NCBI RefSeq assembly: GCF_900188405.1
Contig: NZ_FZOF01000002.1
Location: forward strand, 310,001-374,000
DNA length: 64,000 bases
From: Actinacidiphila glaucinigra
GTDB lineage: Bacteria; Actinomycetota; Actinomycetes; Streptomycetales; Streptomycetaceae
Direction: 5' to 3'
Made by a program: the position numbers and the translations under genes. Shown here one piece after another: positions 1 through 64,000 of the stretch (positions are counted from its first letter, which is position 1; each line of letters begins with the position of its first letter). Under the pieces are notes generated by a model that saw only the letters and a list, made by a program, of their open reading frames with translations, had not been told where the DNA came from and did no database searches.

Positions 1-297
1 CTCGTCGAGGTCCTGCGGGACACGGCCGTCCGCGTACCGCCCTTCGACGCCGGGACCGCGCGGGACATGCTGCGGGAACTGCGCGGCTCCCGGCTGCTCG
101 ACGGGGTCCGCGGAGCGCCCCCCGCGGACACGGACGCGCTCGTCGACGTCATTCTGCGCGTGCAGCGCATGGCGCTGGAACTCGGCGACGGCCTCGCCGA
201 ACTCGACATCAATCCGCTGATGGTGCTGCCGCGCGGGCAGGGCGCCTGCGCCCTCGACGCACTCGCCGTCTGCCGTCAGGAGAACACGCATGACTGA
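1..297 (+). CDS. ADP-forming acyl-CoA synthetase family protein, C-terminal end only
   Basis: The frame is open from the first base, so only the last 98 codons are in the window. The closing motif LAELDINPLMV is the usual end of the ATP-grasp subunit of NDP-forming acetate/acyl-CoA ligases, where it completes the nucleotide-binding fold; the catalytic His and CoA-binding parts lie upstream and cannot be checked. Family knowledge: these enzymes make an acyl-CoA from acid, CoA and ATP in the cytosol. The stop overlaps the next gene by 8 bases, which indicates translational coupling with the crotonase and a role in acyl-CoA catabolism. The substrate is unknown. Confidence 0.75.
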   Translation, partial: LVEVLRDTAVRVPPFDAGTARDMLRELRGSRLLDGVRGAPPADTDALVDVILRVQRMALELGDGLAELDINPLMVLPRGQGACALDALAVCRQENTHD

Positions 298-1126
298 CTC
301 CCCCCGTGGAGTGATTACGGAGCGTGACGACTCCGTGGAATCCGTTGTACTCCACGTCACCGACAACGGGGTCTCCCGACTCACCCTCAACCGCCCTCAC
401 GCGATGAACGCCATCACCCCTGACCTGCGAGAACGACTCATCGAAAAATTTCTGGAGGCTTCCGCGGACCCGGCCGTCCGGGCCGTCGTCCTGACCGGCG
501 CCGGTCGCCGGGCCTTCTGCGCGGGGGCGGACCTGCGCAGCGGTCCGGCCGGTGCGGACCGGGTCGCGGGCGACGTCGCGCGGATGATCCGGTCCGGGGC
601 CCAGCGCCTGGTCGCCGCGATCCTCGACTGCGAGAAGCCCGTGATCGCCGCCGTGAACGGCACCGCCGCCGGTCTCGGCGCCCATCTCGCCCTCGCCTGC
701 GACCTCGTCCTGGCCGCCGACACGGCGAAGTTCATCGAGGTCTTCGTCCGCCGCGGCCTCGTCCCCGACGGCGCAGGCGCGTATCTGCTGCCCCGGCTGG
801 TGGGCCCGCACCGCGCGAAGGAACTCCTGCTGCTCGGCGACGACCTGCCCGCCGCCTCCGCCGAACGCCTCGGGCTGGTCAACCGCGTCGTCCCCGCCGA
901 CGACCTCGCCACGACCGCCCGCGCCCTCGCCGAGCGCCTGGCGGCAGGGCCCACCCGTGCCCTCGCCCTGACCAAGCAGCTCGTCAACGCGTCCCTGGAC
1001 TCCGACCGCGCGACGGCCTTCGCCGCCGAGGCGGCCGCGCAAGAGCAGAACATGACCACCGCCGACGCCCAGGAGGGACTGCGCGCCTTCCTCGAACGCC
1101 GCCCGCCGGAGTTCCGCGGGCGGTGA
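290..1126 (+). CDS. Enoyl-CoA hydratase/isomerase (crotonase) family protein
   Basis: This 278-residue protein has the crotonase fold throughout. FCAGADL (about residues 76-82) and NGTAAGLGAHLA (about 123-134) form the CoA-thioester oxyanion hole. The active-site region reads RRGLVPDGAG, with Asp160 where classical hydratases have the second catalytic Glu; PaaG-type ring isomerases also have Asp there, so isomerase or hydratase activity are both possible. The ATG sits inside the end of the upstream acyl-CoA synthetase gene, so the two are co-translated. A GC-rich 8-bp stem in the last codons (1099-1123) may stop transcription. The substrate cannot be told from sequence; the neighbourhood suggests a branched or cyclic acyl-CoA. 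Confidence 0.88.
   Translation: MTDSPRGVITERDDSVESVVLHVTDNGVSRLTLNRPHAMNAITPDLRERLIEKFLEASADPAVRAVVLTGAGRRAFCAGADLRSGPAGADRVAGDVARMIRSGAQRLVAAILDCEKPVIAAVNGTAAGLGAHLALACDLVLAADTAKFIEVFVRRGLVPDGAGAYLLPRLVGPHRAKELLLLGDDLPAASAERLGLVNRVVPADDLATTARALAERLAAGPTRALALTKQLVNASLDSDRATAFAAEAAAQEQNMTTADAQEGLRAFLERRPPEFRGR
1099..1123 (+). terminator. Possible terminator stem within the crotonase 3' end
   Basis: CCGCCCGC (1099-1106) pairs with GCGGGCGG (1116-1123) around a 9-base loop, just before the stop codon at 1124-1126. The next gene converges from the other side with 12 bases between stops, so a shared stop signal is expected here. No T-run follows, as is common in Streptomyces. Confidence 0.35.
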
Positions 1127-1138
1127 CGCCCAAGGGGC

Positions 1139-1759
1139 TCACTCCACGGACGCCCCGGGCGGCGGACGGTACTCCTCCAGCAGGCCGGTGCCGTACGCCA
1201 GCAGGCCGCCCGCGAAGACGACGCCGATCAACGCGACCGCCACGACGGAGATCTGGAACGCGACCTGCCGCTGACGCGCCCACCCGGTCCTGCCCTCCGG
1301 GTCCCGGCGCCCGGCGTAGAAGGAGGTCACCAGCACCGGCGCCGCGCCGGCACCCGCGATGCACAGCCACGCGAGCAGATACGGGCCGCCGAGCCACACC
1401 ACCGGCACCGCGAGGACGGCGGCCGTCACGGCTTCCGCCGCCAGCAGGCAGAGCCAGCGGGGGCGCCCGGTACGCGCCGCGAGCCTCAGCCCGAGGACCG
1501 TCGCCGGCAGGGCGTGCAGAAGGGACGCGGCCACCGCGAAGGCCCAGAGCGGGATCAGAGCCAGCGGCATCAGGCAGAAGCCGAACGGCTCGTCGAACGC
1601 GCCGTCCGAGGACTTCAGGGACGGAAGGACGACCATGCGGGCCGTTGCCGCGACCACCGCCACCGCGCAGTACGTCGACACCGCCGCCGCACGTCCGGCA
1701 TCGCCCCACGGGTCGACCGCGGGCCGCACCGGGGACCCCCACCCCGCACCCTGTCCCAT
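1139..1759 (-). CDS. Integral membrane protein of unknown function
   Basis: No family was recognised. The 206-residue product has about five hydrophobic helices (starting near residues 28, 60, 96, 123 and 162 of this model) and a short Pro-rich cytosolic or periplasmic end. It converges with the crotonase gene and diverges from the flavin reductase, and the CTGAC-type palindrome at 1812-1826 lies between them, so it may be under the same control. An in-frame GTG three codons upstream (1768) is an alternative start; neither has a clear ribosome site. The helical pattern and codon use support a real gene, but nothing indicates a substrate or partner. Confidence 0.6.
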   Translation of the reverse strand: MGQGAGWGSPVRPAVDPWGDAGRAAAVSTYCAVAVVAATARMVVLPSLKSSDGAFDEPFGFCLMPLALIPLWAFAVAASLLHALPATVLGLRLAARTGRPRWLCLLAAEAVTAAVLAVPVVWLGGPYLLAWLCIAGAGAAPVLVTSFYAGRRDPEGRTGWARQRQVAFQISVVAVALIGVVFAGGLLAYGTGLLEEYRPPPGASVE

Positions 1760-1811
1760 GACCGCCACGCTACGCCCGGCACCCGCCCGCCCTCCGCGCA
1801 GCCCTTCACTT

Positions 1812-1826
1812 CTGACGGTCCGTCAG
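1812..1826. promoter_or_regulatory. CTGAC-N5-GTCAG operator, copy 1
   Basis: CTGACGGTCCGTCAG is a perfect 7-bp inverted repeat around one base. It lies 18-32 bases before the flavin reductase ATG at 1844 and about 53 bases before the divergent membrane-protein gene, where a repressor could cover a promoter. The same core recurs at 9948-9962, 15125-15139 and 15232-15246. The shape and size are those of TetR-family operators (inference). Confidence 0.65.
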
Positions 1827-1843
1827 TTTCAATGGGAGACGTG

Positions 1844-2461
1844 ATGGGACAAGCAGGCATGGCGGTCGCCGTCGTCCGCTATCTCCGGTCCGTCGGGGCG
1901 GTGACGGCGGCCGGGCGGGTGGACCCGCTGCCGCGGCCCGAACTGCGGGCCGTGCGGCCGGACGAGCGCGCCCCGGTGGACCCGGCGGAGTTCCGCAGGG
2001 TGCTGGGGAACTTCGCCAGCGGGGTGACGGTGATCGCGGCCCCCGGGGACGACGCGGAGGGCGGGCCCGCCGGGTTCGCCTGCCAGTCGTTCGCGTCGCT
2101 GTCGCTCGATCCGCCGCTGGTCGTGTTCATGGTGGCCCGTACGTCCACCAGCTGGCCGCGCATCGCGCGGGCCGGGGTGTTCTGCGTGAACGTCCTCGGC
2201 GCGGGGCAGCAGGGGCTGTGCCGCTCCTTCGCCGTCAGCGGCGGGGACAAGTTCGCGGGCGTGGAGTGGGATCCGGCACCGGTGACGGGCTCGCCCCGGC
2301 TGCGCGGCGTGCCCGCCTGGATCGACTGCGCGATCCACGCCGTGCACACCGGCGGCGACCACCTCGTCGTCATCGGCCGGGTGCGCGACCTCGGTTGCGC
2401 GGCGGAAGCCGGTGAGCCCCTGCTCTTCCACCGCGGCGGCTTCGGCCGGCTCACGTCCTGA
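1844..2461 (+). CDS. Flavin reductase (HpaC/HsaB-like) domain protein
   Basis: The 205-residue protein belongs to the flavin-reductase-like (FMN-binding split barrel) family: VLGNFASGVTVIAA near the start, CQSFASLSLDPPLVVFMV for the flavin site and VIGRVRDLG near the end. Such proteins use NAD(P)H to reduce FAD or FMN for a two-component monooxygenase, as HsaB does in steroid ring cleavage. No partner oxygenase is encoded in the window, so it may act with an enzyme elsewhere. The ATG at 1844 is chosen because GGGAG (1834-1838) sits 5 bases upstream; ATG 1832 would overlap the operator region. Its promoter region carries a CTGAC-type operator, tying it to the catabolic island. Confidence 0.82.
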   Translation: MGQAGMAVAVVRYLRSVGAVTAAGRVDPLPRPELRAVRPDERAPVDPAEFRRVLGNFASGVTVIAAPGDDAEGGPAGFACQSFASLSLDPPLVVFMVARTSTSWPRIARAGVFCVNVLGAGQQGLCRSFAVSGGDKFAGVEWDPAPVTGSPRLRGVPAWIDCAIHAVHTGGDHLVVIGRVRDLGCAAEAGEPLLFHRGGFGRLTS

Positions 2462-2481
2462 CCGCGGCCGCCGTCCGCGCC

Positions 2482-2808
2482 TCAGCCCGCGAACTCCGGC
2501 ACCTGGTGCGGCGCCCACCAACTGGTCAGCGCCCAGACCCCGAGGGCGGCGACGGCCACCGCCACCAGGGCCGCGAGCCCGGGGCGGCGCGACCCGCGCA
2601 GCGTGAGCAGCCAGAAGGCGAGCGGCACCAAGGCGCCGCCCGCGGCCACGAGCGGAAGGTCGACGTAGAGGACGCTCAAGTCCCGGCGCTGTCCCTCGAA
2701 GCCGCCCTCGACGTTGACCCTGGCGAGCGGTGCCCAGGCCAGCAGCGCGGACGCGGAGCCCAGTACCGCCACGAGAAGGCCGGTGAGGCCCTTGGTCGCT
2801 TCCGTCAC
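2482..2808 (-). CDS. Small three-helix membrane protein
   Basis: A 108-residue frame beginning at a GTG (2808) encodes three hydrophobic segments, the last ending in WALTSWWAPHQVPEF. It follows the MFS gene on the same strand after 86 bases and converges with the flavin reductase 20 bases away. No family was recognised. The frame stays open upstream into the MFS gene region, but the hydrophobic pattern begins only after this GTG, so the start is fairly secure although its ribosome site is weak. It could be an accessory to the transporter, but that rests on adjacency alone. Confidence 0.5.
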   Translation of the reverse strand: MTEATKGLTGLLVAVLGSASALLAWAPLARVNVEGGFEGQRRDLSVLYVDLPLVAAGGALVPLAFWLLTLRGSRRPGLAALVAVAVAALGVWALTSWWAPHQVPEFAG

Positions 2809-2894
2809 ACCCGGACGGACGCCCCTGCGCCGCACCCGGTTCCCGCGCCGCAGCCAGTGCGAACGCGGGACCTGGCGGCGCAGGGGCCGGCCGG

Positions 2895-4247
2895 CTACGC
2901 CGCGAGCGGGAGCGCCCCGGAGGCCGGGGTCGCCCGCCGCCGGATCGCCAGTGACATGAGCGCCGCCAGCGCGCACAGCGCCCCGGAGGAGTACCAGACC
3001 ACGTTGTAGGAGCCGAAGGTGTCGCGCGCAACGCCGCCGAGGAACGCCACCAGGGCGGCCCCCACCTGGTGGGAGGCGAGCACCCAGCCGAAGACGATGG
3101 CGCTGTCGGCGCCGTAGTACTCGCGGCACAGGGCGATGGTCGGCGGCACGGTGGCGACCCAGTCCAGGCCGTAGAAGACGATGAACAGCACCATGGGCGG
3201 GTGGACGGAGTCGCCCAGGAGCACCGGCAGGAACATCAGCGACAGTCCGCGCAGCCCGTAGTAGGTGGCCAGCAGCCGCCGCGGGCTGAAGCGGTCGGTG
3301 AACCACCCGGAGGCGATGGTGCCCGCGATGTCGAAGACGCCGATCACGGCGAGCAGCGAGGCGGCGGCCGTCACCGGCATCCCGTGGTCGTGCGCCGCGG
3401 GCACGAAGTGCGTCTTGACCAGGCCGTTCGTCGAGGCACCGCAGATCGCGAAGGTCCCCGCCAGGAGCCAGAACGGGCCGCCGCGGGCAGCGTTGCCCAA
3501 CGCCTTGACCGCGCGCGTCGCCGCCCCCGTCACCGGCGGCGGCTTCGGCACGAACTCCTTGGCGCCGTAGGGGGCCACGCCCACGTCGGCCGGGTGGTCC
3601 CGCAGCAGCAGGTACACCAGGGGTGCGACGACGACCGCCGCGCCCGTGACGGTGAGCGTCGCGGCGCGCCAGCCCGCGTGCTCGATGATGACGGAGAGCA
3701 GGGGAAGGAAGATCAGCTGGCCCGCCGCGCCGGCCGCGGTCAGGATGCCCGTGACCAGGCCGCGCCGGTGCTCGAACCAGCGGTTGGTGACGGTGGTCGC
3801 GAAGGCCAGGGCCATGGAACCGCTGCCCAGTCCTACCAGCACGCCCCACAGCACCACGAGCTGCCAGCTCGCGGTCATGAAGACGGTCAGGCCGGCGCCG
3901 GTGGCGATGGTGAGGAGCGCGGCCGCCACGACCCGGCGGATGCCGAAGCGGTCCATCAGCGCGGCGGCGAAGGGCGCCGTCACACCGTAGAGCGCGAGGT
4001 TGACCGAGACCGCCAGGCCGATCATGCCCCGCGACCAGCCGAACTCGCCGTTCAGCGGCTCGATGAGCAGTCCGGGCAGGGAGGCGAAGCCCGCGGCGCC
4101 GATGAGCGTGACGAAGGCGGCGGCCGCCACCGACCACGCGCGGTGGACACGGGTCGCACGGAGCGGCCGGGAATCGTCGGGGACCGCGTCGGCCAGGGTC
4201 TGCGCGGGAAGCTCGGGAGTCTGCGTCACCGGATCAGCATCCGGCAT
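2895..4247 (-). CDS. MFS transporter (monocarboxylate/oxalate-type)
   Basis: The 450-residue protein has twelve predicted membrane helices and the MFS loop motif between helices 2 and 3 (LMDRFGIRRVV). The pattern GEFGWSRGMIGLAVS after helix 1 and NRWFEHRRGLVTGI in helix 5 is typical of the oxalate/formate and monocarboxylate carrier branch. It probably carries an organic acid across the cytoplasmic membrane, plausibly the substrate of the surrounding catabolic genes (inference). It is divergent from the AraC-type regulator with about 52 bases between starts, the usual layout for a regulator controlling a transporter. Confidence 0.85.
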   Translation of the reverse strand: MPDADPVTQTPELPAQTLADAVPDDSRPLRATRVHRAWSVAAAAFVTLIGAAGFASLPGLLIEPLNGEFGWSRGMIGLAVSVNLALYGVTAPFAAALMDRFGIRRVVAAALLTIATGAGLTVFMTASWQLVVLWGVLVGLGSGSMALAFATTVTNRWFEHRRGLVTGILTAAGAAGQLIFLPLLSVIIEHAGWRAATLTVTGAAVVVAPLVYLLLRDHPADVGVAPYGAKEFVPKPPPVTGAATRAVKALGNAARGGPFWLLAGTFAICGASTNGLVKTHFVPAAHDHGMPVTAAASLLAVIGVFDIAGTIASGWFTDRFSPRRLLATYYGLRGLSLMFLPVLLGDSVHPPMVLFIVFYGLDWVATVPPTIALCREYYGADSAIVFGWVLASHQVGAALVAFLGGVARDTFGSYNVVWYSSGALCALAALMSLAIRRRATPASGALPLAA

Positions 4248-4299
4248 CGTTTTTCACGGAACGAGTGGCCGGATGGCCAGCTTATGCAAGGATCGGGCC

Positions 4300-5325
4300 A
4301 TGCCCGCATCCATGGAGACGCCTTCGCGGAACGCCGATCCCGGGACACCGGTGCGCCACCGGGTCGCCGTCCTGGTGCAGCACGGGGTGATCCCCTTCGA
4401 AGTCGGCATCCCACACCGCATCTTCGGCGGCGCGAGGAACGCGGACGGGGCCGATCTGTACGAGGTGGTGACGTGCTCTCCCCACGGTCCCGGTCCGGTG
4501 CGCGCCGAGGCCGACTTCGAGATCCACGTCGTGCACGGCCCCGAGGTGCTGGAGACGGCCGACACCGTCATCGTCCCCGCCGCCCACGAGCGTTCCGTCG
4601 CGCACACGGAGGGCCGCCTGCCCGAGGAGATGGCGGCCGCCTTCGCCCGCATCCGCCCGGGGGCCCGGCTGGTGTCCATCTGCACCGGCTCGTACTTCCT
4701 CGCCGCGGCCGGCTACCTGGACGGCCTGCGTGCCACCACGCACTGGTCGAGCACCGACCACTTCCAGAGGCTCTTCCCGCGGGTGCGGGTCGAGCCGGAC
4801 GTCCTGTACGTCGACAACGGCGCCATCCTCACCTCCGCGGGCGTCGGCTCGGGCGTCGACCTGTGCCTGCACCTCGTACGGCGTGACCACGGCATCGCCG
4901 TGGCCAACGCCAGCGCACGCCGTACGGTCGTACCGCCGCACCGGGAGGGCGGTCAGGCCCAGTACATCCAGCGGCCCGTCCCGCAGCCGCAGCAGGCCGC
5001 CACGGCCGCGGCGCGCTCCTGGGCGCTGGACCGGCTCGACCAGCCGCTGACGCTGCGCGAGCTGGCCGAGTGCGAGGCGATGAGCGTGCGCACCTTCACC
5101 CGCCGTTTCCGGGAGGAGGTGGGCACCAGTCCCGGGCAGTGGCTGACGCAGCAGCGTGTCGAGCGTGCCCGGCACCTGCTGGAGTCCAGCGACCTGTCGG
5201 TCGACCAGGTCGCCCGGCAGGCCGGGTTCGGCACGGCGGCCTCCATGCGGCAGCACCTGCAGGCCGTCATCGGCGTCTCGCCCAGCGCCTACCGGCGCAC
5301 CTTCCGGGCGACGTCGGCGTTCTGA
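4300..5325 (+). CDS. GlxA-type transcriptional regulator (DJ-1/PfpI plus AraC HTH)
   Basis: The 341-residue protein has an N-terminal DJ-1/PfpI-like domain (about residues 20-190; ISICTGSYFLAAAGYLDG-like nucleophile elbow with Cys) followed by an AraC-type double helix-turn-helix in the last 110 residues, ending GVSPSAYRRTF. Proteins of this architecture act as transcription activators. The ATG at 4300 has AAGGA 7 bases upstream. It is the only DNA-binding regulator in the 1-17 kb island and probably controls the divergent MFS gene. It is not the expected reader of the CTGAC palindromes, which look like TetR sites, although that cannot be excluded. Confidence 0.88.
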   Translation: MPASMETPSRNADPGTPVRHRVAVLVQHGVIPFEVGIPHRIFGGARNADGADLYEVVTCSPHGPGPVRAEADFEIHVVHGPEVLETADTVIVPAAHERSVAHTEGRLPEEMAAAFARIRPGARLVSICTGSYFLAAAGYLDGLRATTHWSSTDHFQRLFPRVRVEPDVLYVDNGAILTSAGVGSGVDLCLHLVRRDHGIAVANASARRTVVPPHREGGQAQYIQRPVPQPQQAATAAARSWALDRLDQPLTLRELAECEAMSVRTFTRRFREEVGTSPGQWLTQQRVERARHLLESSDLSVDQVARQAGFGTAASMRQHLQAVIGVSPSAYRRTFRATSAF

Positions 5326-5337
5326 GGCGCCTCAGAA
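5320..5337. terminator. 18-bp palindrome holding both stop codons of convergent genes
   Basis: TTCTGAGGCGCCTCAGAA reads the same on both strands. It contains the TGA of the AraC-type gene and the TGA of the alcohol dehydrogenase gene, each preceded by the Phe codon TTC. As RNA either transcript could form a 7-bp stem with a GCGC loop, so it may be a compact two-way terminator. Confidence 0.55.
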
Positions 5338-6381
5338 GGTCAGCACGCCCCTCGCCACACGGCCGCCCCGGGCGTCCTCCACCGCCACGGCGAAGTCCTC
5401 CACCGGGTAGGTGCGGGTGACGAGTTCGTCCAGCAGGAGCCGTCCCTGCCGGTACAGGTCGGCGTAGAGCGCGATGTCGCGCTGCGGCCGTGACGAGCCG
5501 TAGCGGCAGCCCAGGATGGACTTGTCAAGGTACATCGAGGACACCCGGAAGGACGCCTCGGCGTCGGCCGGCGGCACGCCGAGCAGGACGGCCTGCCCAT
5601 GGCGGTCCAGGAGGTCCACGGCCTGGCGGATCAGCCCGACGTGGCCGACGCATTCGAAGACGTGGTCGGCGCCGGCCGGCAGGAGCGCGCGCACCGCCTC
5701 CGCCGTGTCGACGAACTCGGTGGCGCCGAACAGCCGGGCGGGTTCCTCCTTCGCCGGGTTGGTGTCGACGGCGACGATCCGGGAGGCCCCCGCGATCCGC
5801 GCGCCCTGGAGCACATTCAGGCCGATGCCCCCGGTGCCGATGACCACGACCGTGTCGCCGCGGTCGACGCGGGCACGGTTGAGAGCGGCGCCGACCCCGG
5901 TCAGCACGCCGCAGCCGATGAGCGCGGCGGAGGTGAGGGGAATGCTTTCCGGGAGGGGGACGGCCTGGACGGCCTTGACGACGGTCCGTTCGGCGAAGGC
6001 CGAGTTGGAGGCGAAGTTGAACAGCGGCTCGCCCTCGCGGCTGAAGGGCCGTCCTGGACGGCCGATCGCCTTGCGGCACATCGTCGGCCGGCCCCGGTCG
6101 CAGTCCGGGCAGGTGCCGCAGTTGGCGAGGGTGGACAGGGCCACGTGGTCGCCGGGCGCGACGTGCGAGACGCCCGCGCCGGTCGCCTCGACGACACCCG
6201 CCCCCTCGTGGCCGAGCACGACCGGGACGGGGAAGGGGATGACGCCGTCGATGACGGACAGGTCGCTGTGGCACAGACCGGCCGCGTGGATGCGGACCAG
6301 CACCTCGCCGGGGCCCGGGTCCCGGACCTCCAGGTCGTCCACGACCGAGGGCTGCTTCCCGTCGAAGATCACACCTCTCAT
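5332..6381 (-). CDS. Zinc-dependent alcohol dehydrogenase
   Basis: The 349-residue protein is a medium-chain dehydrogenase. Catalytic zinc ligands are in GLCHSDL, GHEGAGVV and IGCGVLTG; the four structural-zinc cysteines are in CGTCPDCDRGRPTMC; the cofactor fold carries GTGGIGLNV followed by AVDTN, an Asp that favours NAD. It would oxidise an alcohol to an aldehyde in the cytosol. Its ATG shares one base with the stop of the aldehyde dehydrogenase upstream (TGATG), so alcohol and aldehyde oxidation are translationally coupled. It is the last gene of the SDR-ACAD-ALDH-ADH operon and ends in the palindrome shared with the AraC-type gene. Confidence 0.9.
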   Translation of the reverse strand: MRGVIFDGKQPSVVDDLEVRDPGPGEVLVRIHAAGLCHSDLSVIDGVIPFPVPVVLGHEGAGVVEATGAGVSHVAPGDHVALSTLANCGTCPDCDRGRPTMCRKAIGRPGRPFSREGEPLFNFASNSAFAERTVVKAVQAVPLPESIPLTSAALIGCGVLTGVGAALNRARVDRGDTVVVIGTGGIGLNVLQGARIAGASRIVAVDTNPAKEEPARLFGATEFVDTAEAVRALLPAGADHVFECVGHVGLIRQAVDLLDRHGQAVLLGVPPADAEASFRVSSMYLDKSILGCRYGSSRPQRDIALYADLYRQGRLLLDELVTRTYPVEDFAVAVEDARGGRVARGVLTF

Positions 6382-7847
6382 CACCACACCACCGCCTGGA
6401 GTTCGCTGTAGGCGTGCAGTCCGAAGGAGCCGCCGTCGCGGCCGATCCCGCTGTGCTTGAAGCCGCCGAAGGGCGTCTCGGGATGACGCTGCACGGTGTT
6501 GATGCCGACGTTGCCGCTGCGCAGCCGTGCGGCCAGGGCCCACGCGCGCGCGGTGTCACTGCCGAAGACGTAGTCGTACAGGCCGTACGGGGTGCCGTTG
6601 GCGATCCCGACGGCCTCGTCCTCGCTGTCGTACGCGAGAGCGGCCACGACCGGGCCGAAGATCTCCTCCTGGGCGACCGCCATGCCGGGCGTGACGTCCG
6701 CGAGAAGCGTGGGGGCGACGTAGTAGCCGGGTTTGAGGTCAGGGCGCGCACCGCCGGTGACGACGCGGGCGCCCTGCTCCCGCGCACCGGCGACGTACGC
6801 CTCGACACGGTCGCGCTGGCCGGCGGTGATCAGCGGGCCGACGACAGTGGAGTTATCCACAGGGTCCCCGACGGTCAGCGAACGGGCGTACTGTTCAAGG
6901 GCGGTGATCACCTGCTCGTACCGCCCGCGGGGGACGAGCACGCGGGTCGGCGCCGTACAGATCTGACCTGAATGGAATGCCCATGTCGAACCGACAGCAG
7001 ATATCGCCGATCTGAGGACGCCCGGGGCGGCGTCCTCGAGGATGATCGCCGCGCCCTTGCCGCCCAGTTCCATCAGGGTCCGCTTCATCGACGCGCCCGC
7101 GGCGCGGGCGATCGCCTGCCCGACCGCCGTCGAGCCGGTGAAGCTGATCATGTCGACGCCGGGGTGCGCGACCAGTGCCTCGCCGGCCATGGCGCCCGAG
7201 CCGGTGATGACGTTGAACACCCCGTCGGGCAGGCCCGCCTCCCGCATGATCCCGCCCAGCAGCAGGCAGGTCAGCGGGTCCTGGGGCGCGGGCTTGGCCA
7301 CGACGGTGTTGCCCACGGCGAGGGCGGGTGCGACCTTGCCGGCCAGATTGACCAGGGGGAAGTTGTAGGAGGTGATACAGGCGACGACACCCACCGGACG
7401 CCGTACCGCCGCCGCGTTGACCAGCCCGCCGGGGGCAAGCGGCGAGGCTCTCACGGGCTGCGGTGCGAAGGGGATCGTGTCCGGTTCCAGCGCGCCCCGC
7501 GCATAGCGCCGGAAGCGGTCCACCGCCGTGGGAATCTGCATGCTCGACGCGACACGGATCGTCGCTCCCGTCTCCTGCTGGAGCAGCGGTACGAGATCCG
7601 CCGACCGCGAGGCGAGGACGTCCGCGATCCGCTCCAGGATCGCGGCGCGCTCCGCCGGGCTCGTACGGGACCAGCCCTCGTACGCCTCCCGGGCGGCGCG
7701 CACCGCGGCGTCCACGTCCGCCGGGCCCGCTTCGGGGGCGCGCCCGACGGTCTCCTCGGTGGCCGGATTGACAACTGGATAGTGGGCTCCGGCCGGTTCG
7801 TGCCACCGGCCGCCGATCCAATGGCCGTACGTCCCGTCGCTGTTCAT
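6381..7847 (-). CDS. Aldehyde dehydrogenase (NAD(P)+)
   Basis: This is a full-length ALDH of 488 residues. It shows the cofactor motif FTGSTAVGQ, the general-base Glu in MELGGKG, the catalytic Cys in SGQICTAP, and the closing GGFKHSGIGR motif. It would convert the aldehyde from the downstream alcohol dehydrogenase to a carboxylic acid. Its start overlaps the stop of the acyl-CoA dehydrogenase by 4 bases (ATGA at 7844-7847) and its stop overlaps the next ATG, so the whole set is one transcript. Which aldehyde it uses is unknown; the similarity is closest to the broad-range benzaldehyde/salicylaldehyde style of ALDH. Confidence 0.92.
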   Translation of the reverse strand: MNSDGTYGHWIGGRWHEPAGAHYPVVNPATEETVGRAPEAGPADVDAAVRAAREAYEGWSRTSPAERAAILERIADVLASRSADLVPLLQQETGATIRVASSMQIPTAVDRFRRYARGALEPDTIPFAPQPVRASPLAPGGLVNAAAVRRPVGVVACITSYNFPLVNLAGKVAPALAVGNTVVAKPAPQDPLTCLLLGGIMREAGLPDGVFNVITGSGAMAGEALVAHPGVDMISFTGSTAVGQAIARAAGASMKRTLMELGGKGAAIILEDAAPGVLRSAISAVGSTWAFHSGQICTAPTRVLVPRGRYEQVITALEQYARSLTVGDPVDNSTVVGPLITAGQRDRVEAYVAGAREQGARVVTGGARPDLKPGYYVAPTLLADVTPGMAVAQEEIFGPVVAALAYDSEDEAVGIANGTPYGLYDYVFGSDTARAWALAARLRSGNVGINTVQRHPETPFGGFKHSGIGRDGGSFGLHAYSELQAVVW

Positions 7848-8989
7848 CCGCGAGGCTCCTTCGGGAGGCCGAGCACCCGCTCGGCGATGATCGTGCGCTG
7901 GATCTCGTCCGAGCCGCCGTAGATGGTGTCGGCGCGGCTGAACAGGAACATGCGCTGGGCCTGGTCGAGTTCGTAGGGCCGCTCCGGCTCCCACGGCGTG
8001 GGGCCGGTGGCGGCGGGGGCCCCGCGGACGGCGACGGCCAGTTCGCCGAGCCGCTGGTGCCAGCCGCCCCACAGCAGCTTGGCGACGCTCGGGGCGGCCG
8101 GGTCGGCGGTGCCCAGCGTGCGCAGGGCGTTCCAGCGCATGGTGCGCAACTCGGCCCACTGGCGTACCAGCCGGTCCCGCAGCACGGGGTCGGCCGCCGC
8201 CCCGCCGGCGACGGCGCGGTCGACGACCTCGCGCAGTTCGCGTTCGAAGCCGATCTGCTGCACGAGGGTGGAGACCCCGCGCTCGAAGCCCAGGAGGGAC
8301 ATGGCGACCTGCCAGCCGTCGCCCTCCCCGCCGACGACATGGGCGGCGTCGGCGCGGGCCCCGTCGAAGAAGACCTCGTTGAACTCCGCCGTCCCGGTCA
8401 TCTGGCGGATGGGGCGCACCTCGACCCTGCCGGGCTGGTCCATGGGGACGAGCAGGAAGCTCAGTCCGTGGTGGCGGCGCGAGTGGGGGTCGGTACGGGC
8501 CAGGACGAAGCACCAGTCGGCGGTCCGGGCCAGGGAGGTCCAGATCTTCTGGCCGGTCACGCGGTAGCAGGGGCCCCCGGCGTCGTGGTCCCGGACGGCC
8601 GCTGTACGGACACCGGCGAGATCGGAACCCGCTCCGGGCTCGCTGTATCCCTGGCACCACAGCTCCTCACCGCGGGCCACCGGCGGCAGGAAGCGGTCGC
8701 GCTGGTCGGGGGTGCCGTGCGCCTCCAGGGTGGGGGCCAGCAGGTTCTCGCCGATGTGCCCGGACCGGGCGGGTGCCTCGGCGCGGGCGTACTCCTCGCC
8801 CCAGGCGACCTGCTGGGCCAGGGTGGCACGCCGGTTGCCGTACTCCCCGCGCCAGCCGAGGCCGATCCATCCGGCGGCTCCGAGTTCCCGCTCCCACTCC
8901 CGGCCGGGTGCGCGGTCCGGGTGCGCGCTCAACCACGCCCGCGCCTCCGCGCGGAAGGCCTCCGTCTCCGGGCCGAAGGTGAAGTCCAT
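7844..8989 (-). CDS. Acyl-CoA dehydrogenase
   Basis: The 381-residue protein has the three ACAD domains: an N-terminal helical part, a middle barrel with GYSEPGAGSDLAGVRT and QKIWTS, and a C-terminal helical part ending YGGSDEIQRTIIAERVLGLP. It binds FAD and introduces an alpha-beta double bond in an acyl-CoA, passing electrons to electron-transfer flavoprotein. Length and motifs are complete. It follows the SDR gene after 28 bases and overlaps the ALDH gene by 4. The C-terminal IQRTIIAERVLGLPKEPRG closely matches that of the other full-length ACAD at 12791-13912, so the two probably stem from one ancestor. Confidence 0.92.
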   Translation of the reverse strand: MDFTFGPETEAFRAEARAWLSAHPDRAPGREWERELGAAGWIGLGWRGEYGNRRATLAQQVAWGEEYARAEAPARSGHIGENLLAPTLEAHGTPDQRDRFLPPVARGEELWCQGYSEPGAGSDLAGVRTAAVRDHDAGGPCYRVTGQKIWTSLARTADWCFVLARTDPHSRRHHGLSFLLVPMDQPGRVEVRPIRQMTGTAEFNEVFFDGARADAAHVVGGEGDGWQVAMSLLGFERGVSTLVQQIGFERELREVVDRAVAGGAAADPVLRDRLVRQWAELRTMRWNALRTLGTADPAAPSVAKLLWGGWHQRLGELAVAVRGAPAATGPTPWEPERPYELDQAQRMFLFSRADTIYGGSDEIQRTIIAERVLGLPKEPRG

Positions 8990-9017
8990 GGTCCGCCCTC
9001 TCCTTCGTGCGGGGCCG

Positions 9018-9920
9018 TCACTGCCCTCGGGAGGCGGCCGCGGCGGCGCGCATGGCCTCGAGCTGGGCGAGCATCGGCATGGGGTCGGTGCCGACCGTGC
9101 CGGGCAGGGCGGCGGCGATGCGCTGCGGTGTCCATCCCTCGCCGTCCGCGTAGGCGGCGCGCAGTTCGCGTGGCTGGGCCCAGACCGCGATCTTGGGTCC
9201 GGCGACGGTGTAGACCTGCCCCGTGATCTCGCGGGCGTGGTCGCTGAGCAGGAAGACGACCATGGCGGCGACGTCCTCGGGTTCGCCGATCTCGGCGAGC
9301 TCCATGGGCACGTTGGCGGACATGCGGGTACGTGCCACGGGGGCGACGCAGTTGGCGGTCACGCCGTAGCGGTGCAGGCCGAGCGCGGCGCTGCGCACCA
9401 GCGAGATGATCCCGCCCTTGGCCGCGGAGTAGTTGGCCTGGGAGACGCTGCCCTGGTGGTTGCCGCTGGTGAAACCGACGAGGGTGCCCGAGCCCTGCCG
9501 GCGCATCACCGCGGAGGCGGCGCGGAAGACGGTGAAGGTGCCCTTCAGATGGGTGGCGAGGACCGGGTCCCACTCGTCCTCGCTCATGTTGAAGAGCATG
9601 CGTTCGCGCAGGATCCCGGCGACGCAGACGACTCCGTCGACGCGGCCGTAGGTCTCCACCGCGGTGGAGACGATCCGTTCGCCGCCCGCCATGGCGGAGA
9701 CGTCGTCGGTCACCGCGGTGGCCTCGCCGCCTGCCGCCTCGATCTCCTTCACGACGGCGGCCGCCACCTCGCCGGTCGGCTCGCGGCCGTCGACCGCGAC
9801 GCCGTAGTCGTTGACGACGACCCTGGCGCCCTCGGCCGCGCACGCGAGTGCGACGGCCCGCCCGATGCCCCGCCCGGCCCCGGTGACCGCGACGACCTTT
9901 CCGCTCAGGAAGTTGCCCAC
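9018..9920 (-). CDS. Short-chain dehydrogenase (MFE/17-beta-HSD4-like)
   Basis: The 300-residue SDR has the cofactor motif TGAGRGIG (13-20), the catalytic Ser152 and the YSAAK pair (Tyr164, Lys168). The insert after strand 2 (NDYGVAVDGREPTG) is typical of the hydroxyacyl-CoA dehydrogenase domain of multifunctional enzyme 2 and of steroid side-chain enzymes, so a 3-hydroxyacyl-CoA is a likely substrate. About 50 residues follow the normal SDR end. It opens the four-gene minus-strand operon; its GTG start lies 28 bases from the palindrome at 9948-9962, which it shares with the divergent cyclase-family gene. Confidence 0.88.
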   Translation of the reverse strand: MGNFLSGKVVAVTGAGRGIGRAVALACAAEGARVVVNDYGVAVDGREPTGEVAAAVVKEIEAAGGEATAVTDDVSAMAGGERIVSTAVETYGRVDGVVCVAGILRERMLFNMSEDEWDPVLATHLKGTFTVFRAASAVMRRQGSGTLVGFTSGNHQGSVSQANYSAAKGGIISLVRSAALGLHRYGVTANCVAPVARTRMSANVPMELAEIGEPEDVAAMVVFLLSDHAREITGQVYTVAGPKIAVWAQPRELRAAYADGEGWTPQRIAAALPGTVGTDPMPMLAQLEAMRAAAAASRGQ

Positions 9921-9946
9921 GTCCGGTCCCGCCCCTTCTCAGAGTT

Positions 9947-9963
9947 TCTGACGGACCGTTAGA
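9947..9963. promoter_or_regulatory. CTGAC-N5-GTCAG operator, copy 2
   Basis: TCTGACGG and CCGTTAGA flank a single A; one of eight pairs is mismatched. The site lies 27 bases before the SDR start and 52 bases before the cyclase-family start, so one bound protein could control both directions. The core matches the copies at 1812 and 15125. Confidence 0.65.
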
Positions 9964-10015
9964 TTTTAGGAGCACGGACACGCCCCAGCACAAGCCCTGA
10001 GACCGGGAGGCAGCG

Positions 10016-10942
10016 ATGGCGTTCCCCGCCGAGTTCCACGACATCGCCAAGCGCGTCAACAACTGGGGCCGCTGGGGGGAGGCCGACGAGACCGGCACCC
10101 TCAACCTGATCACCAACGAGGTCGTCCGCGCGGCGGCCCGCACCGTGCACAGCGGACGCCGCGTGCCGCTCGCGCTCCCCCTCCAGCAGGACGGGGTGCA
10201 GACGGGCATGATCCCGGGCCGGGTGAACCCGCTGCGCACCATGGTGATGCTCAACCACGAGATGTTCGGTCCCGGCACGGTCGCCACCAGCGACGACATC
10301 GTCACCATGGGGCTGCAGGCGGCGACCCACTGGGACGCCCTGACCCATGTCTCGCACTCGGGACGGATCTACAACGGCCGCCCGGCCGGCACCGTCACCG
10401 CCCACGGCGGCGCCGCGTTCAGCGGCATCGAGAAGATCGCGACGCTGCTCTCCCGCGGTGTCCTGCTCGACGTGGCCCGCGCCCGGGGCACCGACCGGCT
10501 TCCCGGCGACCACGCCGTCACCCCCGACGACCTCGCCGCAGCCGAGGAACTGGCCCGCACCACCGTCCGGGCCGGGGACATCGTGCTGGTCCGCACCGGC
10601 CAGATGCGGGTGTGCCTGGCGGGCGACAAGCACGCCTACGCCTTCCCGTCGCCGGGACTGTCGGTGCGCACCCCCGAGTGGTTCCACGCCCGCGACGTCG
10701 CGGCGGTCGCCAACGACACGCTGACCTTCGAGATCTTCCCGCCGGAGATCGAGGACCTGTGGCTGGCCGTGCACGCCCTGGACCTGGTGGAGATGGGCAT
10801 GCCCCAGGGCCAGAACTGGAACCTTGAGGCGCTGTCGGAGGCCTGCGCCGAGGAGGGGCGGTACGAGTTCCTGCTGGACGCCACCCCGCAGCCCTTCGTG
10901 GGCGGGGTCGGCAGCCCGGTCGCGCCGGTGGCGGTGCTCTGA
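10016..10942 (+). CDS. Cyclase family protein (kynurenine formamidase-like hydrolase)
   Basis: The 308-residue protein belongs to the cyclase/kynurenine-formamidase family. The metal-binding run is THWDALTHVSH with His105, Asp107, His111 and His114. The family hydrolyses amides, cyclic esters or enol-lactones using a bound metal, and members recur in actinobacterial aromatic and steroid catabolic clusters, where they may open a ring. The length is usual for the longer branch (about 310 residues). It is transcribed alone, divergent from the SDR operon across a CTGAC-type operator. The actual substrate is not predictable. Confidence 0.85.
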   Translation: MAFPAEFHDIAKRVNNWGRWGEADETGTLNLITNEVVRAAARTVHSGRRVPLALPLQQDGVQTGMIPGRVNPLRTMVMLNHEMFGPGTVATSDDIVTMGLQAATHWDALTHVSHSGRIYNGRPAGTVTAHGGAAFSGIEKIATLLSRGVLLDVARARGTDRLPGDHAVTPDDLAAAEELARTTVRAGDIVLVRTGQMRVCLAGDKHAYAFPSPGLSVRTPEWFHARDVAAVANDTLTFEIFPPEIEDLWLAVHALDLVEMGMPQGQNWNLEALSEACAEEGRYEFLLDATPQPFVGGVGSPVAPVAVL

Positions 10943-10966
10943 GGACGGCCCCCGCGGTCCGTACGC

Positions 10967-11440
10967 TCAGAAGGCGGGGCGGCGGATCAGCCCGCCCACG
11001 GACTGCGCGGGGACGATCGCCGGGCGCTCGCAGCGGTCGATCTCGCACCAGATCTGCTTGCCGGCACCCTCGCGCTGCCAGCCCCAGCGGTCCGCGAGAC
11101 CGTCCACGAGTTCCAGTCCCCGGCCGCCGGTCTCGTCACTGTCCGCGTGGCGCGGGCGCGGCGGGGCGTCACTGGTGTCGGCCACCTCGACGCGCACGGT
11201 CTCCTGCTCGCCGCTCTGCGCTGCCCCGGAGGAACGGAAGAGCATCCGCAGCACGGCGGGGCAGCCGGTGTGCACGACGGCGTTCGTGACCAGTTCGGAG
11301 ATGAGCAGGATCAGCGTCTCGGCGACCGGCTCGTCGGCCCCTATCCCGGACCCCGCCAGACGCGAGCGGGCCCACCTGCGGGCCCGGCCCACTTCCGCGG
11401 GGTCGGGACCGACCTCAAGCTGAACCTGGAGCACCTGCAC
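10967..11440 (-). CDS. Anti-sigma-type ATP-binding protein (SpoIIAB-like HATPase)
   Basis: The 157-residue protein is a stand-alone GHKL ATPase domain of the RsbW/SpoIIAB type. The N box is ELVTNAVVHTG and the lid and G2 region is ETGGRGLELVDGLADRWGW. Streptomyces have dozens of these; some bind sigma factors, some only STAS proteins, and none of the usual partner genes is adjacent. It converges with the cyclase-family gene (24 bases apart). The GTG at 11440 starts a frame with no stronger alternative. An inverted repeat 49-65 bases upstream may be its operator. Confidence 0.85.
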   Translation of the reverse strand: MQVLQVQLEVGPDPAEVGRARRWARSRLAGSGIGADEPVAETLILLISELVTNAVVHTGCPAVLRMLFRSSGAAQSGEQETVRVEVADTSDAPPRPRHADSDETGGRGLELVDGLADRWGWQREGAGKQIWCEIDRCERPAIVPAQSVGGLIRRPAF

Positions 11441-11818
11441 CGCTCACACCATCCGAACCGGCGGACACATCGCCTCGCGCCTCGGCAGGGTCACCGTACG
11501 TGACCTCTTAGCGACCCAGCATGATTGACCCACAGTCACCGCAACAAGCGCTTCGGGCATATTCCAGCGCAAGGGGGGACGAGTACTGCATACTGTGCGG
11601 GGCTCATTACGGGGCGAAATCGAACAGCCCGGCACAGGCAGCCCACCGGGCACCGAGGCCCCGTCACTGCCACATCCGTCGCGTTTCGCCACCACACGCA
11701 CCCGATGGAGCGTACCCGAGGCGGGCTCCGACTCCACGGCGTGACGAGTCACACCTCGGACACAACCCGATATCGACACTCGGGGTCCCCTTATCCGTGA
11801 CGAAGAAGTCATAACTCA
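11441..11818. other. Gene-free interval with a GGTCAC-N5-GTGACC inverted repeat
   Basis: These 378 bases separate the ATPase gene from the acyl-CoA dehydrogenase operon end. The only clear structure is GGTCAC (11489-11494) and GTGACC (11500-11505), well placed to control the ATPase gene. Base composition is lower in GC around 11510-11620 and 11760-11815. Short frames exist on both strands but lack family features and ribosome sites. Confidence 0.5.
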
Positions 11819-12784
11819 CTAAATGCCGCAAAGAGTCTCATCGAGAAGGCTCTCCGCGAGCCTCTCCTCACACTCCGCCACGGAACGGCCCCGGCTCCGC
11901 AGGATCCACGACCGCTTGATGTGGAGATGCACCTCCGCCTCCCAGGTGAAACCCATCCCGCCGAACACCTGCAGGCAGTCACGGGCATTGCGGACGGCCG
12001 CCTCGTCCGCCAGCAGCCGCGCGGCCGCCGTCTCCCCCAAGTCGCCGGAGACCGCCGCCGCACGCACCGCCGTACGCGCCATCTCCGCGCGGACCAGCAT
12101 GTCCGCACACAGGTGCTTGACCGCCTGGAAGGAGCCGATGGGCCGGCCGAACTGCTCCCGGGTCGTGGCGTGGCGGACGGCGAGTTCCAGCGTGCGCGCC
12201 GCGCTCCCGGTCTGCTGGGCGCAGGTGAGCAGTTCACCGGCCGTGACCCCACCCGCTGTAACACCGCCCTCCAGGACGCCGCCCGCCGTGACACCACCGC
12301 CCACGACCCCGCCGGCCGGTTCGCCGCCCACGACGCGGTGCAGCGGGGTGAGCGGGTCCACGGAACGCACCGGCTCGGCCTTGTCGTAGGAGCCCAGCAC
12401 ACGGTCGGAGGCCTCCAGCCACTCGGTCAGCTCGCCGTCGACCGCGGTGACCACCGTGCCGCCCTCGGCCGCCCCCGGCACCCACCCTGCCGCCAGGTGC
12501 GTCGTCACCAGCGGCCCCGGCAGCAGCGCCCGCCCCGCCTCCTCGAAGACGAGCACGGCCTCAGGGAGCCCGAGCCCGAGCCCGCCCCGCTCCTCCGGCA
12601 GCCGCAGCGCGAAGAAACCCGCCTCACCCAGCGCCCGCCACATCCCGCGGTCGAGGGTCACCGGGGTCCCGGCGGCCGCCCCGGCCGCGTCCTCCCGCAG
12701 CCGCTCCGCCGGGTAGAGCCGCGCCATGAGGCCGCGGGTCCCGTCGGCGAGCGCCCGCTGGTCCTCGGTGAGGCGGAAGTCCAC
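11819..12784 (-). CDS. Acyl-CoA dehydrogenase, short subunit
   Basis: The 321-residue protein is ACAD-like but shorter than the usual 370-390. The C-terminal half is clear (REQFGRPIGSFQAVKHL, then CLQVFGGMGFTWEAEVHLHIKR), and Glu in the final motif region is kept. The middle barrel is reduced, and residues 153-185 are a Gly-Val-Thr-Ala repeat instead of an ordered strand region. It begins at a GTG 6 bases after the stop of a second, unlike ACAD. Adjacent unlike ACAD genes in actinobacteria often encode alpha2-beta2 enzymes that act on steroid or isoprenoid side chains, so this is probably the partner subunit of 12791-13912 (inference). Confidence 0.82.
   Translation of the reverse strand: MDFRLTEDQRALADGTRGLMARLYPAERLREDAAGAAAGTPVTLDRGMWRALGEAGFFALRLPEERGGLGLGLPEAVLVFEEAGRALLPGPLVTTHLAAGWVPGAAEGGTVVTAVDGELTEWLEASDRVLGSYDKAEPVRSVDPLTPLHRVVGGEPAGGVVGGGVTAGGVLEGGVTAGGVTAGELLTCAQQTGSAARTLELAVRHATTREQFGRPIGSFQAVKHLCADMLVRAEMARTAVRAAAVSGDLGETAAARLLADEAAVRNARDCLQVFGGMGFTWEAEVHLHIKRSWILRSRGRSVAECEERLAESLLDETLCGI
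12233..12322 (-). repeat. Repeat-coded Gly-Val-Thr-Ala linker in the short ACAD
   Basis: The codons for residues 155-184 repeat the unit GGVTAGGV and variants (GGVV, GGVL, EGGVTAGG). At DNA level the units are near-copies of each other, so the tract can expand or shrink by slippage without shifting frame. It lies between the middle barrel and the C-terminal helical domain. Confidence 0.6.
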
Positions 12785-12790
12785 GGCCCC

Positions 12791-13912
12791 TCACGCCCCC
12801 TTCGGCAGGCCGAGGATCCGCTCGGCGACGATGTTCCGCTGGATCTGCGACGTGCCCGCCGCGATGGTGTACGAGAGCGAGGAGAGCCGGTCCGACGTCC
12901 ACGGGCGGTCGGCGTCCAGCGCCCCGGAGGGGCCGAGGACCTCGGCGGCGGTGTCGTAGAGCTCCTGGCGCGCCTGCGAGTAGCGCAGTTTGAGGACCGA
13001 ACCCCCGACGCCCGGGGCGCCGGCGCTGACGTTCCACTGGACCAGCCGCCACAGCACACCGAACTCCGCGGCCAGGCGGCCCATCCTCCGCCGCAGCACG
13101 GGGTCGTCCCAGGCCCCCGTCCCCCGGGCCATCCGGGCCAGTTCGCGCAGCGTCCGCCGGCAGGCGACGACCTCCCCGGCGAAGGCGGTGCCGCGCTCGA
13201 AGGAGAGCGTCACCATCGTGACCCGCCAGCCGTCGTTCTCCGCGCCGACCCGGTTGGCGACCGGCACCCGCACCTCGTCCAGGAACACCTCGGCGAACTC
13301 CGTGGTCCCGGCGAGGGTCCGCAGCGGCCGCACCGTCACGCCCGGCAGGTCCATCGGCATCGCGAGCCAGCTGATGCCACGGTGCCGCGGCGCGTCAGGG
13401 TCGGTGCGCACGAGCAGTTCGCACCAGTCGGCGACCTCGGCGTGCGAGGTCCAGATCTTCGACCCGGTGACCACGTAGGAGTCGCCGTCGCGCACCGCCC
13501 GCGTGCGCAGGGACGCCAGGTCCGAACCCGCTCCCGGCTCGCTGAACCCCTGGCACCAGACCTCGTCCCCGCGCAGCACCGGGGGAAGCCAGCGTTCACG
13601 CTGGCCGGCCGTCCCTTCGGCGGCGATGGTGGGACCGGCGTGGAGCAGGCCGACGAAGTTCGCGCCGACGTAGGGCGCCCCGGCAAGCTCGGTCTCCTCC
13701 AGGAAGATCAGCCGCCGGGTCGGGTCGGCGTTCCAGTGCACGTCGGCGTAGCCCGCCTCGTGCAGGCGCCGCTGCCAGCCGGTGTCGTACGCCCGCCGGG
13801 CGGGCCAGTCGGCGGGGTCCGGCGCGGGCGGCAGCGCGGGCAGCGTCCGGGCGAGCCAGGCCCGCAGCTCCTCCCGGTACACCAGCTCCGCCCCGGTGTA
13901 CGTCAGGTCCAC
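12791..13912 (-). CDS. Acyl-CoA dehydrogenase, full-length subunit
   Basis: The 373-residue ACAD has CQGFSEPGAGSDLASLRT and GSKIWTSHAEVADW in the middle barrel and ends SQIQRNIVAERILGLPKG. All three domains are present. It starts at GTG 13912, overlapping the amidohydrolase stop by 10 bases, and is followed 6 bases later by the short ACAD, so the three genes form one minus-strand operon. The paired arrangement suggests a two-subunit enzyme that desaturates a bulky acyl-CoA. It resembles the ACAD at 7844-8989 in both motifs and ending. Confidence 0.9.
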   Translation of the reverse strand: MDLTYTGAELVYREELRAWLARTLPALPPAPDPADWPARRAYDTGWQRRLHEAGYADVHWNADPTRRLIFLEETELAGAPYVGANFVGLLHAGPTIAAEGTAGQRERWLPPVLRGDEVWCQGFSEPGAGSDLASLRTRAVRDGDSYVVTGSKIWTSHAEVADWCELLVRTDPDAPRHRGISWLAMPMDLPGVTVRPLRTLAGTTEFAEVFLDEVRVPVANRVGAENDGWRVTMVTLSFERGTAFAGEVVACRRTLRELARMARGTGAWDDPVLRRRMGRLAAEFGVLWRLVQWNVSAGAPGVGGSVLKLRYSQARQELYDTAAEVLGPSGALDADRPWTSDRLSSLSYTIAAGTSQIQRNIVAERILGLPKGA

Positions 13913-15099
13913 CGGTCCGGCTCCAGCCCCAGCATGCGGATGGCGTTGCCGCGCATGAGCTTGTACACCGTCTCGTCGTCGAGGCCCTTCACATGGTCGA
14001 GGGCGACCTCCTTGGTATGGGGGAAGGTCGAGTCGACGTGCGGGTAGTCGGTCTCGAAGGTCGCGTTGTCGCGGCCGACGACGTCGATCGAGGCGACGCC
14101 GTGCTTGTCGCGGAAGAAGCAGCAGAAGATCTGCCGGTAGTAGTAGGTGGACGGCGGCTCGGGGACCACGTCGCGCACGCCGCCCCACGCCCGGTGCTCC
14201 TCCCAGACGTCGTCGGCCCGCTCCAGGGCGTAGGGGATCCAGCCCATCTGCCCCTCGCTGTAGGCGAGCTTGAGCCGGGGGTGGCGCACCAGCACCCCGC
14301 TGAAGAGGAAGTCCATCATCGAGGCCATCGCGTTGTTGAAGGAGAGCGAGGCCTGGACGGCGGGCGGCGCGTCCGGTGAGGCGGCCGGCATCTGCGAGGA
14401 CGAGCCGATGTGCATGTTGACCACCGTCCCGGTCTCCTCGCAGACGGCGAAGAAGGGGTCCCAGTACCCGGAGTGGATGCTGGGCAGTCCCAGGTGGGTC
14501 GGGATCTCGCTGAAGGTGACGGCGCGCACCCCGCGGTCCGCGTTGCGGCGGATCTCGGCGACGGCCAGGCCGACGTCCCACAGCGGGATCAGGCAGAGCG
14601 GGATCAGCCGGCCGCCGCTGTCCCCGCACCACTCCTCGACCATCCAGTCGTTGTAGGCGCGGACGCAGGCGAGGGCGACCTCCTTGTCCTTGGCCTCGGC
14701 GAAGGTCTGCCCGCAGAAGCGCGGGAAGGTGGGGAAGCAGAGGGAGCCCTCGACGTGGTTGAGGTCCATGTCGGCGAGCCGGGCCTTGGGGTCCCAGCAG
14801 CCGCGCCGCATCTCCTCGCGGGTGATGCCCTCCAGGGTCATCTCGTCCCGGTCGAAGCCCACGGCGGCGATGTTCCGCTTGTACGGGAACTTCAGGTCCT
14901 CGTAGATCCACCAGTCGGTCGGCGGCCCGTCCGGGTCCATCGTGATCTGGTACTTGCCGCCGACGTAGGCGAGCTCCCCGATCCCGGCGGTCAGCGGCTG
15001 GGGACCGCGGTCCCGGTACTTCGCCGGCAGCCAGGTCTCGAAGAGATGTGCGGGTTCGATCGCGTGGTCGTCGACGCTGATGATCCGGGGCAGTTCCAT
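13903..15099 (-). CDS. Amidohydrolase family 2 protein (metal-dependent hydrolase)
   Basis: The 398-residue protein belongs to the amidohydrolase-2 family (ACMSD/isosaccharide-like TIM barrels). It opens with ISVDDHAIEP, the modified DxH metal-site strand, carries a conserved His in NMHIGSSSQMP, and ends with the ETDYPHVDSTFP motif whose Asp usually completes the metal site. Family members cleave C-C or C-N bonds in ring-fission products and are frequent in actinobacterial aromatic and steroid catabolic loci. It is first in the operon with the two ACADs and starts 22 bases from a CTGAC-type palindrome. The exact reaction is unknown. Confidence 0.85.
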   Translation of the reverse strand: MELPRIISVDDHAIEPAHLFETWLPAKYRDRGPQPLTAGIGELAYVGGKYQITMDPDGPPTDWWIYEDLKFPYKRNIAAVGFDRDEMTLEGITREEMRRGCWDPKARLADMDLNHVEGSLCFPTFPRFCGQTFAEAKDKEVALACVRAYNDWMVEEWCGDSGGRLIPLCLIPLWDVGLAVAEIRRNADRGVRAVTFSEIPTHLGLPSIHSGYWDPFFAVCEETGTVVNMHIGSSSQMPAASPDAPPAVQASLSFNNAMASMMDFLFSGVLVRHPRLKLAYSEGQMGWIPYALERADDVWEEHRAWGGVRDVVPEPPSTYYYRQIFCCFFRDKHGVASIDVVGRDNATFETDYPHVDSTFPHTKEVALDHVKGLDDETVYKLMRGNAIRMLGLEPDRWT

Positions 15100-15120
15100 C
15101 GCTCTCCGCCGCCCTTCCTT

Positions 15121-15143
15121 GAATCTGATGGACCGTCAGATTC
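15121..15143. promoter_or_regulatory. CTGAC-N5-GTCAG operator, copy 3
   Basis: GAATCTGA (15121-15128) and TCAGATTC (15136-15143) are perfect arms around TGGACCG; the core at 15125-15139 is CTGATGGACCGTCAG, one base from copy 1. It lies 22 bases upstream of the amidohydrolase ATG, next to its ribosome site, and 127 bases from the divergent ligase. Confidence 0.65.
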
Positions 15144-15220
15144 ACAGTACGCCCGCCACCCCGGACCGTCCATCGAAGACGCGCGCACCCTGGACCGCGC
15201 CCGACCCGGCGCCTACGCTC

Positions 15221-15257
15221 CGATCGAAGATCTGACATTGCGTCAGATCCTCGATCG
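15221..15257. promoter_or_regulatory. CTGAC-N5-GTCAG operator, copy 4, inside a 16-bp-arm inverted repeat
   Basis: Arms 15221-15236 and 15242-15257 match at 15 of 16 positions around ATTGC; the core CTGAC/GTCAG is at 15232-15246. It ends 12 bases before the acyl-CoA ligase ATG and abuts its GGGAGGAG ribosome site, so it could act as a DNA operator, an RNA hairpin that limits translation, or both. Confidence 0.6.
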
Positions 15258-15269
15258 GGAGGAGAAGAG

Positions 15270-16769
15270 ATGCGAAGCCTGGGCGACTCGCCGACCCTCT
15301 GGGCGCTCATCGCGGGGCGGGCCGCCCTGACCCCCGACGCCCCTGCGCTGCTCGACACCGACGACCGCCGGCTGACCTTCGGGCAGCTGCGCGACCGCGC
15401 CGAACGGGTCGCCGCCGGGCTGCACGCCCGCGGTGTCCGGCCCGGCACCGCGGTGGCCTGGCAGCTGCCGACCCGGATCGAGACGGTGGTCCTGTCGGCG
15501 GCCCTCGCCCGGCTGGGCGCCGTGCAGACCCCGATCATGCCCTTCTACCGCGACCACGAGGTCGGCCACATCCTGCGCCAGACCAGCCCCGCCCTCTTCG
15601 CCGTCCCCGGTACATGGCGCGGCTTCGACCACACCGCGATGGCACGCCGCCTCGGCGCGCCCGACGTCCTGGAGGCGTACGACTCCCTCCCGGAGGGCGA
15701 GCCGGACACCCTCCCCGCACCGCCCTCCGACGGCACTCGGGTCCGCTGGATCTACTGGACCTCGGGCACCACCTCCGAGCCCAAGGGCGTGCTGCACACC
15801 GACCGCAGTCTCATCGCCGGCGGATCCTGCCTCGCCCTCGCCCTGGAGCTGGGCCCGGACGACGTAGGCTCCGTCGCCTTCCCGTACGCGCACATCGGCG
15901 GCCCCGACTACCTGGTCATGCTGCTCCTGTGCGGCTTCCCGGCCCTGCTCCTGGAGCACTTCTCGCTCCCGGACTCCCTGGCTGCCTACCGCAGGCACGG
16001 GGTCACCATGGCGGGTGGCAGCACCGCCTTCTACTCCCTCTTCCTCGCCGAGCAGCGCAAGCAGCCCGCCGGCGGCAGGATCATCCCCACCCTGCGACTG
16101 CTCTCCGGCGGCGGCGCCCCCAAGCCGCCCGAGCTCTATCACGAGGTGGTCCGCGACCTCGGCTGCGCCCTCGCGCACGGCTACGGCATGACCGAGGCCC
16201 CCATGATCACCATGGGCTCGCCGCGCGACCCCGTCGACCGGCTCGCCGCCACCGAGGGCCGCCCGCCCGCCTCCATGGAGATACGCATCGCCGAGGACGG
16301 CGAGGTGCTGCTGCGCGGCGAGGCCGTGTGCCAGGGATACACCGACCCGGAACTGACGAAGCGGGCCTTCGACGCGGAGGGCTTCCTGCGCACCGGGGAC
16401 GTCGGCAGGCTGACCCCGGACGGCTACCTGGTCCTCACCGGGCGCCTCAAGGACATCATCATCCGTAAGGGTGAGAACGTCTCCGCCAAGGAGATCGAGG
16501 AACTCCTCTACGCCCACCCCGGCATCGCCGACGCCGCCGTGATCGGCCTGCCCGACCCCGAACGCGGCGAACGCGTCTGCGCCGTCGTCGAGCAGCCGCA
16601 GGGCGCGGGGCCGCTCACCCTCGCCGAGGTCACGGCCTTCCTCCGCGAGGCGGGACTGGCCGTCCACAAACTGCCCGAACAGCTCGAGGTGGTGGACGCG
16701 CTGCCCCGGAACGAGACCTTGCGCAAGGTCCTCAAGTACCAGCTCAGGGAGCGCTTTACGAAAGCGTGA
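15270..16769 (+). CDS. AMP-forming acyl-CoA synthetase
   Basis: The 499-residue enzyme has the AMP-ligase motifs in order: WTSGTTSEPKGVLHT (P-loop, about residue 165), YGMTEAP (about 308), TGDVG (about 377), the hinge GRLKDIIIRKGENVSAKEIE, and a C-terminal Lys in NETLRKVLK. It activates a carboxylic acid to an acyl-AMP and then an acyl-CoA in the cytosol. The hinge and ending resemble cyclohexanecarboxylate-CoA ligases, which hints at an alicyclic acid (inference). ATG 15270 follows GGGAGGAG. It is divergent from the amidohydrolase-ACAD operon, with an operator copy near each start. A 6-bp stem overlaps its stop. Confidence 0.9.
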   Translation: MRSLGDSPTLWALIAGRAALTPDAPALLDTDDRRLTFGQLRDRAERVAAGLHARGVRPGTAVAWQLPTRIETVVLSAALARLGAVQTPIMPFYRDHEVGHILRQTSPALFAVPGTWRGFDHTAMARRLGAPDVLEAYDSLPEGEPDTLPAPPSDGTRVRWIYWTSGTTSEPKGVLHTDRSLIAGGSCLALALELGPDDVGSVAFPYAHIGGPDYLVMLLLCGFPALLLEHFSLPDSLAAYRRHGVTMAGGSTAFYSLFLAEQRKQPAGGRIIPTLRLLSGGGAPKPPELYHEVVRDLGCALAHGYGMTEAPMITMGSPRDPVDRLAATEGRPPASMEIRIAEDGEVLLRGEAVCQGYTDPELTKRAFDAEGFLRTGDVGRLTPDGYLVLTGRLKDIIIRKGENVSAKEIEELLYAHPGIADAAVIGLPDPERGERVCAVVEQPQGAGPLTLAEVTAFLREAGLAVHKLPEQLEVVDALPRNETLRKVLKYQLRERFTKA

Positions 16770-16831
16770 GGCACGTCCGGCGCAAAGCCGCGTAACCTCC
16801 TCCGCAAGAGTTCCAGAGGGGAAGGGTCACG

Positions 16832-17935
16832 GTGGGCACACAGGACGGCCAGGACCGGGCGCGGGACGGCCTGGAGGAAGGTCCCGGCACAGGTCCGGAA
16901 AGCGGCCCGCAGGACGGCCCGCAGGATCCCCTCGAACTGCTCCGGCTGGGCGACGCGGCGTTGGACGCGGGCGAGCTCAACCAGGCGCGCATCCACTTCG
17001 AGACCGCCGAGCGGCTGCTGGCCGCGGACCCCTCGGCCCCCGACGCCCGGCGCGCCGCGGCGCTGCGCGGCCGGGCCGTCTCCCACCTGCTGGCGGGCGA
17101 GGTGCGCTACGCCTCCCACCTGCTGGAGGAGGGCATCACCCGGCTCGAGCGCCGGACCACGCCGGACGGCGCCCCGCCCGACCCCGACGCCCTGCTGATG
17201 CTGTACATCGCGTCCATCGGGCCGTACACCGACCTGGGCGCCTACGCCCGGGCCGCGCACGCCGCCGAGCAGGCGCTTAACCTCGCCCCCGGGGCGGGTG
17301 ATCCGGCCCTCGTGGCCCAGATGCACCGCAGCATCGCCCGCACCCTGATCGTCGCGGGACGCACCGGTGAGGCCGAGGCCTCGCTGGCGAAGGCGCAGGA
17401 GCTCTTCCAGCGGCTGGAGTTGCACACGGACCTGGCCCACTGCCACTGGATGCGCGGCTACGTGCACTCCCAGGACGGCGACCTGGAACAGGCCGAGCGG
17501 GAGCTGCGCACCGCCCGCGACATGCTGTCCGCCGGCCGGTCCGTGCTGTTCACGGTGCAGGTCGAGGTGGAACTGGCGGACGTGCTGCGGCGGCGCGGCA
17601 AGCCCGCCGAGGCCGAGGAGCTGCTGACCCGGCTGCTGGACGAGCTGGGCCCGTGGCGAGGCGCCGTCCACGCCGGCGGCGCGCACCGGCTGCTCGGGCT
17701 GCTGGCGGAGGAGCGCGGCGACCCGGAGGCCGCCGAGGAGCACTACGTCTCCGCCCTGGCGCTGCTGGAACGCGCGGGAGCCGCCGGGGACCTGGCCGAC
17801 ATCTGCCGGCTGCTGGGCGACCTGCTGCGCCGTTCCGGCCGGGTGGAGGCCGCGCTGGACGCCTACCGGACCGGCCTGGGCCACCGCGCGGCGATCGGCA
17901 CCACCACGCTGGGCCCGGCCCCGGCCGACTCCTGA
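16832..17935 (+). CDS. Tetratricopeptide-repeat protein
   Basis: The 367-residue protein is mostly helical pairs of the TPR type, from about residue 35 (LRLGDAALDAGELNQARIHFETAERLL) to the end; at least six repeats can be read. There is no signal peptide, membrane helix or enzymatic domain, so it is likely a cytosolic scaffold. The first 30 residues are acidic, Gly- and Gln-rich. It starts at GTG 16832 with GAAGGG upstream, 62 bases after the ligase stop. The gene could be co-transcribed with the ligase, but its content gives no link to catabolism. No partner can be named. Confidence 0.75.
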   Translation: MGTQDGQDRARDGLEEGPGTGPESGPQDGPQDPLELLRLGDAALDAGELNQARIHFETAERLLAADPSAPDARRAAALRGRAVSHLLAGEVRYASHLLEEGITRLERRTTPDGAPPDPDALLMLYIASIGPYTDLGAYARAAHAAEQALNLAPGAGDPALVAQMHRSIARTLIVAGRTGEAEASLAKAQELFQRLELHTDLAHCHWMRGYVHSQDGDLEQAERELRTARDMLSAGRSVLFTVQVEVELADVLRRRGKPAEAEELLTRLLDELGPWRGAVHAGGAHRLLGLLAEERGDPEAAEEHYVSALALLERAGAAGDLADICRLLGDLLRRSGRVEAALDAYRTGLGHRAAIGTTTLGPAPADS

Positions 17936-17963
17936 CGCGGGCAGGCCTCGCCGCCGTTCCGGC

Positions 17964-19436
17964 TCAGGGCTCGCGAACCGTGTTCACGTAGCCCGTGCCG
18001 CCCGCGGCGAGGCCGTCGACCGCCTTCTCCACCTCCGTCAGGGACTGGGCCTTCCTGGCGTCGTGGTAGAACCAGTCGACCTTCATGTCCCAGGTGCGCT
18101 TCCCCGCGAACGGCAGGTCCACGAACCACGCGTTGAAGTTCACGGACATGTTCTGGGTCGGGTAGTACTTGCCCCCGGTCCGGAACAGCTCGTGCCCGTC
18201 GAGGCTGTAGGTCACCACGCCGTGCGCGGCGGTGGTGACGAGTGTGTGCCACCCCTTGAGGCTGGACGTCGTGGCCCGGGTCACCCGGTCCCCCTCCCTG
18301 GCGCTGCGCCAGGTCGTCGTGTCGAGCCTCGGGCCGGGGGCGCCCCAGCCGCCGTTCGGCTGGTACTCGTTGTCGAGTTCGCTGTACTCGGCGTGGTGGT
18401 GCGGCGAGATCATGTAGAAGGTCTCGTTGACGTGGTCGCCGTTGCGGCCGCTCGTGGGCTCGTCCGTGAAGTGGATCCGGGCGGCGAACGTCCCGGTCAG
18501 GAATTTCGTGCCGGTGGTGTGCACCTCGGCCTGGCGGGTGCCGCGCCGCGTCCCGTCGGTGGCGGCGCGCAGCCGCAGGACCTGGCCGCCCAGGGCGTCC
18601 TCCTCCGCCGGGAAATCCACGCCTCCCGCCGACCAGGTGTCGTGGATGCCGGGGCCGCCCCCGCTGGTGCGGACCAGCCAGCCGTGGGCGCGCAGCGCCG
18701 GGTCCCGGGGGCCGCTGTACCGGAAGTCGTCGAAGACGATCCCGGGGGGCGCGGCGGGCCGCGCCGCCCCTGCGGCGGCACCACGCGGCGACGTGCCGGC
18801 GTCACCGGCGGGCTCGTCGCCCCAGACGTGCCTGCCGTCCAGATAGCCGGTCACCAGCTTCGACGCCTGGAAGGTGTCGTGGGCGGCACTGAACGACCGG
18901 TCGTCGCGCTGGTCCACCTTCCCGCCGGGGCGGTACAGCTGGACCCCGATGGCCCCGCTCTTCGCGCCGGCCGCCAGGGTGCCCGCGGCCTTGGTGAAGG
19001 TGACCTCAAGGTAGTGGTCGGCGGTCGGCGTCGGACGGTCCATGGCGACGGTCCGCCCGTCCACCTCCGAGCAGCCGACCGAGGCCTGTACGCAGTTGAA
19101 TGCGTACGGCGAGCCGCCGTCCTGGGTGAAGTAGTACCGGACCGCCACGTCGGCCAGGCGCACCCGGTGGTCGGAGGTGTTGACGACCTCCAGCCAGGGC
19201 CGGGCCGTCGCGGCGGACGCCGGCGTGCCCGCCTTGTAGCGGACGGTGAGCTCCGGGGCTGGCTGGTGCGCCTCGCGCCACTGCGGGTACAGCGCCGTGG
19301 CGCCCGCGCCGACGGCGGCCGCCAGCAGCAGGTACCCGGCCGCCCTCCGGACGGGACGGCGCCGTGTGCCGCGCCCCGAGGGGACGGGGCGGTCGGACCG
19401 GACGGAAGGGCGGACAGAGGGGCGGGCAGAACCCAC
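17964..19436 (-). CDS. Exported CBM3 plus GH16-like glycan-binding/hydrolase protein
   Basis: The 490-residue protein has an Arg-rich start, one membrane or uncleaved signal helix (YLLLAAAVGAGATALYP, about 35-52), a family-3 carbohydrate-binding module (about 60-205: PWLEVVNTSDHRVRLADVAV, then VRYYFTQDGG), a linker, and a C-terminal GH16-like jelly roll. The GH16 catalytic pattern is YSELDNEYQPN, with Glu353, Asp355 and Glu357 as ExDxE. It would sit outside the membrane and bind or cut a beta-glucan-like polymer. GTG 19436 is chosen because AGGAG lies 5 bases upstream; the upstream GTG 19451 has none. It follows the GT2 synthase gene by 91 bases on the same strand, so both probably handle one polysaccharide. 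Confidence 0.82.
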   Translation of the reverse strand: MGSARPSVRPSVRSDRPVPSGRGTRRRPVRRAAGYLLLAAAVGAGATALYPQWREAHQPAPELTVRYKAGTPASAATARPWLEVVNTSDHRVRLADVAVRYYFTQDGGSPYAFNCVQASVGCSEVDGRTVAMDRPTPTADHYLEVTFTKAAGTLAAGAKSGAIGVQLYRPGGKVDQRDDRSFSAAHDTFQASKLVTGYLDGRHVWGDEPAGDAGTSPRGAAAGAARPAAPPGIVFDDFRYSGPRDPALRAHGWLVRTSGGGPGIHDTWSAGGVDFPAEEDALGGQVLRLRAATDGTRRGTRQAEVHTTGTKFLTGTFAARIHFTDEPTSGRNGDHVNETFYMISPHHHAEYSELDNEYQPNGGWGAPGPRLDTTTWRSAREGDRVTRATTSSLKGWHTLVTTAAHGVVTYSLDGHELFRTGGKYYPTQNMSVNFNAWFVDLPFAGKRTWDMKVDWFYHDARKAQSLTEVEKAVDGLAAGGTGYVNTVREP

Positions 19437-19527
19437 GAAAGCTCCTAGCACGGTGGAGGGGCGATGCCGAGGGCACGCCGTGCGGTCTCCGGGACGCGGT
19501 CGGACCGCGGCGGGACGGCCCCGCCGC

Positions 19528-20970
19528 CTACGGGGCGGTGTCGGGCACGGGGCCGACGGCTCCGAGGGCCGGTGGGGTGGTTCCGACGTGCGCGGACGCG
19601 TCCCACGGGTTCCACTGGCCCCGCTGGTCCTGCTGCTCCCCAGTCGTGGTCTCCCGGCGCTGGCCCGGAAGGTGGGGCTGCCGGGCGGGCTGGAAGGCGA
19701 TGTCGTCGTGGGCGCCGCCGACCTCGATCCGGGCGCGGGTACCCCAGTTGGTGCGCCGCAGCGTCGCCAGGGACCACAGCCGCAGCGGCAGCAGCAGGCC
19801 GATGTTGAGCAGGGCGTACAGCGGGGCCGCGAGGAAGGTCAGCACCCGGTCGGCGATCCTCACCTGTGCGGCGCCGCGCAGGTAGTGGACGGAGCGCACC
19901 CAGGCCATGACGCACATGTAGGCGAGGTAGCCGGCCAGCAGCGTCCAGCCCCGCGGGTGCATCAGGACGGCGAGGAGCGCCGCGAGCAGCCCCGCGGTGA
20001 AGGCGACCCAGGTGACCAGTTCGACGAGGTTCAGCCACCAGTACATGCGGTGCAGCCGGAACTTGGCGAGCAGCAGGAAGCCCTCGCGGATGAACGACTT
20101 GCCCCAGCGGACCTGCTGGCGCACGTAGTGGCCGAGGCGCTCGGGGACGTCGGTGTAGCCGACGGCCGACGGCTGGATCAGCGAGAGCCCCTCGGTGAGG
20201 CAGTAGTACGTCAGGCGCCGGTCGTCCCCGAAGGTGGCGGGACGGCCGAGGAACCGCTGGTCGAGGAAGTCGTCGAGGTGCTTGCGGACGACCCACCCGC
20301 GGTACATGGCCAGCGACCCGCAGGCGCAGAGCACCGAGCCCAGGCGGGAGTAGGCGACCCGCTCGCCGAGGAAGGCGTTGACGTAGCGCATGTCGATCAG
20401 GCGGGTCAGGAGGTTGGTGCCCCGGTTGTGGGCGAGCACCAGCCCGGTGACGCACTGGACCCGGCGTTTGGCGAACGGCCGCGCGAGCTCCGCGACGGCG
20501 TGCCGGTCGAGCAGAGTGTCGGAGTCGATGCACAGGTAGACGTCCGCGAGCGGCTCCTGCCCGAAGCCCGCGGCGAGGCCGTGGCGCTTGCCGCGGTTGT
20601 CGGGGAACCGGACGAAGTCGAGGCGGACCCCGGCCCGCCGGAACCGCGGGCGCAGCTCCTCGACCAGGGCACGCGCCGAGTGGTCCTCGGAGCAGTCGTC
20701 GACCACGGTGAGGGAGTGCGGCGGCAGGGTCTGCGCGAGGACCGACTCCAGGCAGCCGCGCAGCATCGCCGGGGCCTCGTTGTAGACCGTGATCACGCCG
20801 TGGATGCGGAGCCGGGTCACGGGCTTGTCGAACGTGAGCTCAGGACGGCGGCGCCGGCGGATGGAGAGCAGCAGCTTGACGGCGAGGAGGGAACCGACGG
20901 CCGCTCCGTACCAGTGCACATGGCGAAGGGACCACGAGAAGTGATCCCATGCACCCGCGAGATCGAGCAT
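19528..20970 (-). CDS. Processive family-2 glycosyltransferase (hyaluronan synthase/NodC-like)
   Basis: The 480-residue protein has one N-terminal helix, a GT2 domain and four to five C-terminal helices. GT2 motifs are VITVYNEAP, VVDDCSEDHSA, LCIDSDTLL (DxD-type), GDDRRLT and the processivity motif QQVRWGKS. This order is that of hyaluronan, chitin-oligosaccharide and cellulose-type synthases, which polymerise sugars from UDP- or GDP-sugars at the membrane and pass the chain out. No PilZ domain is present. ATG 20970 has GGAGG about 12 bases upstream. The downstream CBM3-GH16 gene is a likely partner. About 60 disordered Gln/Gly/Pro-rich residues end the protein. The polymer it makes is unknown. 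Confidence 0.85.
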   Translation of the reverse strand: MLDLAGAWDHFSWSLRHVHWYGAAVGSLLAVKLLLSIRRRRRPELTFDKPVTRLRIHGVITVYNEAPAMLRGCLESVLAQTLPPHSLTVVDDCSEDHSARALVEELRPRFRRAGVRLDFVRFPDNRGKRHGLAAGFGQEPLADVYLCIDSDTLLDRHAVAELARPFAKRRVQCVTGLVLAHNRGTNLLTRLIDMRYVNAFLGERVAYSRLGSVLCACGSLAMYRGWVVRKHLDDFLDQRFLGRPATFGDDRRLTYYCLTEGLSLIQPSAVGYTDVPERLGHYVRQQVRWGKSFIREGFLLLAKFRLHRMYWWLNLVELVTWVAFTAGLLAALLAVLMHPRGWTLLAGYLAYMCVMAWVRSVHYLRGAAQVRIADRVLTFLAAPLYALLNIGLLLPLRLWSLATLRRTNWGTRARIEVGGAHDDIAFQPARQPHLPGQRRETTTGEQQDQRGQWNPWDASAHVGTTPPALGAVGPVPDTAP

Positions 20971-21011
20971 GGGTGGTGGAGACCTCCGTACGAACGCCCC
21001 CACCCGCCGGA

Positions 21012-21034
21012 CAGAACCTTGAACACGTGTTCTG
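21012..21034. promoter_or_regulatory. Nested palindrome upstream of the GT2 synthase gene
   Basis: GAACACGTGTTC (21021-21032) is a perfect 12-bp palindrome. A second pairing, CAGAAC (21012-21017) with GTTCTG (21029-21034), overlaps it. It lies 50-64 bases before the GT2 start codon, where a repressor or activator would act. The reader protein is unknown. Confidence 0.5.
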
Positions 21035-21147
21035 CGCACGAAGGTAACCCGGGCAGAAGGACGGCGAAAGGTGCATCCTCCGCAAAATCCGCAGGGAAAC
21101 CCGCAATCCGGCCTCCTGGGGCGCCTGCTGGGCGAAGCGGACACCGG

Positions 21148-21165
21148 GTGTGAGAGTGCTCACAC
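21148..21165 (-). terminator. Hairpin GTGTGAG-AGTG-CTCACAC after the STAS gene
   Basis: Seven-bp perfect arms with a 4-base loop lie 42 bases beyond the STAS stop in its direction of transcription. A stop signal for the STAS gene is the simplest reading; an operator for the GT2 gene further on is an alternative. Confidence 0.4.
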
Positions 21166-21206
21166 GGCACCGGCGGGCCCGTTCGCCCCGGGCGGCGCGG
21201 GAGGGA

Positions 21207-21584
21207 CTAGGCCGACATCGGCCGGGCCGCGTCGTCGGTGGCGGCCTCCAGGTCGGGGAAGACCTCGAAGAGCCGGCGTACGCCGAGCGCGGCCAGCACC
21301 CGGTTGACGTGCGCGACACCGTCGGAGGGACTGTTCCGCGGGAGGATCAGCCGCAGTTGCCCGGCACAGGACCGCATCAGCCGCCGGGCGGCGATCAGCA
21401 CGCCCACACCGCTGGAGTCGCAGAAGTGGACCCCGGCCAGATCCAGCACCACGCTGTGCCGCCCGTCGGCCACCGCGTCGTGCACGTGCTGGCGCACCAC
21501 CGGCGCGGTCACGAGATCCATTTCTCCCGAAACAGTCAGGACCACCCAACCGTCCCGCTCGTCCTGCACCACCTGCAATGCCAC
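21207..21584 (-). CDS. STAS-domain anti-sigma factor antagonist
   Basis: This 125-residue protein is a single STAS domain. The phosphorylation loop reads FCDSSGVGVL, with Ser57 after Asp56 as in SpoIIAA/RsbV. In that family the unphosphorylated form binds a GHKL anti-sigma kinase and frees the sigma factor; phosphorylation stops it. No kinase gene is adjacent, but a sigma factor gene lies 219 bases away on the other strand. It starts at GTG 21584. Its position suggests membership of the same stress-response locus, which from memory is a conserved pairing in Streptomyces. Confidence 0.88.
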   Translation of the reverse strand: MALQVVQDERDGWVVLTVSGEMDLVTAPVVRQHVHDAVADGRHSVVLDLAGVHFCDSSGVGVLIAARRLMRSCAGQLRLILPRNSPSDGVAHVNRVLAALGVRRLFEVFPDLEAATDDAARPMSA

Positions 21585-21803
21585 TGTCTGGCCCTTCTCC
21601 CGGCAGCGGTCGTACAGACCCTATGCCCCGCCCGGGCCGCTTCCCCGCAATCTTCCGGTCACACCCGGGTAACGCATTACCAGAATCGATCAGTTATGGC
21701 AGAAGCTTGCCTCAAGGCGTCGTACGTGGCAGCAATCGGCGGATACATTCGATCCGAGGCAGTGCGACCGTAGTAGGGCGACGGCGACAAAGGGGGAGAC
21801 GCG

Positions 21804-22352
21804 ATGGCGGCATCCGCACCACCCCGCTGGGACCGCAAGATGCAGCAGCGGCTCGCGCGCGGCGAGGAGGCCGCGCTCGGAGAGCTGTACGACCGCTACG
21901 CCTCCCTCGTGCACAGCCTCGCCCACCGCGTCATGGACGACGAGGAGGCCGCCGCCCAGATCACCCGTGAGGTCTTCGGCTACATCTGGGAGAACCCGGA
22001 CGCCTACGACCCCAAGCAGGGTTCGCTGCGCTCCTGGATCGCCGGCCTCACCCAGCGCCAGTCCGTCCACCGGCTGCGCCAGTCGGAGAACCGCGGCGCC
22101 GGCAGCCCCGAGCAGGTCGAGGACCGGGTCCGCGAGGCCTCGACGGCCGCCCGCGCCGACTACATCGTGACCTCGATGCCCGAACCCCTGCGCCAGGCCC
22201 TCGACCTCGCCTACCGCCGCCGCATGGACTACCGCGAGGCCGCCGCCGACCTCGGCGTCACCGAGGACGAGGCACGCCGCCGCCTCCGGCTCGGGCTCCA
22301 GCTGCTGTCCACCGCCGTGCAGGACTCCTCGCCCCAGGGAAGGTCCCTGTGA
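21804..22352 (+). CDS. ECF-type RNA polymerase sigma factor
   Basis: The 182-residue protein has a region-2 domain (about 15-85: ALGELYDRYASLVHSLAHRV, then the DNA-melting helix) and a region-4 domain (about 120-175: LAYRRRMDYREAAADLGVTE) with a helix-turn-helix. Region 3 is absent, as in ECF sigma factors. It directs RNA polymerase to a regulon that is unknown here. GGGGGAG precedes ATG 21804. Its stop overlaps the start of the downstream anti-sigma gene by 4 bases (GTGA), the normal coupling of sigma and anti-sigma genes, but that partner is broken in this sequence, so the sigma factor may be unrestrained. Confidence 0.88.
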   Translation: MAASAPPRWDRKMQQRLARGEEAALGELYDRYASLVHSLAHRVMDDEEAAAQITREVFGYIWENPDAYDPKQGSLRSWIAGLTQRQSVHRLRQSENRGAGSPEQVEDRVREASTAARADYIVTSMPEPLRQALDLAYRRRMDYREAAADLGVTEDEARRRLRLGLQLLSTAVQDSSPQGRSL

Positions 22353-22636
22353 ACGGACCGGCCGAGAACGGCGAGACTCCCCCGCCCGGGACCAACCTGC
22401 CCCGGGTGCCGATGCCCCGCGGCGCCGCCGAGGACGGCCCGCTGCCGGAGGTCGGGCCCGTGTCCCCGTCCTCGCCGGACGCGCCCGCGCACGGCGCGTC
22501 GCCGGCGGCGGAGGCGGCGCGCGAGCCGGAGCGCGAACCCGCGAGGGAACCCGTGCAGCCCGAACCCCCGCGGTACGACCACCGCGTACTGCGCTCGCTG
22601 CTGGGCGCGTGGGCGCTGTCGGCCTGCTGCACCAGG
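22349..22636 (+). pseudogene. N-terminal piece of a disrupted zinc-finger anti-sigma factor
   Basis: Starting at a GTG that overlaps the sigma factor stop, this frame codes a Pro/Glu-rich leader and then YDHRVLRSLLGAWALSAC. From memory, homologues continue with a zf-HC2 zinc finger (HxxxCxxC) and then RDAVGLLHxDESLDLDP in one frame. Here the finger is absent, and the sequence after SAC matches the second part only in the next frame (see 22609-23565). The frame goes on as nonsense to 22843. A deletion between short direct repeats would produce exactly this; an assembly collapse is the other explanation. Confidence 0.65.
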
Positions 22637-23565
22637 ACGAGTCACTCGACCTCGACCCGCTGCTGCGCGCCCGCGTCCTTGAGGGATGCCTGGGGCGCCG
22701 CCCGGCGCGCATCCCCGTCCCCGAGTGGGCCGCTCCGTACGACGCCGAGACGGCGCGCCTCGACGCGCTCCTCGCCGACCTCGGCGAGCCCGAGTGGGAC
22801 ATGCCCGTCAAGCTCATCTGGGCCGGCGGGACGCGCGAGCTGACGCTCTGCGGCGTCCTCGCCCATCTCGGCTCGGTGGACGGCGTCGTGGCCACCGCCC
22901 TCGGCCTCGACGACCCGCTCGGCCCGGGGGCGCCCCGTACCCGCCTGGAGCGCACCGAACTCGCCGGGGAGCGCTGCCGCCGCCACACGCACGCCTTCGT
23001 CCGCAACAAGTGGCGCACCCAGACCCGGGACATCGTGCGGACGCTGTCCTTCGCCGGGTCCGCGACGGGCGGGCTGCCGGTGGACTTCGCCGACGCCGTC
23101 GTGCCGATGCGCGACGCCCTGATCGACCGCGCCTTCGAGTGCTGGATCCACGCCGAGGACATCGCGCAGGCCCTGGACTACCCCGAGTACGGGCCGCCGG
23201 CGGCGCCGCACCTCAACCGCATGATCGACCTCGCGGCCCGGATGCTGCCCACCGCCCTGGCCGCGCTCCGCCAGGCGGGGCTGGCCGAGTCCACCGCGAA
23301 ACTCGTACGGGCCGGCACCCCCGGCCGCACCCTCGACCTCCACGTCGAGGGTTCCGGCGGCGGCCACTGGTACATCTCCCTGGACTCGCCCGGCGCGATC
23401 GGCACCCCCGAGGCGGTGGTCGCCGAGATCGCCGTCGACCAGCTCGACTTCTGCCAGCTGGCCGCGGGCCACATCGCCCCCGGCCGCATCGCCGCCGGGC
23501 GCGACGGGGACAGCGCGGCGATCCGGGACGTCCTGCACGCCACGGCATCGTTGTCACGCCTCTAG
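22609..23565 (+). CDS. C-terminal piece of the disrupted anti-sigma/maleylpyruvate isomerase-like protein
   Basis: This 318-residue frame carries the main body: DESLDLDPLLRARVLEGCLG, then an MDMPI/DinB-like four-helix region (AHLGSVDGVVATALGLDDPL, DRAFECWIHAEDIAQAL) and a C-terminal SCP2-like part (GSGGGHWYISLD). In relatives these follow a zinc finger on one polypeptide; here the start would be a GTG with no ribosome site, inside the end of the N-terminal piece. Only a shifted frame joins the two. It may not be translated, or may give a soluble fragment without sigma-binding power. If the break is an assembly error, this is the C-terminal 85 percent of one intact gene beginning at 22349. Confidence 0.7.
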   Translation: MGAVGLLHQDESLDLDPLLRARVLEGCLGRRPARIPVPEWAAPYDAETARLDALLADLGEPEWDMPVKLIWAGGTRELTLCGVLAHLGSVDGVVATALGLDDPLGPGAPRTRLERTELAGERCRRHTHAFVRNKWRTQTRDIVRTLSFAGSATGGLPVDFADAVVPMRDALIDRAFECWIHAEDIAQALDYPEYGPPAAPHLNRMIDLAARMLPTALAALRQAGLAESTAKLVRAGTPGRTLDLHVEGSGGGHWYISLDSPGAIGTPEAVVAEIAVDQLDFCQLAAGHIAPGRIAAGRDGDSAAIRDVLHATASLSRL

Positions 23566-23602
23566 GCCGTTCCGTGTCGTCACGCCGCACGGAAGGGGTG
23601 GC

Positions 23603-25171
23603 CTACCCCTTGCTCACCGCCGTCAGCACCTCCGGCAGGCGGCCCAGCAGGCGCGGCGCCGCCGTGCGGACCCCCAGCACCGCGAACGCGGCCCCGTAGA
23701 GGCAGCCCAGCGGCAGCAGGAGCCACAGCGCGCCGTGCCGCCCCGAGACATGGAGCCAGATCAGCAGGCCGAGCACGGGAAGCGTGATCACCGCGCCCGT
23801 CAGCGCGCCCCCGACGAGACTGAGCCAGGCCAGGCTCGTCTGGCCCGGCGCGGCCGCGCTCCCGAAGCGGTTCTCCTGCGGCATGGAGTAGGGGAAGCGC
23901 ACGCTCGCCCAGGCGCCGGTGGCGACCAGCGCCCCCAGCAGCGCGAAGGAGAGCCCGAGCGTCTCGGCCGCCGCGTCCGCCCGCCCCAGCAGAAGGGCCG
24001 CGCCGATGGTGACGACGGCCACGTACGGGACGCCCACCACCGCGATCGCCAGGGCCCGACCGCGCAGTTCGGCGTACGCGTCCGTGCGGGAGGAGATCGT
24101 CGCGGCGACCGTCCAGAAGGCGGAGCCGTCCATGCCGAACTGGTTGTACATCTGCAGCCCGAGCAGTCCCGCCGCCCAGCAGGCGGTGTAGACGCTGCCG
24201 TCCTGGACCGCCGAGACGAGCGGCAGCAGCAGCCCCACGGCCAGGGCGGTGGCCCAGGCGGCCTTGGTCCGCGGATCGCGCCAGGCGTAGCGGAACTGGC
24301 GCTCCATGACGGTGCCGGTGCGCCCCTCGGGGAACAGCCGGAACCGGGTCTCCCGGACGCTCGACGGGCCCGCCTGCAGCGTGGAGGCGTCCGGGCGGGT
24401 CATGAGCCGGTCCAGACTGGTGTGCCACCACACGAGCACCAGTGCCAGCACGGCCCCGGTCCAGGCGAGTTCGGCGACCGCGAGCCCGTACGAGCCCTCC
24501 CCCGCCGACCGCACCGCGTCCAGCGCCGAGGCCGGCGGCACCCAGCGCAGCACGGTGGTGAACGCACTGATCCGCTCCAGACCGTGCCCGGAGGTGAGCG
24601 CGTTGGCGGCCAGACTGACCAACTGGGCGCCCACCGCGATCAGTACACCGCTGAGGACCGCCAGGTCGCGCCCCTTGCGGCTGGTCAGCAGCCGCGTGTT
24701 GGCCGCGGCGACGGCCCGCGACAGGGCCACGCACAGCAGTACGGCGAGCGGCACCGCGAGCACCGCGGCCACCGCCGACGCGGCGTCCCCCGCGACGGAC
24801 ACCGCCGCGCCGGCCACCACCAGGAACGTCAGCAGCGGCCCGACGCCCACCAGCGAGGACACCAGGAGCGCCCGGACCAGCGGCCACGGCCGCAGCGGCA
24901 GCATGGCCAGCCGGGTCGGGTCGAGGGTGTCGTCGCCGCCGAAGACGAACAGCGGCATGACGGCCCAGCCGACCCCGAGCACCACACCGACGCCGACGGC
25001 CGCCGAGGGCGCGTACTCGTTCCCCCGCAGGACGACGAGCCCCACGCACATGCCCAGCGCGTACAGCAGCGACACCAGGGTGCCGACGATCCAGCCGACC
25101 CGGCGGCCGGTCGACTGGCGCAGCCCGTTGCGCAGGACCGACAGCTTGAGCCGTACGAAGGTGCCCGTCAC
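23603..25171 (-). CDS. ABC transporter permease (exporter, large)
   Basis: The 522-residue protein has about twelve hydrophobic helices in two similar halves and no binding-protein contact domain, as in ABC-2-like export permeases of actinobacteria. Its GTG start overlaps the stop of the ATPase gene by 4 bases (GTGA), so the two subunits are made together. It converges with the anti-sigma fragment gene, 38 bases away. The cargo is unknown: drugs, lipids or peptides are all possible. No regulator is adjacent. Confidence 0.82.
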   Translation of the reverse strand: MTGTFVRLKLSVLRNGLRQSTGRRVGWIVGTLVSLLYALGMCVGLVVLRGNEYAPSAAVGVGVVLGVGWAVMPLFVFGGDDTLDPTRLAMLPLRPWPLVRALLVSSLVGVGPLLTFLVVAGAAVSVAGDAASAVAAVLAVPLAVLLCVALSRAVAAANTRLLTSRKGRDLAVLSGVLIAVGAQLVSLAANALTSGHGLERISAFTTVLRWVPPASALDAVRSAGEGSYGLAVAELAWTGAVLALVLVWWHTSLDRLMTRPDASTLQAGPSSVRETRFRLFPEGRTGTVMERQFRYAWRDPRTKAAWATALAVGLLLPLVSAVQDGSVYTACWAAGLLGLQMYNQFGMDGSAFWTVAATISSRTDAYAELRGRALAIAVVGVPYVAVVTIGAALLLGRADAAAETLGLSFALLGALVATGAWASVRFPYSMPQENRFGSAAAPGQTSLAWLSLVGGALTGAVITLPVLGLLIWLHVSGRHGALWLLLPLGCLYGAAFAVLGVRTAAPRLLGRLPEVLTAVSKG

Positions 25172-25956
25172 GACCGGCTCGCCCCGCCGAGCCAGTCCAG
25201 GTCCTGCCCCGGCCCGCGGTCGCGGGCGCCCACCAGGGTCAGGAAGGCGTCCTGCAGCGTCGGCGCCTGCCCGCGCACCTCGGCGAGCGGGCCCTGGGCC
25301 ACGATCGTGCCGGTGGCCATCACCGCCACCCAGTCGCACAGGCTCTCCACGAGCTCCATGACGTGCGAGGAGAAGACGACGGTCGCCCCGGACCCGGTGT
25401 AGCGCTCCAGCACCCCGCGGATCACCTGGGCGGAGACGGGGTCGACCCCCTCGAAGGGCTCGTCCAGGAAGAGCACTTCGGGATTGTGCAGCAGCGCCGC
25501 GGCGAGGCCGATCTTCTTGCGCATGCCCGTCGAGTAGTCCACGACGAGCTTGTTGGCGGCGCCGGCGAGGTCGAGGACGTCGAGCAACTGGGCGGCGCGG
25601 CGGTCGGTCTCCGCGCCCGGAATGCCGCGCAGCCGGCCGGTGTACGCCAGCAGCTCCCGGCCGGTGAGCCGCTCGAAGAGCCGGAGCCCCTCCGGCAGGA
25701 CACCGATCCGGGACTTCACGGCGACCGGGTCGCGCCAGACGTCGGCGCCGCCGACCTCGATGAGGCCGTGGTCGGGCCGCAGCAGCCCGGTCACCATCGA
25801 CAGGGTGGTGGTCTTGCCCGCCCCGTTGGGCCCCACGAGCCCCACGAAGTGTCCGGCGGGCAGCGTCAGATCGATCCCGGCGACGGCGACCTGCTGCCCG
25901 AAGCGTTTCCACAGCCCATGGACGCGCACGGCGGGCGCGACGGATGCGTTCGGCAT
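25168..25956 (-). CDS. ABC transporter ATP-binding protein
   Basis: The 262-residue nucleotide-binding subunit has Walker A GPNGAGKTTT (42-51), the Q-loop region RIGVLPEGLRLFERLT, signature YSTGMRKKI, Walker B VLFLDEPFEGVD and the H-loop SSHVMELVE. The signature STGMRKK is the form seen in ABC-2 exporters. It powers the membrane subunit encoded next, with which it overlaps by 4 bases. ATG 25956 is the only good start. It belongs to a simple two-gene exporter with no substrate-binding protein. Confidence 0.92.
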   Translation of the reverse strand: MPNASVAPAVRVHGLWKRFGQQVAVAGIDLTLPAGHFVGLVGPNGAGKTTTLSMVTGLLRPDHGLIEVGGADVWRDPVAVKSRIGVLPEGLRLFERLTGRELLAYTGRLRGIPGAETDRRAAQLLDVLDLAGAANKLVVDYSTGMRKKIGLAAALLHNPEVLFLDEPFEGVDPVSAQVIRGVLERYTGSGATVVFSSHVMELVESLCDWVAVMATGTIVAQGPLAEVRGQAPTLQDAFLTLVGARDRGPGQDLDWLGGASRS

Positions 25957-25990
25957 CCGCCCAGCCTATGCCGAGGGGGGTGCGGCCCGG

Positions 25991-26674
25991 CTAGCGTCCG
26001 CAGGCATACGCGAGGGGGGAGATCAGCTCCTCGGTGTCCGGCAGCCACCGGTTGAGGGCGGTGGGCTGGCGCACCCACTGCACGACACCGCCCGTGCCGA
26101 GGCGGGTGGGCGGGGCCGGGACCCAGTCGCCGTCGCCGCGCACCACCAGGTCGAGCGAGGAGGGCGCCCAGCCGAGCCGGCGCAGCAGGTCCGGCACCTT
26201 GACGACGGCCCCGGGCAGCACGAAGAAGATCATCCGGCGGGACGGGGTCCCGAGCACCGGGCCGAGCGGCAGTTCCATGCGCTCCATACGGGCCAGCGCG
26301 AGGCAGCCGGCGTCCTCCGGGACGTCGATCGCGTCGAAGGTGCGTCCGGTGGGGAGGAGGACCGACGCATGGGGCTGCCGCTGCCACATCCTGCGCACCG
26401 CCGGACCGCTCCCGCTGGCCTCGCCGACCCAGCCCGGCCCGGACGGGTGCGCCCCGGGCGCCGGGCAGGCGGTGTCACCGCAGGAACAGCGCGGACCACC
26501 GCGGCCGGAGATGCCGGAGGGGCCGGAGGGGGAGGCGTCCTCGACGAGCCAGGCACCGGGCAGCACGTCCCAGTGCCGCTCCTCCGCGTACCCGACGGCG
26601 GCGTCGAGGAGTTGGCCGGCGTTCCGCCGCGGGGCTGCGATGGTGTGTTCCACGGTGTCTTCCACGACGTTCAC
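25991..26674 (-). CDS. Bifunctional DNA primase/polymerase-like (Prim-Pol) domain protein
   Basis: The 227-residue protein resembles the N-terminal Prim-Pol domain of archaeo-eukaryotic primase-type proteins. It has LLDAAVGYAEERHWDVLPGAW at the start and the cysteine cluster CSCGDTACPAPGAHP, where the common form has GKHP. FDAIDVPEDAG may hold the metal-binding acidic pair, though it is not the canonical DxD. No helicase or mobile-element gene is nearby, so it is the chromosomal Streptomyces type, whose role is unclear. The start is a GTG (26674); the GTG three codons on is as good. It is transcribed 34 bases upstream of the ABC operon and may share its transcript. Confidence 0.7.
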   Translation of the reverse strand: MNVVEDTVEHTIAAPRRNAGQLLDAAVGYAEERHWDVLPGAWLVEDASPSGPSGISGRGGPRCSCGDTACPAPGAHPSGPGWVGEASGSGPAVRRMWQRQPHASVLLPTGRTFDAIDVPEDAGCLALARMERMELPLGPVLGTPSRRMIFFVLPGAVVKVPDLLRRLGWAPSSLDLVVRGDGDWVPAPPTRLGTGGVVQWVRQPTALNRWLPDTEELISPLAYACGR

Positions 26675-26861
26675 AACTGCGCTGCCCAGCGCGGGTTACG
26701 GGCTGTGACGTCCCGGCCTCGCGGCTCATGCCGGGCGCACGGGAGCACAAGCGGGGGCGCGCGGTAGGGGAGGTCCGGCATCCGGGTAGTCACCCTTGGG
26801 TGTGTAAGCATGCATCCCTCCGTAAATTATGTCGTTTGCGGGGCATTTGAGTGGCGCGTAC

Positions 26862-26889
26862 CGGGAAGGGATCTTCGGGAAGGGATCTT
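26862..26889. repeat. Tandem 14-bp direct repeat upstream of the NsdA-like gene
   Basis: CGGGAAGGGATCTT occurs twice without a gap (26862-26875 and 26876-26889), 36 bases before the ATG at 26925. Two identical sites in tandem could bind a regulator cooperatively, or be a recent local duplication of the leader. A lower-GC tract (26816-26835) lies just before it and may hold the promoter. Confidence 0.6.
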
Positions 26890-26924
26890 GAGGTCCCGAA
26901 AGCGGCAGCTGTGAGGGGGAGCCC

Positions 26925-28307
26925 ATGGCCGCACGACCGCTCGTCGCCCGCCAGCCGAACGAACGGCTGCAGGCACTGATCCAGGAGGCAGGCTGCTCCA
27001 ACGCCGGATTGGCCCGCCGGGTCAACATGTGCGGCGCGGAGCACGGCCTCGACCTGCGTTACGACAAGACCTCCGTGGCCCGCTGGCTACGCGGCCAGCA
27101 ACCGAGGGGCCGGGCCCCGGCGATCATCGCCGAGGCCATCGGCCGCAAGCTGGGCCGCACCGTCACCATCGACGAGATCGGCATGGCCAACGGCAAGAAC
27201 CTGGCCACCGGCGTCGGCCTGCACTTCTCGCCCACCGTGCTCGGCGCGATCGAGCAGGTCTGCGAGTTGTGGCGGAGCGACGTCGGCCGCCGGGACTTCC
27301 TCACCGGTTCCAGCGTGGCGGCCTCGGCCCTGGTCGAGCCCAGCCGGGACTGGCTGATCACCCGGGCCGACACGCAGGTCGCGCGCGCCGGCGGGCAGCG
27401 CGTCGGCATGTCCGACGTCGAGGCGGTACGGGCCACGACCCGGGCGCTGAACGAACTCGACCACCGCTTCGGCAGCGGTCATGTCCGCCCGGTGGTGGTG
27501 CACTACCTCAACAGCGTGGTCTCCGGGCTGCTCGCCGGCTCCTACCGGGAGGCGACGGGGCGTCAGCTCTTCTCGGCTGTCGCCCGGCTGACCGAACTCG
27601 CCGGCTACATGGCCGTCGACACCGGCCAACCCGGCCTGGCCCAGCGCTACTACATCCAGGCGCTGCGGCTGGCCCAGGCGGCGGGCGACCGCGCGTACGG
27701 GGGCTACGTCCTGGCCGCCGGGATGAGCCACCTCGCCGCGCAGCTCGGCACCCCGCGCGAGATCGCCCAACTCGCCCGCGCCGCACAGGAGGGCGCCCGC
27801 GGCCAGGTCACCGCCACCGCGCAGGCCATGTTCCACGCGGCGGAGGCCCGCGGCCACGCGCTGATGGGAGACGCACGGGCCTGCGGCGCCGCCGCGGGGC
27901 AGGCCGTGGAGGCGCTGGAACGCTCCGAACCGGGCGACGACCCCGACTGGATCCGGCACTTCGGCCCGGCCTACCTCGCCGACGAGCTCGCCCACTGCCA
28001 CCGCGACCTCAACCAGGCGCCGCAGGCGGTCCGCCGCGCCGAGGAGGCACTGGCCGGGCACGCCCCCGACAAGGCCCGCCGCCGCGCCATCGGCCTGTTG
28101 CTGCTCGCCCAGGCCCAGGTCCAGCAGCGGGAGATCGAGCAGGCCTGCAGCACCGGCGCCCAGGCCGTCGAACTGCTCGCCACACTCCGCACGACCCGCG
28201 GCGCGGAGTACCTCGACGACCTCCGTCTGCGTCTGCAGCCGTACGCGGCGGAGAGCGCCGTCCGGGAGTTCGACGCCCGGCTCGAGGAGGAGGAACTGGC
28301 GGCGTGA
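26925..28307 (+). CDS. NsdA/NsdB-like TPR transcriptional regulator
   Basis: The 460-residue protein has an N-terminal XRE-like DNA-binding region (about 12-75: LIQEAGCSNAGLARRVN and SVARWLRGQQPRG) and a long C-terminal TPR array (about 165-440). The junction DFLTGSSVAASAL at about 125 is a hallmark of this Streptomyces family, which includes NsdA and NsdB, negative regulators of sporulation and antibiotic production. It is probably a cytosolic developmental regulator, but its precise paralogue cannot be decided by eye. A GAGGGGGAG site precedes ATG 26925. The 14-bp tandem repeat lies in its leader and a strong hairpin follows its stop. Confidence 0.82.
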   Translation: MAARPLVARQPNERLQALIQEAGCSNAGLARRVNMCGAEHGLDLRYDKTSVARWLRGQQPRGRAPAIIAEAIGRKLGRTVTIDEIGMANGKNLATGVGLHFSPTVLGAIEQVCELWRSDVGRRDFLTGSSVAASALVEPSRDWLITRADTQVARAGGQRVGMSDVEAVRATTRALNELDHRFGSGHVRPVVVHYLNSVVSGLLAGSYREATGRQLFSAVARLTELAGYMAVDTGQPGLAQRYYIQALRLAQAAGDRAYGGYVLAAGMSHLAAQLGTPREIAQLARAAQEGARGQVTATAQAMFHAAEARGHALMGDARACGAAAGQAVEALERSEPGDDPDWIRHFGPAYLADELAHCHRDLNQAPQAVRRAEEALAGHAPDKARRRAIGLLLLAQAQVQQREIEQACSTGAQAVELLATLRTTRGAEYLDDLRLRLQPYAAESAVREFDARLEEEELAA

Positions 28308-28317
28308 CGGCACGGGA

Positions 28318-28344
28318 GGACGGGGGCGTCGCGCGCCCCCGTCC
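28318..28344 (+). terminator. Terminator of the NsdA-like gene
   Basis: GGACGGGGGCG and CGCCCCCGTCC form an 11-bp perfect stem with a TCGCG loop, starting 10 bases after the stop codon. A short TTAC follows, without a T-run. Confidence 0.75.
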
Positions 28345-28512
28345 GCCGAATCGTTACAGGAACGACATCAACCCAGCCCCAGGGGCACCCTGTTCCGCGG
28401 CAGAAGGCGCCCCGGACCCCGCAGGACCGACCGCGGCGTGGTGACGTCCCGAGCAGACCCGGTAGCGTGAGCCGACGATTCCGTAGCGACGGAGAAGGCA
28501 GAGGTACCGGTG

Positions 28513-29790
28513 ATGCACGGCGGACGCGGTGACGAGGCGTATCCGGAGGTGCACGAGGGCGTGGTGCTGCCCGCGGACGGGGGCATACCCGGCCCGGGAG
28601 CGACCGCGGCATGGGGTGCAGGCCCCGCGGCCGGGCAGCCGTGGGGCGAGCAGCCCCAGGCGTACAACCCCCCGCAGCAGTCCCTCCCGGACACCGACGC
28701 CACACAGCTCTTCCCGCCGTACCCGCAGGCCCGGCCGCCCATGCCGGCCCACGCGCCGCAGCAGCCCCCGGCGCCCCAGTTCCAGCCCGGCCCCGTGGCG
28801 GACGCCACACAGGTCTTCCCGCCGTACCCGACGCCCGAGGCCGCGTACGGCATGCGTCCTGGAGACGCGGACGCCACCCAGCACCTGCCGCGCTTCGAGG
28901 ACGCGCCGACCCCGCAGGGGGCCCCCGGGTACGGCTACCCGCACGAGGCCCAGCACCAGGGCCACCAGGGCCACGACGGGATGCCCCCGGCGCAGCAGCC
29001 CCACGACGACTTCGGGCACCTGTACCGCCAGGACGGCCCGCCCCCGCAGCAGCCCGGCTACGCCGCCGCCCCGGACTACGCACAGCCCGCCTACGGGCAG
29101 CGGGACCACGCGCCGCAGCCGTCCTACGGATACGACGAGCCCGCACCGACCCGCCGCAGGCTCACCCCGGCCGCGCTGATCGGCATCGTCGTCGGCGGCT
29201 GCGCCGTCGCGGGTCTCCTGGCGGGTGCCCTGATGAGCGGCGGGGACGACGACCCGGCCGCGGCCCAGTCCCCGGCGCCCTCGTCGAGCGCCTCCGCCCC
29301 GGCCTCCTCCGGCGGAGGCGGCGGCGAGAACGCGGCGGAGAAGCAGGCCAAGGGACTGGAGGCGCTGCTCAAGACGAGCGGCAGCAACCGCACCTCGGTG
29401 ATCAACGCGGTCGCCGGCATCAAGGGCTGCCGGAACCTGGACGGGGCGGCCGCCGACCTGCGGGCCGCCGCTCAGCAGCGCAACGACCTGATGACGCAGT
29501 TGAAGTCGCTGCCGGTGGACAAGCTCCCCAACCACCAGGCCCTCACCGACGCCCTCAACAAGGCGTGGACGGCCTCCGCGGCCGCCGACAACCACTACGC
29601 GGCCTGGGCCGACCAGCTCAAGGGCGGCAAGAAGTTCTGCCGCCACGGCCAGGCGCGCCACACCGACCAGTACGCGGCGGGCAACACCCAGAGCGGCACC
29701 GCCTCGCAGGCCAAGGCCGCCGCGGCCGCGCTGTGGAACCCCATCGCCAAGAAGTACGGGCTGACGCAGCACCAGGGCGGTCAGCTCTGA
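28513..29790 (+). CDS. Pro/Gln-rich single-pass membrane protein with DATQ repeats
   Basis: The 425-residue protein has a disordered N-terminal 215 residues rich in Pro, Gln, Gly and His, one membrane helix (LIGIVVGGCAVAGLLAGALM), a Ser/Ala/Gly linker and an exported helical C-terminal domain of about 155 residues with a Cys pair (IKGCRNLD, KKFCRHGQ). The disordered part repeats DATQLFPPYP, DATQVFPPYP and DATQHLPRF. Such cytosolic Thr repeats are found in proteins around Ser/Thr kinases and FHA domains, so it may be a phosphorylated scaffold (inference). ATG 28513 is used; GTG 28510 is also possible. It is a single-gene unit with a 12-bp-stem terminator after it. Confidence 0.7.
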   Translation: MHGGRGDEAYPEVHEGVVLPADGGIPGPGATAAWGAGPAAGQPWGEQPQAYNPPQQSLPDTDATQLFPPYPQARPPMPAHAPQQPPAPQFQPGPVADATQVFPPYPTPEAAYGMRPGDADATQHLPRFEDAPTPQGAPGYGYPHEAQHQGHQGHDGMPPAQQPHDDFGHLYRQDGPPPQQPGYAAAPDYAQPAYGQRDHAPQPSYGYDEPAPTRRRLTPAALIGIVVGGCAVAGLLAGALMSGGDDDPAAAQSPAPSSSASAPASSGGGGGENAAEKQAKGLEALLKTSGSNRTSVINAVAGIKGCRNLDGAAADLRAAAQQRNDLMTQLKSLPVDKLPNHQALTDALNKAWTASAAADNHYAAWADQLKGGKKFCRHGQARHTDQYAAGNTQSGTASQAKAAAAALWNPIAKKYGLTQHQGGQL

Positions 29791-29801
29791 CGCGAACTCC
29801 C

Positions 29802-29848
29802 CCGGAGGCACCGGAGCGCCCCGCGGCCACGGCCGTCGGTGCCTCCGG
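29802..29848. terminator. Two-way terminator between convergent genes
   Basis: CCGGAGGCACCG (29802-29813) pairs perfectly with CGGTGCCTCCGG (29837-29848); the 23-base loop contains its own GGCC-ACGGCC folding. It lies 12 bases after the DATQ-repeat gene and 44 bases beyond the stop of the lipoprotein gene on the other strand. Confidence 0.7.
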
Positions 29849-29891
29849 CCGCCCGGTGGACTCCCGACGCCCGTGAAGGCCTGGGCGCCCG

Positions 29892-31166
29892 TCAGCCCGT
29901 GGCGTCCTCCAGGGTCTTCGTCACGTCCACGAAGCCCTTGCGGGCGGCGACGAGCCGGCCGTTCTCGACCTTCTGGAAGGTGACCCAGCCGTTGACCAGG
30001 CGCGGCTGCTCCATGACGGCGGCGGCGTCCTGCTCCCGCCAGCCGAGCGCGGGCGTGAGGCCGTCGGTGGAGACGTTGTGCGCCGCGTCCAGTGCCCTCT
30101 TCAGCGTCGTGGCCGTGATCGCCTGGTCCTTGCCCATCTTCTCGATGACCGCGGTGAGGGCGGTGTAGGCGATCCACGTGGTCTGCACGCCCGGGTCGTT
30201 CGGGTCCAGGTCGTTGTCGCCGAAGGCGTACCTCTTGATCGTGTTCCGCATCAGCGCCCAGCGGGTGTCGGAGGCCGGCGGGTACCAGCCGGTGATGTAG
30301 GCGCCCTCCAGCGGGCTGTTGGCGCCGCCGGTGCTGTCGAGGGTGGACTGCTGGACGCTGCCGAGGACGGAGGCGATCCGCGCCTTGGGACCCTGCTCGA
30401 CGCCGGTGACCGGGTCCGTGGTGGTCGTGCGGCGGAAGGCGTCGAAGAAGGTGGCGGTCTTGTCGCCGAGCGCGGCGCTCACGCAGTCGCCGGGCTTGTT
30501 GGCGCCGATCGCCTGCCGGGAGACCGTGTTGTAGTCGGTCGCGTCCTCGGCGGTGCGCAGGTCGGCGGCACTGGTGCGGCCCGCGTCGCGCAGTCCGGCG
30601 TCGAGGAAGTGCGCGAAGATGTCGCCCGCGGCGGTGTCGGGGCGTATGAGGCTCACCTTGTCGCACTTGCCCGCCAGTTGACGGCCGGCACCGGCCATCA
30701 GCGCGGGCAGCCCGCCGTTGATGGGATAGGAGAGCGGGCTCTCGAACTCGTCCCGGGTGATGCCGTATCCGCCGAGGTACGGGATGCCCTCGGCCTCCAG
30801 CGTGGAGGTGAAGGCGGCGCCGTACTGGCTGTAGGAGCCGACGACGGCGACCGCGCCCTCTTCGGCGGCCCGCTCGGCGCAGTCGCCGGCGCCGAGCGAG
30901 TTGTTGTGGTCGTTGCAGGTGATGACCTTCAGCTCACGGCCGCCGATGCCGCCGCGGGCGTTGACGTACTTGGCGTAGGTCTTGGCCATGGCCGGCATGC
31001 CCGGCATGTTGGTCGCGTTGGTGTTCTGCGGTGCCCACGTCATGACCACGATCGGGCCCGTGGTGCCGTCGGTCCCCCCGGGGAGCGTGCCGCACCCGGC
31101 CAGCAGTGCGACTCCGGCCATCGCGGACACGAAGGGAACAGCTCTGCGTGTACGGCAATCACTCAT
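29892..31166 (-). CDS. Branched-chain amino-acid-type ABC substrate-binding lipoprotein
   Basis: The 424-residue protein has a lipoprotein signal ending LLAGC (Cys25) and a type-1 periplasmic-binding fold (Peripla_BP_6): a first lobe from about 38 and the AVVGSYSQYGAAFTSTLEAEGIPYL segment near 110-135. Family members bind Leu/Ile/Val, amides or urea outside the membrane and hand them to LivHMFG permeases. No permease or ATPase is adjacent, so it must share one elsewhere or act as a sensor. It converges with the DATQ-repeat gene and is divergent from the SCO4402-family gene. Confidence 0.87.
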   Translation of the reverse strand: MSDCRTRRAVPFVSAMAGVALLAGCGTLPGGTDGTTGPIVVMTWAPQNTNATNMPGMPAMAKTYAKYVNARGGIGGRELKVITCNDHNNSLGAGDCAERAAEEGAVAVVGSYSQYGAAFTSTLEAEGIPYLGGYGITRDEFESPLSYPINGGLPALMAGAGRQLAGKCDKVSLIRPDTAAGDIFAHFLDAGLRDAGRTSAADLRTAEDATDYNTVSRQAIGANKPGDCVSAALGDKTATFFDAFRRTTTTDPVTGVEQGPKARIASVLGSVQQSTLDSTGGANSPLEGAYITGWYPPASDTRWALMRNTIKRYAFGDNDLDPNDPGVQTTWIAYTALTAVIEKMGKDQAITATTLKRALDAAHNVSTDGLTPALGWREQDAAAVMEQPRLVNGWVTFQKVENGRLVAARKGFVDVTKTLEDATG

Positions 31167-31335
31167 GGAATGGGAAGATTCCGCGCTTCCCGCAACTCAG
31201 GGGTGAACGTGGGAGAACGGAGGGTCACCATCGGGTGAACAGAATGTGTGGAGCCGGGAGCACGTACGATCGTGCACTGTGCAGAGTACGGAGAAGTCTT
31301 CCCGCCGCGGCACCCGCTCCTCCACGATGGGGGGC

Positions 31336-31773
31336 ATGCCGCTCAACGACATGCCCTGGTGGCGCTGGCGCGCGAACGTGCGCTCCGCGCTGCACATGAT
31401 CAGCGACCCGGTGTTCCAGCGTGAGGTCTGGCTCGCGGGGCAGCCGGGCTACGGCGACGTGACCGACGCCGTCTACCGCCTGGTCGAGGACACCTGGCTG
31501 GACAACTGGTCCGCGGAGAAGTACGTCGGCACCGTCTTCCGGGACTCCCAGGAGGCCGCCCTGGTCGACGTGGCCGTGCTGCGGGTGCTGAAGATACTGC
31601 ACCAGGTGGGTGCGGACGCCCCCGTCTCCGCGTATCTGGAGCACCACGCGTGGCCCGAGGCCGTGCGGGCCGCCCGCGAGGCGCACGTGCGGTTGGCGTC
31701 AGGGGACGGCGAGGACCCGGACACGCCGCCGCGCTCACTGGAAATCCTCAAGATCTACACACGCACGGCCTGA
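31336..31773 (+). CDS. SCO4402-family conserved protein
   Basis: This 145-residue protein matches, by memory of its sequence, the Streptomyces SCO4402 family: NDMPWWRWRANVRSALHMI, YGDVTDAVYRLVEDTWLDNW, then DVAVLRVLKILHQVGADAPV. Function is unknown. It is soluble and helical with no known motif. ATG 31336 is preceded directly by GGGGGG; ATG 31327 and GTG 31279 are in-frame alternatives that would add 3 or 19 residues. It sits upstream of purU on the same strand, 133 bases away, the order I recall for S. coelicolor. Confidence 0.8.
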   Translation: MPLNDMPWWRWRANVRSALHMISDPVFQREVWLAGQPGYGDVTDAVYRLVEDTWLDNWSAEKYVGTVFRDSQEAALVDVAVLRVLKILHQVGADAPVSAYLEHHAWPEAVRAAREAHVRLASGDGEDPDTPPRSLEILKIYTRTA

Positions 31774-31906
31774 GCGCCGTCCGCGCTGCCGTCCGTGCCA
31801 CCGCCCGCGCCGCGGCGCGGGCGGGGTGCCACCTGCGACGACACCCGGGGCGCCCGGCTGGCGGACGGCTTGGAACGGCACGGCGACTTTGTGCGACGCT
31901 AGCCCC

Positions 31907-32779
31907 GTGAACGCCGCCGACGAGTCGCAGCCGCAGCAGTACATCCTGACCCTGTCGTGCCCCGACAAGGCGGGCATCGTGCACGCCGTGTCGAGCTACC
32001 TCTTCATGACCGGGTGCAACATCGAGGACAGCCAGCAGTTCGGCGACCACGACACGGGGCTGTTCTTCATGCGGGTGCACTTCTCCGCGGGCCACCCGGT
32101 CACCGCCGAAAAGCTGCGGGCCAGCTTCGCGGCCGTCGCCGACGCCTACCGCATGGACTGGCAGATCACGCCCTCCGCCGAGCGGATGCGCATCATCCTC
32201 ATGGTCAGCAAGTTCGGGCACTGCCTGAACGACCTGCTCTTCCGCACCAGCATCGGCGCGCTGCCGGTGGAGATCGCCGCCGTGGTCTCCAACCACACCG
32301 ACTTCGCGGAGCTGGCGGGCTCCTACGACGTCCCCTTCCACCACATCCCGGTGACGAAGGAGAACAAGGCCGAGGCCGAGGCGGAACTGCTCTCCCTGGT
32401 GGAGAAGGAGAACGTCCAACTGGTCGTCCTCGCCCGCTACATGCAGGTCCTGTCGGACCACCTCTGCAAGGAGCTGTCCGGCCGGATCATCAACATCCAC
32501 CACTCCTTCCTGCCCAGCTTCAAGGGCGCCCGGCCCTACCACCAGGCCCACGCCCGCGGGGTGAAGCTGATCGGCGCGACGGCGCACTACGTCACCGCCG
32601 ACCTCGACGAGGGCCCGATCATCGAGCAGGAGGTCGAGCGGGTGGGCCACGAGGTCAACCCGGAGCAACTGGTCGCCATCGGCCGCGACGTGGAGTGCCA
32701 GGCCCTGGCGCGCGCCGTGAAGTGGCACAGCGAGCACCGCGTCCTGCTCAACGGCCGCCGCACCGTCGTCTTCGCCTGA
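31907..32779 (+). CDS. purU: Formyltetrahydrofolate deformylase
   Basis: The 290-residue enzyme hydrolyses 10-formyl-THF to THF and formate, balancing one-carbon pools and feeding formate to purine synthesis. It has an N-terminal ACT domain (about 8-85: LTLSCPDKAGIVHAVSSYLF) and a C-terminal formyltransferase-like domain with INIHHSFLPSFKGARPYHQA (catalytic Asn and His) and DLDEGPIIEQ (Asp). Length is usual (280-295). The GTG at 31907 is the only start that keeps the ACT domain intact. It converges with an alpha/beta hydrolase gene. Confidence 0.95.
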   Translation: MNAADESQPQQYILTLSCPDKAGIVHAVSSYLFMTGCNIEDSQQFGDHDTGLFFMRVHFSAGHPVTAEKLRASFAAVADAYRMDWQITPSAERMRIILMVSKFGHCLNDLLFRTSIGALPVEIAAVVSNHTDFAELAGSYDVPFHHIPVTKENKAEAEAELLSLVEKENVQLVVLARYMQVLSDHLCKELSGRIINIHHSFLPSFKGARPYHQAHARGVKLIGATAHYVTADLDEGPIIEQEVERVGHEVNPEQLVAIGRDVECQALARAVKWHSEHRVLLNGRRTVVFA

Positions 32780-32821
32780 GGCCGGGCCCGGCCCGGCAGG
32801 ACAGCGCCGACGCCGCGGGGC

Positions 32822-33697
32822 TCAGGCCTGGCACACCGGCATTCCGGCGACGTCCGCCAGGAAGGTCTCGACCGCCGCGTACCAGGCCTCGGGCTGGTCC
32901 CAGGGGACGAGGTGGCCGGCGTCGGGGATCTCCGCGTACGAGCCGCGGGGCAGCGCGCGCACCATCTCCTGGGCCTCGGCGCGGCCCAGCTCGCCGTCCC
33001 AGCCGCGCACGACGAGCGCGGGGCAGGACACCCGGGCCAGCTCGTCCCAGTGGGCGTCGTGGATCCAGGACTCCCGGGAGCGCAGCATGTGCCGTCGCTC
33101 GAACACCGGGCGCCAGCCGTCGGCGTGCTCCTCCATCACCTCGGCGAAGAACTCCCCGCGGGCCGGGCGGGAGCCCTCCAGCCACGGATCCTCCTCGCCG
33201 AACCACCGGCGCACCGCGTCGGGGCCGGAGAAGGGCAGCGGCCAGGCCCCGAACCAGTCCTCCCAGTGGCGCTGGCTGGCCTCCCCGAGGGCCACCGCCC
33301 GCATGTCGCACAGGACGACGCCCCGCACCAGCGACGGCCGGCGCGCGGCGAGCTGCCAGGCCGTGAGGGCGCCCATGGAGTGCCCCACGACGGTGACCGG
33401 GGCGAGCCCCAGCTGTTCGACGACGGCGGCGGCGTCGGCCACGTAGGCGTCCCGGGTGTACGGCCCCTCGGGCTTGGCACTGCGCCCGTGGCCGCGCTGG
33501 TCGAGTGCCACCACACGGTGGCGGGCGGCGAGCCTGCGGGCGGTGCCGGCCCACTGGGAGGCGCGTCCCATCAGGCCGTGCAGCAGCAGGACGGCGGGCC
33601 GCAGCGCCTCCTCGGGCGCCGCTCCGGGCCCGTCGGCGTACTCCCACGCCGTGAGCGGGAGGCCGCCCGCTCCGGTGACTTCGACGCGCCTGGCCAT
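32822..33697 (-). CDS. Alpha/beta hydrolase
   Basis: The 291-residue protein has the full alpha/beta hydrolase set: oxyanion strand LLLHGLMGRASQW, ALDQRGHGRSA, nucleophile elbow GHSMGALTA (Ser about 120), a lid region, and late catalytic Asp and His in VVRGWDGELG and DAGHLVPWD. It is probably a cytosolic esterase, lactonase or haloperoxidase-like enzyme; the substrate is unknown. ATG 33697 is preceded by GGGGG 8 bases away; the upstream GTG 33706 would overlap that site. It converges with purU. Confidence 0.88.
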   Translation of the reverse strand: MARRVEVTGAGGLPLTAWEYADGPGAAPEEALRPAVLLLHGLMGRASQWAGTARRLAARHRVVALDQRGHGRSAKPEGPYTRDAYVADAAAVVEQLGLAPVTVVGHSMGALTAWQLAARRPSLVRGVVLCDMRAVALGEASQRHWEDWFGAWPLPFSGPDAVRRWFGEEDPWLEGSRPARGEFFAEVMEEHADGWRPVFERRHMLRSRESWIHDAHWDELARVSCPALVVRGWDGELGRAEAQEMVRALPRGSYAEIPDAGHLVPWDQPEAWYAAVETFLADVAGMPVCQA

Positions 33698-34127
33698 GTG
33701 CCGCACCCCCTGGTACGTGACGTTCAGACCCCCACGCTATCGAAACCCTGTTCGATTCGCGTCTTCACGCGCGCAACACCGCTCTTTCGAGTGACAACGC
33801 TCAAGGATTGCCGGAGCGCGCCGAGGGGAGGACTTCAGCGGGACGCGGTCCGGCGGGGAAGACGGGCAGCGGGGAGCCACCCGGACAGCTCGGGGATCCG
33901 GGTGGGCTCCACGGGGACCCAGGGGAGGGGACGGGGGAATCGGGGGAGGAAGGGACTCCGGCGCAAGGGGAGGCGCCGGGGTCCCTCGGACAACCAAACC
34001 GGCACCGCCCGCGAGCGCGCCGGAACCCGGGGCGACCCGCCCGACCCGCGACACGACTCAGCACGCCACGGCGCAGCGCAGCGCCACGTGACGTGACGCG
34101 ACGCCGCGAAGATCCTTGAGGCCGGCC
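33698..34127. other. Gene-free interval with a G-quadruplex-type tract
   Basis: These 430 bases lie between the hydrolase start and the dmdR1 stop. From 33913 to 33954 the + strand has runs GGGG, GGGG, GGGG, GGGGG, GGGGG and GGG separated by 1-5 bases, enough for a stable four-stranded structure. A lower-GC segment (33730-33800) is the likely hydrolase promoter. A 103-codon frame at 33808-34119 has no family features and is not called. Confidence 0.55.
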
Positions 34128-34865
34128 CTACCGCTTGGCGACGAACACGTGCGACGCGGTCTCCGTGCTCAGCTCCGCCGCCTCGCCGCCGCTGCCGACC
34201 AGCACACCGCCCGCCGACGGGGTCACCGACACCACCGCGCCCGGCTGCACACCGGCCCGCCGCAGCGTGTACATCAGCTGGGCGTCCGTCTGGATGGGCT
34301 CGCCGATCCGCCGCACGACCACGCTCGCACCCGCCTGGCCCGTCTCCAGGTCGGTCAGGCTGACCATGCCCTCGTCCAGGAACGGGTCCGCGCCGTCCTT
34401 CTCGCCCAGCTCCTCCAGGCCCGGGATCGGGTTGCCGTAGGGGGACTCCGTGGGGTGCCGCAGCAGTTCGAGGACGCGGCGTTCGACCGCCTCGCTCATC
34501 ACGTGCTCCCACCGGCACGCCTCGGCGTGCACGTGCTCCCACTCCAGCCCGATGACGTCGACCAGGAGGCACTCGGCCAGCCGGTGCTTGCGCATCACGC
34601 GCGTCGCGATCCGCCGGCCCTCGGAGGTCAGCTCCAGATGCCGGTCGCCCGCGACGTGCACCAGCCCGTCCCGCTCCATGCGCGCGACGGTCTGACTGAC
34701 CGTCGGTCCGCTTTGGTCGAGCCGTTCGGCGATTCGGGCGCGCATGGGGACCACACCCTCCTCCTCCAGCTCAAGGATGGTGCGGAGATACATCTCCGTC
34801 GTGTCGATCAGTCCGGACATGCGTGCCCCTCGATGGCTCGTACGTGGCCCTGGACTCAATTCTGA
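34116..34865 (+). other. Antisense open frame covering dmdR1 (possible adm)
   Basis: A 249-codon frame on the + strand runs over the full length of dmdR1 and a little beyond each end. In S. coelicolor an antiparallel gene named adm was reported opposite dmdR1, and this frame occupies that place; I rely on memory for that. The product would be Arg/His/Gln-rich with no fold I recognise. In such GC-rich DNA, long antisense frames arise by codon bias alone, so protein existence is doubtful without expression data. The G-run tract at 33913-33954 lies just upstream on the same strand. Confidence 0.3.
34128..34820 (-). CDS. dmdR1: Iron-dependent repressor DmdR1 (DtxR family)
   Basis: The 230-residue protein aligns with DtxR without gaps in the first two domains. 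It keeps the primary metal ligands Met10, Cys102, Glu105 and His106 and the ancillary ones His79, Glu83 and His98. A DNA-binding winged helix fills 1-70 (SGPTVSQTVARMERDGLV), dimerisation follows to about 140, and an SH3-like domain ends it. With Fe(II) bound it represses siderophore and iron-uptake genes. GAGGGG lies 6 bases before ATG 34820. It is divergent from the SIS gene. No copy of the palindromic iron box is seen in this intergenic region. An antisense frame covers the whole gene. Confidence 0.9.
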   Translation of the reverse strand: MSGLIDTTEMYLRTILELEEEGVVPMRARIAERLDQSGPTVSQTVARMERDGLVHVAGDRHLELTSEGRRIATRVMRKHRLAECLLVDVIGLEWEHVHAEACRWEHVMSEAVERRVLELLRHPTESPYGNPIPGLEELGEKDGADPFLDEGMVSLTDLETGQAGASVVVRRIGEPIQTDAQLMYTLRRAGVQPGAVVSVTPSAGGVLVGSGGEAAELSTETASHVFVAKR

Positions 34866-34931
34866 CGCATGCGACCGACAACCGGGGCCCTGTGGTTGAC
34901 AGGCGGACGCCGCGGCAGCACGGTTCTCGGC

Positions 34932-35681
34932 ATGACCGATCTGGCCGCCACATATTTCGATGCCGCCATCGCACTGCTCAGGCGGGTGAGGGACGAGGAG
35001 TCCGCGGGGATCGAGGCGGCCGCTGCCGCGCTCGCGGACACCGTGGCGGCCGGGGGGCGGGTGTTCGCCTACGGTGCCGGGCACTCCGCGCTCCCCGCCC
35101 AGGACGTCGTCTACCGCGCGGGCGGCCTCGCCCTGGTGAACCTGCTGGCCGTGCCCGGCGCGGTCGGCGTGGACGTCGTCCCCGCCACGCTCGGCAGCGC
35201 GCTCGAACAGGTCGGCGGCCTGGCCCGGGTCGTACTGCGCAGCTCCCCCGCGCGGGCGGGCGACCTCCTGGTGATCATCTCCCTCTCCGGCCGCAACCCG
35301 CTCCCCGTGGAGATGGCGCAGGAGGCCAAGGCACTTGGGATGACGGTGATCGGCGTCACATCCGTGGCGTACGCCAAGGAGACGCACTCCCGGCACGCGA
35401 GCGGCACCTTCCTGAAGGACCACTGCGACGTCGTCGTGGACAGCAAGATCGCACCGGGCGACGCGGAGCTGTCCGTGCCGGGCATCCCGGCGCCGTTCGG
35501 CCCGGCCTCCACCGTGGTGACGAGCGCGCTGATGCAGGCCGTCGTGGCGACGGCCGCGGCGGACCTGGCGGAGCGCGGCGTCACCCCGCCCATGCTCCGC
35601 TCGGGCAACGTCGACGGCGGCCACGAGTGGAACGCGAAGGTCTTCGAGGAGTACGCGGACCGGATCTTCTACCGCCGCTGA
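34932..35681 (+). CDS. SIS-domain protein (UPF0309 family)
   Basis: The 249-residue protein has one sugar-isomerase (SIS) domain, with GRVFAYGAGHSALPAQDVVY for the first phosphosugar loop (about 38-57) and DLLVIISLSGRNPLPVEMAQ for the second (about 105-124). It probably binds a phosphosugar and may isomerise it or act as a sensor. From memory it is the SCO4393 type, adjacent to dmdR1 in Streptomyces. ATG 34932 is chosen over the in-frame ATG at 34869 because the fold begins there. A TTGACA at 34898-34903 could be its -35 element. It converges with the PAS/GAF gene, 8 bases away. Confidence 0.85.
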   Translation: MTDLAATYFDAAIALLRRVRDEESAGIEAAAAALADTVAAGGRVFAYGAGHSALPAQDVVYRAGGLALVNLLAVPGAVGVDVVPATLGSALEQVGGLARVVLRSSPARAGDLLVIISLSGRNPLPVEMAQEAKALGMTVIGVTSVAYAKETHSRHASGTFLKDHCDVVVDSKIAPGDAELSVPGIPAPFGPASTVVTSALMQAVVATAAADLAERGVTPPMLRSGNVDGGHEWNAKVFEEYADRIFYRR

Positions 35682-35689
35682 GCCCGCGG

Positions 35690-37006
35690 TCAGGCCCGCG
35701 GCGCCAGGTCGAGGCAGGCCGCCACGCGCAGCGCGACGTCCTCGGCGAAGGCGGCGTCCGCCCGGTCGAAGGGACGGCGGCCCGTGCCGCGCAGGAAGGT
35801 GAGCACGCCGAGCGTGCGGCCCCGGCTGCGCAGCACCGCGCACAGTCCGTGGACGGTTCCGTCGGGCCAGCGCCGGGCGGCGGCCCAGCTGTCGACCTGG
35901 GCCCGTGAGGCGGGCTCGGCGGCCGCCGCCCCGAAGCCGGCCCGGACGGAGCCGGTGCGGGCGACCGCCTGCAGGGCCGGATGCCCCTCCCCGTACCGCA
36001 CCGGGATGCCGCCCGACACCGGCAGGCAGGGCCCCGCGCCGCCGGAGGGCGTGGCGGCGGCCCGGACCAGGCGCGCCCCGTCGGGCGCCAGCACGTCGAG
36101 CAGCGCGTGCTCGGCGAATCCGGCGAGGGAGAAGTCCACGTAGCAGGTGGCGGCCTCCAGGGGCTCCTCGCACTCGGCGACGGCCAGCGCGGCGCGGTGC
36201 AGCTGGTTGCTGCGGAAGCGCAGCCGCGCCGCCTCCTGCTCGGCGACCTTGATGTCGGTGACGTCGTGGAAGAGCCACCCCACGCCGAGCGGGACCGGCT
36301 CCTCCCCCAGCGGCGAGCCGAGCCGCACGAAACCGCTGCGCCAGCAGCAGCGTGTGCCCTCGTCCGCCCGCAGACCCACCCACAGCTCGCTGGGCGCGGG
36401 GGGCGCGCCCTCGGCGAGCACGTGCTGCAGGGCGCTCTCCAGCTCCTCGACGCCCTGGTCGAGGAAGTCGCCCAGCGGTCTCCCGAGCGGCGCGTCCCGG
36501 CTGGTGCGCAGCACGCGGGCGGCGTACGCGTTGACGACGACGGGACGCAGGTCGGCGTCGACGAGGACGACCCCGCACGGCGCGTCGTCGAAGAGCGCCT
36601 CGCTGAGGGCTATCGAGCGCTCCAGGTCGATCTGGGCGTGCACCTCGGAGAACGCGCAGTAGACGCCCGCGGGGCGCCCGTCTGAGCCGTGCACGGCGGC
36701 GGCCTGGGTCCGCACCAGCACCCGGCGGCCGTCCTTGGTCAGCAGCGCGAACTCGTGGACCTGGCGGCCGTCCGCGGCCATGGCGCCCAGCAGCCGCTCG
36801 CGCACCTCCTCGGCGTCGGCGGTGCGCGCGGCCCAGCCGGCGAATCCGCGCCGGCCCACTGCCTCCTCCGCCGTCCAGCCCAGGATGCGGGCGGCCTCGG
36901 AGTTCCAGTGCGTGATCACTCCGTCGCGGTCCAGGGCACAGAGTCCGGCCTCCATGCCGTCGAGGAGCGCGGCGAGCAGCTGCGGCGTCGCATCGAATGA
37001 CTGCAC
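35690..37006 (-). CDS. PAS-PAS-GAF sensory protein
   Basis: The 438-residue protein has two PAS domains (about 10-125: GLCALDRDGVITHWNSEAAR; about 140-260: VVLVDADLRPVVVNAYAARVL) and a GAF-like domain (about 275-435). It has no kinase, phosphatase, GGDEF or DNA-binding output, whereas most Streptomyces relatives end with a SpoIIE phosphatase. It may be a stand-alone sensor that acts through protein contact, or the output domain has been lost. It starts at a GTG; no membrane helix is present. It converges with the SIS gene. Confidence 0.8.
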   Translation of the reverse strand: MQSFDATPQLLAALLDGMEAGLCALDRDGVITHWNSEAARILGWTAEEAVGRRGFAGWAARTADAEEVRERLLGAMAADGRQVHEFALLTKDGRRVLVRTQAAAVHGSDGRPAGVYCAFSEVHAQIDLERSIALSEALFDDAPCGVVLVDADLRPVVVNAYAARVLRTSRDAPLGRPLGDFLDQGVEELESALQHVLAEGAPPAPSELWVGLRADEGTRCCWRSGFVRLGSPLGEEPVPLGVGWLFHDVTDIKVAEQEAARLRFRSNQLHRAALAVAECEEPLEAATCYVDFSLAGFAEHALLDVLAPDGARLVRAAATPSGGAGPCLPVSGGIPVRYGEGHPALQAVARTGSVRAGFGAAAAEPASRAQVDSWAAARRWPDGTVHGLCAVLRSRGRTLGVLTFLRGTGRRPFDRADAAFAEDVALRVAACLDLAPRA

Positions 37007-37101
37007 GTCTGGACATTCAACCCCTGTGTGACCGGCGACACGCGAACTTCACGAAATTCGGCGGCCTCGGTGCCGCGGTTCACGGGGCGGAAAAAAACCA
37101 C

Positions 37102-37130
37102 TTGTCGTCCGGCGGACCGTTTCCTAGGGT
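37102..37130 (+). promoter_or_regulatory. Promoter TTGTCG-N17-TAGGGT
   Basis: TTGTCG (37102-37107) and TAGGGT (37125-37130) are 17 bases apart, matching the housekeeping sigma HrdB pattern. An A7 run lies just upstream (37091-37097). Transcription would start near 37137 and enter the folded RNA described next. Confidence 0.6.
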
Positions 37131-37136
37131 TGCGAG

Positions 37137-37335
37137 CACACACGAAGGGAGGTGGTCCGGAGAATGAGTTCCCATCGGACGCGTGAGGTGACTGCGGGCT
37201 GACGCCTGCGCTCCTCGCCTGCGCGCGATGTGCGTAGCGGGCCAATTCCATCGCAGTCACCCGACCCGCGGGCTCGTCGGATTCGTCCGGCCGATGCCCG
37301 GACGGTTCGCCGTCCGGGGAGCAGCCCGCGGGTCG
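37137..37335 (+). ncRNA. Putative structured small RNA
   Basis: The 399-base space between the PAS/GAF gene and pdxH holds a promoter followed by strongly paired sequence. Stem P1 is GGTGACTGCG (37187-37196) with CGCAGTCACC (37252-37261). Stem P2 is CGACCCGCGGGC (37262-37273) with GCCCGCGGGTCG (37324-37335). Inside P2 are two hairpins with TTCG tetraloops: 37276-37291 (6 bp) and 37297-37318 (9 bp, perfect). P1 and P2 abut and could stack. The next + strand gene begins 1 kb away across antisense pdxH, so this is a free-standing unit. I do not recognise the family. Confidence 0.5.
37164..37202 (+). CDS. 12-codon frame MSSHRTREVTAG in the small RNA
   Basis: An ATG at 37164 follows the near-ideal ribosome site AAGGGAGGT (37145-37153), 11 bases upstream, and the frame stops at 37202. 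Its last codons lie in the left arm of stem P1, so a ribosome at the stop would block that stem. This is the layout of a leader peptide, but no target gene follows. The peptide has no run of one amino acid. Confidence 0.4.
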   Translation: MSSHRTREVTAG

Positions 37336-37404
37336 CCTGCGTTCTCCCCCGCCCTCGCCCGCCGGCATCCGGCTCGGCATTCGGCCCGGCGCCCGGCCCG
37401 CCCC

Positions 37405-38058
37405 TCAGGGCGACAGGCGCCGCACCGTCCAGCCGCCCTCCGCGGCCGTGTACACCAGCCGGTCGTGCAGCCGGTTCTCCCGCCCCTGCCAGAACTCCAC
37501 GCTGCGCGCGACCACCCGGAAGCCTCCCCAGTGGGGCGGCACCGGCACGTCCGTGCCCTCGGGGTAGCGGGCCGCCAGCTCCTCGTAGCGGTGCTCCAGC
37601 TCCTCCCGCGCGCCCACCACCGAGGACTGCTCGCTCGCCCAGGCGCCGATCCGCGAGCCGTGCGGCCGGCTGCGGAAGTAGGCCTCGGTCTCCTCGCGGG
37701 AGACGCGCTCGGCGGCGCCCGCCACGATGACCTGGCGCGCGATCGGGTGCCAGGGGAAGAGCAGCGAGGCGTAGGGCCGCTCGGTGAGTTCGCGGCCCTT
37801 CCTGGAGCCGTAGTTGGTGAAGAAGACGAAGCCGCGGTGGTCGTAGCTCTTCAGCAGGACCGTCCGCGAGCTGGGCAGGCCGTCGGCCCCCGCGGTGGAG
37901 ACCACCATGGCGTTGGGCTCGTCGACGCGGGCGTTGACGGCATCGGCGAACCAGTGCGCGAACTGCGTGTACGGGTCGCCGGCCAGCTCGGCCTCGGTCA
38001 GTCCGCGGGCGCGGTACTGCTTGCGCATGGCGGCGGGGTCGTGGTGGCTGTGCTGCAC
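37405..38058 (-). CDS. pdxH: Pyridoxamine 5'-phosphate oxidase
   Basis: The enzyme uses FMN and oxygen to make pyridoxal 5'-phosphate from pyridoxine or pyridoxamine phosphate. The FMN-binding split barrel shows [53 protein letters not shown] and the C-terminal [13 protein letters not shown]...WTVRRLSP signature, so the enzyme is complete. The start is unsure: GTG 38058 (217 residues) is used, but GTG 38064, GTG 38076 and ATG 38028 are in frame and none has a good ribosome site. It is divergent from citrate synthase across a 12-bp inverted repeat. Confidence 0.9.
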
Positions 38059-38116
38059 CCGCACATCTTGCAGCACGGCGGCGGCACCGTGTGCCGTACG
38101 GTGCGCCGGACGCCGT

Positions 38117-38153
38117 GCGTGAGGTCCGCCGCAACATGTGCCGGACCTCACGC
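38117..38153. promoter_or_regulatory. 12-bp-arm inverted repeat between pdxH and citrate synthase
   Basis: GCGTGAGGTCCG (38117-38128) and CGGACCTCACGC (38142-38153) are perfect arms with a 13-base loop. The site is 59-95 bases before pdxH and 161-197 before citrate synthase. It may be an operator for either gene or an RNA hairpin in a long pdxH leader. Confidence 0.5.
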
Positions 38154-38313
38154 TTCACGTCACCTGCGGGAGGGGACAGACTTACAGGCCGGGTATCTGT
38201 GCCCTCTCGACATCGGGGGATATCGTGCGGGGCACCCAGTGCCGAACCCCATGCCCCACCCCGTGTGCCACAAGCACCACTCGATCGTCGACCGCATCAA
38301 GAGGAGCCGCCTG

Positions 38314-39414
38314 ATGTCCGACTTCGTACCCGGACTCGAGGGAGTCGTCGCCTTCGAGACGGAGATCGCCGAACCCGACAAGGAAGGCGGCGCCCTGCGC
38401 TACCGCGGGGTGGACATCGAGGACCTGGTGGGCCACGTCTCCTTCGGGAACGTGTGGGGCCTGCTGGTCGACGGTGCCTTCAACCCCGGCCTCCCCCCGG
38501 CCGAGCCCTTCCCGATCCCCGTGCACTCCGGCGACATCCGCGTCGACGTCCAGTCGGCGCTGGCGATGCTCGCGCCGGTGTGGGGGCTGCAGCCGCTGCT
38601 GGACATCGACGCCGAGCAGGCCCGCGAGGACCTGGCGCGCGCGGCCGTGATGGCGCTGTCGTACGTGGCACAGTCGGCGCGCGGCCAGGGGCTGCCGATG
38701 GTGCCGCAGCGGGAGATCGACAAGGCGCAGTCGGTCGTCGAGCGCTTCATGATCCGCTGGCGCGGCGAGCCCGACCCGAAGCACGTCGCGGCCGTCGACG
38801 CCTACTGGACCTCCGCCGCCGAGCACGGCATGAACGCGTCCACCTTCACCGCCCGGGTGATCGCCTCCACCGGTGCCGACGTGGCCGCGGCGCTGTCCGG
38901 CGCGGTCGGCGCCATGTCCGGCCCGCTGCACGGCGGCGCTCCCTCGCGCGTGCTGGGGATGATCGAGGAGATCGAGCGCACCGGCGACGCCGAGGCGTAC
39001 GTGAAGCAGGCCCTGGACAAGGGCGAGCGTCTGATGGGCTTCGGCCACCGCGTCTACCGTGCCGAGGACCCGCGGGCGCGGGTGCTGCGCCGTACGGCCA
39101 GGGAGCTGGGCGCCCCCCGCTACGAGATCGCGGAGGCGCTGGAGAAGGCCGCCCTGGAGGAGCTGCACTCCCGCCGCCCGGACCGCGTCCTGGCGACCAA
39201 CGTGGAGTTCTGGGCCGCGATCATCCTGGACTTCGCCGAGGTCCCGGCCCACATGTTCACCTCGATGTTCAGCTGCGCCCGCACCGCGGGCTGGTCGGCG
39301 CACATCCTGGAGCAGAAGCGCACCGGCCGCCTGGTGCGCCCCTCGGCCCGCTACGTCGGCCCGGGCTCCCGCGACCCGCGCGAGGTCGAGGGCTACGCGG
39401 ACATCGCACGCTAG
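38314..39414 (+). CDS. Citrate synthase 2 type
   Basis: The 366-residue enzyme condenses acetyl-CoA with oxaloacetate. Catalytic residues are in SGPLHGGAPSRV (His), GFGHRVYRAEDPRARVL (His) and ILDFAEVPAHMF (Asp). The length and the lack of an N-terminal extension match the short actinobacterial citrate synthase/methylcitrate synthase-like branch, so 2-methylcitrate synthase is an alternative. GAGGAG lies 7 bases before ATG 38314. It stands between pdxH and thpR, an order I recall from S. coelicolor. Confidence 0.93.
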   Translation: MSDFVPGLEGVVAFETEIAEPDKEGGALRYRGVDIEDLVGHVSFGNVWGLLVDGAFNPGLPPAEPFPIPVHSGDIRVDVQSALAMLAPVWGLQPLLDIDAEQAREDLARAAVMALSYVAQSARGQGLPMVPQREIDKAQSVVERFMIRWRGEPDPKHVAAVDAYWTSAAEHGMNASTFTARVIASTGADVAAALSGAVGAMSGPLHGGAPSRVLGMIEEIERTGDAEAYVKQALDKGERLMGFGHRVYRAEDPRARVLRRTARELGAPRYEIAEALEKAALEELHSRRPDRVLATNVEFWAAIILDFAEVPAHMFTSMFSCARTAGWSAHILEQKRTGRLVRPSARYVGPGSRDPREVEGYADIAR

Positions 39415-39438
39415 TCCCGTGCGGTGCACCCTGGGGGC

Positions 39439-40008
39439 ATGAGGCTGTTCGTGGCCGTCGTGCCCCCCAGGTCCGCCCTCGCCGAACTGGGGGGCGCCGT
39501 GGACGCCCTCCGCGACCTGCCGGGCGCGGAAGGGCTGCGGTGGACGGAGCGTGCCGGGTGGCACGTGACGCTGGTGTTCCTGGGCGAGGTGGACGAGGAC
39601 GTGCTGCCGGCCCTGTCCGAACGGCTGGAGCGGGCGGCGCGCCGCCACCCACCCTGCCGGATCTCGCTGACCGGCGGGGGCCGCTTCGGGGACCGCACGC
39701 TGTGGGCCGGTCTGGACGGCGACGACCTGGGCCGCGCGGCCGCGGGCGCGGAGGCCGCCGCCCGGCGGGCGGGCGTCCACCACGAGGACGCGCACGGCCG
39801 CTTCCACGCCCACCTCACGCTCGCCCGGCAGCGCGCCGGGCGCACCAGGGTGGGCCTGCGGCCCTTCACGGACGCCCTCACGCAGTTCGCGGGGACACCG
39901 TGGACGGCGGCGGCGATCTCCCTGGTGCGGAGCCATCCGCCCACCCCGGGGGTGCCGGGGGCCCAGCCGCGGTACGAGACGGTGCGGACCTGCCCGCTGG
40001 GGCACTGA
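39439..40008 (+). CDS. thpR: RNA 2',3'-cyclic phosphodiesterase
   Basis: The 189-residue protein has the 2H phosphoesterase pattern: HVTLVFLGEV at about residue 35-45 and HAHLTLARQ at about 119-128, each with the HxT motif that forms the active site. It opens 2',3'-cyclic phosphate on RNA ends (older name LigT). ATG 39439 follows GGGGG; GTG 39424 is a possible longer start. It lies 24 bases after citrate synthase, so they may be co-transcribed. Confidence 0.9.
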   Translation: MRLFVAVVPPRSALAELGGAVDALRDLPGAEGLRWTERAGWHVTLVFLGEVDEDVLPALSERLERAARRHPPCRISLTGGGRFGDRTLWAGLDGDDLGRAAAGAEAAARRAGVHHEDAHGRFHAHLTLARQRAGRTRVGLRPFTDALTQFAGTPWTAAAISLVRSHPPTPGVPGAQPRYETVRTCPLGH

Positions 40009-40031
40009 GGCCGCCCCGTTAACCTCGATGT

Positions 40032-40121
40032 GTGGACCCGAAGACCCGTACCCGAGTAATGACCGCCGCCCTCGCCCTGCTGGTGGTCGTGGTGATCGTC
40101 GGCACGTTCGTGCGCGGCTAG
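40032..40121 (+). CDS. Small single-helix membrane peptide, 29 residues
   Basis: A GTG-started frame gives VDPKTRTRVMTAALALLVVV followed by VIVGTFVRG: a basic N-terminus, one hydrophobic helix of about 17 residues and a short tail. It starts 23 bases after the thpR stop. I recall similar peptides annotated at this spot in other Streptomyces, but cannot verify it. The charge pattern predicts N-inside orientation. No ribosome site is clear, so leaderless or coupled translation would be needed. Confidence 0.5.
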   Translation: MDPKTRTRVMTAALALLVVVVIVGTFVRG

Positions 40122-40160
40122 CCGGGCCGGGCGACCGAACGGCCGGAGGGTCCGGGCGCC

Positions 40161-40580
40161 TCAGGCGCCGGCGTACACCCTCTCGACGAATTCCGCGACC
40201 TGTTCGTCGGTGAGGTGGCGGGCCAGGTCGGCCTCGGTGATGATGCCGATCAGCTTCTTGTCCTCGACGACCGGGAGCCGCTTGATGCGGTGCGACTCCA
40301 TCTCGGTGAGGACGTCGGAGACGTCGGCTTCGGCGTCGATCCAGCGGGGGGTCCCCTCGCACAGGTCGCCGCAGGTCACCTTGGAGGGGTCGCGTCCGGC
40401 GGCGATGCACTTGGTGACGATGTCCCGGTCGGTGATGATGCCGCACATCCGGTCGTTCACGTCGTGGACCGGCAGCGCGCCGACGTTGAGCTCGCGCATC
40501 AGCTGCGCGGCCCGGTCGAGAGTCTCGGTCGCCGGTATCGCACGGGCGCCGGGGTGCATGATCTCTTTGGCTGTGGTCAT
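40161..40580 (-). CDS. CBS-domain pair protein
   Basis: The 139-residue protein is two CBS motifs: 1-70 (MHPGARAIPATETLDRAAQL, CGIITDRDI) and 72-135 (WIDAEADVSDVLTEM, LIGIITEADLARHL). Pairs like this bind adenine nucleotides or similar ligands and report energy state; stand-alone forms such as Hrp1 are often stress-induced in actinobacteria. ATG 40580 is used since it matches the usual MTTAKEIM start. It has no fused effector domain. It is flanked by the aldo/keto reductase on the same strand, 68 bases upstream. Confidence 0.9.
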   Translation of the reverse strand: MTTAKEIMHPGARAIPATETLDRAAQLMRELNVGALPVHDVNDRMCGIITDRDIVTKCIAAGRDPSKVTCGDLCEGTPRWIDAEADVSDVLTEMESHRIKRLPVVEDKKLIGIITEADLARHLTDEQVAEFVERVYAGA

Positions 40581-40648
40581 ACCCTCATCGTGCGCCCGAC
40601 CGGGTGAATCTGCGACCGGGCGCACGACGGGGCGGGGACCGCGGACGC

Positions 40649-41644
40649 CTACCAGGCGAAGGCCTCCGGGGACGGGCCGGGACCGGGGAAGATCTCGTCC
40701 AGCTCGGCGAGGAGTTCCGCGGGCAGTTCCAGTTCCACCGCGCGCAGCGCGGAGTCCAGCTGCTCGCGGGTGCGCGGGCCGACGATCGGGCCCGTGATGC
40801 CGGGACGGCCCAGCAGCCAGGCCAGGGCGACGTCACCGGGCTGCAGCCCGGCCTTGTCGACCGCGTCCTCGTACCGCTGCACCTGCTCGCGCAGGGCGCT
40901 GTCCTTCAGCGAGTCGGCGCTGCGGCCGGAGGTGGAACGGGCGCCGCCGCCCTCCCGCTCCTTGCGCAGCGCGCCGCCCAGCAGACCGCCGTGGAGCGGC
41001 GACCAGGGGATGACGCCGAGGCCGTACTCCTGCGCGGCCGGGATGACCTCCATCTCGGCGCGGCGCTCGACCAGGTTGTACAGGCACTGCTCGCTGACCA
41101 GACCCAGCGAGTGGCGCCTGGCGGCGGCCTCGTTGGCCTTGGCGATGCCCCAGCCGGAGAAGTTGGACGACCCGGCGTAGAGGACCTTGCCCTGCTGCAC
41201 CAGGACGTCGATCGCCTGCCAGATCTCCTCCCACGGCGTCGCGCGGTCGATGTGGTGGAACTGGTAGACGTCGATGTGGTCGGTGCCCAGGCGCTTCAGG
41301 CTCGCCTCGGCGGCACGTCGGATGTTGAGCGCGGAGAGCTTGTCGTCGTTCGGCCAGGGGGCGCCGTCGGCGCCCATGTTGCCGTAGACCTTGGTCGCCA
41401 GGACGGTCTTGTCACGGCGGCCGCCGCCCTTGGCGAACCAGCTGCCGATGATCTCCTCGGTACGGCCCTTGTTCTCGCCCCAGCCGTAGACGTTGGCCGT
41501 GTCGAAGAAGTTGACGCCCGCGTCGAGCGCGGCGTCCATGATGGCGTGGCTGTCGGCCTCGTCCGTCTGCGGGCCGAAGTTCATCGTTCCCAGTACGAGC
41601 CGGCTGACCTTGAGTCCGGTGCGTCCGAGCTGTGTGTACTCCAT
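40649..41644 (-). CDS. Aldo/keto reductase
   Basis: The 331-residue protein is a TIM-barrel AKR. The catalytic tetrad is visible as Asp and Tyr in FFDTANVYGWGENKGRTEE, Lys in VLATKVYG and His in YQFHHIDR. The NADPH phosphate site is in GPRTREQLDSAL near the end. The YIFD-like motifs match the AKR11/YajO-type branch. It reduces carbonyls of unknown identity. ATG 41644 gives the standard MEYTQLGRTGLKVS opening. It is divergent from nothing close; the SGNH hydrolase gene ends 34 bases upstream on the same strand. Confidence 0.92.
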   Translation of the reverse strand: MEYTQLGRTGLKVSRLVLGTMNFGPQTDEADSHAIMDAALDAGVNFFDTANVYGWGENKGRTEEIIGSWFAKGGGRRDKTVLATKVYGNMGADGAPWPNDDKLSALNIRRAAEASLKRLGTDHIDVYQFHHIDRATPWEEIWQAIDVLVQQGKVLYAGSSNFSGWGIAKANEAAARRHSLGLVSEQCLYNLVERRAEMEVIPAAQEYGLGVIPWSPLHGGLLGGALRKEREGGGARSTSGRSADSLKDSALREQVQRYEDAVDKAGLQPGDVALAWLLGRPGITGPIVGPRTREQLDSALRAVELELPAELLAELDEIFPGPGPSPEAFAW

Positions 41645-41678
41645 GGGACACAAGCCAAGCCGTTGGAGTGCGCTCGAA

Positions 41679-42437
41679 TCAAGCGGAGTTGAGGGGGTGT
41701 CGGTAGGGCGCCCCCAGCCCCCACGCCTGGTGCGCGGCGTCGGCGAACGCGGCGGCCAGCCGGTGCTCCCCGGAGGCGTTGGGGTGGGTGCCGTCGTAGG
41801 TGTCCCGGGCGATGTCGTACCCGGCCGGGCGGGAGGCCAGCAGCAGCGGGGAGGCCGGGGTGCCCAGATCCGCGACCGCCTTGGCCAGGCGGGTGTTGAA
41901 CTCCTCGCACTGCGAACCGAATCCGGGGTCCTGGTCGCAGCGCGAGTTGGGTATGACCGGCAGCAGCACTGCGGCGACCCGGGGGTTGGCGGCCCGCGCC
42001 CGCGCGACGAACAGCCGCACGTTGGCCTCGGTCTGCCCGGGGTTGGTGTAGAAGCCGAGGTCGATCAGGCCGAGCGACACCAGCAGCACGTCGGGGCGGT
42101 GCTCCCGCACGGCGCCCTCGATCAGCGGCGCCATGTGCAGCCATCCCTCGCCCCAGCCCGCGAGGTGGCGGCGCGCGGAGACGGGGAAGTCGGGGTCGGC
42201 GTAGTGCTGGGAGACGGCCGCGTCGGCGGTGGGGTCGTACAGCGCGGTCCGCGGGCCGACGATCGCGAAGTCCTCGCCCTCCGTGCCCAGCGACCGCAGG
42301 TGCCGCCACATGCGGTAGCGCCAGGTGTGCTCCCCCGCGCTGCCGATGGTCATCGAGTCGCCGACGAACATCCACGCCGTGCGGCGTCCGGGCGTGCGGC
42401 GGGGCCCGTCACCGGGGCCGTGGGGAGCACTGGACAT
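41679..42437 (-). CDS. SGNH/GDSL hydrolase
   Basis: The 252-residue protein has block I FVGDSMTIGSAG (nucleophile Ser about 28), a block III-like VSLGLIDLGF in place of GxND (Asn replaced by Ile, Asp kept) and block V DGTHPNASGEHRLA (Asp and His). No signal peptide is evident, so it is probably cytosolic. The altered block III, which normally supplies the oxyanion Asn, makes activity less certain. Esterase or deacetylase action is the family norm. An adjacent 14-bp palindrome GGGCCCGCGGGCCC lies at 42451-42464, just upstream of its start. Confidence 0.85.
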   Translation of the reverse strand: MSSAPHGPGDGPRRTPGRRTAWMFVGDSMTIGSAGEHTWRYRMWRHLRSLGTEGEDFAIVGPRTALYDPTADAAVSQHYADPDFPVSARRHLAGWGEGWLHMAPLIEGAVREHRPDVLLVSLGLIDLGFYTNPGQTEANVRLFVARARAANPRVAAVLLPVIPNSRCDQDPGFGSQCEEFNTRLAKAVADLGTPASPLLLASRPAGYDIARDTYDGTHPNASGEHRLAAAFADAAHQAWGLGAPYRHPLNSA

Positions 42438-42613
42438 GGAGGGGATCTTAGGGCCCGCGGGCCCGTCGGCGGGGCCCTGACCTCGGGTCCGGCGATGTCG
42501 GGACCGTCACTGCCGAGGGCCGGCGCGCACGGCCCGCCCCCGGGGATTGGCCCAGTGGCACAACCCTTGAATGGCCCTGCTGAGTGGGCCGTTCCGTTCC
42601 TAGGGTGACGGGC

Positions 42614-43219
42614 ATGACGCACTCGGTCGACTTCTACTTCGATCCCATCTGCCCCTTCGCCTGGATCACCTCCCGCTGGATCCTCGAGGTCGAACGGGAA
42701 CGCGAACTGCGCCTGCGCTTCAGGGTGATGAGCCTTTCCGTGCTGAACGAGGGCCGCGAGGGCCTGCCCGAGCGCTACGAGCGGCTGCTGAGCACCGGCT
42801 GGGGCCCGGTGCGGGTCTGCGTCGCCGCCGCCCGGCACCACGGGGAGCACGTGCTGCGCGAGCTGTACACGGCGCTCGGCACCCGGCTGCACGTGCAGGA
42901 CCGCCCGGCCTCCGACGAGGTGCTGCGCGAGGCGCTGGCGGAGGCGGGCCTGCCGCCGGAGCTGGCGGAGGCCGCGGGTGGCACCGCGTACGACGAGGAG
43001 CTGCGCCGGAGCCACCACGAGGGCATGGACCCGGTCGGGGAGGAGGTCGGCACGCCCACCCTGCACATCGACGGGGCCGCCTTCTTCGGCCCCGTCCTCA
43101 CCTCGATCCCGCGCGGCGAGGAGGCGGCGCGGCTCTTCGACGGGGTGCGGGCGCTGGCCGGCCACCCGGCCTTCTTCGAGCTGAAGCGCAGCCGCACCGG
43201 CGGCCTCGACTTCGCCTGA
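42614..43219 (+). CDS. Rv2466c-like mycothiol-dependent nitroreductase family protein
   Basis: The 201-residue protein is a thioredoxin-fold DsbA-like enzyme clearly matching Mycobacterium Rv2466c (Mrx-2) by memory: [45 protein letters not shown] and [16 protein letters not shown]. The active site is CPFA: Cys13 is present, but Ala16 replaces the second Cys of the CPWC form. That allows a monothiol mycothiol mechanism but not dithiol exchange. It would use mycothiol to reduce oxidised thiols or nitro compounds. TAGGGT (42601-42606) is 7 bases before the ATG, so the mRNA is probably leaderless. Confidence 0.88.
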
Positions 43220-43247
43220 GCCGTCGTGCACCTGGCAGGCTTGGCGC

Positions 43248-44264
43248 ATGCGCCCACTGCTCGCCGCGGCCGCGGCCTCCGTCCTCGTCATGGGTCCCCT
43301 GGTCGGCACCGCGGCCGCCGACGACGGGGAGTCCGTGGCCTTCACGATGTCGGACCCGCGGATCACCGAGTCGAGCGGCCTGGTCGCCAGCCGTCTCCAC
43401 AAGGGCGTCTACTGGACGCACAACGACAGCGACGACGGCCCGTACGTCTACGCCGTCGACTCCGCGACGGGGAAGACGGTCGCCACCGTCACCCTGCGCG
43501 GCGTGGGCAGCCCGCGCGACGTCGAGGCGATCTCGATGGGCCCGGACGGCGCCCTCTACGTCGGCGACATCGGCGACAACCTCGACGGCTCCTGGCCGCA
43601 CGTGTGGATCTACCGCTTCCCGGAGCCGAAGCGGCTGGCGGACCAGACGGTGACCGCGACGCAGTTCACCGTCACCTACGACAAGGGCCCGCGCAACGCC
43701 GAGGCGATGATGGTCGACCCGAAGACCGGGCGGGTGTACATCGCGAGCAAGAACGAGGACGGCGGCGGCCTCTACGAGGGCCCGGCGAAGCTCTCCGCGA
43801 GCGGCACCAACGTCTTCCGGCGGATCGCGGACATCCCGCTGTGGATCACCGACGGCGCCTTCTCCCCGGACGGCAGCCGGCTGGTGCTGCGCGGCTACTT
43901 CGGCGCCCTGATGTACCGCTGGTCCGACGGCACGGCGCGCCGGATCGACCAGATGCACGTGCCACTGCAGCGGCAGGGCGAGTCCGTCGCCTTCACCCCG
44001 GACGGCCGGTCCCTGATGTACGGCAGCGAGGGCACGGACAGCGAGGTCTGGCGCTCGCCGCTGAGCGGGGACGACCTGCCGGAAGCCGCCCGCCGTGCGG
44101 CCTCCTCCTCGCCCGGGTCCCCGGGGAGTTCCTCGGCGGACGCCGTGGGTTCCGGCGCGGACGAGCCCGGTTCGACCCGGCAGTTCACGCTGGGCGCCGT
44201 CACCCTGGCCGCGATCGCCGCGCTGCTGATCGGGGTGCGCCGGCTGCTGCGCCGGGAGCGCTGA
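43248..44264 (+). CDS. Secreted beta-propeller-like protein with C-terminal membrane anchor
   Basis: The 338-residue protein has a Sec signal (LLAAAAASVLVMGPLVGTAAA, cleavage about residue 24), a repeat-rich domain with WD40/YVTN-like strands (YVYAVDSATGKTVATVTL, DGALYVGDIGDN, FSPDGSRLVLRGY), a Ser/Gly linker and a C-terminal helix (FTLGAVTLAAIAALLIGV) followed by RRLLRRER. That tail resembles a membrane anchor with a basic stop, so the propeller would face the cell exterior. Function is unknown. It lies 28 bases after the Rv2466c-like gene and shares a terminator with serC. Confidence 0.75.
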   Translation: MRPLLAAAAASVLVMGPLVGTAAADDGESVAFTMSDPRITESSGLVASRLHKGVYWTHNDSDDGPYVYAVDSATGKTVATVTLRGVGSPRDVEAISMGPDGALYVGDIGDNLDGSWPHVWIYRFPEPKRLADQTVTATQFTVTYDKGPRNAEAMMVDPKTGRVYIASKNEDGGGLYEGPAKLSASGTNVFRRIADIPLWITDGAFSPDGSRLVLRGYFGALMYRWSDGTARRIDQMHVPLQRQGESVAFTPDGRSLMYGSEGTDSEVWRSPLSGDDLPEAARRAASSSPGSPGSSSADAVGSGADEPGSTRQFTLGAVTLAAIAALLIGVRRLLRRER

Positions 44265-44277
44265 GGCGCCGCGGGAA

Positions 44278-44313
44278 CGCCGACGGGCGGGGCGGTCGCC
44301 CCGCCCGTCGGCG
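44278..44313. terminator. Strong two-way terminator, 16-bp stem
   Basis: CGCCGACGGGCGGGGC (44278-44293) and its exact complement (44298-44313) enclose the loop GGTC. It stands 13 bases after the secreted-protein stop and 23 bases from the serC stop on the other strand. This is the strongest simple hairpin in the window. Confidence 0.85.
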
Positions 44314-44336
44314 GTGGTGGCCCCGTGGGGCCGGGG

Positions 44337-48331
<3,995 letters not shown>

Positions 48332-48359
48332 GCAGCGGGCCGGGGAAAAGCGGGCGGGC

Positions 48360-48938
48360 TCAGAACTCCGCGGTGTCCAGCTCCAGTCCGAAGGGCTCGG
48401 GCAGCCGCAGCGGCGTGCCGAAGGGGTGCGGGCCGTCCACCGACCGGTAGCCGAGCTCCCCCGGCTCCGCGTACAGGGTGCAGCTGCGCTCCTGCCGGTC
48501 GACGAGGAGGTACAGCGGGGCGCCGTACTCGGCGTAGCGGCGGCGTTTGACGATTCGGTCGGTGTCGCCGTTGGACTCGGAGGTCACCTCCACCACCAGC
48601 AGGGTCTGGTGGGGGACGAGAGCGTCGGCTTCCGCCAGGTCTTCCGGCACGACGGCCAGGTCCGGCACGTACCAGTTGCCACTGCCGGGAAGGTCCAGGT
48701 TCCCCGAGCCCGAGAGGCAGCCCATCTTCTGCACGACGGGGTCGATCTGCCGACGGATCATGGCTGCGGCCTTCTCATGCCCCCACGTAGGTGGCACCAC
48801 TTGCTGGATGGCCCCCTCGACGATCTGCACCCGGTCCCCCCCGTGGTGCCGGATCGCGTACTTGAGCGCGGTTTCCGGGTCGTCCGGCGCGTACGAACCG
48901 GCGGCCGCCCGAGGCGCCCAGTGGGGCTGTGAGCTCAT
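48360..48938 (-). CDS. Uma2-family PD-(D/E)XK-fold protein
   Basis: The 192-residue protein matches the Uma2 family abundant in actinobacteria and cyanobacteria: VQIVEGAIQQVVPP near 42-55, VPDLAVVPEDLAE near 103 with the catalytic-type Asp, and LLVVEVTSESN with the ExT motif. The fold is that of restriction nucleases but a role is not established. ATG 48938 has GGAGG 5 bases before. It is a lone gene converging with the FAD/Fe-S gene. No mobile element or toxin partner is nearby. Confidence 0.85.
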   Translation of the reverse strand: MSSQPHWAPRAAAGSYAPDDPETALKYAIRHHGGDRVQIVEGAIQQVVPPTWGHEKAAAMIRRQIDPVVQKMGCLSGSGNLDLPGSGNWYVPDLAVVPEDLAEADALVPHQTLLVVEVTSESNGDTDRIVKRRRYAEYGAPLYLLVDRQERSCTLYAEPGELGYRSVDGPHPFGTPLRLPEPFGLELDTAEF

Positions 48939-49077
48939 CGGTCCTCCAGGGGGCTCCGCACACGCGACTGACGACACCTCCGATTCTCACGCAGCCGCCG
49001 CCCGTCCGGGGCGCCCCGATCGCACATTCACTCGAAACGATGAAGCACCCCCGAGGTCACCGACGCCGGCACCAGGG

Positions 49078-49980
49078 TCACGGCACCAGCACGAGCCTCC
49101 CCCGCACGCCCCCCTCCGCGAGGCGCGCGTGGGCCTTCGCGGCCTCCTCCAGCGGGTAGGTGTCGGCCACCCGCGTGGTGAGCACGCCCCGGTCCAGCAG
49201 GGCCACGAGTTCCGCGAGGCGCCCGCCGTCCGGCTGGACCTGCACGGCGGCGACGCGGATGCCGCGCACGGCGGCGGGCACCGCGTCGGGCCGGACGGTG
49301 ACGTAGCCGCCGCCGTCCGGTACGGCCGCCAGGACGGGGGCGCCGAGCGCCGCCGCGTCGAGGGCGGCGTCGGCCCGGACGCCGTCCAGGGACGACACGG
49401 CCTCGTCGGCGCCCAGTTCCCGCAGCAGCGGGAGGTCGGCGGGGCGGGCGAGTGCCACGACGTGCAGCCCCGCGTGCCGGGCCAGCTGGACGGCGTAGCC
49501 CCCGACCGCGCCCGCCGCGCCGGTGACCAGCAGGCGGTCGCCGGGCCGGACGGCGAGCAGGCCGAGCGCCTGGTCGGCGGTGAGGGCGTTGGTGGGGAGG
49601 GTGGCGGCGTGGACGGGGTCGACGGACGAGGGAGCCGCGGCGAGGGCGTCCGCGCCCAGCACGACGTACTCGGCGTGCGCCTTGGTCCGCTGCCCGAACC
49701 CGCCCACCGCGCCCACGACGGCCGTGCCCGGCACGGGGACGGAGACCCCGGCGCCGACCGCGTCCACGGTCCCCGCGACGTCCCAGCCCAGCCCGAGGAA
49801 GGCGCCGGGCGCCAGTGCCCCGGCCCCGAGCAGACCGGCCCGTACGGCGAGGTCGGCGGGGTTGACCCCGGCCGCGGCCACCCGCACCCGGACCTCGCCC
49901 GGGCCCGGCTCGGGCAGCGGCACCTCGGCGACCTCCAGCACCTCGGGCCCGCCGAATTCCCTGATCACGACAGCACGCAT
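49078..49980 (-). CDS. NADPH:quinone reductase-like zinc-less MDR
   Basis: The 300-residue protein is a medium-chain reductase of the quinone-oxidoreductase (Qor) type. It lacks the catalytic and structural zinc Cys sets of alcohol dehydrogenases, and has GVNPADLAVRAG, LGLGWDVAGTV and the cofactor loop VTGAAGAVGGYAVQLAR. It probably reduces quinones or enones with NADPH. It is divergent from an HxlR regulator, a common pairing (YodB/QorR type) that answers to electrophiles or redox state. Confidence 0.9.
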   Translation of the reverse strand: MRAVVIREFGGPEVLEVAEVPLPEPGPGEVRVRVAAAGVNPADLAVRAGLLGAGALAPGAFLGLGWDVAGTVDAVGAGVSVPVPGTAVVGAVGGFGQRTKAHAEYVVLGADALAAAPSSVDPVHAATLPTNALTADQALGLLAVRPGDRLLVTGAAGAVGGYAVQLARHAGLHVVALARPADLPLLRELGADEAVSSLDGVRADAALDAAALGAPVLAAVPDGGGYVTVRPDAVPAAVRGIRVAAVQVQPDGGRLAELVALLDRGVLTTRVADTYPLEEAAKAHARLAEGGVRGRLVLVP

Positions 49981-50065
49981 GGCAGAAGCTCCCTGTTCCT
50001 GAGGATGTGCGACGACTGGTCCCGCCGTCATCACAAACCTAGGGAGAGCTACTCTCTCCGGGTAA

Positions 50066-50087
50066 GTACGCACCTGGAAGTGCGTAC
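50066..50087. promoter_or_regulatory. HxlR-type operator GTACGCAC-N6-GTGCGTAC
   Basis: Perfect 8-bp arms (50066-50073 and 50080-50087) lie 28 bases before the HxlR gene and 85 bases before the quinone reductase gene. GTAC-ended inverted repeats of this kind are typical targets of HxlR/DUF24 repressors such as QorR, so the regulator probably controls both genes through it. Confidence 0.65.
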
Positions 50088-50115
50088 CGAACCCAGGAGT
50101 CCGGAGGAGAGCCCC

Positions 50116-50523
50116 ATGGCGACGGTCACCGCGTCCGAACGGCGCGAGGAGGCTCGCGCGGCCTACAACGCGTTCATGAAGGGCTGCCCGACGAACCAGT
50201 TGCTCATCCGGATCAGCGACAAGTGGGCCGGCCTGCTCATGGCCGCCCTCAAGGACGGCCCGCAGCGTTACAGCGACCTGGGCCGCCGCATCGCGGGCGT
50301 CAGCCAGAAGATGCTCACGCAGACGCTGCGCACCCTGGAGCGGGACGGACTGGTCGAGCGGACCGTCACGCCGTCCGTGCCCGTACGGGTGGACTACGCG
50401 CTGACGCCGCTGGGCGAGAGCCTGGCCGTGCTGTTCTCCGCCGTGAAGGACTGGGCGGAGGAGCACATCGAGGAGGTCGTCGAGGCCCGCGAGCGCTACG
50501 ACGCCGGAGCGGGCACGTCCTGA
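50116..50523 (+). CDS. HxlR-family transcriptional regulator
   Basis: The 135-residue protein is a winged helix of the HxlR/DUF24 type: CPTNQLLIRISDKWAGLLM, FSDLG-like YSDLGRRIAGVSQKMLTQTL, then the wing VPVRVDYALTPLGESL. Cys29 in GCPTNQ corresponds to the redox-sensing Cys of YodB/QorR-type members, where oxidation relieves repression. ATG 50116 follows GGAGGAGA. It probably represses itself and the divergent quinone reductase through the GTACGCAC palindrome. Confidence 0.9.
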   Translation: MATVTASERREEARAAYNAFMKGCPTNQLLIRISDKWAGLLMAALKDGPQRYSDLGRRIAGVSQKMLTQTLRTLERDGLVERTVTPSVPVRVDYALTPLGESLAVLFSAVKDWAEEHIEEVVEARERYDAGAGTS

Positions 50524-50639
50524 GGCGGCCCGGGGCCGCCCCGGTTTCACCGATCCCCTGTGCCGTTCATCCGTTTTCCGGCATTCTGTTGAGCCATAAT
50601 CGGCCATTTCGGCTGAGTTACGGCAATGGGGGGAACATC

Positions 50640-51062
50640 ATGCCCGGTGGAGAGCGGGGCACGCTCGGTCGGATCGTGAGAGCGCTCAGCCTGGTGACGC
50701 TGGTGACCGTCTATGTCTCCAGCCTGCTGATCACCTACCGCCAGCTGCACGCCAAACCCGTGCTGCAGGAGGTCATCGGGGCACCGGACTGGACCCGCGC
50801 GGTGCTGGTCATGGGCCTGGTCATCGGCGGCGGCCTGGGCACGGCCGCGGCGATCGTCGACGACCGCCGCGAGCTGCCCTCCTGGTTCCTGACCGCCGTG
50901 GGCGTGGCGGGTGCGCTGGCCTGGAGCCTGTGGGCCTCGTCGAGCCTGGGCGAGGACTACGTCCACATGCTCTTCGCGGCCACCGCCCCGGTCACCGGCA
51001 TGCTGGTGTGGGCCGAGCTGATGCGGCAGTTCCGCAACCAGCGCCGCCTCGCCGTCGCCTGA
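50640..51062 (+). CDS. Four-helix membrane protein of unknown function
   Basis: The 140-residue protein has four hydrophobic segments, beginning near residues 14, 52, 83 and 107, with Arg-rich ends. No family was recognised. ATG 50640 has a GGGGGGAA site just upstream. Between the HxlR stop and this gene are 116 bases with lower GC near 50575-50625 that may hold its own promoter. A short hairpin (51065-51084) follows. Nothing ties it to the neighbours. Confidence 0.65.
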   Translation: MPGGERGTLGRIVRALSLVTLVTVYVSSLLITYRQLHAKPVLQEVIGAPDWTRAVLVMGLVIGGGLGTAAAIVDDRRELPSWFLTAVGVAGALAWSLWASSSLGEDYVHMLFAATAPVTGMLVWAELMRQFRNQRRLAVA

Positions 51063-51064
51063 CC

Positions 51065-51084
51065 GCCCGGGCGGGCGCCCGGGC
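51065..51084. terminator. Hairpin between convergent genes
   Basis: GCCCGGGC (51065-51072) and GCCCGGGC (51077-51084) are self-complementary arms around GGGC. It lies directly after the membrane-protein stop and 12 bases from the MFS stop on the other strand. Confidence 0.5.
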
Positions 51085-51095
51085 CGGGGCCGCGC

Positions 51096-52562
51096 TCAGG
51101 CGGCCACCGACTCCGACTCCCGCGGGACGAACTCGATCAGTTTGTGGTCCTTGCCGCGGTGCAGGTCGATCTTGAGCCGCAGCCCGCCCAGCCGCGCCAG
51201 GACGAGTCCGACGCAGGCCGCCGCCGCGGCGGCGACCAGGCCGCCGGCCAGGAAGCCGGTCCTGGCCCCGAAGACGTCGGTGATCCAGCCGACGAGCGGT
51301 CCGCCCAGCGGTGTGCCGCCCACGAAGACCATCATGAACAGGCTCATGACGCGGCCCCGCATGGCGGGGTCGGTGGCCAGCTGCACGCTGGCGTTGGCGG
51401 TGGTGTTGAAGGTCAGCCCGAAGATGCCGATCGGCAGCATGAGCACCAGGAAGATCCAGTACGTCGGCGCCAGCGCCGCCACGACCTCCAGCAGGCCGAA
51501 CCCCAGCGCCGCGCCGACCAGCAGCCGCAGCCGGCTGCTTCCGCGCCGCGCCGCCAGCAGCGCGCCGACCACGGAGCCGACCGCGAGGAGCGAGTTGAAC
51601 AGGCCGTACATGCCGGCGTCGCCGTGGAAGACGTCGTCGGCGAAGGCGGTGAGCCAGATCGGGAAGTTGTACGCGAAGGTGCCGATGAAGCCGACCAGGA
51701 CGATGGGCCAGATCAGCTCGGGCCGCCCGGCGACGTAGCGCAGCCCCTCGCGCAGCTGGCCCTTGCCGCGCGGCGCGGTGGGCACCTCGTACAGCTGGGA
51801 ACTACGCATGAGCAGCAGCCCGGCGAGCGGCGCCAGGAAGGACAGGCCGTTGAAGAGGAACGCCCAGCCGCTGCCGACCGCGGTGATCAGGGCGCCCGCG
51901 ACGGCGGGGCCGACGAGGCGGGCGCTCTGGAAGTTGGCGGAGTTCAGCGAGACCGCGTTGCGGACGTCGGCCGGGCCGACCATCTCGACGACGAAGGCCT
52001 GGCGGGCCGGGTTGTCCACGACGGTGACCATGCCGACGGCGAAGGCCATGGCGTACACGTGCCAGACCTGCACGGCGCCGCTGAGGGTCAGCGCGGCGAG
52101 GCCGAGGCCCAGCAGACCCATGAGGGCCTGGGTGGCCACCAGGATGCGGCGCTTGGGGTAGCGGTCGGCGATGACGCCGCCGTAGAGCCCGAAGAGGAGC
52201 ATGGGGAGGAACTGCAGCGCGGTCGTGATGCCGACGGCGAAGGAGGAGCCCGTGAGGCTCAGCACCAGCCAGTCCTGCGCGATGCGGGACATCCAGGTGC
52301 CGGTGTTGGAGACGATCGCGCCGCCGGCGAAGAGCCGGTAGTTGCGGTTGCGGAGCGAGCTGAACATGCCGCCGGGCGCGGGCGGCGCGGCGGGGCGTCC
52401 GGCACCGGGAGCCACGGGCGTTCCCGGGGTTCCGGCGGCCCCCGCGGCGGCGTCGGCGCCCGCCGCGGTGGGCAGGTCGGCCGGGTCGGCGGTGCCGGCC
52501 GGCTCCGTCCGCTCAGGGATGTTCGGTTCGGGTGCGGCTTCTGATGCGGCTGCCGAACTCAA
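51096..52562 (-). CDS. MFS transporter (macrolide-efflux/enterobactin-exporter-like)
   Basis: The 488-residue protein has an Ala/Pro/Gly-rich 65-residue front and twelve helices of the MFS_3 (EntS/MefA-like) branch: FSSLRNRNYRLFAGG, GGVIADRYPKRRIL and RGRVMSLFMMVFVGGTPLG. It is probably a proton-driven exporter of drugs or siderophore-like molecules. A TTG start at 52562 with AGGAGG upstream is used; no ATG precedes the fold until residue 66. It is 18 bases after the MarR gene, so both are in one unit and the MarR protein probably controls export. Confidence 0.88.
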   Translation of the reverse strand: MSSAAASEAAPEPNIPERTEPAGTADPADLPTAAGADAAAGAAGTPGTPVAPGAGRPAAPPAPGGMFSSLRNRNYRLFAGGAIVSNTGTWMSRIAQDWLVLSLTGSSFAVGITTALQFLPMLLFGLYGGVIADRYPKRRILVATQALMGLLGLGLAALTLSGAVQVWHVYAMAFAVGMVTVVDNPARQAFVVEMVGPADVRNAVSLNSANFQSARLVGPAVAGALITAVGSGWAFLFNGLSFLAPLAGLLLMRSSQLYEVPTAPRGKGQLREGLRYVAGRPELIWPIVLVGFIGTFAYNFPIWLTAFADDVFHGDAGMYGLFNSLLAVGSVVGALLAARRGSSRLRLLVGAALGFGLLEVVAALAPTYWIFLVLMLPIGIFGLTFNTTANASVQLATDPAMRGRVMSLFMMVFVGGTPLGGPLVGWITDVFGARTGFLAGGLVAAAAAACVGLVLARLGGLRLKIDLHRGKDHKLIEFVPRESESVAA

Positions 52563-52580
52563 TCCGGTCTCGCCTCCTCT

Positions 52581-53036
52581 TCATCGGTTCCTTGCGTCGG
52601 CGTGAGCGAGCTTCTCCAGGACGGGCGCCGCCTCCCTGAGCACGGCGCGTTCCTCCTCCGAGAGGGTGGCCATGAGCTCGGCCAGGAACGCGTTGCGCCG
52701 GGCCCGGCTCTCCTCGAGCATCGTCTCCGCCTGCTCGGTCTGCCGGACGACGACCTGGCGCCGGTCGTCCGGATGCGGGTCCCGGTGCACCAGTCCCTTG
52801 GACTCGAGCATGGCGACGATCCGCGTCATGGACGGCGGCTGTACGTGCTCCTTGCGGGCCAGCTCCCCGGGGGTGGCGGACCCGCAGCGCGCGAGGGTGC
52901 CCAGCACGGACATCTCGGTCGGGCTCAGCGACTCGTCGACCCGCTGGTGGCGCAGTCGGCGGGAGAGCCGCATCACGGCACCGCGCAGCGTGTTCACCGC
53001 TGTGCGGTCGTCCTCGGACAGTTCGGTCACGTTCAT
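52581..53036 (-). CDS. MarR-family transcriptional regulator
   Basis: The 151-residue protein is a winged-helix MarR dimer type: LSPTEMSVLGTLARCGSATPGELA, HVQPPSMTRIVAMLESKGLV, HRDPHPDDRRQVVV (wing) and a C-terminal helix. It likely represses itself and the downstream MFS exporter and is released by a small phenolic or drug ligand. The start overlaps a low-GC tract (53037-53075, containing TAGCTCATTACTTACGCTA) that probably holds its promoter and operator. No other gene lies upstream on that strand. Confidence 0.92.
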   Translation of the reverse strand: MNVTELSEDDRTAVNTLRGAVMRLSRRLRHQRVDESLSPTEMSVLGTLARCGSATPGELARKEHVQPPSMTRIVAMLESKGLVHRDPHPDDRRQVVVRQTEQAETMLEESRARRNAFLAELMATLSEEERAVLREAAPVLEKLAHADARNR

Positions 53037-53179
53037 TAGACTAGCTCATTACTTACGCTAAATAAAAATTGCCGGAGCGATGCCGCGTCCAAACACATTC
53101 GTCAAGGAAGTCACCCATCCGGGTGAGTTCCGCCCCGAAAACGACGCATGCTCCGAGGGGCCCGCCGGACCCTTGGGCC

Positions 53180-53389
53180 ATGGCTTCGAGAGTGCTCAGC
53201 ATGCGCATAGACGGGGACCTGCTGGACCGTCTCCAGGCTCACGCCGCGAAACGCGGGATGAGCGTCCAGGACTACATCGTCCGGACGCTCATCCGCGATG
53301 ACTTCGACGAGCGGCTCAAGGCCTCGGTCGACGAGACCGAGCAGTTCTACACGGCCGGTTACGTCAGCCCCAGCGCCGGCATCAGGTAG
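53180..53389 (+). CDS. Ribbon-helix-helix-like small protein
   Basis: The 69-residue protein begins RVLSMRIDGDLLDRLQAHAAKRGMSVQDYI, the beta-strand/helix/helix of the RHH (Arc/CopG-like) fold, here with an RxxSxRID-type strand. It could be an antitoxin or DNA-binding repressor. No toxin gene follows; instead its last 31 bases overlap the end of the convergent permease gene. ATG 53180 has weak ribosome-site support (CCTTGGGCC). Confidence 0.75.
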   Translation: MASRVLSMRIDGDLLDRLQAHAAKRGMSVQDYIVRTLIRDDFDERLKASVDETEQFYTAGYVSPSAGIR

Positions 53390-54819
53390 TAGAAGGCGAA
53401 GACCGCCGACACCGCGTAGAGCGCGGGCGGCACCTCACGGCCACGCCCCGCCACCAGCCGCAGCACGCAGAAGGTGATGAACCCGATGCCGATGCCGTTG
53501 GTGATCGAGTAGGTGAACGGCATGAGCAGCATGGTCAGGAACGCCGGGACGGCGATCGTGTGGTCGCTCCAGTCGATCTCCCGGACGCTGCCCGCCATGA
53601 TCAGGAAGCCCACCGCGACCAGTGCGGGAGTGGCCGCCTGCGCCGGGACCATCGTGGCCAGCGGCGCGAAGAACAGGGCGACGACGAAGAGCAGCCCGGT
53701 GGCGATCGAGGCCAGGCCGGTGCGGGCCCCCTCGCCGGCTCCGGCGGTGGACTCCGCGTAGCAGGTGTTGGCCGAGCAGGAGGCGAAGCCGCCCGCTGCG
53801 GTCGCGACACCGTCGACCATCAGGACCCGGCTCATCCCGGGCAGGTCGCCCTTGGAGTCCAGCAGGTGCGCCTCGTCGCTGACGCCGAGGATGGTGCCCA
53901 TCGCGTCGAAGAAGCAGCTCAGCAGCACCGTGAAGACGAACAGGATGCCGGTGAGCACACCGACCTCCCGGAAGCCCCCGAACAGGCTCACCTTGCCGAT
54001 CAGCCCGAAGTCGGGGCTCGCGACCGGGTTGCCGGGCCACTGCGGGACGGTGAGGCCCCACGCGGCCCCTTGGACGTCCGCCACCGCGTCCACGACGAGC
54101 GCGAGGAGCGTCATCGCGACGATGCTGATCAGGATGGCGCCCGGCACCTTGCGGATCATCAGTCCGAGGGTCAGCAGCACACCGAGGATGAAGATCAGCA
54201 CCGGCCAGCCGGTCAGATGGCCGCCCGCGCCCAGCTGCAGCGGGACGGTGGTGTGCGCGGCGTCCGGGATGCGGGTCACGAAGCCGGAGTCGACCAGGCC
54301 GATCAGCACGATGAACAGGCCGATGCCGATCGCGATCGCCTTGCGCAGACCGAGCGGCACCGCGCTCATCACCCGCTCCCGCAGGCCCGTGGCGACCAGC
54401 ACCATGATCGCGAGACCGGCGAGGACCACCATGCCCATCGCGTCCGGCCAGCTCATCTTGGGGGCGAGCTGGAGCGCGACGATGCTGTTCACGCCGAGAC
54501 CCGCGGCGAGCGCGATCGGCACGTTGCCGATGACGCCCATCAGCAGGGTGGTGAAGGCGGCGGTCACGACGGTGGCGGTGACCAGCTGGCCGCCGTCGAG
54601 GTGGTGGCCGTACTTGTCCACACCCGAGCTGAGGATGATCGGGTTCAGGACGATGATGTAGGCCATCGCGAAGAAGGTGGCCAGACCACCGCGGATCTCC
54701 CGGGGGATCGAGGACCCCCGCTCGGTGATCCTGAAGAACCGGTCGAGCGCGCCGTGGGCGGCCGCCGGGGGCGGGGTCGGGGAACTGGGCACGACCTTGG
54801 CGGTGGTCGACGGGGACAT
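53359..54819 (-). CDS. NCS2-family purine permease (AzgA/guanine-hypoxanthine type)
   Basis: The 486-residue protein has about 13 helices and the AzgA-like pattern: GLATFFAMAYIIVLNPIIL, a NAT-like GLGVNSIVALQL, and FASCSANTCYAESTAGAGEG near 340. It likely imports hypoxanthine, guanine or adenine with protons. It overlaps the RHH gene by 31 bases at the 3' end. An unusual paired leader lies 40-71 bases upstream of ATG 54819. Confidence 0.9.
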   Translation of the reverse strand: MSPSTTAKVVPSSPTPPPAAAHGALDRFFRITERGSSIPREIRGGLATFFAMAYIIVLNPIILSSGVDKYGHHLDGGQLVTATVVTAAFTTLLMGVIGNVPIALAAGLGVNSIVALQLAPKMSWPDAMGMVVLAGLAIMVLVATGLRERVMSAVPLGLRKAIAIGIGLFIVLIGLVDSGFVTRIPDAAHTTVPLQLGAGGHLTGWPVLIFILGVLLTLGLMIRKVPGAILISIVAMTLLALVVDAVADVQGAAWGLTVPQWPGNPVASPDFGLIGKVSLFGGFREVGVLTGILFVFTVLLSCFFDAMGTILGVSDEAHLLDSKGDLPGMSRVLMVDGVATAAGGFASCSANTCYAESTAGAGEGARTGLASIATGLLFVVALFFAPLATMVPAQAATPALVAVGFLIMAGSVREIDWSDHTIAVPAFLTMLLMPFTYSITNGIGIGFITFCVLRLVAGRGREVPPALYAVSAVFAFYYLMPALGLT

Positions 54820-54858
54820 GCGGGTCCTTGCGTGGGAGGATCTTTGGATGTTCCTACG

Positions 54859-54890
54859 ACTGAAACCGGCCAGTCTCGGACTGTTTCAGT
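54859..54890 (-). promoter_or_regulatory. Nested inverted repeat in the purine permease leader
   Basis: ACTGAAA (54859-54865) pairs with TTTCAGT (54884-54890); inside, CAGTC (54871-54875) pairs with GACTG (54879-54883) around TCG, leaving CCGGC as a bulge. The flanking DNA is low in GC (CATATG, CATACT on the minus strand), so the promoter is probably close and the repeat lies in the start region of the transcript. It could be an operator or a small RNA switch. Confidence 0.5.
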
Positions 54891-54962
54891 ATGAACATAT
54901 GAGCGTCTCGAACGCTATCTCCGCGCGTAGACCCTTCTGGGGCACTGGGTACGCTGTGCGGT

Positions 54963-55247
54963 ATGAGCAGCAGCAGCCCCGGCAAGGGGACGACCGGCTT
55001 GCGTGAGGCACCGGCGCCACTGGAGGCGAACGACGTCGCGACCGTCACCGTCGGGACGGTCGTCTGGTTCGCGCTCTTCCTCGTCCAGCTCCCCTTCTAC
55101 GGCTGGTACTCCGACCACGGCCACACCTGGTGGATCTGGACCTGCCTGGCCGGCGGCGGCCTCGGGCTCGTCGGCCTCTGGTACGTGCGCGCCCGCCGGG
55201 ACGCCATAGCGCGGGCCCGCGCCGCGGAGGACGCCGGACAGGACTGA
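54963..55247 (+). CDS. DUF2530-family two-helix membrane protein
   Basis: The 94-residue protein has two helices (TVTVGTVVWFALFLVQLPFYG and IWTCLAGGGLGLVGLWYV) flanked by ALEANDV-like and RARRDAIARARAAEDA regions, the pattern of the DUF2530 family of actinobacteria. Function is unknown. It is divergent from the purine permease with 143 bases between, so both could answer to the same regulator. ATG 54963 is the only start. Confidence 0.8.
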   Translation: MSSSSPGKGTTGLREAPAPLEANDVATVTVGTVVWFALFLVQLPFYGWYSDHGHTWWIWTCLAGGGLGLVGLWYVRARRDAIARARAAEDAGQD

Positions 55248-55263
55248 GCCGGAGCCCGCGCGT

Positions 55264-55299
55264 CCGGCTCCGCACCCGGCTCCGCACCCGGCTCCGCAC
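55264..55299. repeat. Three tandem 12-bp repeats CCGGCTCCGCAC
   Basis: Three exact copies lie between the DUF2530 gene and the P-type ATPase gene, followed by a partial one. The interval is 190 bases; no role is evident. Confidence 0.5.
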
Positions 55300-55437
55300 C
55301 CGGCAACGGCTCCGGGCCCGCACGTACGGGCCCTTCCCCGGGCGGCTACGCCCCCGGTCGTACGGCGTCCCGGAGATGTCCCCGAGAGCGGACGCTCGCC
55401 GCGCCGTGGGCGCCGCCCCCCACGTACCGTCGAACCC

Positions 55438-57861
55438 ATGACGGAGCGCACGCAGCGGGAGGCGGCCGGGACACGGCCGGCGACGCCCGGCGGGCTGACC
55501 GCCGCCGAGGTGGCGGAGCGGGTCGCGCGGGGCGAGATCAACGACGTCCCGGTGCGCTCCTCCCGCTCGCTGGCCGAGATCGTGCGCTCGAACGTCTTCA
55601 CCCGCTTCAACGCGATCATCGGGGTGCTCTTCCTGATCATCCTGGTGGTCGGCCCGATCCAGGACGGCCTGTTCGGCTTCGTCATCATCGCCAACACCGG
55701 CATCGGCATCTTCCAGGAGTGGCGCGCCAAGAAGACGCTGGACGGGCTCGCCGTGATCGGGGAGGCGAAACCCACCGTCCGCCGGGACGGGGTCGCCACC
55801 CGGGTCTCCACCTCCGCGATCGTCCTCGGCGACCTCATCGAACTCGGGCCGGGCGACAAGGTGGTGGTCGACGGCGAGGTGACCGAGGCCGACAGCCTGG
55901 AGGTCGACGAGTCACTGCTCACCGGCGAGGCCGACCCCGTCGTCAAGCGCCCCGGCGACCCCGTGATGTCCGGCAGCTTCGTCGTCGCGGGCGGCGGGGC
56001 CTTCACCGCGACCAAGGTCGGGCGGGAGGCCTACGCCGCGCAACTCGCCGAGGAGGCGAGCCGCTTCACCCTCGTCCACTCCGAACTGCGCAGCGGCATC
56101 AGCCAGATCCTCAAGTACGTGACGTGGATGATGGTCCCCACCGCGATCGGCCTGATCGTCAGCCAGCTCGTCCTGGAGGACAACGACTGGCGCGAGGCGG
56201 TCCGCCGCATGGTCGGCGGGATCGTGCCGATGGTGCCCGAGGGACTCGTCCTGCTCACCTCGGTGGCCTTCGCGATCGGCGTGGTCCGGCTGGGCCGCAA
56301 GCAGTGCCTGGTCCAGGAGCTGCCCGCGATCGAGGGGCTGGCCCGGGTGGACGTGGTGTGCCTGGACAAGACCGGCACCCTCACCGAGGGCGGGATGGAC
56401 GTCGCCGAGCTGCGGATGCTGGACGGCGTCGCGGAGCCCTACGTACGGCAGGTGCTCGGCGCGGTCAGCTCCGCCGACCCCCGCCCGAACCCCACGCTGG
56501 CCGCCGTGGCCGCCGCCTTCCCCGCCCCGGACGACGGCTGGCACGTCACGGACGCGCTGCCCTTCTCCTCCGCCCGCAAGTACAGCGGCGCCGCCTTCAC
56601 CGAACCGGGCGGGGAACGCAGCACCTGGCTGCTCGGCGCCCCCGATGTGCTCCTACCCTCCGGCGACCGGGCGCTCGGCGAGGTCGACGGCCTCAACGCC
56701 CAGGGGCTGCGGGTGCTGCTGCTCGCCCGCGCGGGGAAGGAGCTGGGCGACCCGGCGGTGGGCGCCTCGGCCGCCCCGGCCGCGCTGGTCGTCCTGGAGC
56801 AGCGGCTCCGCCCCGACGCCGCCGACACCCTGCGCTACTTCGCCGAGCAGGACGTGCACGCCAAGGTCATCTCCGGCGACAACGCGGTCTCCGTCGGCGC
56901 CGTCGCCGGCAAACTGGGGCTGCCGGGCGCCGAGCGGACGGTCGACGCCCGCGGGCTGCCGGCCGAGCGCGCGCGGATGGCGGCCGAACTCGACCGGGGC
57001 ACGGTCTTCGGGCGGGTCACCCCGCAGCAGAAGCGGGAGATGGTGGGCGCGCTCCAGTCCGGCGGCCACAACGTGGCGATGACGGGTGACGGCGTCAACG
57101 ACGTACTCGCCCTCAAGGACGCCGACATCGGCGTCGCCATGGGCTCCGGCTCCGAGGCGACCCGGGCGGTCGCGCAGATCGTGCTGCTCGACAACAGCTT
57201 CTCGGCGCTCCCGTCGGTCGTGGCCGAGGGCCGCCGCGTCATCGGCAACATCACGCGCGTCGCGACGCTCTTCCTCACCAAGACCGTCTACTCGGTGCTG
57301 CTCGCCCTGCTGGTCATCATCTGGCACGCGCCGTACCCGTTCCTCCCCCGGCACCTGACGCTGCTGTCCACGCTGACCATCGGCGTGCCCGCCTTCTTCC
57401 TCGCCCTGGCCCCCAACAAGGAGAGGGCCCAGCCGCACTTCGTGCGGCGGGTCATGCGCTACTCCCTGCCCGCCGGGGTGATCGCGGGGGTCGCCACCTT
57501 CGTGACGTACATCCTCGCCCGCCACCACTACCGCGGCGCCGGCGCGCTGGAGGCGGAGACCAGCGCCGCGACGCTGACCCTCTTCCTCGTCGCGATGTGG
57601 GTGCTGGCGCTCGTCGCGCGCCCCTACACCTGGTGGCGGATCGGCCTGGTCCTCGCCATGGGCGCGGGTTTCCTGGTCGTCCTGGTCACCCCGTGGCTGC
57701 AGGAGTTCTTCGCCCTCCGCCTGGTCGGCACCCGGGGCCCCTGGACGGCGGTCGCCGTGGCGGCGGCCGCCTCGGTCCTGCTGGAGCTGGTCTGGCGCCG
57801 CGTCCGCGGCATGGACGACGACGCCCCGCCGCGGGAGCACGAAGCGCCGGGCCCCCGCTGA
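55438..57861 (+). CDS. P-type ATPase, CtpE-like
   Basis: The 807-residue cation pump has the actuator motif LLTGEADP (about 160), helix-4 VPEGL (not CPC), the phosphorylated Asp310 in CLDKTGTLTEG, and the hinge MTGDGVNDVLALKDADIG. VPEGL and the C-terminal helices match the CtpE branch, which in mycobacteria imports calcium. The cation is therefore probably calcium (inference). It is complete, with ten helices. Its last codons lie in a hairpin shared with the convergent DUF5707 gene. Confidence 0.9.
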   Translation: MTERTQREAAGTRPATPGGLTAAEVAERVARGEINDVPVRSSRSLAEIVRSNVFTRFNAIIGVLFLIILVVGPIQDGLFGFVIIANTGIGIFQEWRAKKTLDGLAVIGEAKPTVRRDGVATRVSTSAIVLGDLIELGPGDKVVVDGEVTEADSLEVDESLLTGEADPVVKRPGDPVMSGSFVVAGGGAFTATKVGREAYAAQLAEEASRFTLVHSELRSGISQILKYVTWMMVPTAIGLIVSQLVLEDNDWREAVRRMVGGIVPMVPEGLVLLTSVAFAIGVVRLGRKQCLVQELPAIEGLARVDVVCLDKTGTLTEGGMDVAELRMLDGVAEPYVRQVLGAVSSADPRPNPTLAAVAAAFPAPDDGWHVTDALPFSSARKYSGAAFTEPGGERSTWLLGAPDVLLPSGDRALGEVDGLNAQGLRVLLLARAGKELGDPAVGASAAPAALVVLEQRLRPDAADTLRYFAEQDVHAKVISGDNAVSVGAVAGKLGLPGAERTVDARGLPAERARMAAELDRGTVFGRVTPQQKREMVGALQSGGHNVAMTGDGVNDVLALKDADIGVAMGSGSEATRAVAQIVLLDNSFSALPSVVAEGRRVIGNITRVATLFLTKTVYSVLLALLVIIWHAPYPFLPRHLTLLSTLTIGVPAFFLALAPNKERAQPHFVRRVMRYSLPAGVIAGVATFVTYILARHHYRGAGALEAETSAATLTLFLVAMWVLALVARPYTWWRIGLVLAMGAGFLVVLVTPWLQEFFALRLVGTRGPWTAVAVAAAASVLLELVWRRVRGMDDDAPPREHEAPGPR

Positions 57862-57874
57862 GGGGACCCGGCGC
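57844..57874. terminator. Terminator shared by the P-type ATPase and DUF5707 copy 1
   Basis: GCGCCGGGCCCC and GGGGACCCGGCGC form a stem with one bulged A and a CGCTGA loop that includes the ATPase stop codon. Near-copies follow the other two DUF5707 genes. Confidence 0.7.
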
Positions 57875-57891
57875 CCGGGGTGCGGCGGGTG

Positions 57892-58647
57892 CTACTGCAC
57901 GTCGACGTAGTCGGCCGTGGCCGCGGTGCCGCCGGTGGTGGCGTTGGTCCCGAAGGCGAAGCGCCAGTAGCCGTCCACCGAGGCGGTGACGGTGGTCTTC
58001 AGGGCGCCGGTGCTGGCGGACTTGATGGTCTTGACCGTGGTGTAGGTGGTCGCGCTCTTCTTGCGGAACTGCAGCTGCACCGACTGGCTCGTGTAGCCGG
58101 CGTACTTGGACGTCGCCCAGTTGGCACGGGTCAACTTGCCCGTGACGGTGATGGTCTTGCCCTTCTTCACCGGCTCCGGCGTGGCGTTCACGGTCAGGTG
58201 CGAGCCGCGCAGCACCTTGATCGTGGTCGCCTTGTCGAGTTCCCGGATGTCCCCGTCCTTGCCGTCCAGCTCGGCGAGGACGTTCCAGGTGCCGGCCTGG
58301 GAGCTGGGCAGCTCGTCGAGCTTGGGGCTGACCTTGGCGGTGACGGTGCACGCGGTGGCGGAGCAGGTCTCCGTCTCGCCGAAGCCGGTGACGCCGCTCG
58401 GCGCGTCCAGGCTGGTGCCGCGCCACAGGAAGGCGCCGCCGTAGGCGAGGCCGCTGCTGTCGCTGCCGCTGATGGTGTACGAGAACGTCTTGTCGGCCGT
58501 GCCGACGATGATCGGCTTGCCGCCGTTGACGACGACCTTGGTGATGGCCGTGTCGCCCTGGGCCTCGTCCGCGTTCGCGGACGGTACGACGAGGGCCGAA
58601 AGAGCCGCGGCCGTGCCCAGCACGATCGCGGCGGTACGTATGCGCAT
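57892..58647 (-). CDS. Secreted DUF5707 protein, copy 1
   Basis: The 251-residue protein has a Sec signal (MRIRTAAIVLGTAAALSALVV, cleaved after ANA near residue 27), an Ig-like N-terminal domain (ITKVVVNGGKPIIVGTADKT) with a Cys pair (ETCSATACTV) and a C-terminal domain with LTVNATPEPVKKGKTITV and TGKLTRANW. It matches the DUF5707 family of Streptomyces, of unknown function. It is the most divergent of three tandem copies (C-terminal half about two-thirds identical to the others). Each has its own promoter region and terminator. Confidence 0.82.
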   Translation of the reverse strand: MRIRTAAIVLGTAAALSALVVPSANADEAQGDTAITKVVVNGGKPIIVGTADKTFSYTISGSDSSGLAYGGAFLWRGTSLDAPSGVTGFGETETCSATACTVTAKVSPKLDELPSSQAGTWNVLAELDGKDGDIRELDKATTIKVLRGSHLTVNATPEPVKKGKTITVTGKLTRANWATSKYAGYTSQSVQLQFRKKSATTYTTVKTIKSASTGALKTTVTASVDGYWRFAFGTNATTGGTAATADYVDVQ

Positions 58648-58775
58648 GTGTCCCCACTGAAGTGGAACGAGGGGAGAATCCCCAGGTGAAAGCCGAAATG
58701 GCGGTCGAAGCCTATAGATCACCAGGGAATGAGCGGTTCAAGACGTGGTCAAACGTGGGTGCCGGAAACGCGAGA

Positions 58776-58804
58776 CGCCGGGCCCCCGCTGAGGAGACCC
58801 GGCG
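58776..58804 (-). terminator. Terminator of DUF5707 copy 2
   Basis: CGCCGGG (58776-58782) and CCCGGCG (58798-58804) form the base of a stem homologous to those at 57844 and 59812; the inner part has two mismatches. It lies 24 bases beyond the stop. Confidence 0.6.
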
Positions 58805-58827
58805 CCCGGTGGGTGCAGCGGTGCGGG

Positions 58828-59664
58828 TTACTTCACGTCGACGAAGTCGGCCGTGCTGACGACCTTGCCCGTCGTCGAGGTGCCGACGAAGTTGTAGCGC
58901 CAGTAACCGTCGGTGGACGCCTTGACGGTCGTCTTCAGGGCACCGGTGCTGCTGGACTTGACGGTCTTGACCGTCTTGTAGGTGCTGGTGCCCTTCTTGC
59001 GGAACTGCAGCTGCACCGACTGGCTCGTGTAGCCGTGGTACAGGTTGTCGTCCCAGTTGGCACGGGTCAGCTTGCCCGTGACGGTGATGGTCTTGCCCTT
59101 CTTCACCGGCTCCGGCGTGGCGTTGACCGTGAGCTTGGCGTACCGCTTGAACCGCGCCGTGGTGTAGGCGTCGGCCGAGGTGAAGCCGCCGTCCTTGCCG
59201 AGGGCGTCGGCGTAGACCTTCCAGCCGCCCGCGAGGTCGTTCCAGAGGTAGCGCTTCACGTCGATGGAGACGGTGACCTTGCAGGTCGAGACCGTGGGAT
59301 CGGCGGCGGAGACGGTGCACGTGCCGTGGTCCGCCGCGGGGGCGAACACCTGGTCGTAGTTCTCCAGGTCGGGCCCGTGCCACAGGGCGGCCCAGCCGTC
59401 CTGGATGCCGGCCGGGCTGCTCGCCGTCACCGTGAGGGTGACGGTCTTCTTGCCGGACGTTCCGATGACGATGTCGGAGCCGCCGCTGATCACGACCTTG
59501 GAGATCGTGGGCTCGACGACGTCCTCCGCCGCGGCCGCCATCTTCTTGGAGTGCGGCGCGCGGTCGAGGAGACCCGCCTTGCCATCCGCCTGCGCGGACG
59601 GGACCGCGAGGGCGGCCAGTGCCAGGGCGCCGGTAACGGCGGCCACAGTGGCGCGAATACGCAT
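58828..59664 (-). CDS. Secreted DUF5707 protein, copy 2
   Basis: The 278-residue protein has a Sec signal (MRIRATVAAVTGALALAALA, cleaved after AQA), a linker, an Ig-like domain (ISKVVISGGSDIVIGTSGKK; Cys pair in TCTVSAADPTVSTCKV) and the conserved C-terminal domain. Bases 58857-59141, coding for the last 95 or so residues except the very end, are identical to copy 3, while the N-terminal halves differ strongly. It is probably exported to the wall or medium. The function of the family is unknown; the fold suggests adhesion or binding, not catalysis. Confidence 0.85.
   Translation of the reverse strand: MRIRATVAAVTGALALAALAVPSAQADGKAGLLDRAPHSKKMAAAAEDVVEPTISKVVISGGSDIVIGTSGKKTVTLTVTASSPAGIQDGWAALWHGPDLENYDQVFAPAADHGTCTVSAADPTVSTCKVTVSIDVKRYLWNDLAGGWKVYADALGKDGGFTSADAYTTARFKRYAKLTVNATPEPVKKGKTITVTGKLTRANWDDNLYHGYTSQSVQLQFRKKGTSTYKTVKTVKSSSTGALKTTVKASTDGYWRYNFVGTSTTGKVVSTADFVDVK
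58857..59141. repeat. 285-bp identical repeat, unit A
   Basis: This segment of DUF5707 copy 2 is base-for-base the same as 59893-60177 in copy 3 (offset 1036). Flanking coding sequence differs, so the edges are sharp. Confidence 0.92.
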
Positions 59665-59811
59665 GCTTGAGAATCCCCACTTGGAAGCGACGCCCGTCGA
59701 ACTCCCCCCGACGCGGCGTCTCGAATGGTGAGAGGGAGCGTACGTGCGAACTGCCGTTCCGTGGACACCTTTTCTCCACAAGTCCCGGTGTGACGGCGGA
59801 CACGCACGCGA

Positions 59812-59843
59812 GGCGCCGGGCCCCGCTGAGGGGACCCGGCGCC
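59812..59843 (-). terminator. Terminator of DUF5707 copy 3
   Basis: GGCGCCGGGCCCC (59812-59824) and GGGG-A-CCCGGCGCC (59830-59843) form a stem with loop GCTGA, 20 bases beyond the stop. It is nearly the same sequence as at 57844. Confidence 0.7.
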
Positions 59844-59863
59844 ACGGGGTACTGCCGGCGGGG

Positions 59864-60709
59864 TTACTTCACGTCGACGAAGTCGGCCGCGGTGACGACC
59901 TTGCCCGTCGTCGAGGTGCCGACGAAGTTGTAGCGCCAGTAACCGTCGGTGGACGCCTTGACGGTCGTCTTCAGGGCACCGGTGCTGCTGGACTTGACGG
60001 TCTTGACCGTCTTGTAGGTGCTGGTGCCCTTCTTGCGGAACTGCAGCTGCACCGACTGGCTCGTGTAGCCGTGGTACAGGTTGTCGTCCCAGTTGGCACG
60101 GGTCAGCTTGCCCGTGACGGTGATGGTCTTGCCCTTCTTCACCGGCTCCGGCGTGGCGTTGACCGTGAGCTTGGCGTTGCGCTTGACCTTCGTGGTGGTG
60201 ACGGCCTCCTTGACGACCCCGTCCTCGTCCTTGGCGAGGGCGCCGACGGCCACCTTCCAGGTGCCGGCCAGCTCGTTCTTGTAGAGGTCGGCCGCCGGGT
60301 CGAACGTGAAGGTCAGCTTGCAGGTCGAGACCGCGGGGGCGGTGGAGGAGACGGTGCACTTGGCCCGGTCCTCGTTCTGCACCACTCCGCCGTCCACGCC
60401 CTCGGGGGACTCCAGGTCGGTGCCGTGCCAGAGGACGGCGAACACGTCCTCGATGCCGGACGGGTCGGTGGCGGTCACCGCGAGGGTGACGGTCTTCGTG
60501 GCGGTCGTCCCGAGGACGATCTCGTTGCCGCCGTTGACGACGACCTTGGTGATCCGGGTATCACCCACGACCTCGTCCGCCGCCGCCTTGGCGGCGAAGG
60601 TCCGCAGGTCGGCGGTGCCCGGCTTGCCGGAGGCCTGCGCGGCCGGGACGGCCAGCGAGGCGAGGGCCAGGGCACCGGAAACGGCCGCCACAGTGGCGCG
60701 AATACGCAT
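59864..60709 (-). CDS. Secreted DUF5707 protein, copy 3
   Basis: The 281-residue protein has a Sec signal (MRIRATVAAVSGALALASLA, cleaved after AQA), an Ig-like domain (ITKVVVNGGNEIVLGTTATK; Cys pair in CTVSSTAPAVSTCKL) and the same C-terminal domain as copy 2. Its upstream 150 bases resemble those of copy 2 (AATGGTGAGAG and ACACCTTTTCTCCACA are shared), so the promoter was duplicated too. All three copies lie head-to-tail. Confidence 0.85.
   Translation of the reverse strand: MRIRATVAAVSGALALASLAVPAAQASGKPGTADLRTFAAKAAADEVVGDTRITKVVVNGGNEIVLGTTATKTVTLAVTATDPSGIEDVFAVLWHGTDLESPEGVDGGVVQNEDRAKCTVSSTAPAVSTCKLTFTFDPAADLYKNELAGTWKVAVGALAKDEDGVVKEAVTTTKVKRNAKLTVNATPEPVKKGKTITVTGKLTRANWDDNLYHGYTSQSVQLQFRKKGTSTYKTVKTVKSSSTGALKTTVKASTDGYWRYNFVGTSTTGKVVTAADFVDVK
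59893..60177. repeat. 285-bp identical repeat, unit B
   Basis: Second copy of the segment at 58857-59141. Confidence 0.92.
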
Positions 60710-60863
60710 ACGTGAGAACCCCCAGAAGAAGCGACGCCCGTCGTACTCCCCCTGACGCGGCGTCTCAAATGGTGAGAGAGAACATACGCGCGAACCGCTG
60801 TTCCATGAACACCTTTTCTCCACACGTCCCGGTGTGACGAGGGACACTCCGGTCCCCGCCGCC

Positions 60864-63800
60864 TCAGTCGAACCAGCGGTCGCGGGCCAGTTCCTCCGTG
60901 CGGGTCGGGTCCTCCAGGAGCGCGGCCACCTCGAAGCGGCGCTGCCAGGCGCCGGCCGCCCACGCCAGGCCGGCGGCGACGCCCTCCAGCGTGGCGGCGT
61001 GCAGGGTGCCGTCGCTCCACCGCCAGTCGAGCTCGACGGTGCTGCCGTCGGGGGCCCTGACCAGCAGTTCCTCGTGCTCGACATACGACACGGGGGCGCC
61101 CGGCAGCAGCTCGCGGACCGCGTCCGCGACGTCGTGCGGCTCCCCCTCCGAGACGACCGGGGCGTCGAAGGCCTCGCTGAGCCGGCGCACCTGGAACAGC
61201 TCCGCCAGCGCCGCGGCGCGGAGCGGCGGCACCGGGAGCAGCGGCAGGCCCGCGGTGAGCGGGAGCAGGTCGGGCGCGTCCGCGACGAGGGCGTCCCCGG
61301 CGTCGACCACCCGCGGCTCGCGCCCGTCGACGACGGCCCGCAGCTCCTCGGGGAGGGTGACCTGCTCGGGCTCGAGGGTGGCCAGCTCGGAGTAGAGCCG
61401 GTGCAACTGGGCCGGGGTGACGGCGGATTCCGGGTCCGCGAGGCGGGCGAGCAGTTCGGCGCCGCCGCCCGGCTCGTCCAGCAGGGCCGCGGCGGACGTG
61501 CGCACGCCCAGGGCACGCAGCACCTGGTCGTCCACGGCGCCGGCCTCGGCGTCCTCGTACAGCCCGGCGAGCAGCGGGTCCCCGCCGGCGGCACGCAGGC
61601 CGACCGGGCGGCGGCCGTCGAGGACCGGGTGGTCGCGCAGCCACCATGCGGTGTAGGGCCGCACGGACTCCGTGCGGCCGTCCGGCAGCAGGACCCGCAC
61701 CGGCTGGGTGACCGCGTCGCGCAGCGGCGGCACGGAGAGCATGGCCAGCGCCTGCGGCCACGCGTCGTCGTCGACGAGGTCGAGGTCGCGCACGGCGACG
61801 ATCTCGGTGGCGACCGGCGGCACGTCGGTGTCCGGCAGCTGGTCGAGGACGTCCTCGCACCAGACGTCGACCGCGTCGAGCAGCCCGGCGTCGTCCGGCT
61901 CGGCCCAGTCGCCCTCGCGGGGCTCCAGCTCGTCCGGGTCGAGCACCACGTCGGTGGCCCTGACCAGGGCGAAGGTGGCGAGGACGCCCACCGCGGTCAG
62001 CGGCTGCTCGCCCCAGCGGGCGGCCAGGTCCTCGTCGACGGAGCCGAGTTCCCCCTCCCGGATGACCTGTTCGAAGGCGCTGCCCGGCAGCACCAGTTCA
62101 CCGGCCGGGGCGAGTTCGCCCTCGTCGTCGGTGAGGGCGAGGGCGGCCAGCCACGGCTCGTCGCCGGGGGCGAGGTTCGCGGCGCGGACCAGGCCCAGGA
62201 CGACCTCGGCCAGCTCCTCCGCGTCCAGCGCGGGCGCGTCCTCGTCCCAGGCCTCGTCGGCGTCCAGGGACGCGGCCACCGCCGCGCGCACCTGCGGGGT
62301 GGTGAGGACGGCGCGCGGGGTCGCCGGGGTGGCGCCGAGCTTCTCCAGCAGCGGGTGCGCGGCCTCCGGGTCGGCCACCTTCAGGCCCAGCCGGGCCAGC
62401 TCCGAGGCGGCGGGCAGCCCGGTGCTGACCGGGGCGGCCCCCTCGGCGTAGACGCTGTCCATCTCGGGCAGCGGCAGCAGCACCTGGCGCGGTCCGACGA
62501 CCGTGCGGCGGTCGGCCAGCGGCACGGGGAGCCCGCTCAGCCGGTCCGGGTCGGTACCGGCCAGCGAGTCGTACAGGCGGTGCCACCAGGCCGCTGGCCG
62601 CTCCACCCCGGCGAGCCGGTCGATCGCGTCGCCCAGCGGCAGCCGGGCCACCCCGAGGACGCGCAGCTCGGGGCGGCGTTCCAGTCCGGGGGGCAGCAGC
62701 GTCGGGAAGACCTCCGCCAGCACGCCGACGGTCTCCGCGCCGGTGCCCTCGACGACCTCGGCCTCCACCGGGCGCAGTGCGGGCGGGAGTTCGTCCTCCT
62801 CGCCGGTGCCCGGGACGTCGGCGGCGCGCGGCAGGAAGGCGGTGCGCGGCAGCCGCTCCAGCACGTGGCGGCGCAGTTCCGCGTCCAGCTCGCCCTTGCC
62901 GAGCGGTCCGGGGACCAGGTCCACGATGCCCGTGGTGACGGGCCGCCAGTCCGCCAGCAGCCGTACGTACAGCTCGGCCGCCCGCGCGACCAGGAAGCCG
63001 GTGAGGGCGCCGGGCGCGGCGTGGCGCCGGCTCGGGTCCAGCGGCAGCGAGGCGATGAGCAGCGCGGGCAGCCCCAGCGGCTCGTCCGTCGGCGTCGGGG
63101 CGTGCACGAAGGGCGCCGTCCGCGGCCGCTCGGGCGCGCCGTCCTGGCCCACCGGGACGGCCCAGGTCACCGACCACACCGGCCGCAGCCGCTCCTCGAC
63201 CGGGCGGTCGGCCAGCAGCGCCGCCTCCAGCGGACCCGCCTCGCTCACGGTGCGCCAGCGGGTGGTGCCGTTGACGCTGTCCACGACGACGGTCAGCCCG
63301 TCCTCCTGATGCCGGGTCAGCGTACGGACGCCCTCCGGCGTCTCCACTACCACCTCGGCCAGGCCGGGCAGGGACAGCAGCAGCGCGTCGTCGATCGCGG
63401 CGAGCAGATGCGCCGCGAGGTCCGCGGCGGCGCCGTCGCGCAGCGGCAGCACGACGCACGTGTCGTAGCCGTCCGGGGCGGTGCCCTCCGCGGGCAGCGG
63501 CAGCCGCAGCAGCGGTACGTGGCCGTCCCGGCGGCGCAGTTCGTCGGCGAGCCCGGAGGAGCGCCCGCCGGTCTCCCGCGCGAGGTCGCGGGCCTCGGCC
63601 AGCGACCAGCGGACGCCGCCGCTGCGGCTGAGGATGGCGGGCTCGTCGCTGACCGCGAGCACGGCGGAGAAGCCGACGCCGAAGCGGCCGACGGCCAGGT
63701 CGCCGTCCTCGCGCTTGGCGCTGGCACGCAGCGTCGACAGGGACTCCACGCCCACGGCGTCCAGGTGCGCCCCGGTGTTCGCGGCCGCGAGCACCCCCTC

Positions 63801-64000
63801 GCGCAGGGTCAGCCGCAGTCGGCCGGTCACCCCCGCGCGGGTCGCCGCGTCGGCGGCGTTCTGGGCCAGTTCGACGACGAGGCGGTCGCGGTAGCCGCCG
63901 AGCGCGAGGTCCTCCTCCGCGTTGGCGTCCTCCCGGAACCGGGCGGGCGACGCGGCCCACGCGTCCAGCACGGCCCGCCGCAGCCGTGCGGTCCCGAACG
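60864..64000 (-). CDS. Sacsin N-terminal/Hsp90-like ATPase protein, 5' end outside window
   Basis: At least 1045 residues are in the window; the frame stays open to the right edge and reads FGTARLRRAVLDAWAASPARFR there, so the true start is a little beyond. The first 230 residues form a GHKL ATPase: VVELAQNAADAATRAG (N box), then FGVGFSAVLAVSDEP (lid). This is the Hsp90/sacsin arrangement. The long remainder has no domain I recognise and is rich in Leu, Ala, Glu and Asp. It may be a chaperone or a large regulatory ATPase. It precedes the DUF5707 array on the same strand, 154 bases upstream. Confidence 0.82.
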   Translation of the reverse strand, partial: FGTARLRRAVLDAWAASPARFREDANAEEDLALGGYRDRLVVELAQNAADAATRAGVTGRLRLTLREGVLAAANTGAHLDAVGVESLSTLRASAKREDGDLAVGRFGVGFSAVLAVSDEPAILSRSGGVRWSLAEARDLARETGGRSSGLADELRRRDGHVPLLRLPLPAEGTAPDGYDTCVVLPLRDGAAADLAAHLLAAIDDALLLSLPGLAEVVVETPEGVRTLTRHQEDGLTVVVDSVNGTTRWRTVSEAGPLEAALLADRPVEERLRPVWSVTWAVPVGQDGAPERPRTAPFVHAPTPTDEPLGLPALLIASLPLDPSRRHAAPGALTGFLVARAAELYVRLLADWRPVTTGIVDLVPGPLGKGELDAELRRHVLERLPRTAFLPRAADVPGTGEEDELPPALRPVEAEVVEGTGAETVGVLAEVFPTLLPPGLERRPELRVLGVARLPLGDAIDRLAGVERPAAWWHRLYDSLAGTDPDRLSGLPVPLADRRTVVGPRQVLLPLPEMDSVYAEGAAPVSTGLPAASELARLGLKVADPEAAHPLLEKLGATPATPRAVLTTPQVRAAVAASLDADEAWDEDAPALDAEELAEVVLGLVRAANLAPGDEPWLAALALTDDEGELAPAGELVLPGSAFEQVIREGELGSVDEDLAARWGEQPLTAVGVLATFALVRATDVVLDPDELEPREGDWAEPDDAGLLDAVDVWCEDVLDQLPDTDVPPVATEIVAVRDLDLVDDDAWPQALAMLSVPPLRDAVTQPVRVLLPDGRTESVRPYTAWWLRDHPVLDGRRPVGLRAAGGDPLLAGLYEDAEAGAVDDQVLRALGVRTSAAALLDEPGGGAELLARLADPESAVTPAQLHRLYSELATLEPEQVTLPEELRAVVDGREPRVVDAGDALVADAPDLLPLTAGLPLLPVPPLRAAALAELFQVRRLSEAFDAPVVSEGEPHDVADAVRELLPGAPVSYVEHEELLVRAPDGSTVELDWRWSDGTLHAATLEGVAAGLAWAAGAWQRRFEVAALLEDPTRTEELARDRWFD

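Follow-up and report, generated by a model that had tools for sequence, protein, structure and literature searches.

A short reading frame kept open and terminating in the structured small RNA Ms_IGR-5, a candidate translation-gated RNA

INTRODUCTION

What is the structured RNA that stands on its own between a PAS-like gene and a pdxH-like gene in Actinacidiphila glaucinigra, and why does it carry a 12-codon reading frame behind a strong ribosome site? The window, by which we mean the whole stretch of 64,000 nucleotides that was analysed, had been read before from its letters by a model (here the first-pass annotation), which proposed a free-standing, highly folded RNA whose translation could switch its fold and did not recognise it as a known RNA family. 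That last statement had to be given up, since an Rfam search assigns the RNA to RF02471, Ms_IGR-5, with a score of 81.8 bits (cut-off 45).

Published data on this family exist. RF02471 is transcribed in S. lividans TK24 (PMC8079986), and Ms_IGR-5 counts among the sRNA transcription units of S. avermitilis (PMC8780764). Ribosome-protected reads lie on MS_IGR-5 homologues of M. abscessus and M. smegmatis, in a study which cautions that footprints of ribosomes turn up on many non-coding RNAs (PMC4974804). The C. glutamicum sRNA cgb_09483, between cg0948 and cg0949, is a candidate homologue (PMC4046766), and a uORF, which may lie near this RNA, has been described before Rv0813c in M. tuberculosis (PMC11133741). 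The S. coelicolor RNA scr4389 is a further candidate for the same RNA. The RNA scr2736 belongs to another family, RF02831 (PMC8079986). Neither the Rfam output nor the excerpts of PMC8079986, PMC8780764 and PMC4974804 state a function for Ms_IGR-5, and no ORF within it is mentioned there or in the open-licence literature searched.

RESULTS

The RNA and its parts

P1 was judged in three alignments: A1 (58 sequences, MAFFT, unfitted to structure), A2 (53 new loci, fitted) and A3 (100 sequences, fitted). The features of the locus are given below.

35690-37006, minus strand: PAS-like ORF, upstream flank (ORF list)
37102-37130, plus strand: promoter-like site, TTGTCG (37102-37107), 17 nt, TAGGGT (37125-37130) (sequence, and a layout common to relatives)
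37138-37341, plus strand: predicted RNA gene, Rfam RF02471 Ms_IGR-5 (cmscan 81.8 bits, gathering score 45, E 7.8e-19, model positions 1-184 of 184)
37141-37144, plus strand: 5' strand of P1a, CACG, partner CGTG at 37182-37185 (covariation in A1, A2 and A3; strand placed here by us)
37148-37152, plus strand: GGAGG ribosome site (sequence)
37148-37158, plus strand: extended Shine-Dalgarno sequence GGAGGUGGUCC, lying in the bulge that separates P1a from P1b (almost invariant across the family)
37155-37159, plus strand: 5' strand of P1b, GTCCG, partner CGGAC at 37176-37180 (pairs mostly unchanged, few double changes)
37164-37202, plus strand: 12-codon ORF MSSHRTREVTAG, ATG at 37164, TGA stop at 37200-37202 (start, frame and stop place kept in homologues)
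37182-37185, plus strand: 3' strand of P1a, CGTG (covariation in A1, A2 and A3)
37185-37190, plus strand: second Shine-Dalgarno-like element GAGGUG, 9 nt upstream of the stop codon (invariant in A1)
37187-37196, plus strand: 5' strand of helix I, GGTGACTGCG, the 10-bp stem of the first-pass annotation (compensatory pair types; own partner beats swapped)
37244-37249, plus strand: AAUUCC, an AAUNCC motif 5' of the helix I 3' strand, unpaired in the conserved structure (motif count in homologues)
37252-37261, plus strand: 3' strand of helix I, CGCAGTCACC (pairing with 37187-37196; own-versus-swapped comparison)
37263-37334, plus strand: P5, a terminator-like 12-bp GC hairpin (37263-37274 with 37323-37334) with two inner UUCG hairpins (sequence)
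37279-37288, plus strand: first inner hairpin, GGA-UUCG-UCC (sequence)
inside 37298-37317, plus strand: second inner hairpin, GGACGG-UUCG-CCGUCC (sequence)
37405-38151, minus strand: pdxH-like ORF, downstream flank, convergent with the RNA (ORF list)
from 38314, plus strand: citrate-synthase-like ORF (gltA2), the next plus-strand gene (gene search of flanks)

The ribosome site, the 12-codon frame, the 10-bp and 12-bp stems and the two UUCG-capped hairpins of the first-pass annotation are all present in the sequence. What it called a consensus promoter has a layout (TTGTCG-17-TAGGGT) that is kept in relatives but is not a perfect sigma-70 consensus. Taken by itself, the folding energy is only modestly unusual (z -2.24, with 4 of 200 shuffles folding as well) and counts as weak evidence. 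Of the two TTCG caps, the one that we examined is not conserved: that of the first inner hairpin occurs in 1 of 26 distinct genus sequences, is special to the window's sequence, and was ruled out as a conserved element.

The 5' start of the RNA, as read from the sequence, is predicted at ~37138. All 26 genus sequences have a promoter layout of TTGNNN, 15-19 nt and TANNNT that ends 3-14 nt upstream of the RNA, where 0.7 were expected; across the family, 89 of 140 sequences have it, against an expectation of 1.3. At the other end, the distant homologues L282 and L297 have a hairpin equivalent to P5 that is followed by a T-run, which is the usual form of an intrinsic terminator.

Family membership and spread

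RF02471 is the sole Rfam family over its cut-off in 36000-38500 of the window, with one match in the organism's own genome. Within the genus, 34 of 35 genomes have a match over the cut-off, the missing genome being 71% complete. A sample of the class gave matches at E 0.001 or better in 249 of its 394 genomes, and a sample of the phylum in 57 of its 296, 26 of the latter over the cut-off. Genomes G646 and G400 of the class sample, and G258 of the phylum sample as searched with the 5'-domain model described below, have two matches each, which may represent a second copy or an assembly mixture. As judged from sequence comparison, the window RNA is a single-copy member of Ms_IGR-5, ~200 nt long, with its own promoter-like site and a 3' hairpin.

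A model of the 5' domain, R1, was built from 58 diverse 5' domains truncated before the stop codon. It matches 109 of the 296 phylum genomes, compared with 57 for the Rfam model, and 53 loci outside its training set were fetched from its matches as a second set (50 distinct sequences). A pattern scan of named genomes gave at least 80 loci, mostly from Actinomycetota, including Acidimicrobiia and Solirubrobacterales; records of Mycobacterium, Nocardioides and Amycolatopsis are listed there beside many others of actinobacteria. Among the matches listed, an ORF-bearing RNA was also found in metagenome-assembled genomes named as Acidobacteria (L254), Bryobacterales (L288, L306), Sumerlaeota (L270), Deltaproteobacteria (L282) and Zixibacteria (L297). 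L254 and L297 score above the Rfam cut-off and L306, L270 and L282 below it; L288 is absent from the Rfam-model matches and is weak (27.7 bits), its genome having no match at E 0.001. A broader model, R2, matches 11 of 149 genomes in the phylum of G699, a count that includes G699 itself, in which L306 lies, and 1 of 148 in the phylum of G700, namely G700 alone (the genome of L282); such single cases outside the phylum could be binning errors. The RF02471-like RNAs seen outside Actinomycetota are L254, L270, L282, L288, L297, L306 and L372-L381. The label 'Actinobacteria sRNA' given by Rfam seems too narrow, and the Rfam model misses many divergent members.

A reading frame with a fixed end

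The first set comprised 164 loci; a regular expression that breaks off ahead of the stop codon matched 156 of them, with 141 distinct sequences. An ORF was scored when a start codon 7-14 nt past GGAGG was in frame with a stop codon 4-13 nt past GAGGUGRC, and distinct sequences were counted; as R1 is truncated before the stop codon, circularity is avoided in the second set. The last GAGGTG was used where two occur (L372, L373), and in L379-L381 (GGAGGATG) it was placed by hand. The ORF was kept far more often than expected in all four sets, whose sequences are related, so that the following counts are not independent events.

First set: ORF in 129 of 130; expected 34.2 with the loop shuffled, 10.6 with the downstream part shuffled, 57.0 with one loop base deleted; ATG, GTG or TTG starts alone 115, against 16.4 with the loop shuffled
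Second set: ORF in 50 of 50; expected 11.1, 4.6 and 17.0 by the same controls; ATG, GTG or TTG starts alone 45, against 4.8
Phylum of G699: ORF in 10 of 10; expected 1.9, 1.2 and 1.1; ATG, GTG or TTG starts alone 10, against 0.8
Other phyla, among the matches listed: ORF in 6 of 6; expected 1.5, 0.8 and 1.8; ATG, GTG or TTG starts alone 6, against 0.6

L052, the miss of the first set, and L302 have none of the seven allowed start codons, and ACG stands at the start place in both. Near-cognate starts only (AUA, AUC, AUU, CUG) were seen in L138, L055, L126, L127, L131, L054 and L135, beside a very strong ribosome site; other homologues have AUG, UUG or GUG at this place. Eight of the 164 loci lie outside the regular expression though the models match them (L030, L114, L119, L120, L129, L137, L140, L149), and the ORF is present in seven of these by script and in L140, with GGGGG for GGAGG, by eye. 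Among the named matches listed, which come partly from the same genomes, 74 of 75 family members have the ORF, L302 being the miss; the 75 include L314, labelled Acidobacteriota and acidimicrobial-like by eye, which was not counted for the other phyla. L276, L289, L296, L298 and L311 were treated as chance matches of the pattern and set aside, with no P1 by eye and model scores that are absent or under 19 bits; of these five, L289 alone passes the ORF test.

The place of the stop is also conserved. In 138 of the 141 first-set sequences the stop is the sixth codon from the GAG of GAGGUG, and in L105 it comes one codon later. The codons at this place are TAG (119), TGA (13), TAA (6), AGG (2, in L145 and L148) and CAG (1, in L105, where TAG is next). 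The GAG frame has no stop there in L145 and L148; in these two the start codon sets a different frame, and the stop of that frame falls at this very place. Together with L225, L227, L229, L240, L242, L244, L246 and L247, these make up ten loci in which GAGGUG is in another frame and start and stop are still in frame with each other. ORF length in the family spans 10-22 codons.

Compensatory changes in the stems

In P1a the 5' end of the RNA pairs with later codons of the ORF, leaving the ribosome site as a bulge; in P1b GGUCC pairs with GGAC. The loop of P1 contains the start codon. Double-change cells in P1 exceeded the shuffled level in A1 (65 against 21.5), A2 (64 against 27.1) and A3 (170 against 73.0). 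So did the covariation score, with 0.340 in A1 (shuffled 0.120, slid no more than 0.093), 0.318 in A2 (0.087 and 0.047) and 0.359 in A3 (0.099 and 0.062). Two of the five covariation measures stayed at shuffle level, namely the number of P1 pairs with a double change (5, 6 and 6 in A1, A2 and A3, against 5.6, 5.4 and 5.7) and the further pair types (21, 15 and 24, against 18.8, 14.0 and 22.7). The signal comes from four pairs of P1a; its fifth pair does not form in most sequences. P1b is largely invariant and hardly covaries.

Helix I shows several pair types at its positions 5-9, in an alignment that maximises pairing and with the rows L112, L117, L124 and L142, which look misplaced, left uncorrected within the counts. 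Strands scored better with their own partners than with swapped ones (22.9 against 19.0, 20.4 against 16.6 and 19.5 against 16.0), the gap being small in the acidobacterial set, that of the phylum of G699 (own 16.4, swapped 15.1, shuffled 14.8). The motif AAUNCC stands before the 3' strand in 152 of 195 sequences, against 9.0 shuffled, a count that is biased upward because the helix alignment gave the motif a bonus. The predicted stems P1a and helix I are supported by compensatory change, which the first-pass annotation had itself named as the feature whose lack among relatives would speak against its proposal.

In the first stem drawn by Rfam, 940 of 1170 cells pair and the 5' strand hardly varies; as this strand is the nearly invariant Shine-Dalgarno sequence, the stem has almost no compensatory change, and covariation says little on it either way. 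Energy-based prediction varies with the ends chosen. The predicted fold of 37132-37345 has helix I and the 12-bp hairpin and lacks P1, and that of 37138-37336 has the 12-bp hairpin and lacks both P1 and helix I, the covariation-supported structure lying 3.3 kcal/mol above it.

Codon content and the encoded peptide

Codon statistics were taken from the variable codons of 46 nonredundant ORFs (<80% similarity). The serine codon AGT occurs 35 times in frame and 0 and 0 times in the other two frames (4.1, 2.3 and 3.3 expected), and serine codons taken together 62, 6 and 17 times (20.2, 13.9 and 16.4 expected). His and Asp are also enriched and Val, Ala and Leu depleted; Trp codons showed no enrichment in the 46 ORFs. 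A serine codon is found in the variable part of 29 of the 46 ORFs (16.7 expected), and because the other 17 have none, we speak of a specific sensor of serine or Ser-tRNA only as a possibility. Several relatives of the same family have Tyr where others have Ser. Cysteine sensing was also considered, and Cys occurs in 8 of the 46 ORFs, without clear enrichment over the 6.7 expected.

That start, frame and stop place are kept far beyond shuffled loops, and that the codons are frame-specific, speaks against an ordinary base-pairing sRNA with an incidental ORF. In favour of one, Rfam does file the RNA as an sRNA, and it is structured and single-copy. We regard this explanation as highly improbable.

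The same codons could instead encode a very small peptide with a function of its own, 12 residues long here, RNA structure being secondary. A conserved ORF with in-frame codon bias fits this, as does the peptide end T-[RC]-E-V-[AT], which recurs through most of the first set. However, the codons of these recurring residues lie in RNA that is paired in P1 and helix I, and ORF length varies from 10 to 22 codons. Moreover, the ten other-frame loci encode unrelated peptides (e.g. LHSTSGGGSS) from the same RNA segment, with the ORF open and start and stop in frame, so that peptide conservation independent of RNA structure was not found there. We therefore consider a peptide gene distinctly unlikely. 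From these counts it is the codons that appear to be selected, not just openness, and the peptide itself is probably not the conserved object.

Neighbouring genes

A short ORF whose stop lies in a stem beside a terminator-like hairpin is the anatomy of an attenuator, and a cis-acting leader of a downstream gene has to be weighed. The pdxH-like gene (minus strand) and gltA2 (plus strand) lie downstream in the window's family and, both together, in 12 loci of other families. In the stored flanks, often just 1.5 kb, pdxH was found in 45 of 141 loci, gltA2 in 45 of 141 and the PAS gene in 31 of 141. Against a leader stands the window itself, where the next gene is convergent and the next plus-strand gene begins ~970 bases on, which bears out the earlier statement that no same-direction gene lies within 900 bases. 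Elsewhere the neighbours are of varied families and, by a rough gene caller, the directions of the nearest genes vary: the stored flanks of mycobacterial-type and distant loci have neither pdxH nor gltA2, and Pfam matched 17 of 20 neighbour ORFs from ten loci (same rough caller) to varied families, including THAP4 heme-binding, MFS, luciferase-like and DNA ligase, GCV_T twice (once below cut-off) and a single match to each of two different aminotransferase families. Among the loci with stored flanks, no neighbour gene is conserved over the family. A leader of a family-wide conserved gene was ruled out by these lineage-varying neighbours in the stored flanks, and a leader of any downstream gene is in our view very unlikely.

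The block of pdxH (minus) and the citrate-synthase-like gene (plus), at 37405-39414 of the window, recurs in several actinobacterial families. A link to tRNA genes was considered and is weak, ARAGORN finding tRNAs in 6 of 60 loci, 3 of them shortly downstream on the RNA strand: Gly and Cys at L254:2257-2435 (minus), Glu at L148:3881-3954 (minus) and Glu at L227:1809-1881 (minus).

With its own conserved promoter layout, no family-wide neighbour, and a 3' hairpin with a T-run in L282 and L297, the RNA keeps the free-standing, structured character that was first proposed for it.

DISCUSSION

The family RF02471 was already known; what appears to be new, as none of it was found in the open-licence literature searched, is the conservation of the ORF, the revision of the stems and the extended range of the family. 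Ribosome binding to Ms_IGR-5 is supported by the published ribosome-protected reads on its homologues (PMC4974804). The first-pass annotation had reasoned that the stop of the frame lies in the first stem and that translation could switch the fold. The anatomy is well supported, since start, frame and stop place within the stem are kept across distant bacteria, whereas the helix I switch and any output in trans are what we infer from it.

As the RNA has an attenuator-like anatomy without a gene to attenuate, and a fixed placement of the stop and GAGGUG, we propose a translation-gated RNA: a free-standing, translated RNA in which a ribosome opening helix I would expose the 3' strand and AAUNCC, which might then act in trans. 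This is our preferred reading, held tentatively, its chance of being right falling a little short of even. The 30S subunit would load on the bulged ribosome site of P1. The ribosome would then unfold P1 together with the 5' strand of helix I, ending at the stop inside helix I, where the terminating ribosome would cover the 5' strand. The constant distance of GAGGUG to the stop places it ~6 nt upstream of the last sense codon, which is close to the usual spacing for Shine-Dalgarno pairing, and such pairing could hold the ribosome near the stop. The freed 3' strand and AAUNCC could base-pair with a second RNA or bind a protein, and when the frame is not translated helix I would close and hide both.

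It is conceivable that holding ribosomes is itself the purpose. The RNA would then be a decoy or a sensor for free 30S subunits, in which the extended Shine-Dalgarno sequence and GAGGUG hold 30S subunits or terminating ribosomes and the ORF clears or parks them. GGAGGUGGUCC, which we take to be complementary to the 3' end of 16S rRNA, is kept across nearly all of the family, and the constant distance of GAGGUG to the stop would fit as well. Such a role explains neither the AAUNCC motif nor why helix I varies in a compensatory way, and the 13-base pattern RRGGAGGTGRTCC is at chance level in the genome, with 6 occurrences against 11 for the reversed control. We judge it unlikely.

A bolder form of the translation-gated reading would see in Ms_IGR-5 the actinobacterial branch of a class of ancient, multi-phylum, free-standing translation sensors, in which the ribosome on a frame rich in Ser, Asp and His codons, AGU foremost, sets the exposure of the effector strand. 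We find this doubtful, though not far-fetched. If true, slow decoding or a low supply of ribosomes would alter the output on other RNAs.

An orphan sRNA filed as non-coding that keeps an open, terminating frame offers a first concrete handle on its role. The stems have been corrected, and the matched genomes of the phylum have about doubled (from 57 to 109 of 296), with further cases outside it. Ms_IGR-5 becomes directly testable as a candidate translation-gated RNA.

Comparison with known systems places these features in context. With RF02471 the window RNA shares the core sequence, in a full-length match over the gathering score; Rfam lists the family as 'Gene; sRNA' with the ribosome site and GCUGCC as its first stem, and here P1a and helix I covary instead. 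The 6C RNA (RF01066) is also a free-standing sRNA of the same bacteria (PMC8388888). RF01066 has no match over its cut-off in 36000-38500 of the window. SgrS/SgrT, RNAIII and SR1 are translated small RNAs that encode a functional peptide. The likeness to these dual-function sRNAs lies in a small RNA with translation, here predicted, and the difference in that Ms_IGR-5 keeps its frame and the end of that frame more than the peptide. The rnTrpL RNA, which derives from the trp attenuator, itself acts in trans. In Sinorhizobium meliloti the peTrpL product of rnTrpL also acts in trans (PMC7298713), and the leader-type ORF is what the two RNAs have in common. Unlike rnTrpL, the family of the window RNA has no conserved co-directional gene and no enrichment of Trp codons: where an RNA of the rnTrpL type is followed by a structural gene in its own direction, the window's next gene is convergent and the neighbours elsewhere are varied. 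Codons of one amino acid, enriched in that type, have a partial counterpart in the serine codons, with 62 in frame against 20.2 expected and 17 of 46 ORFs without Ser in their variable part. A short ORF, a strong ribosome site and a stop in a conserved stem, which also mark the rnTrpL type, are found in Ms_IGR-5.
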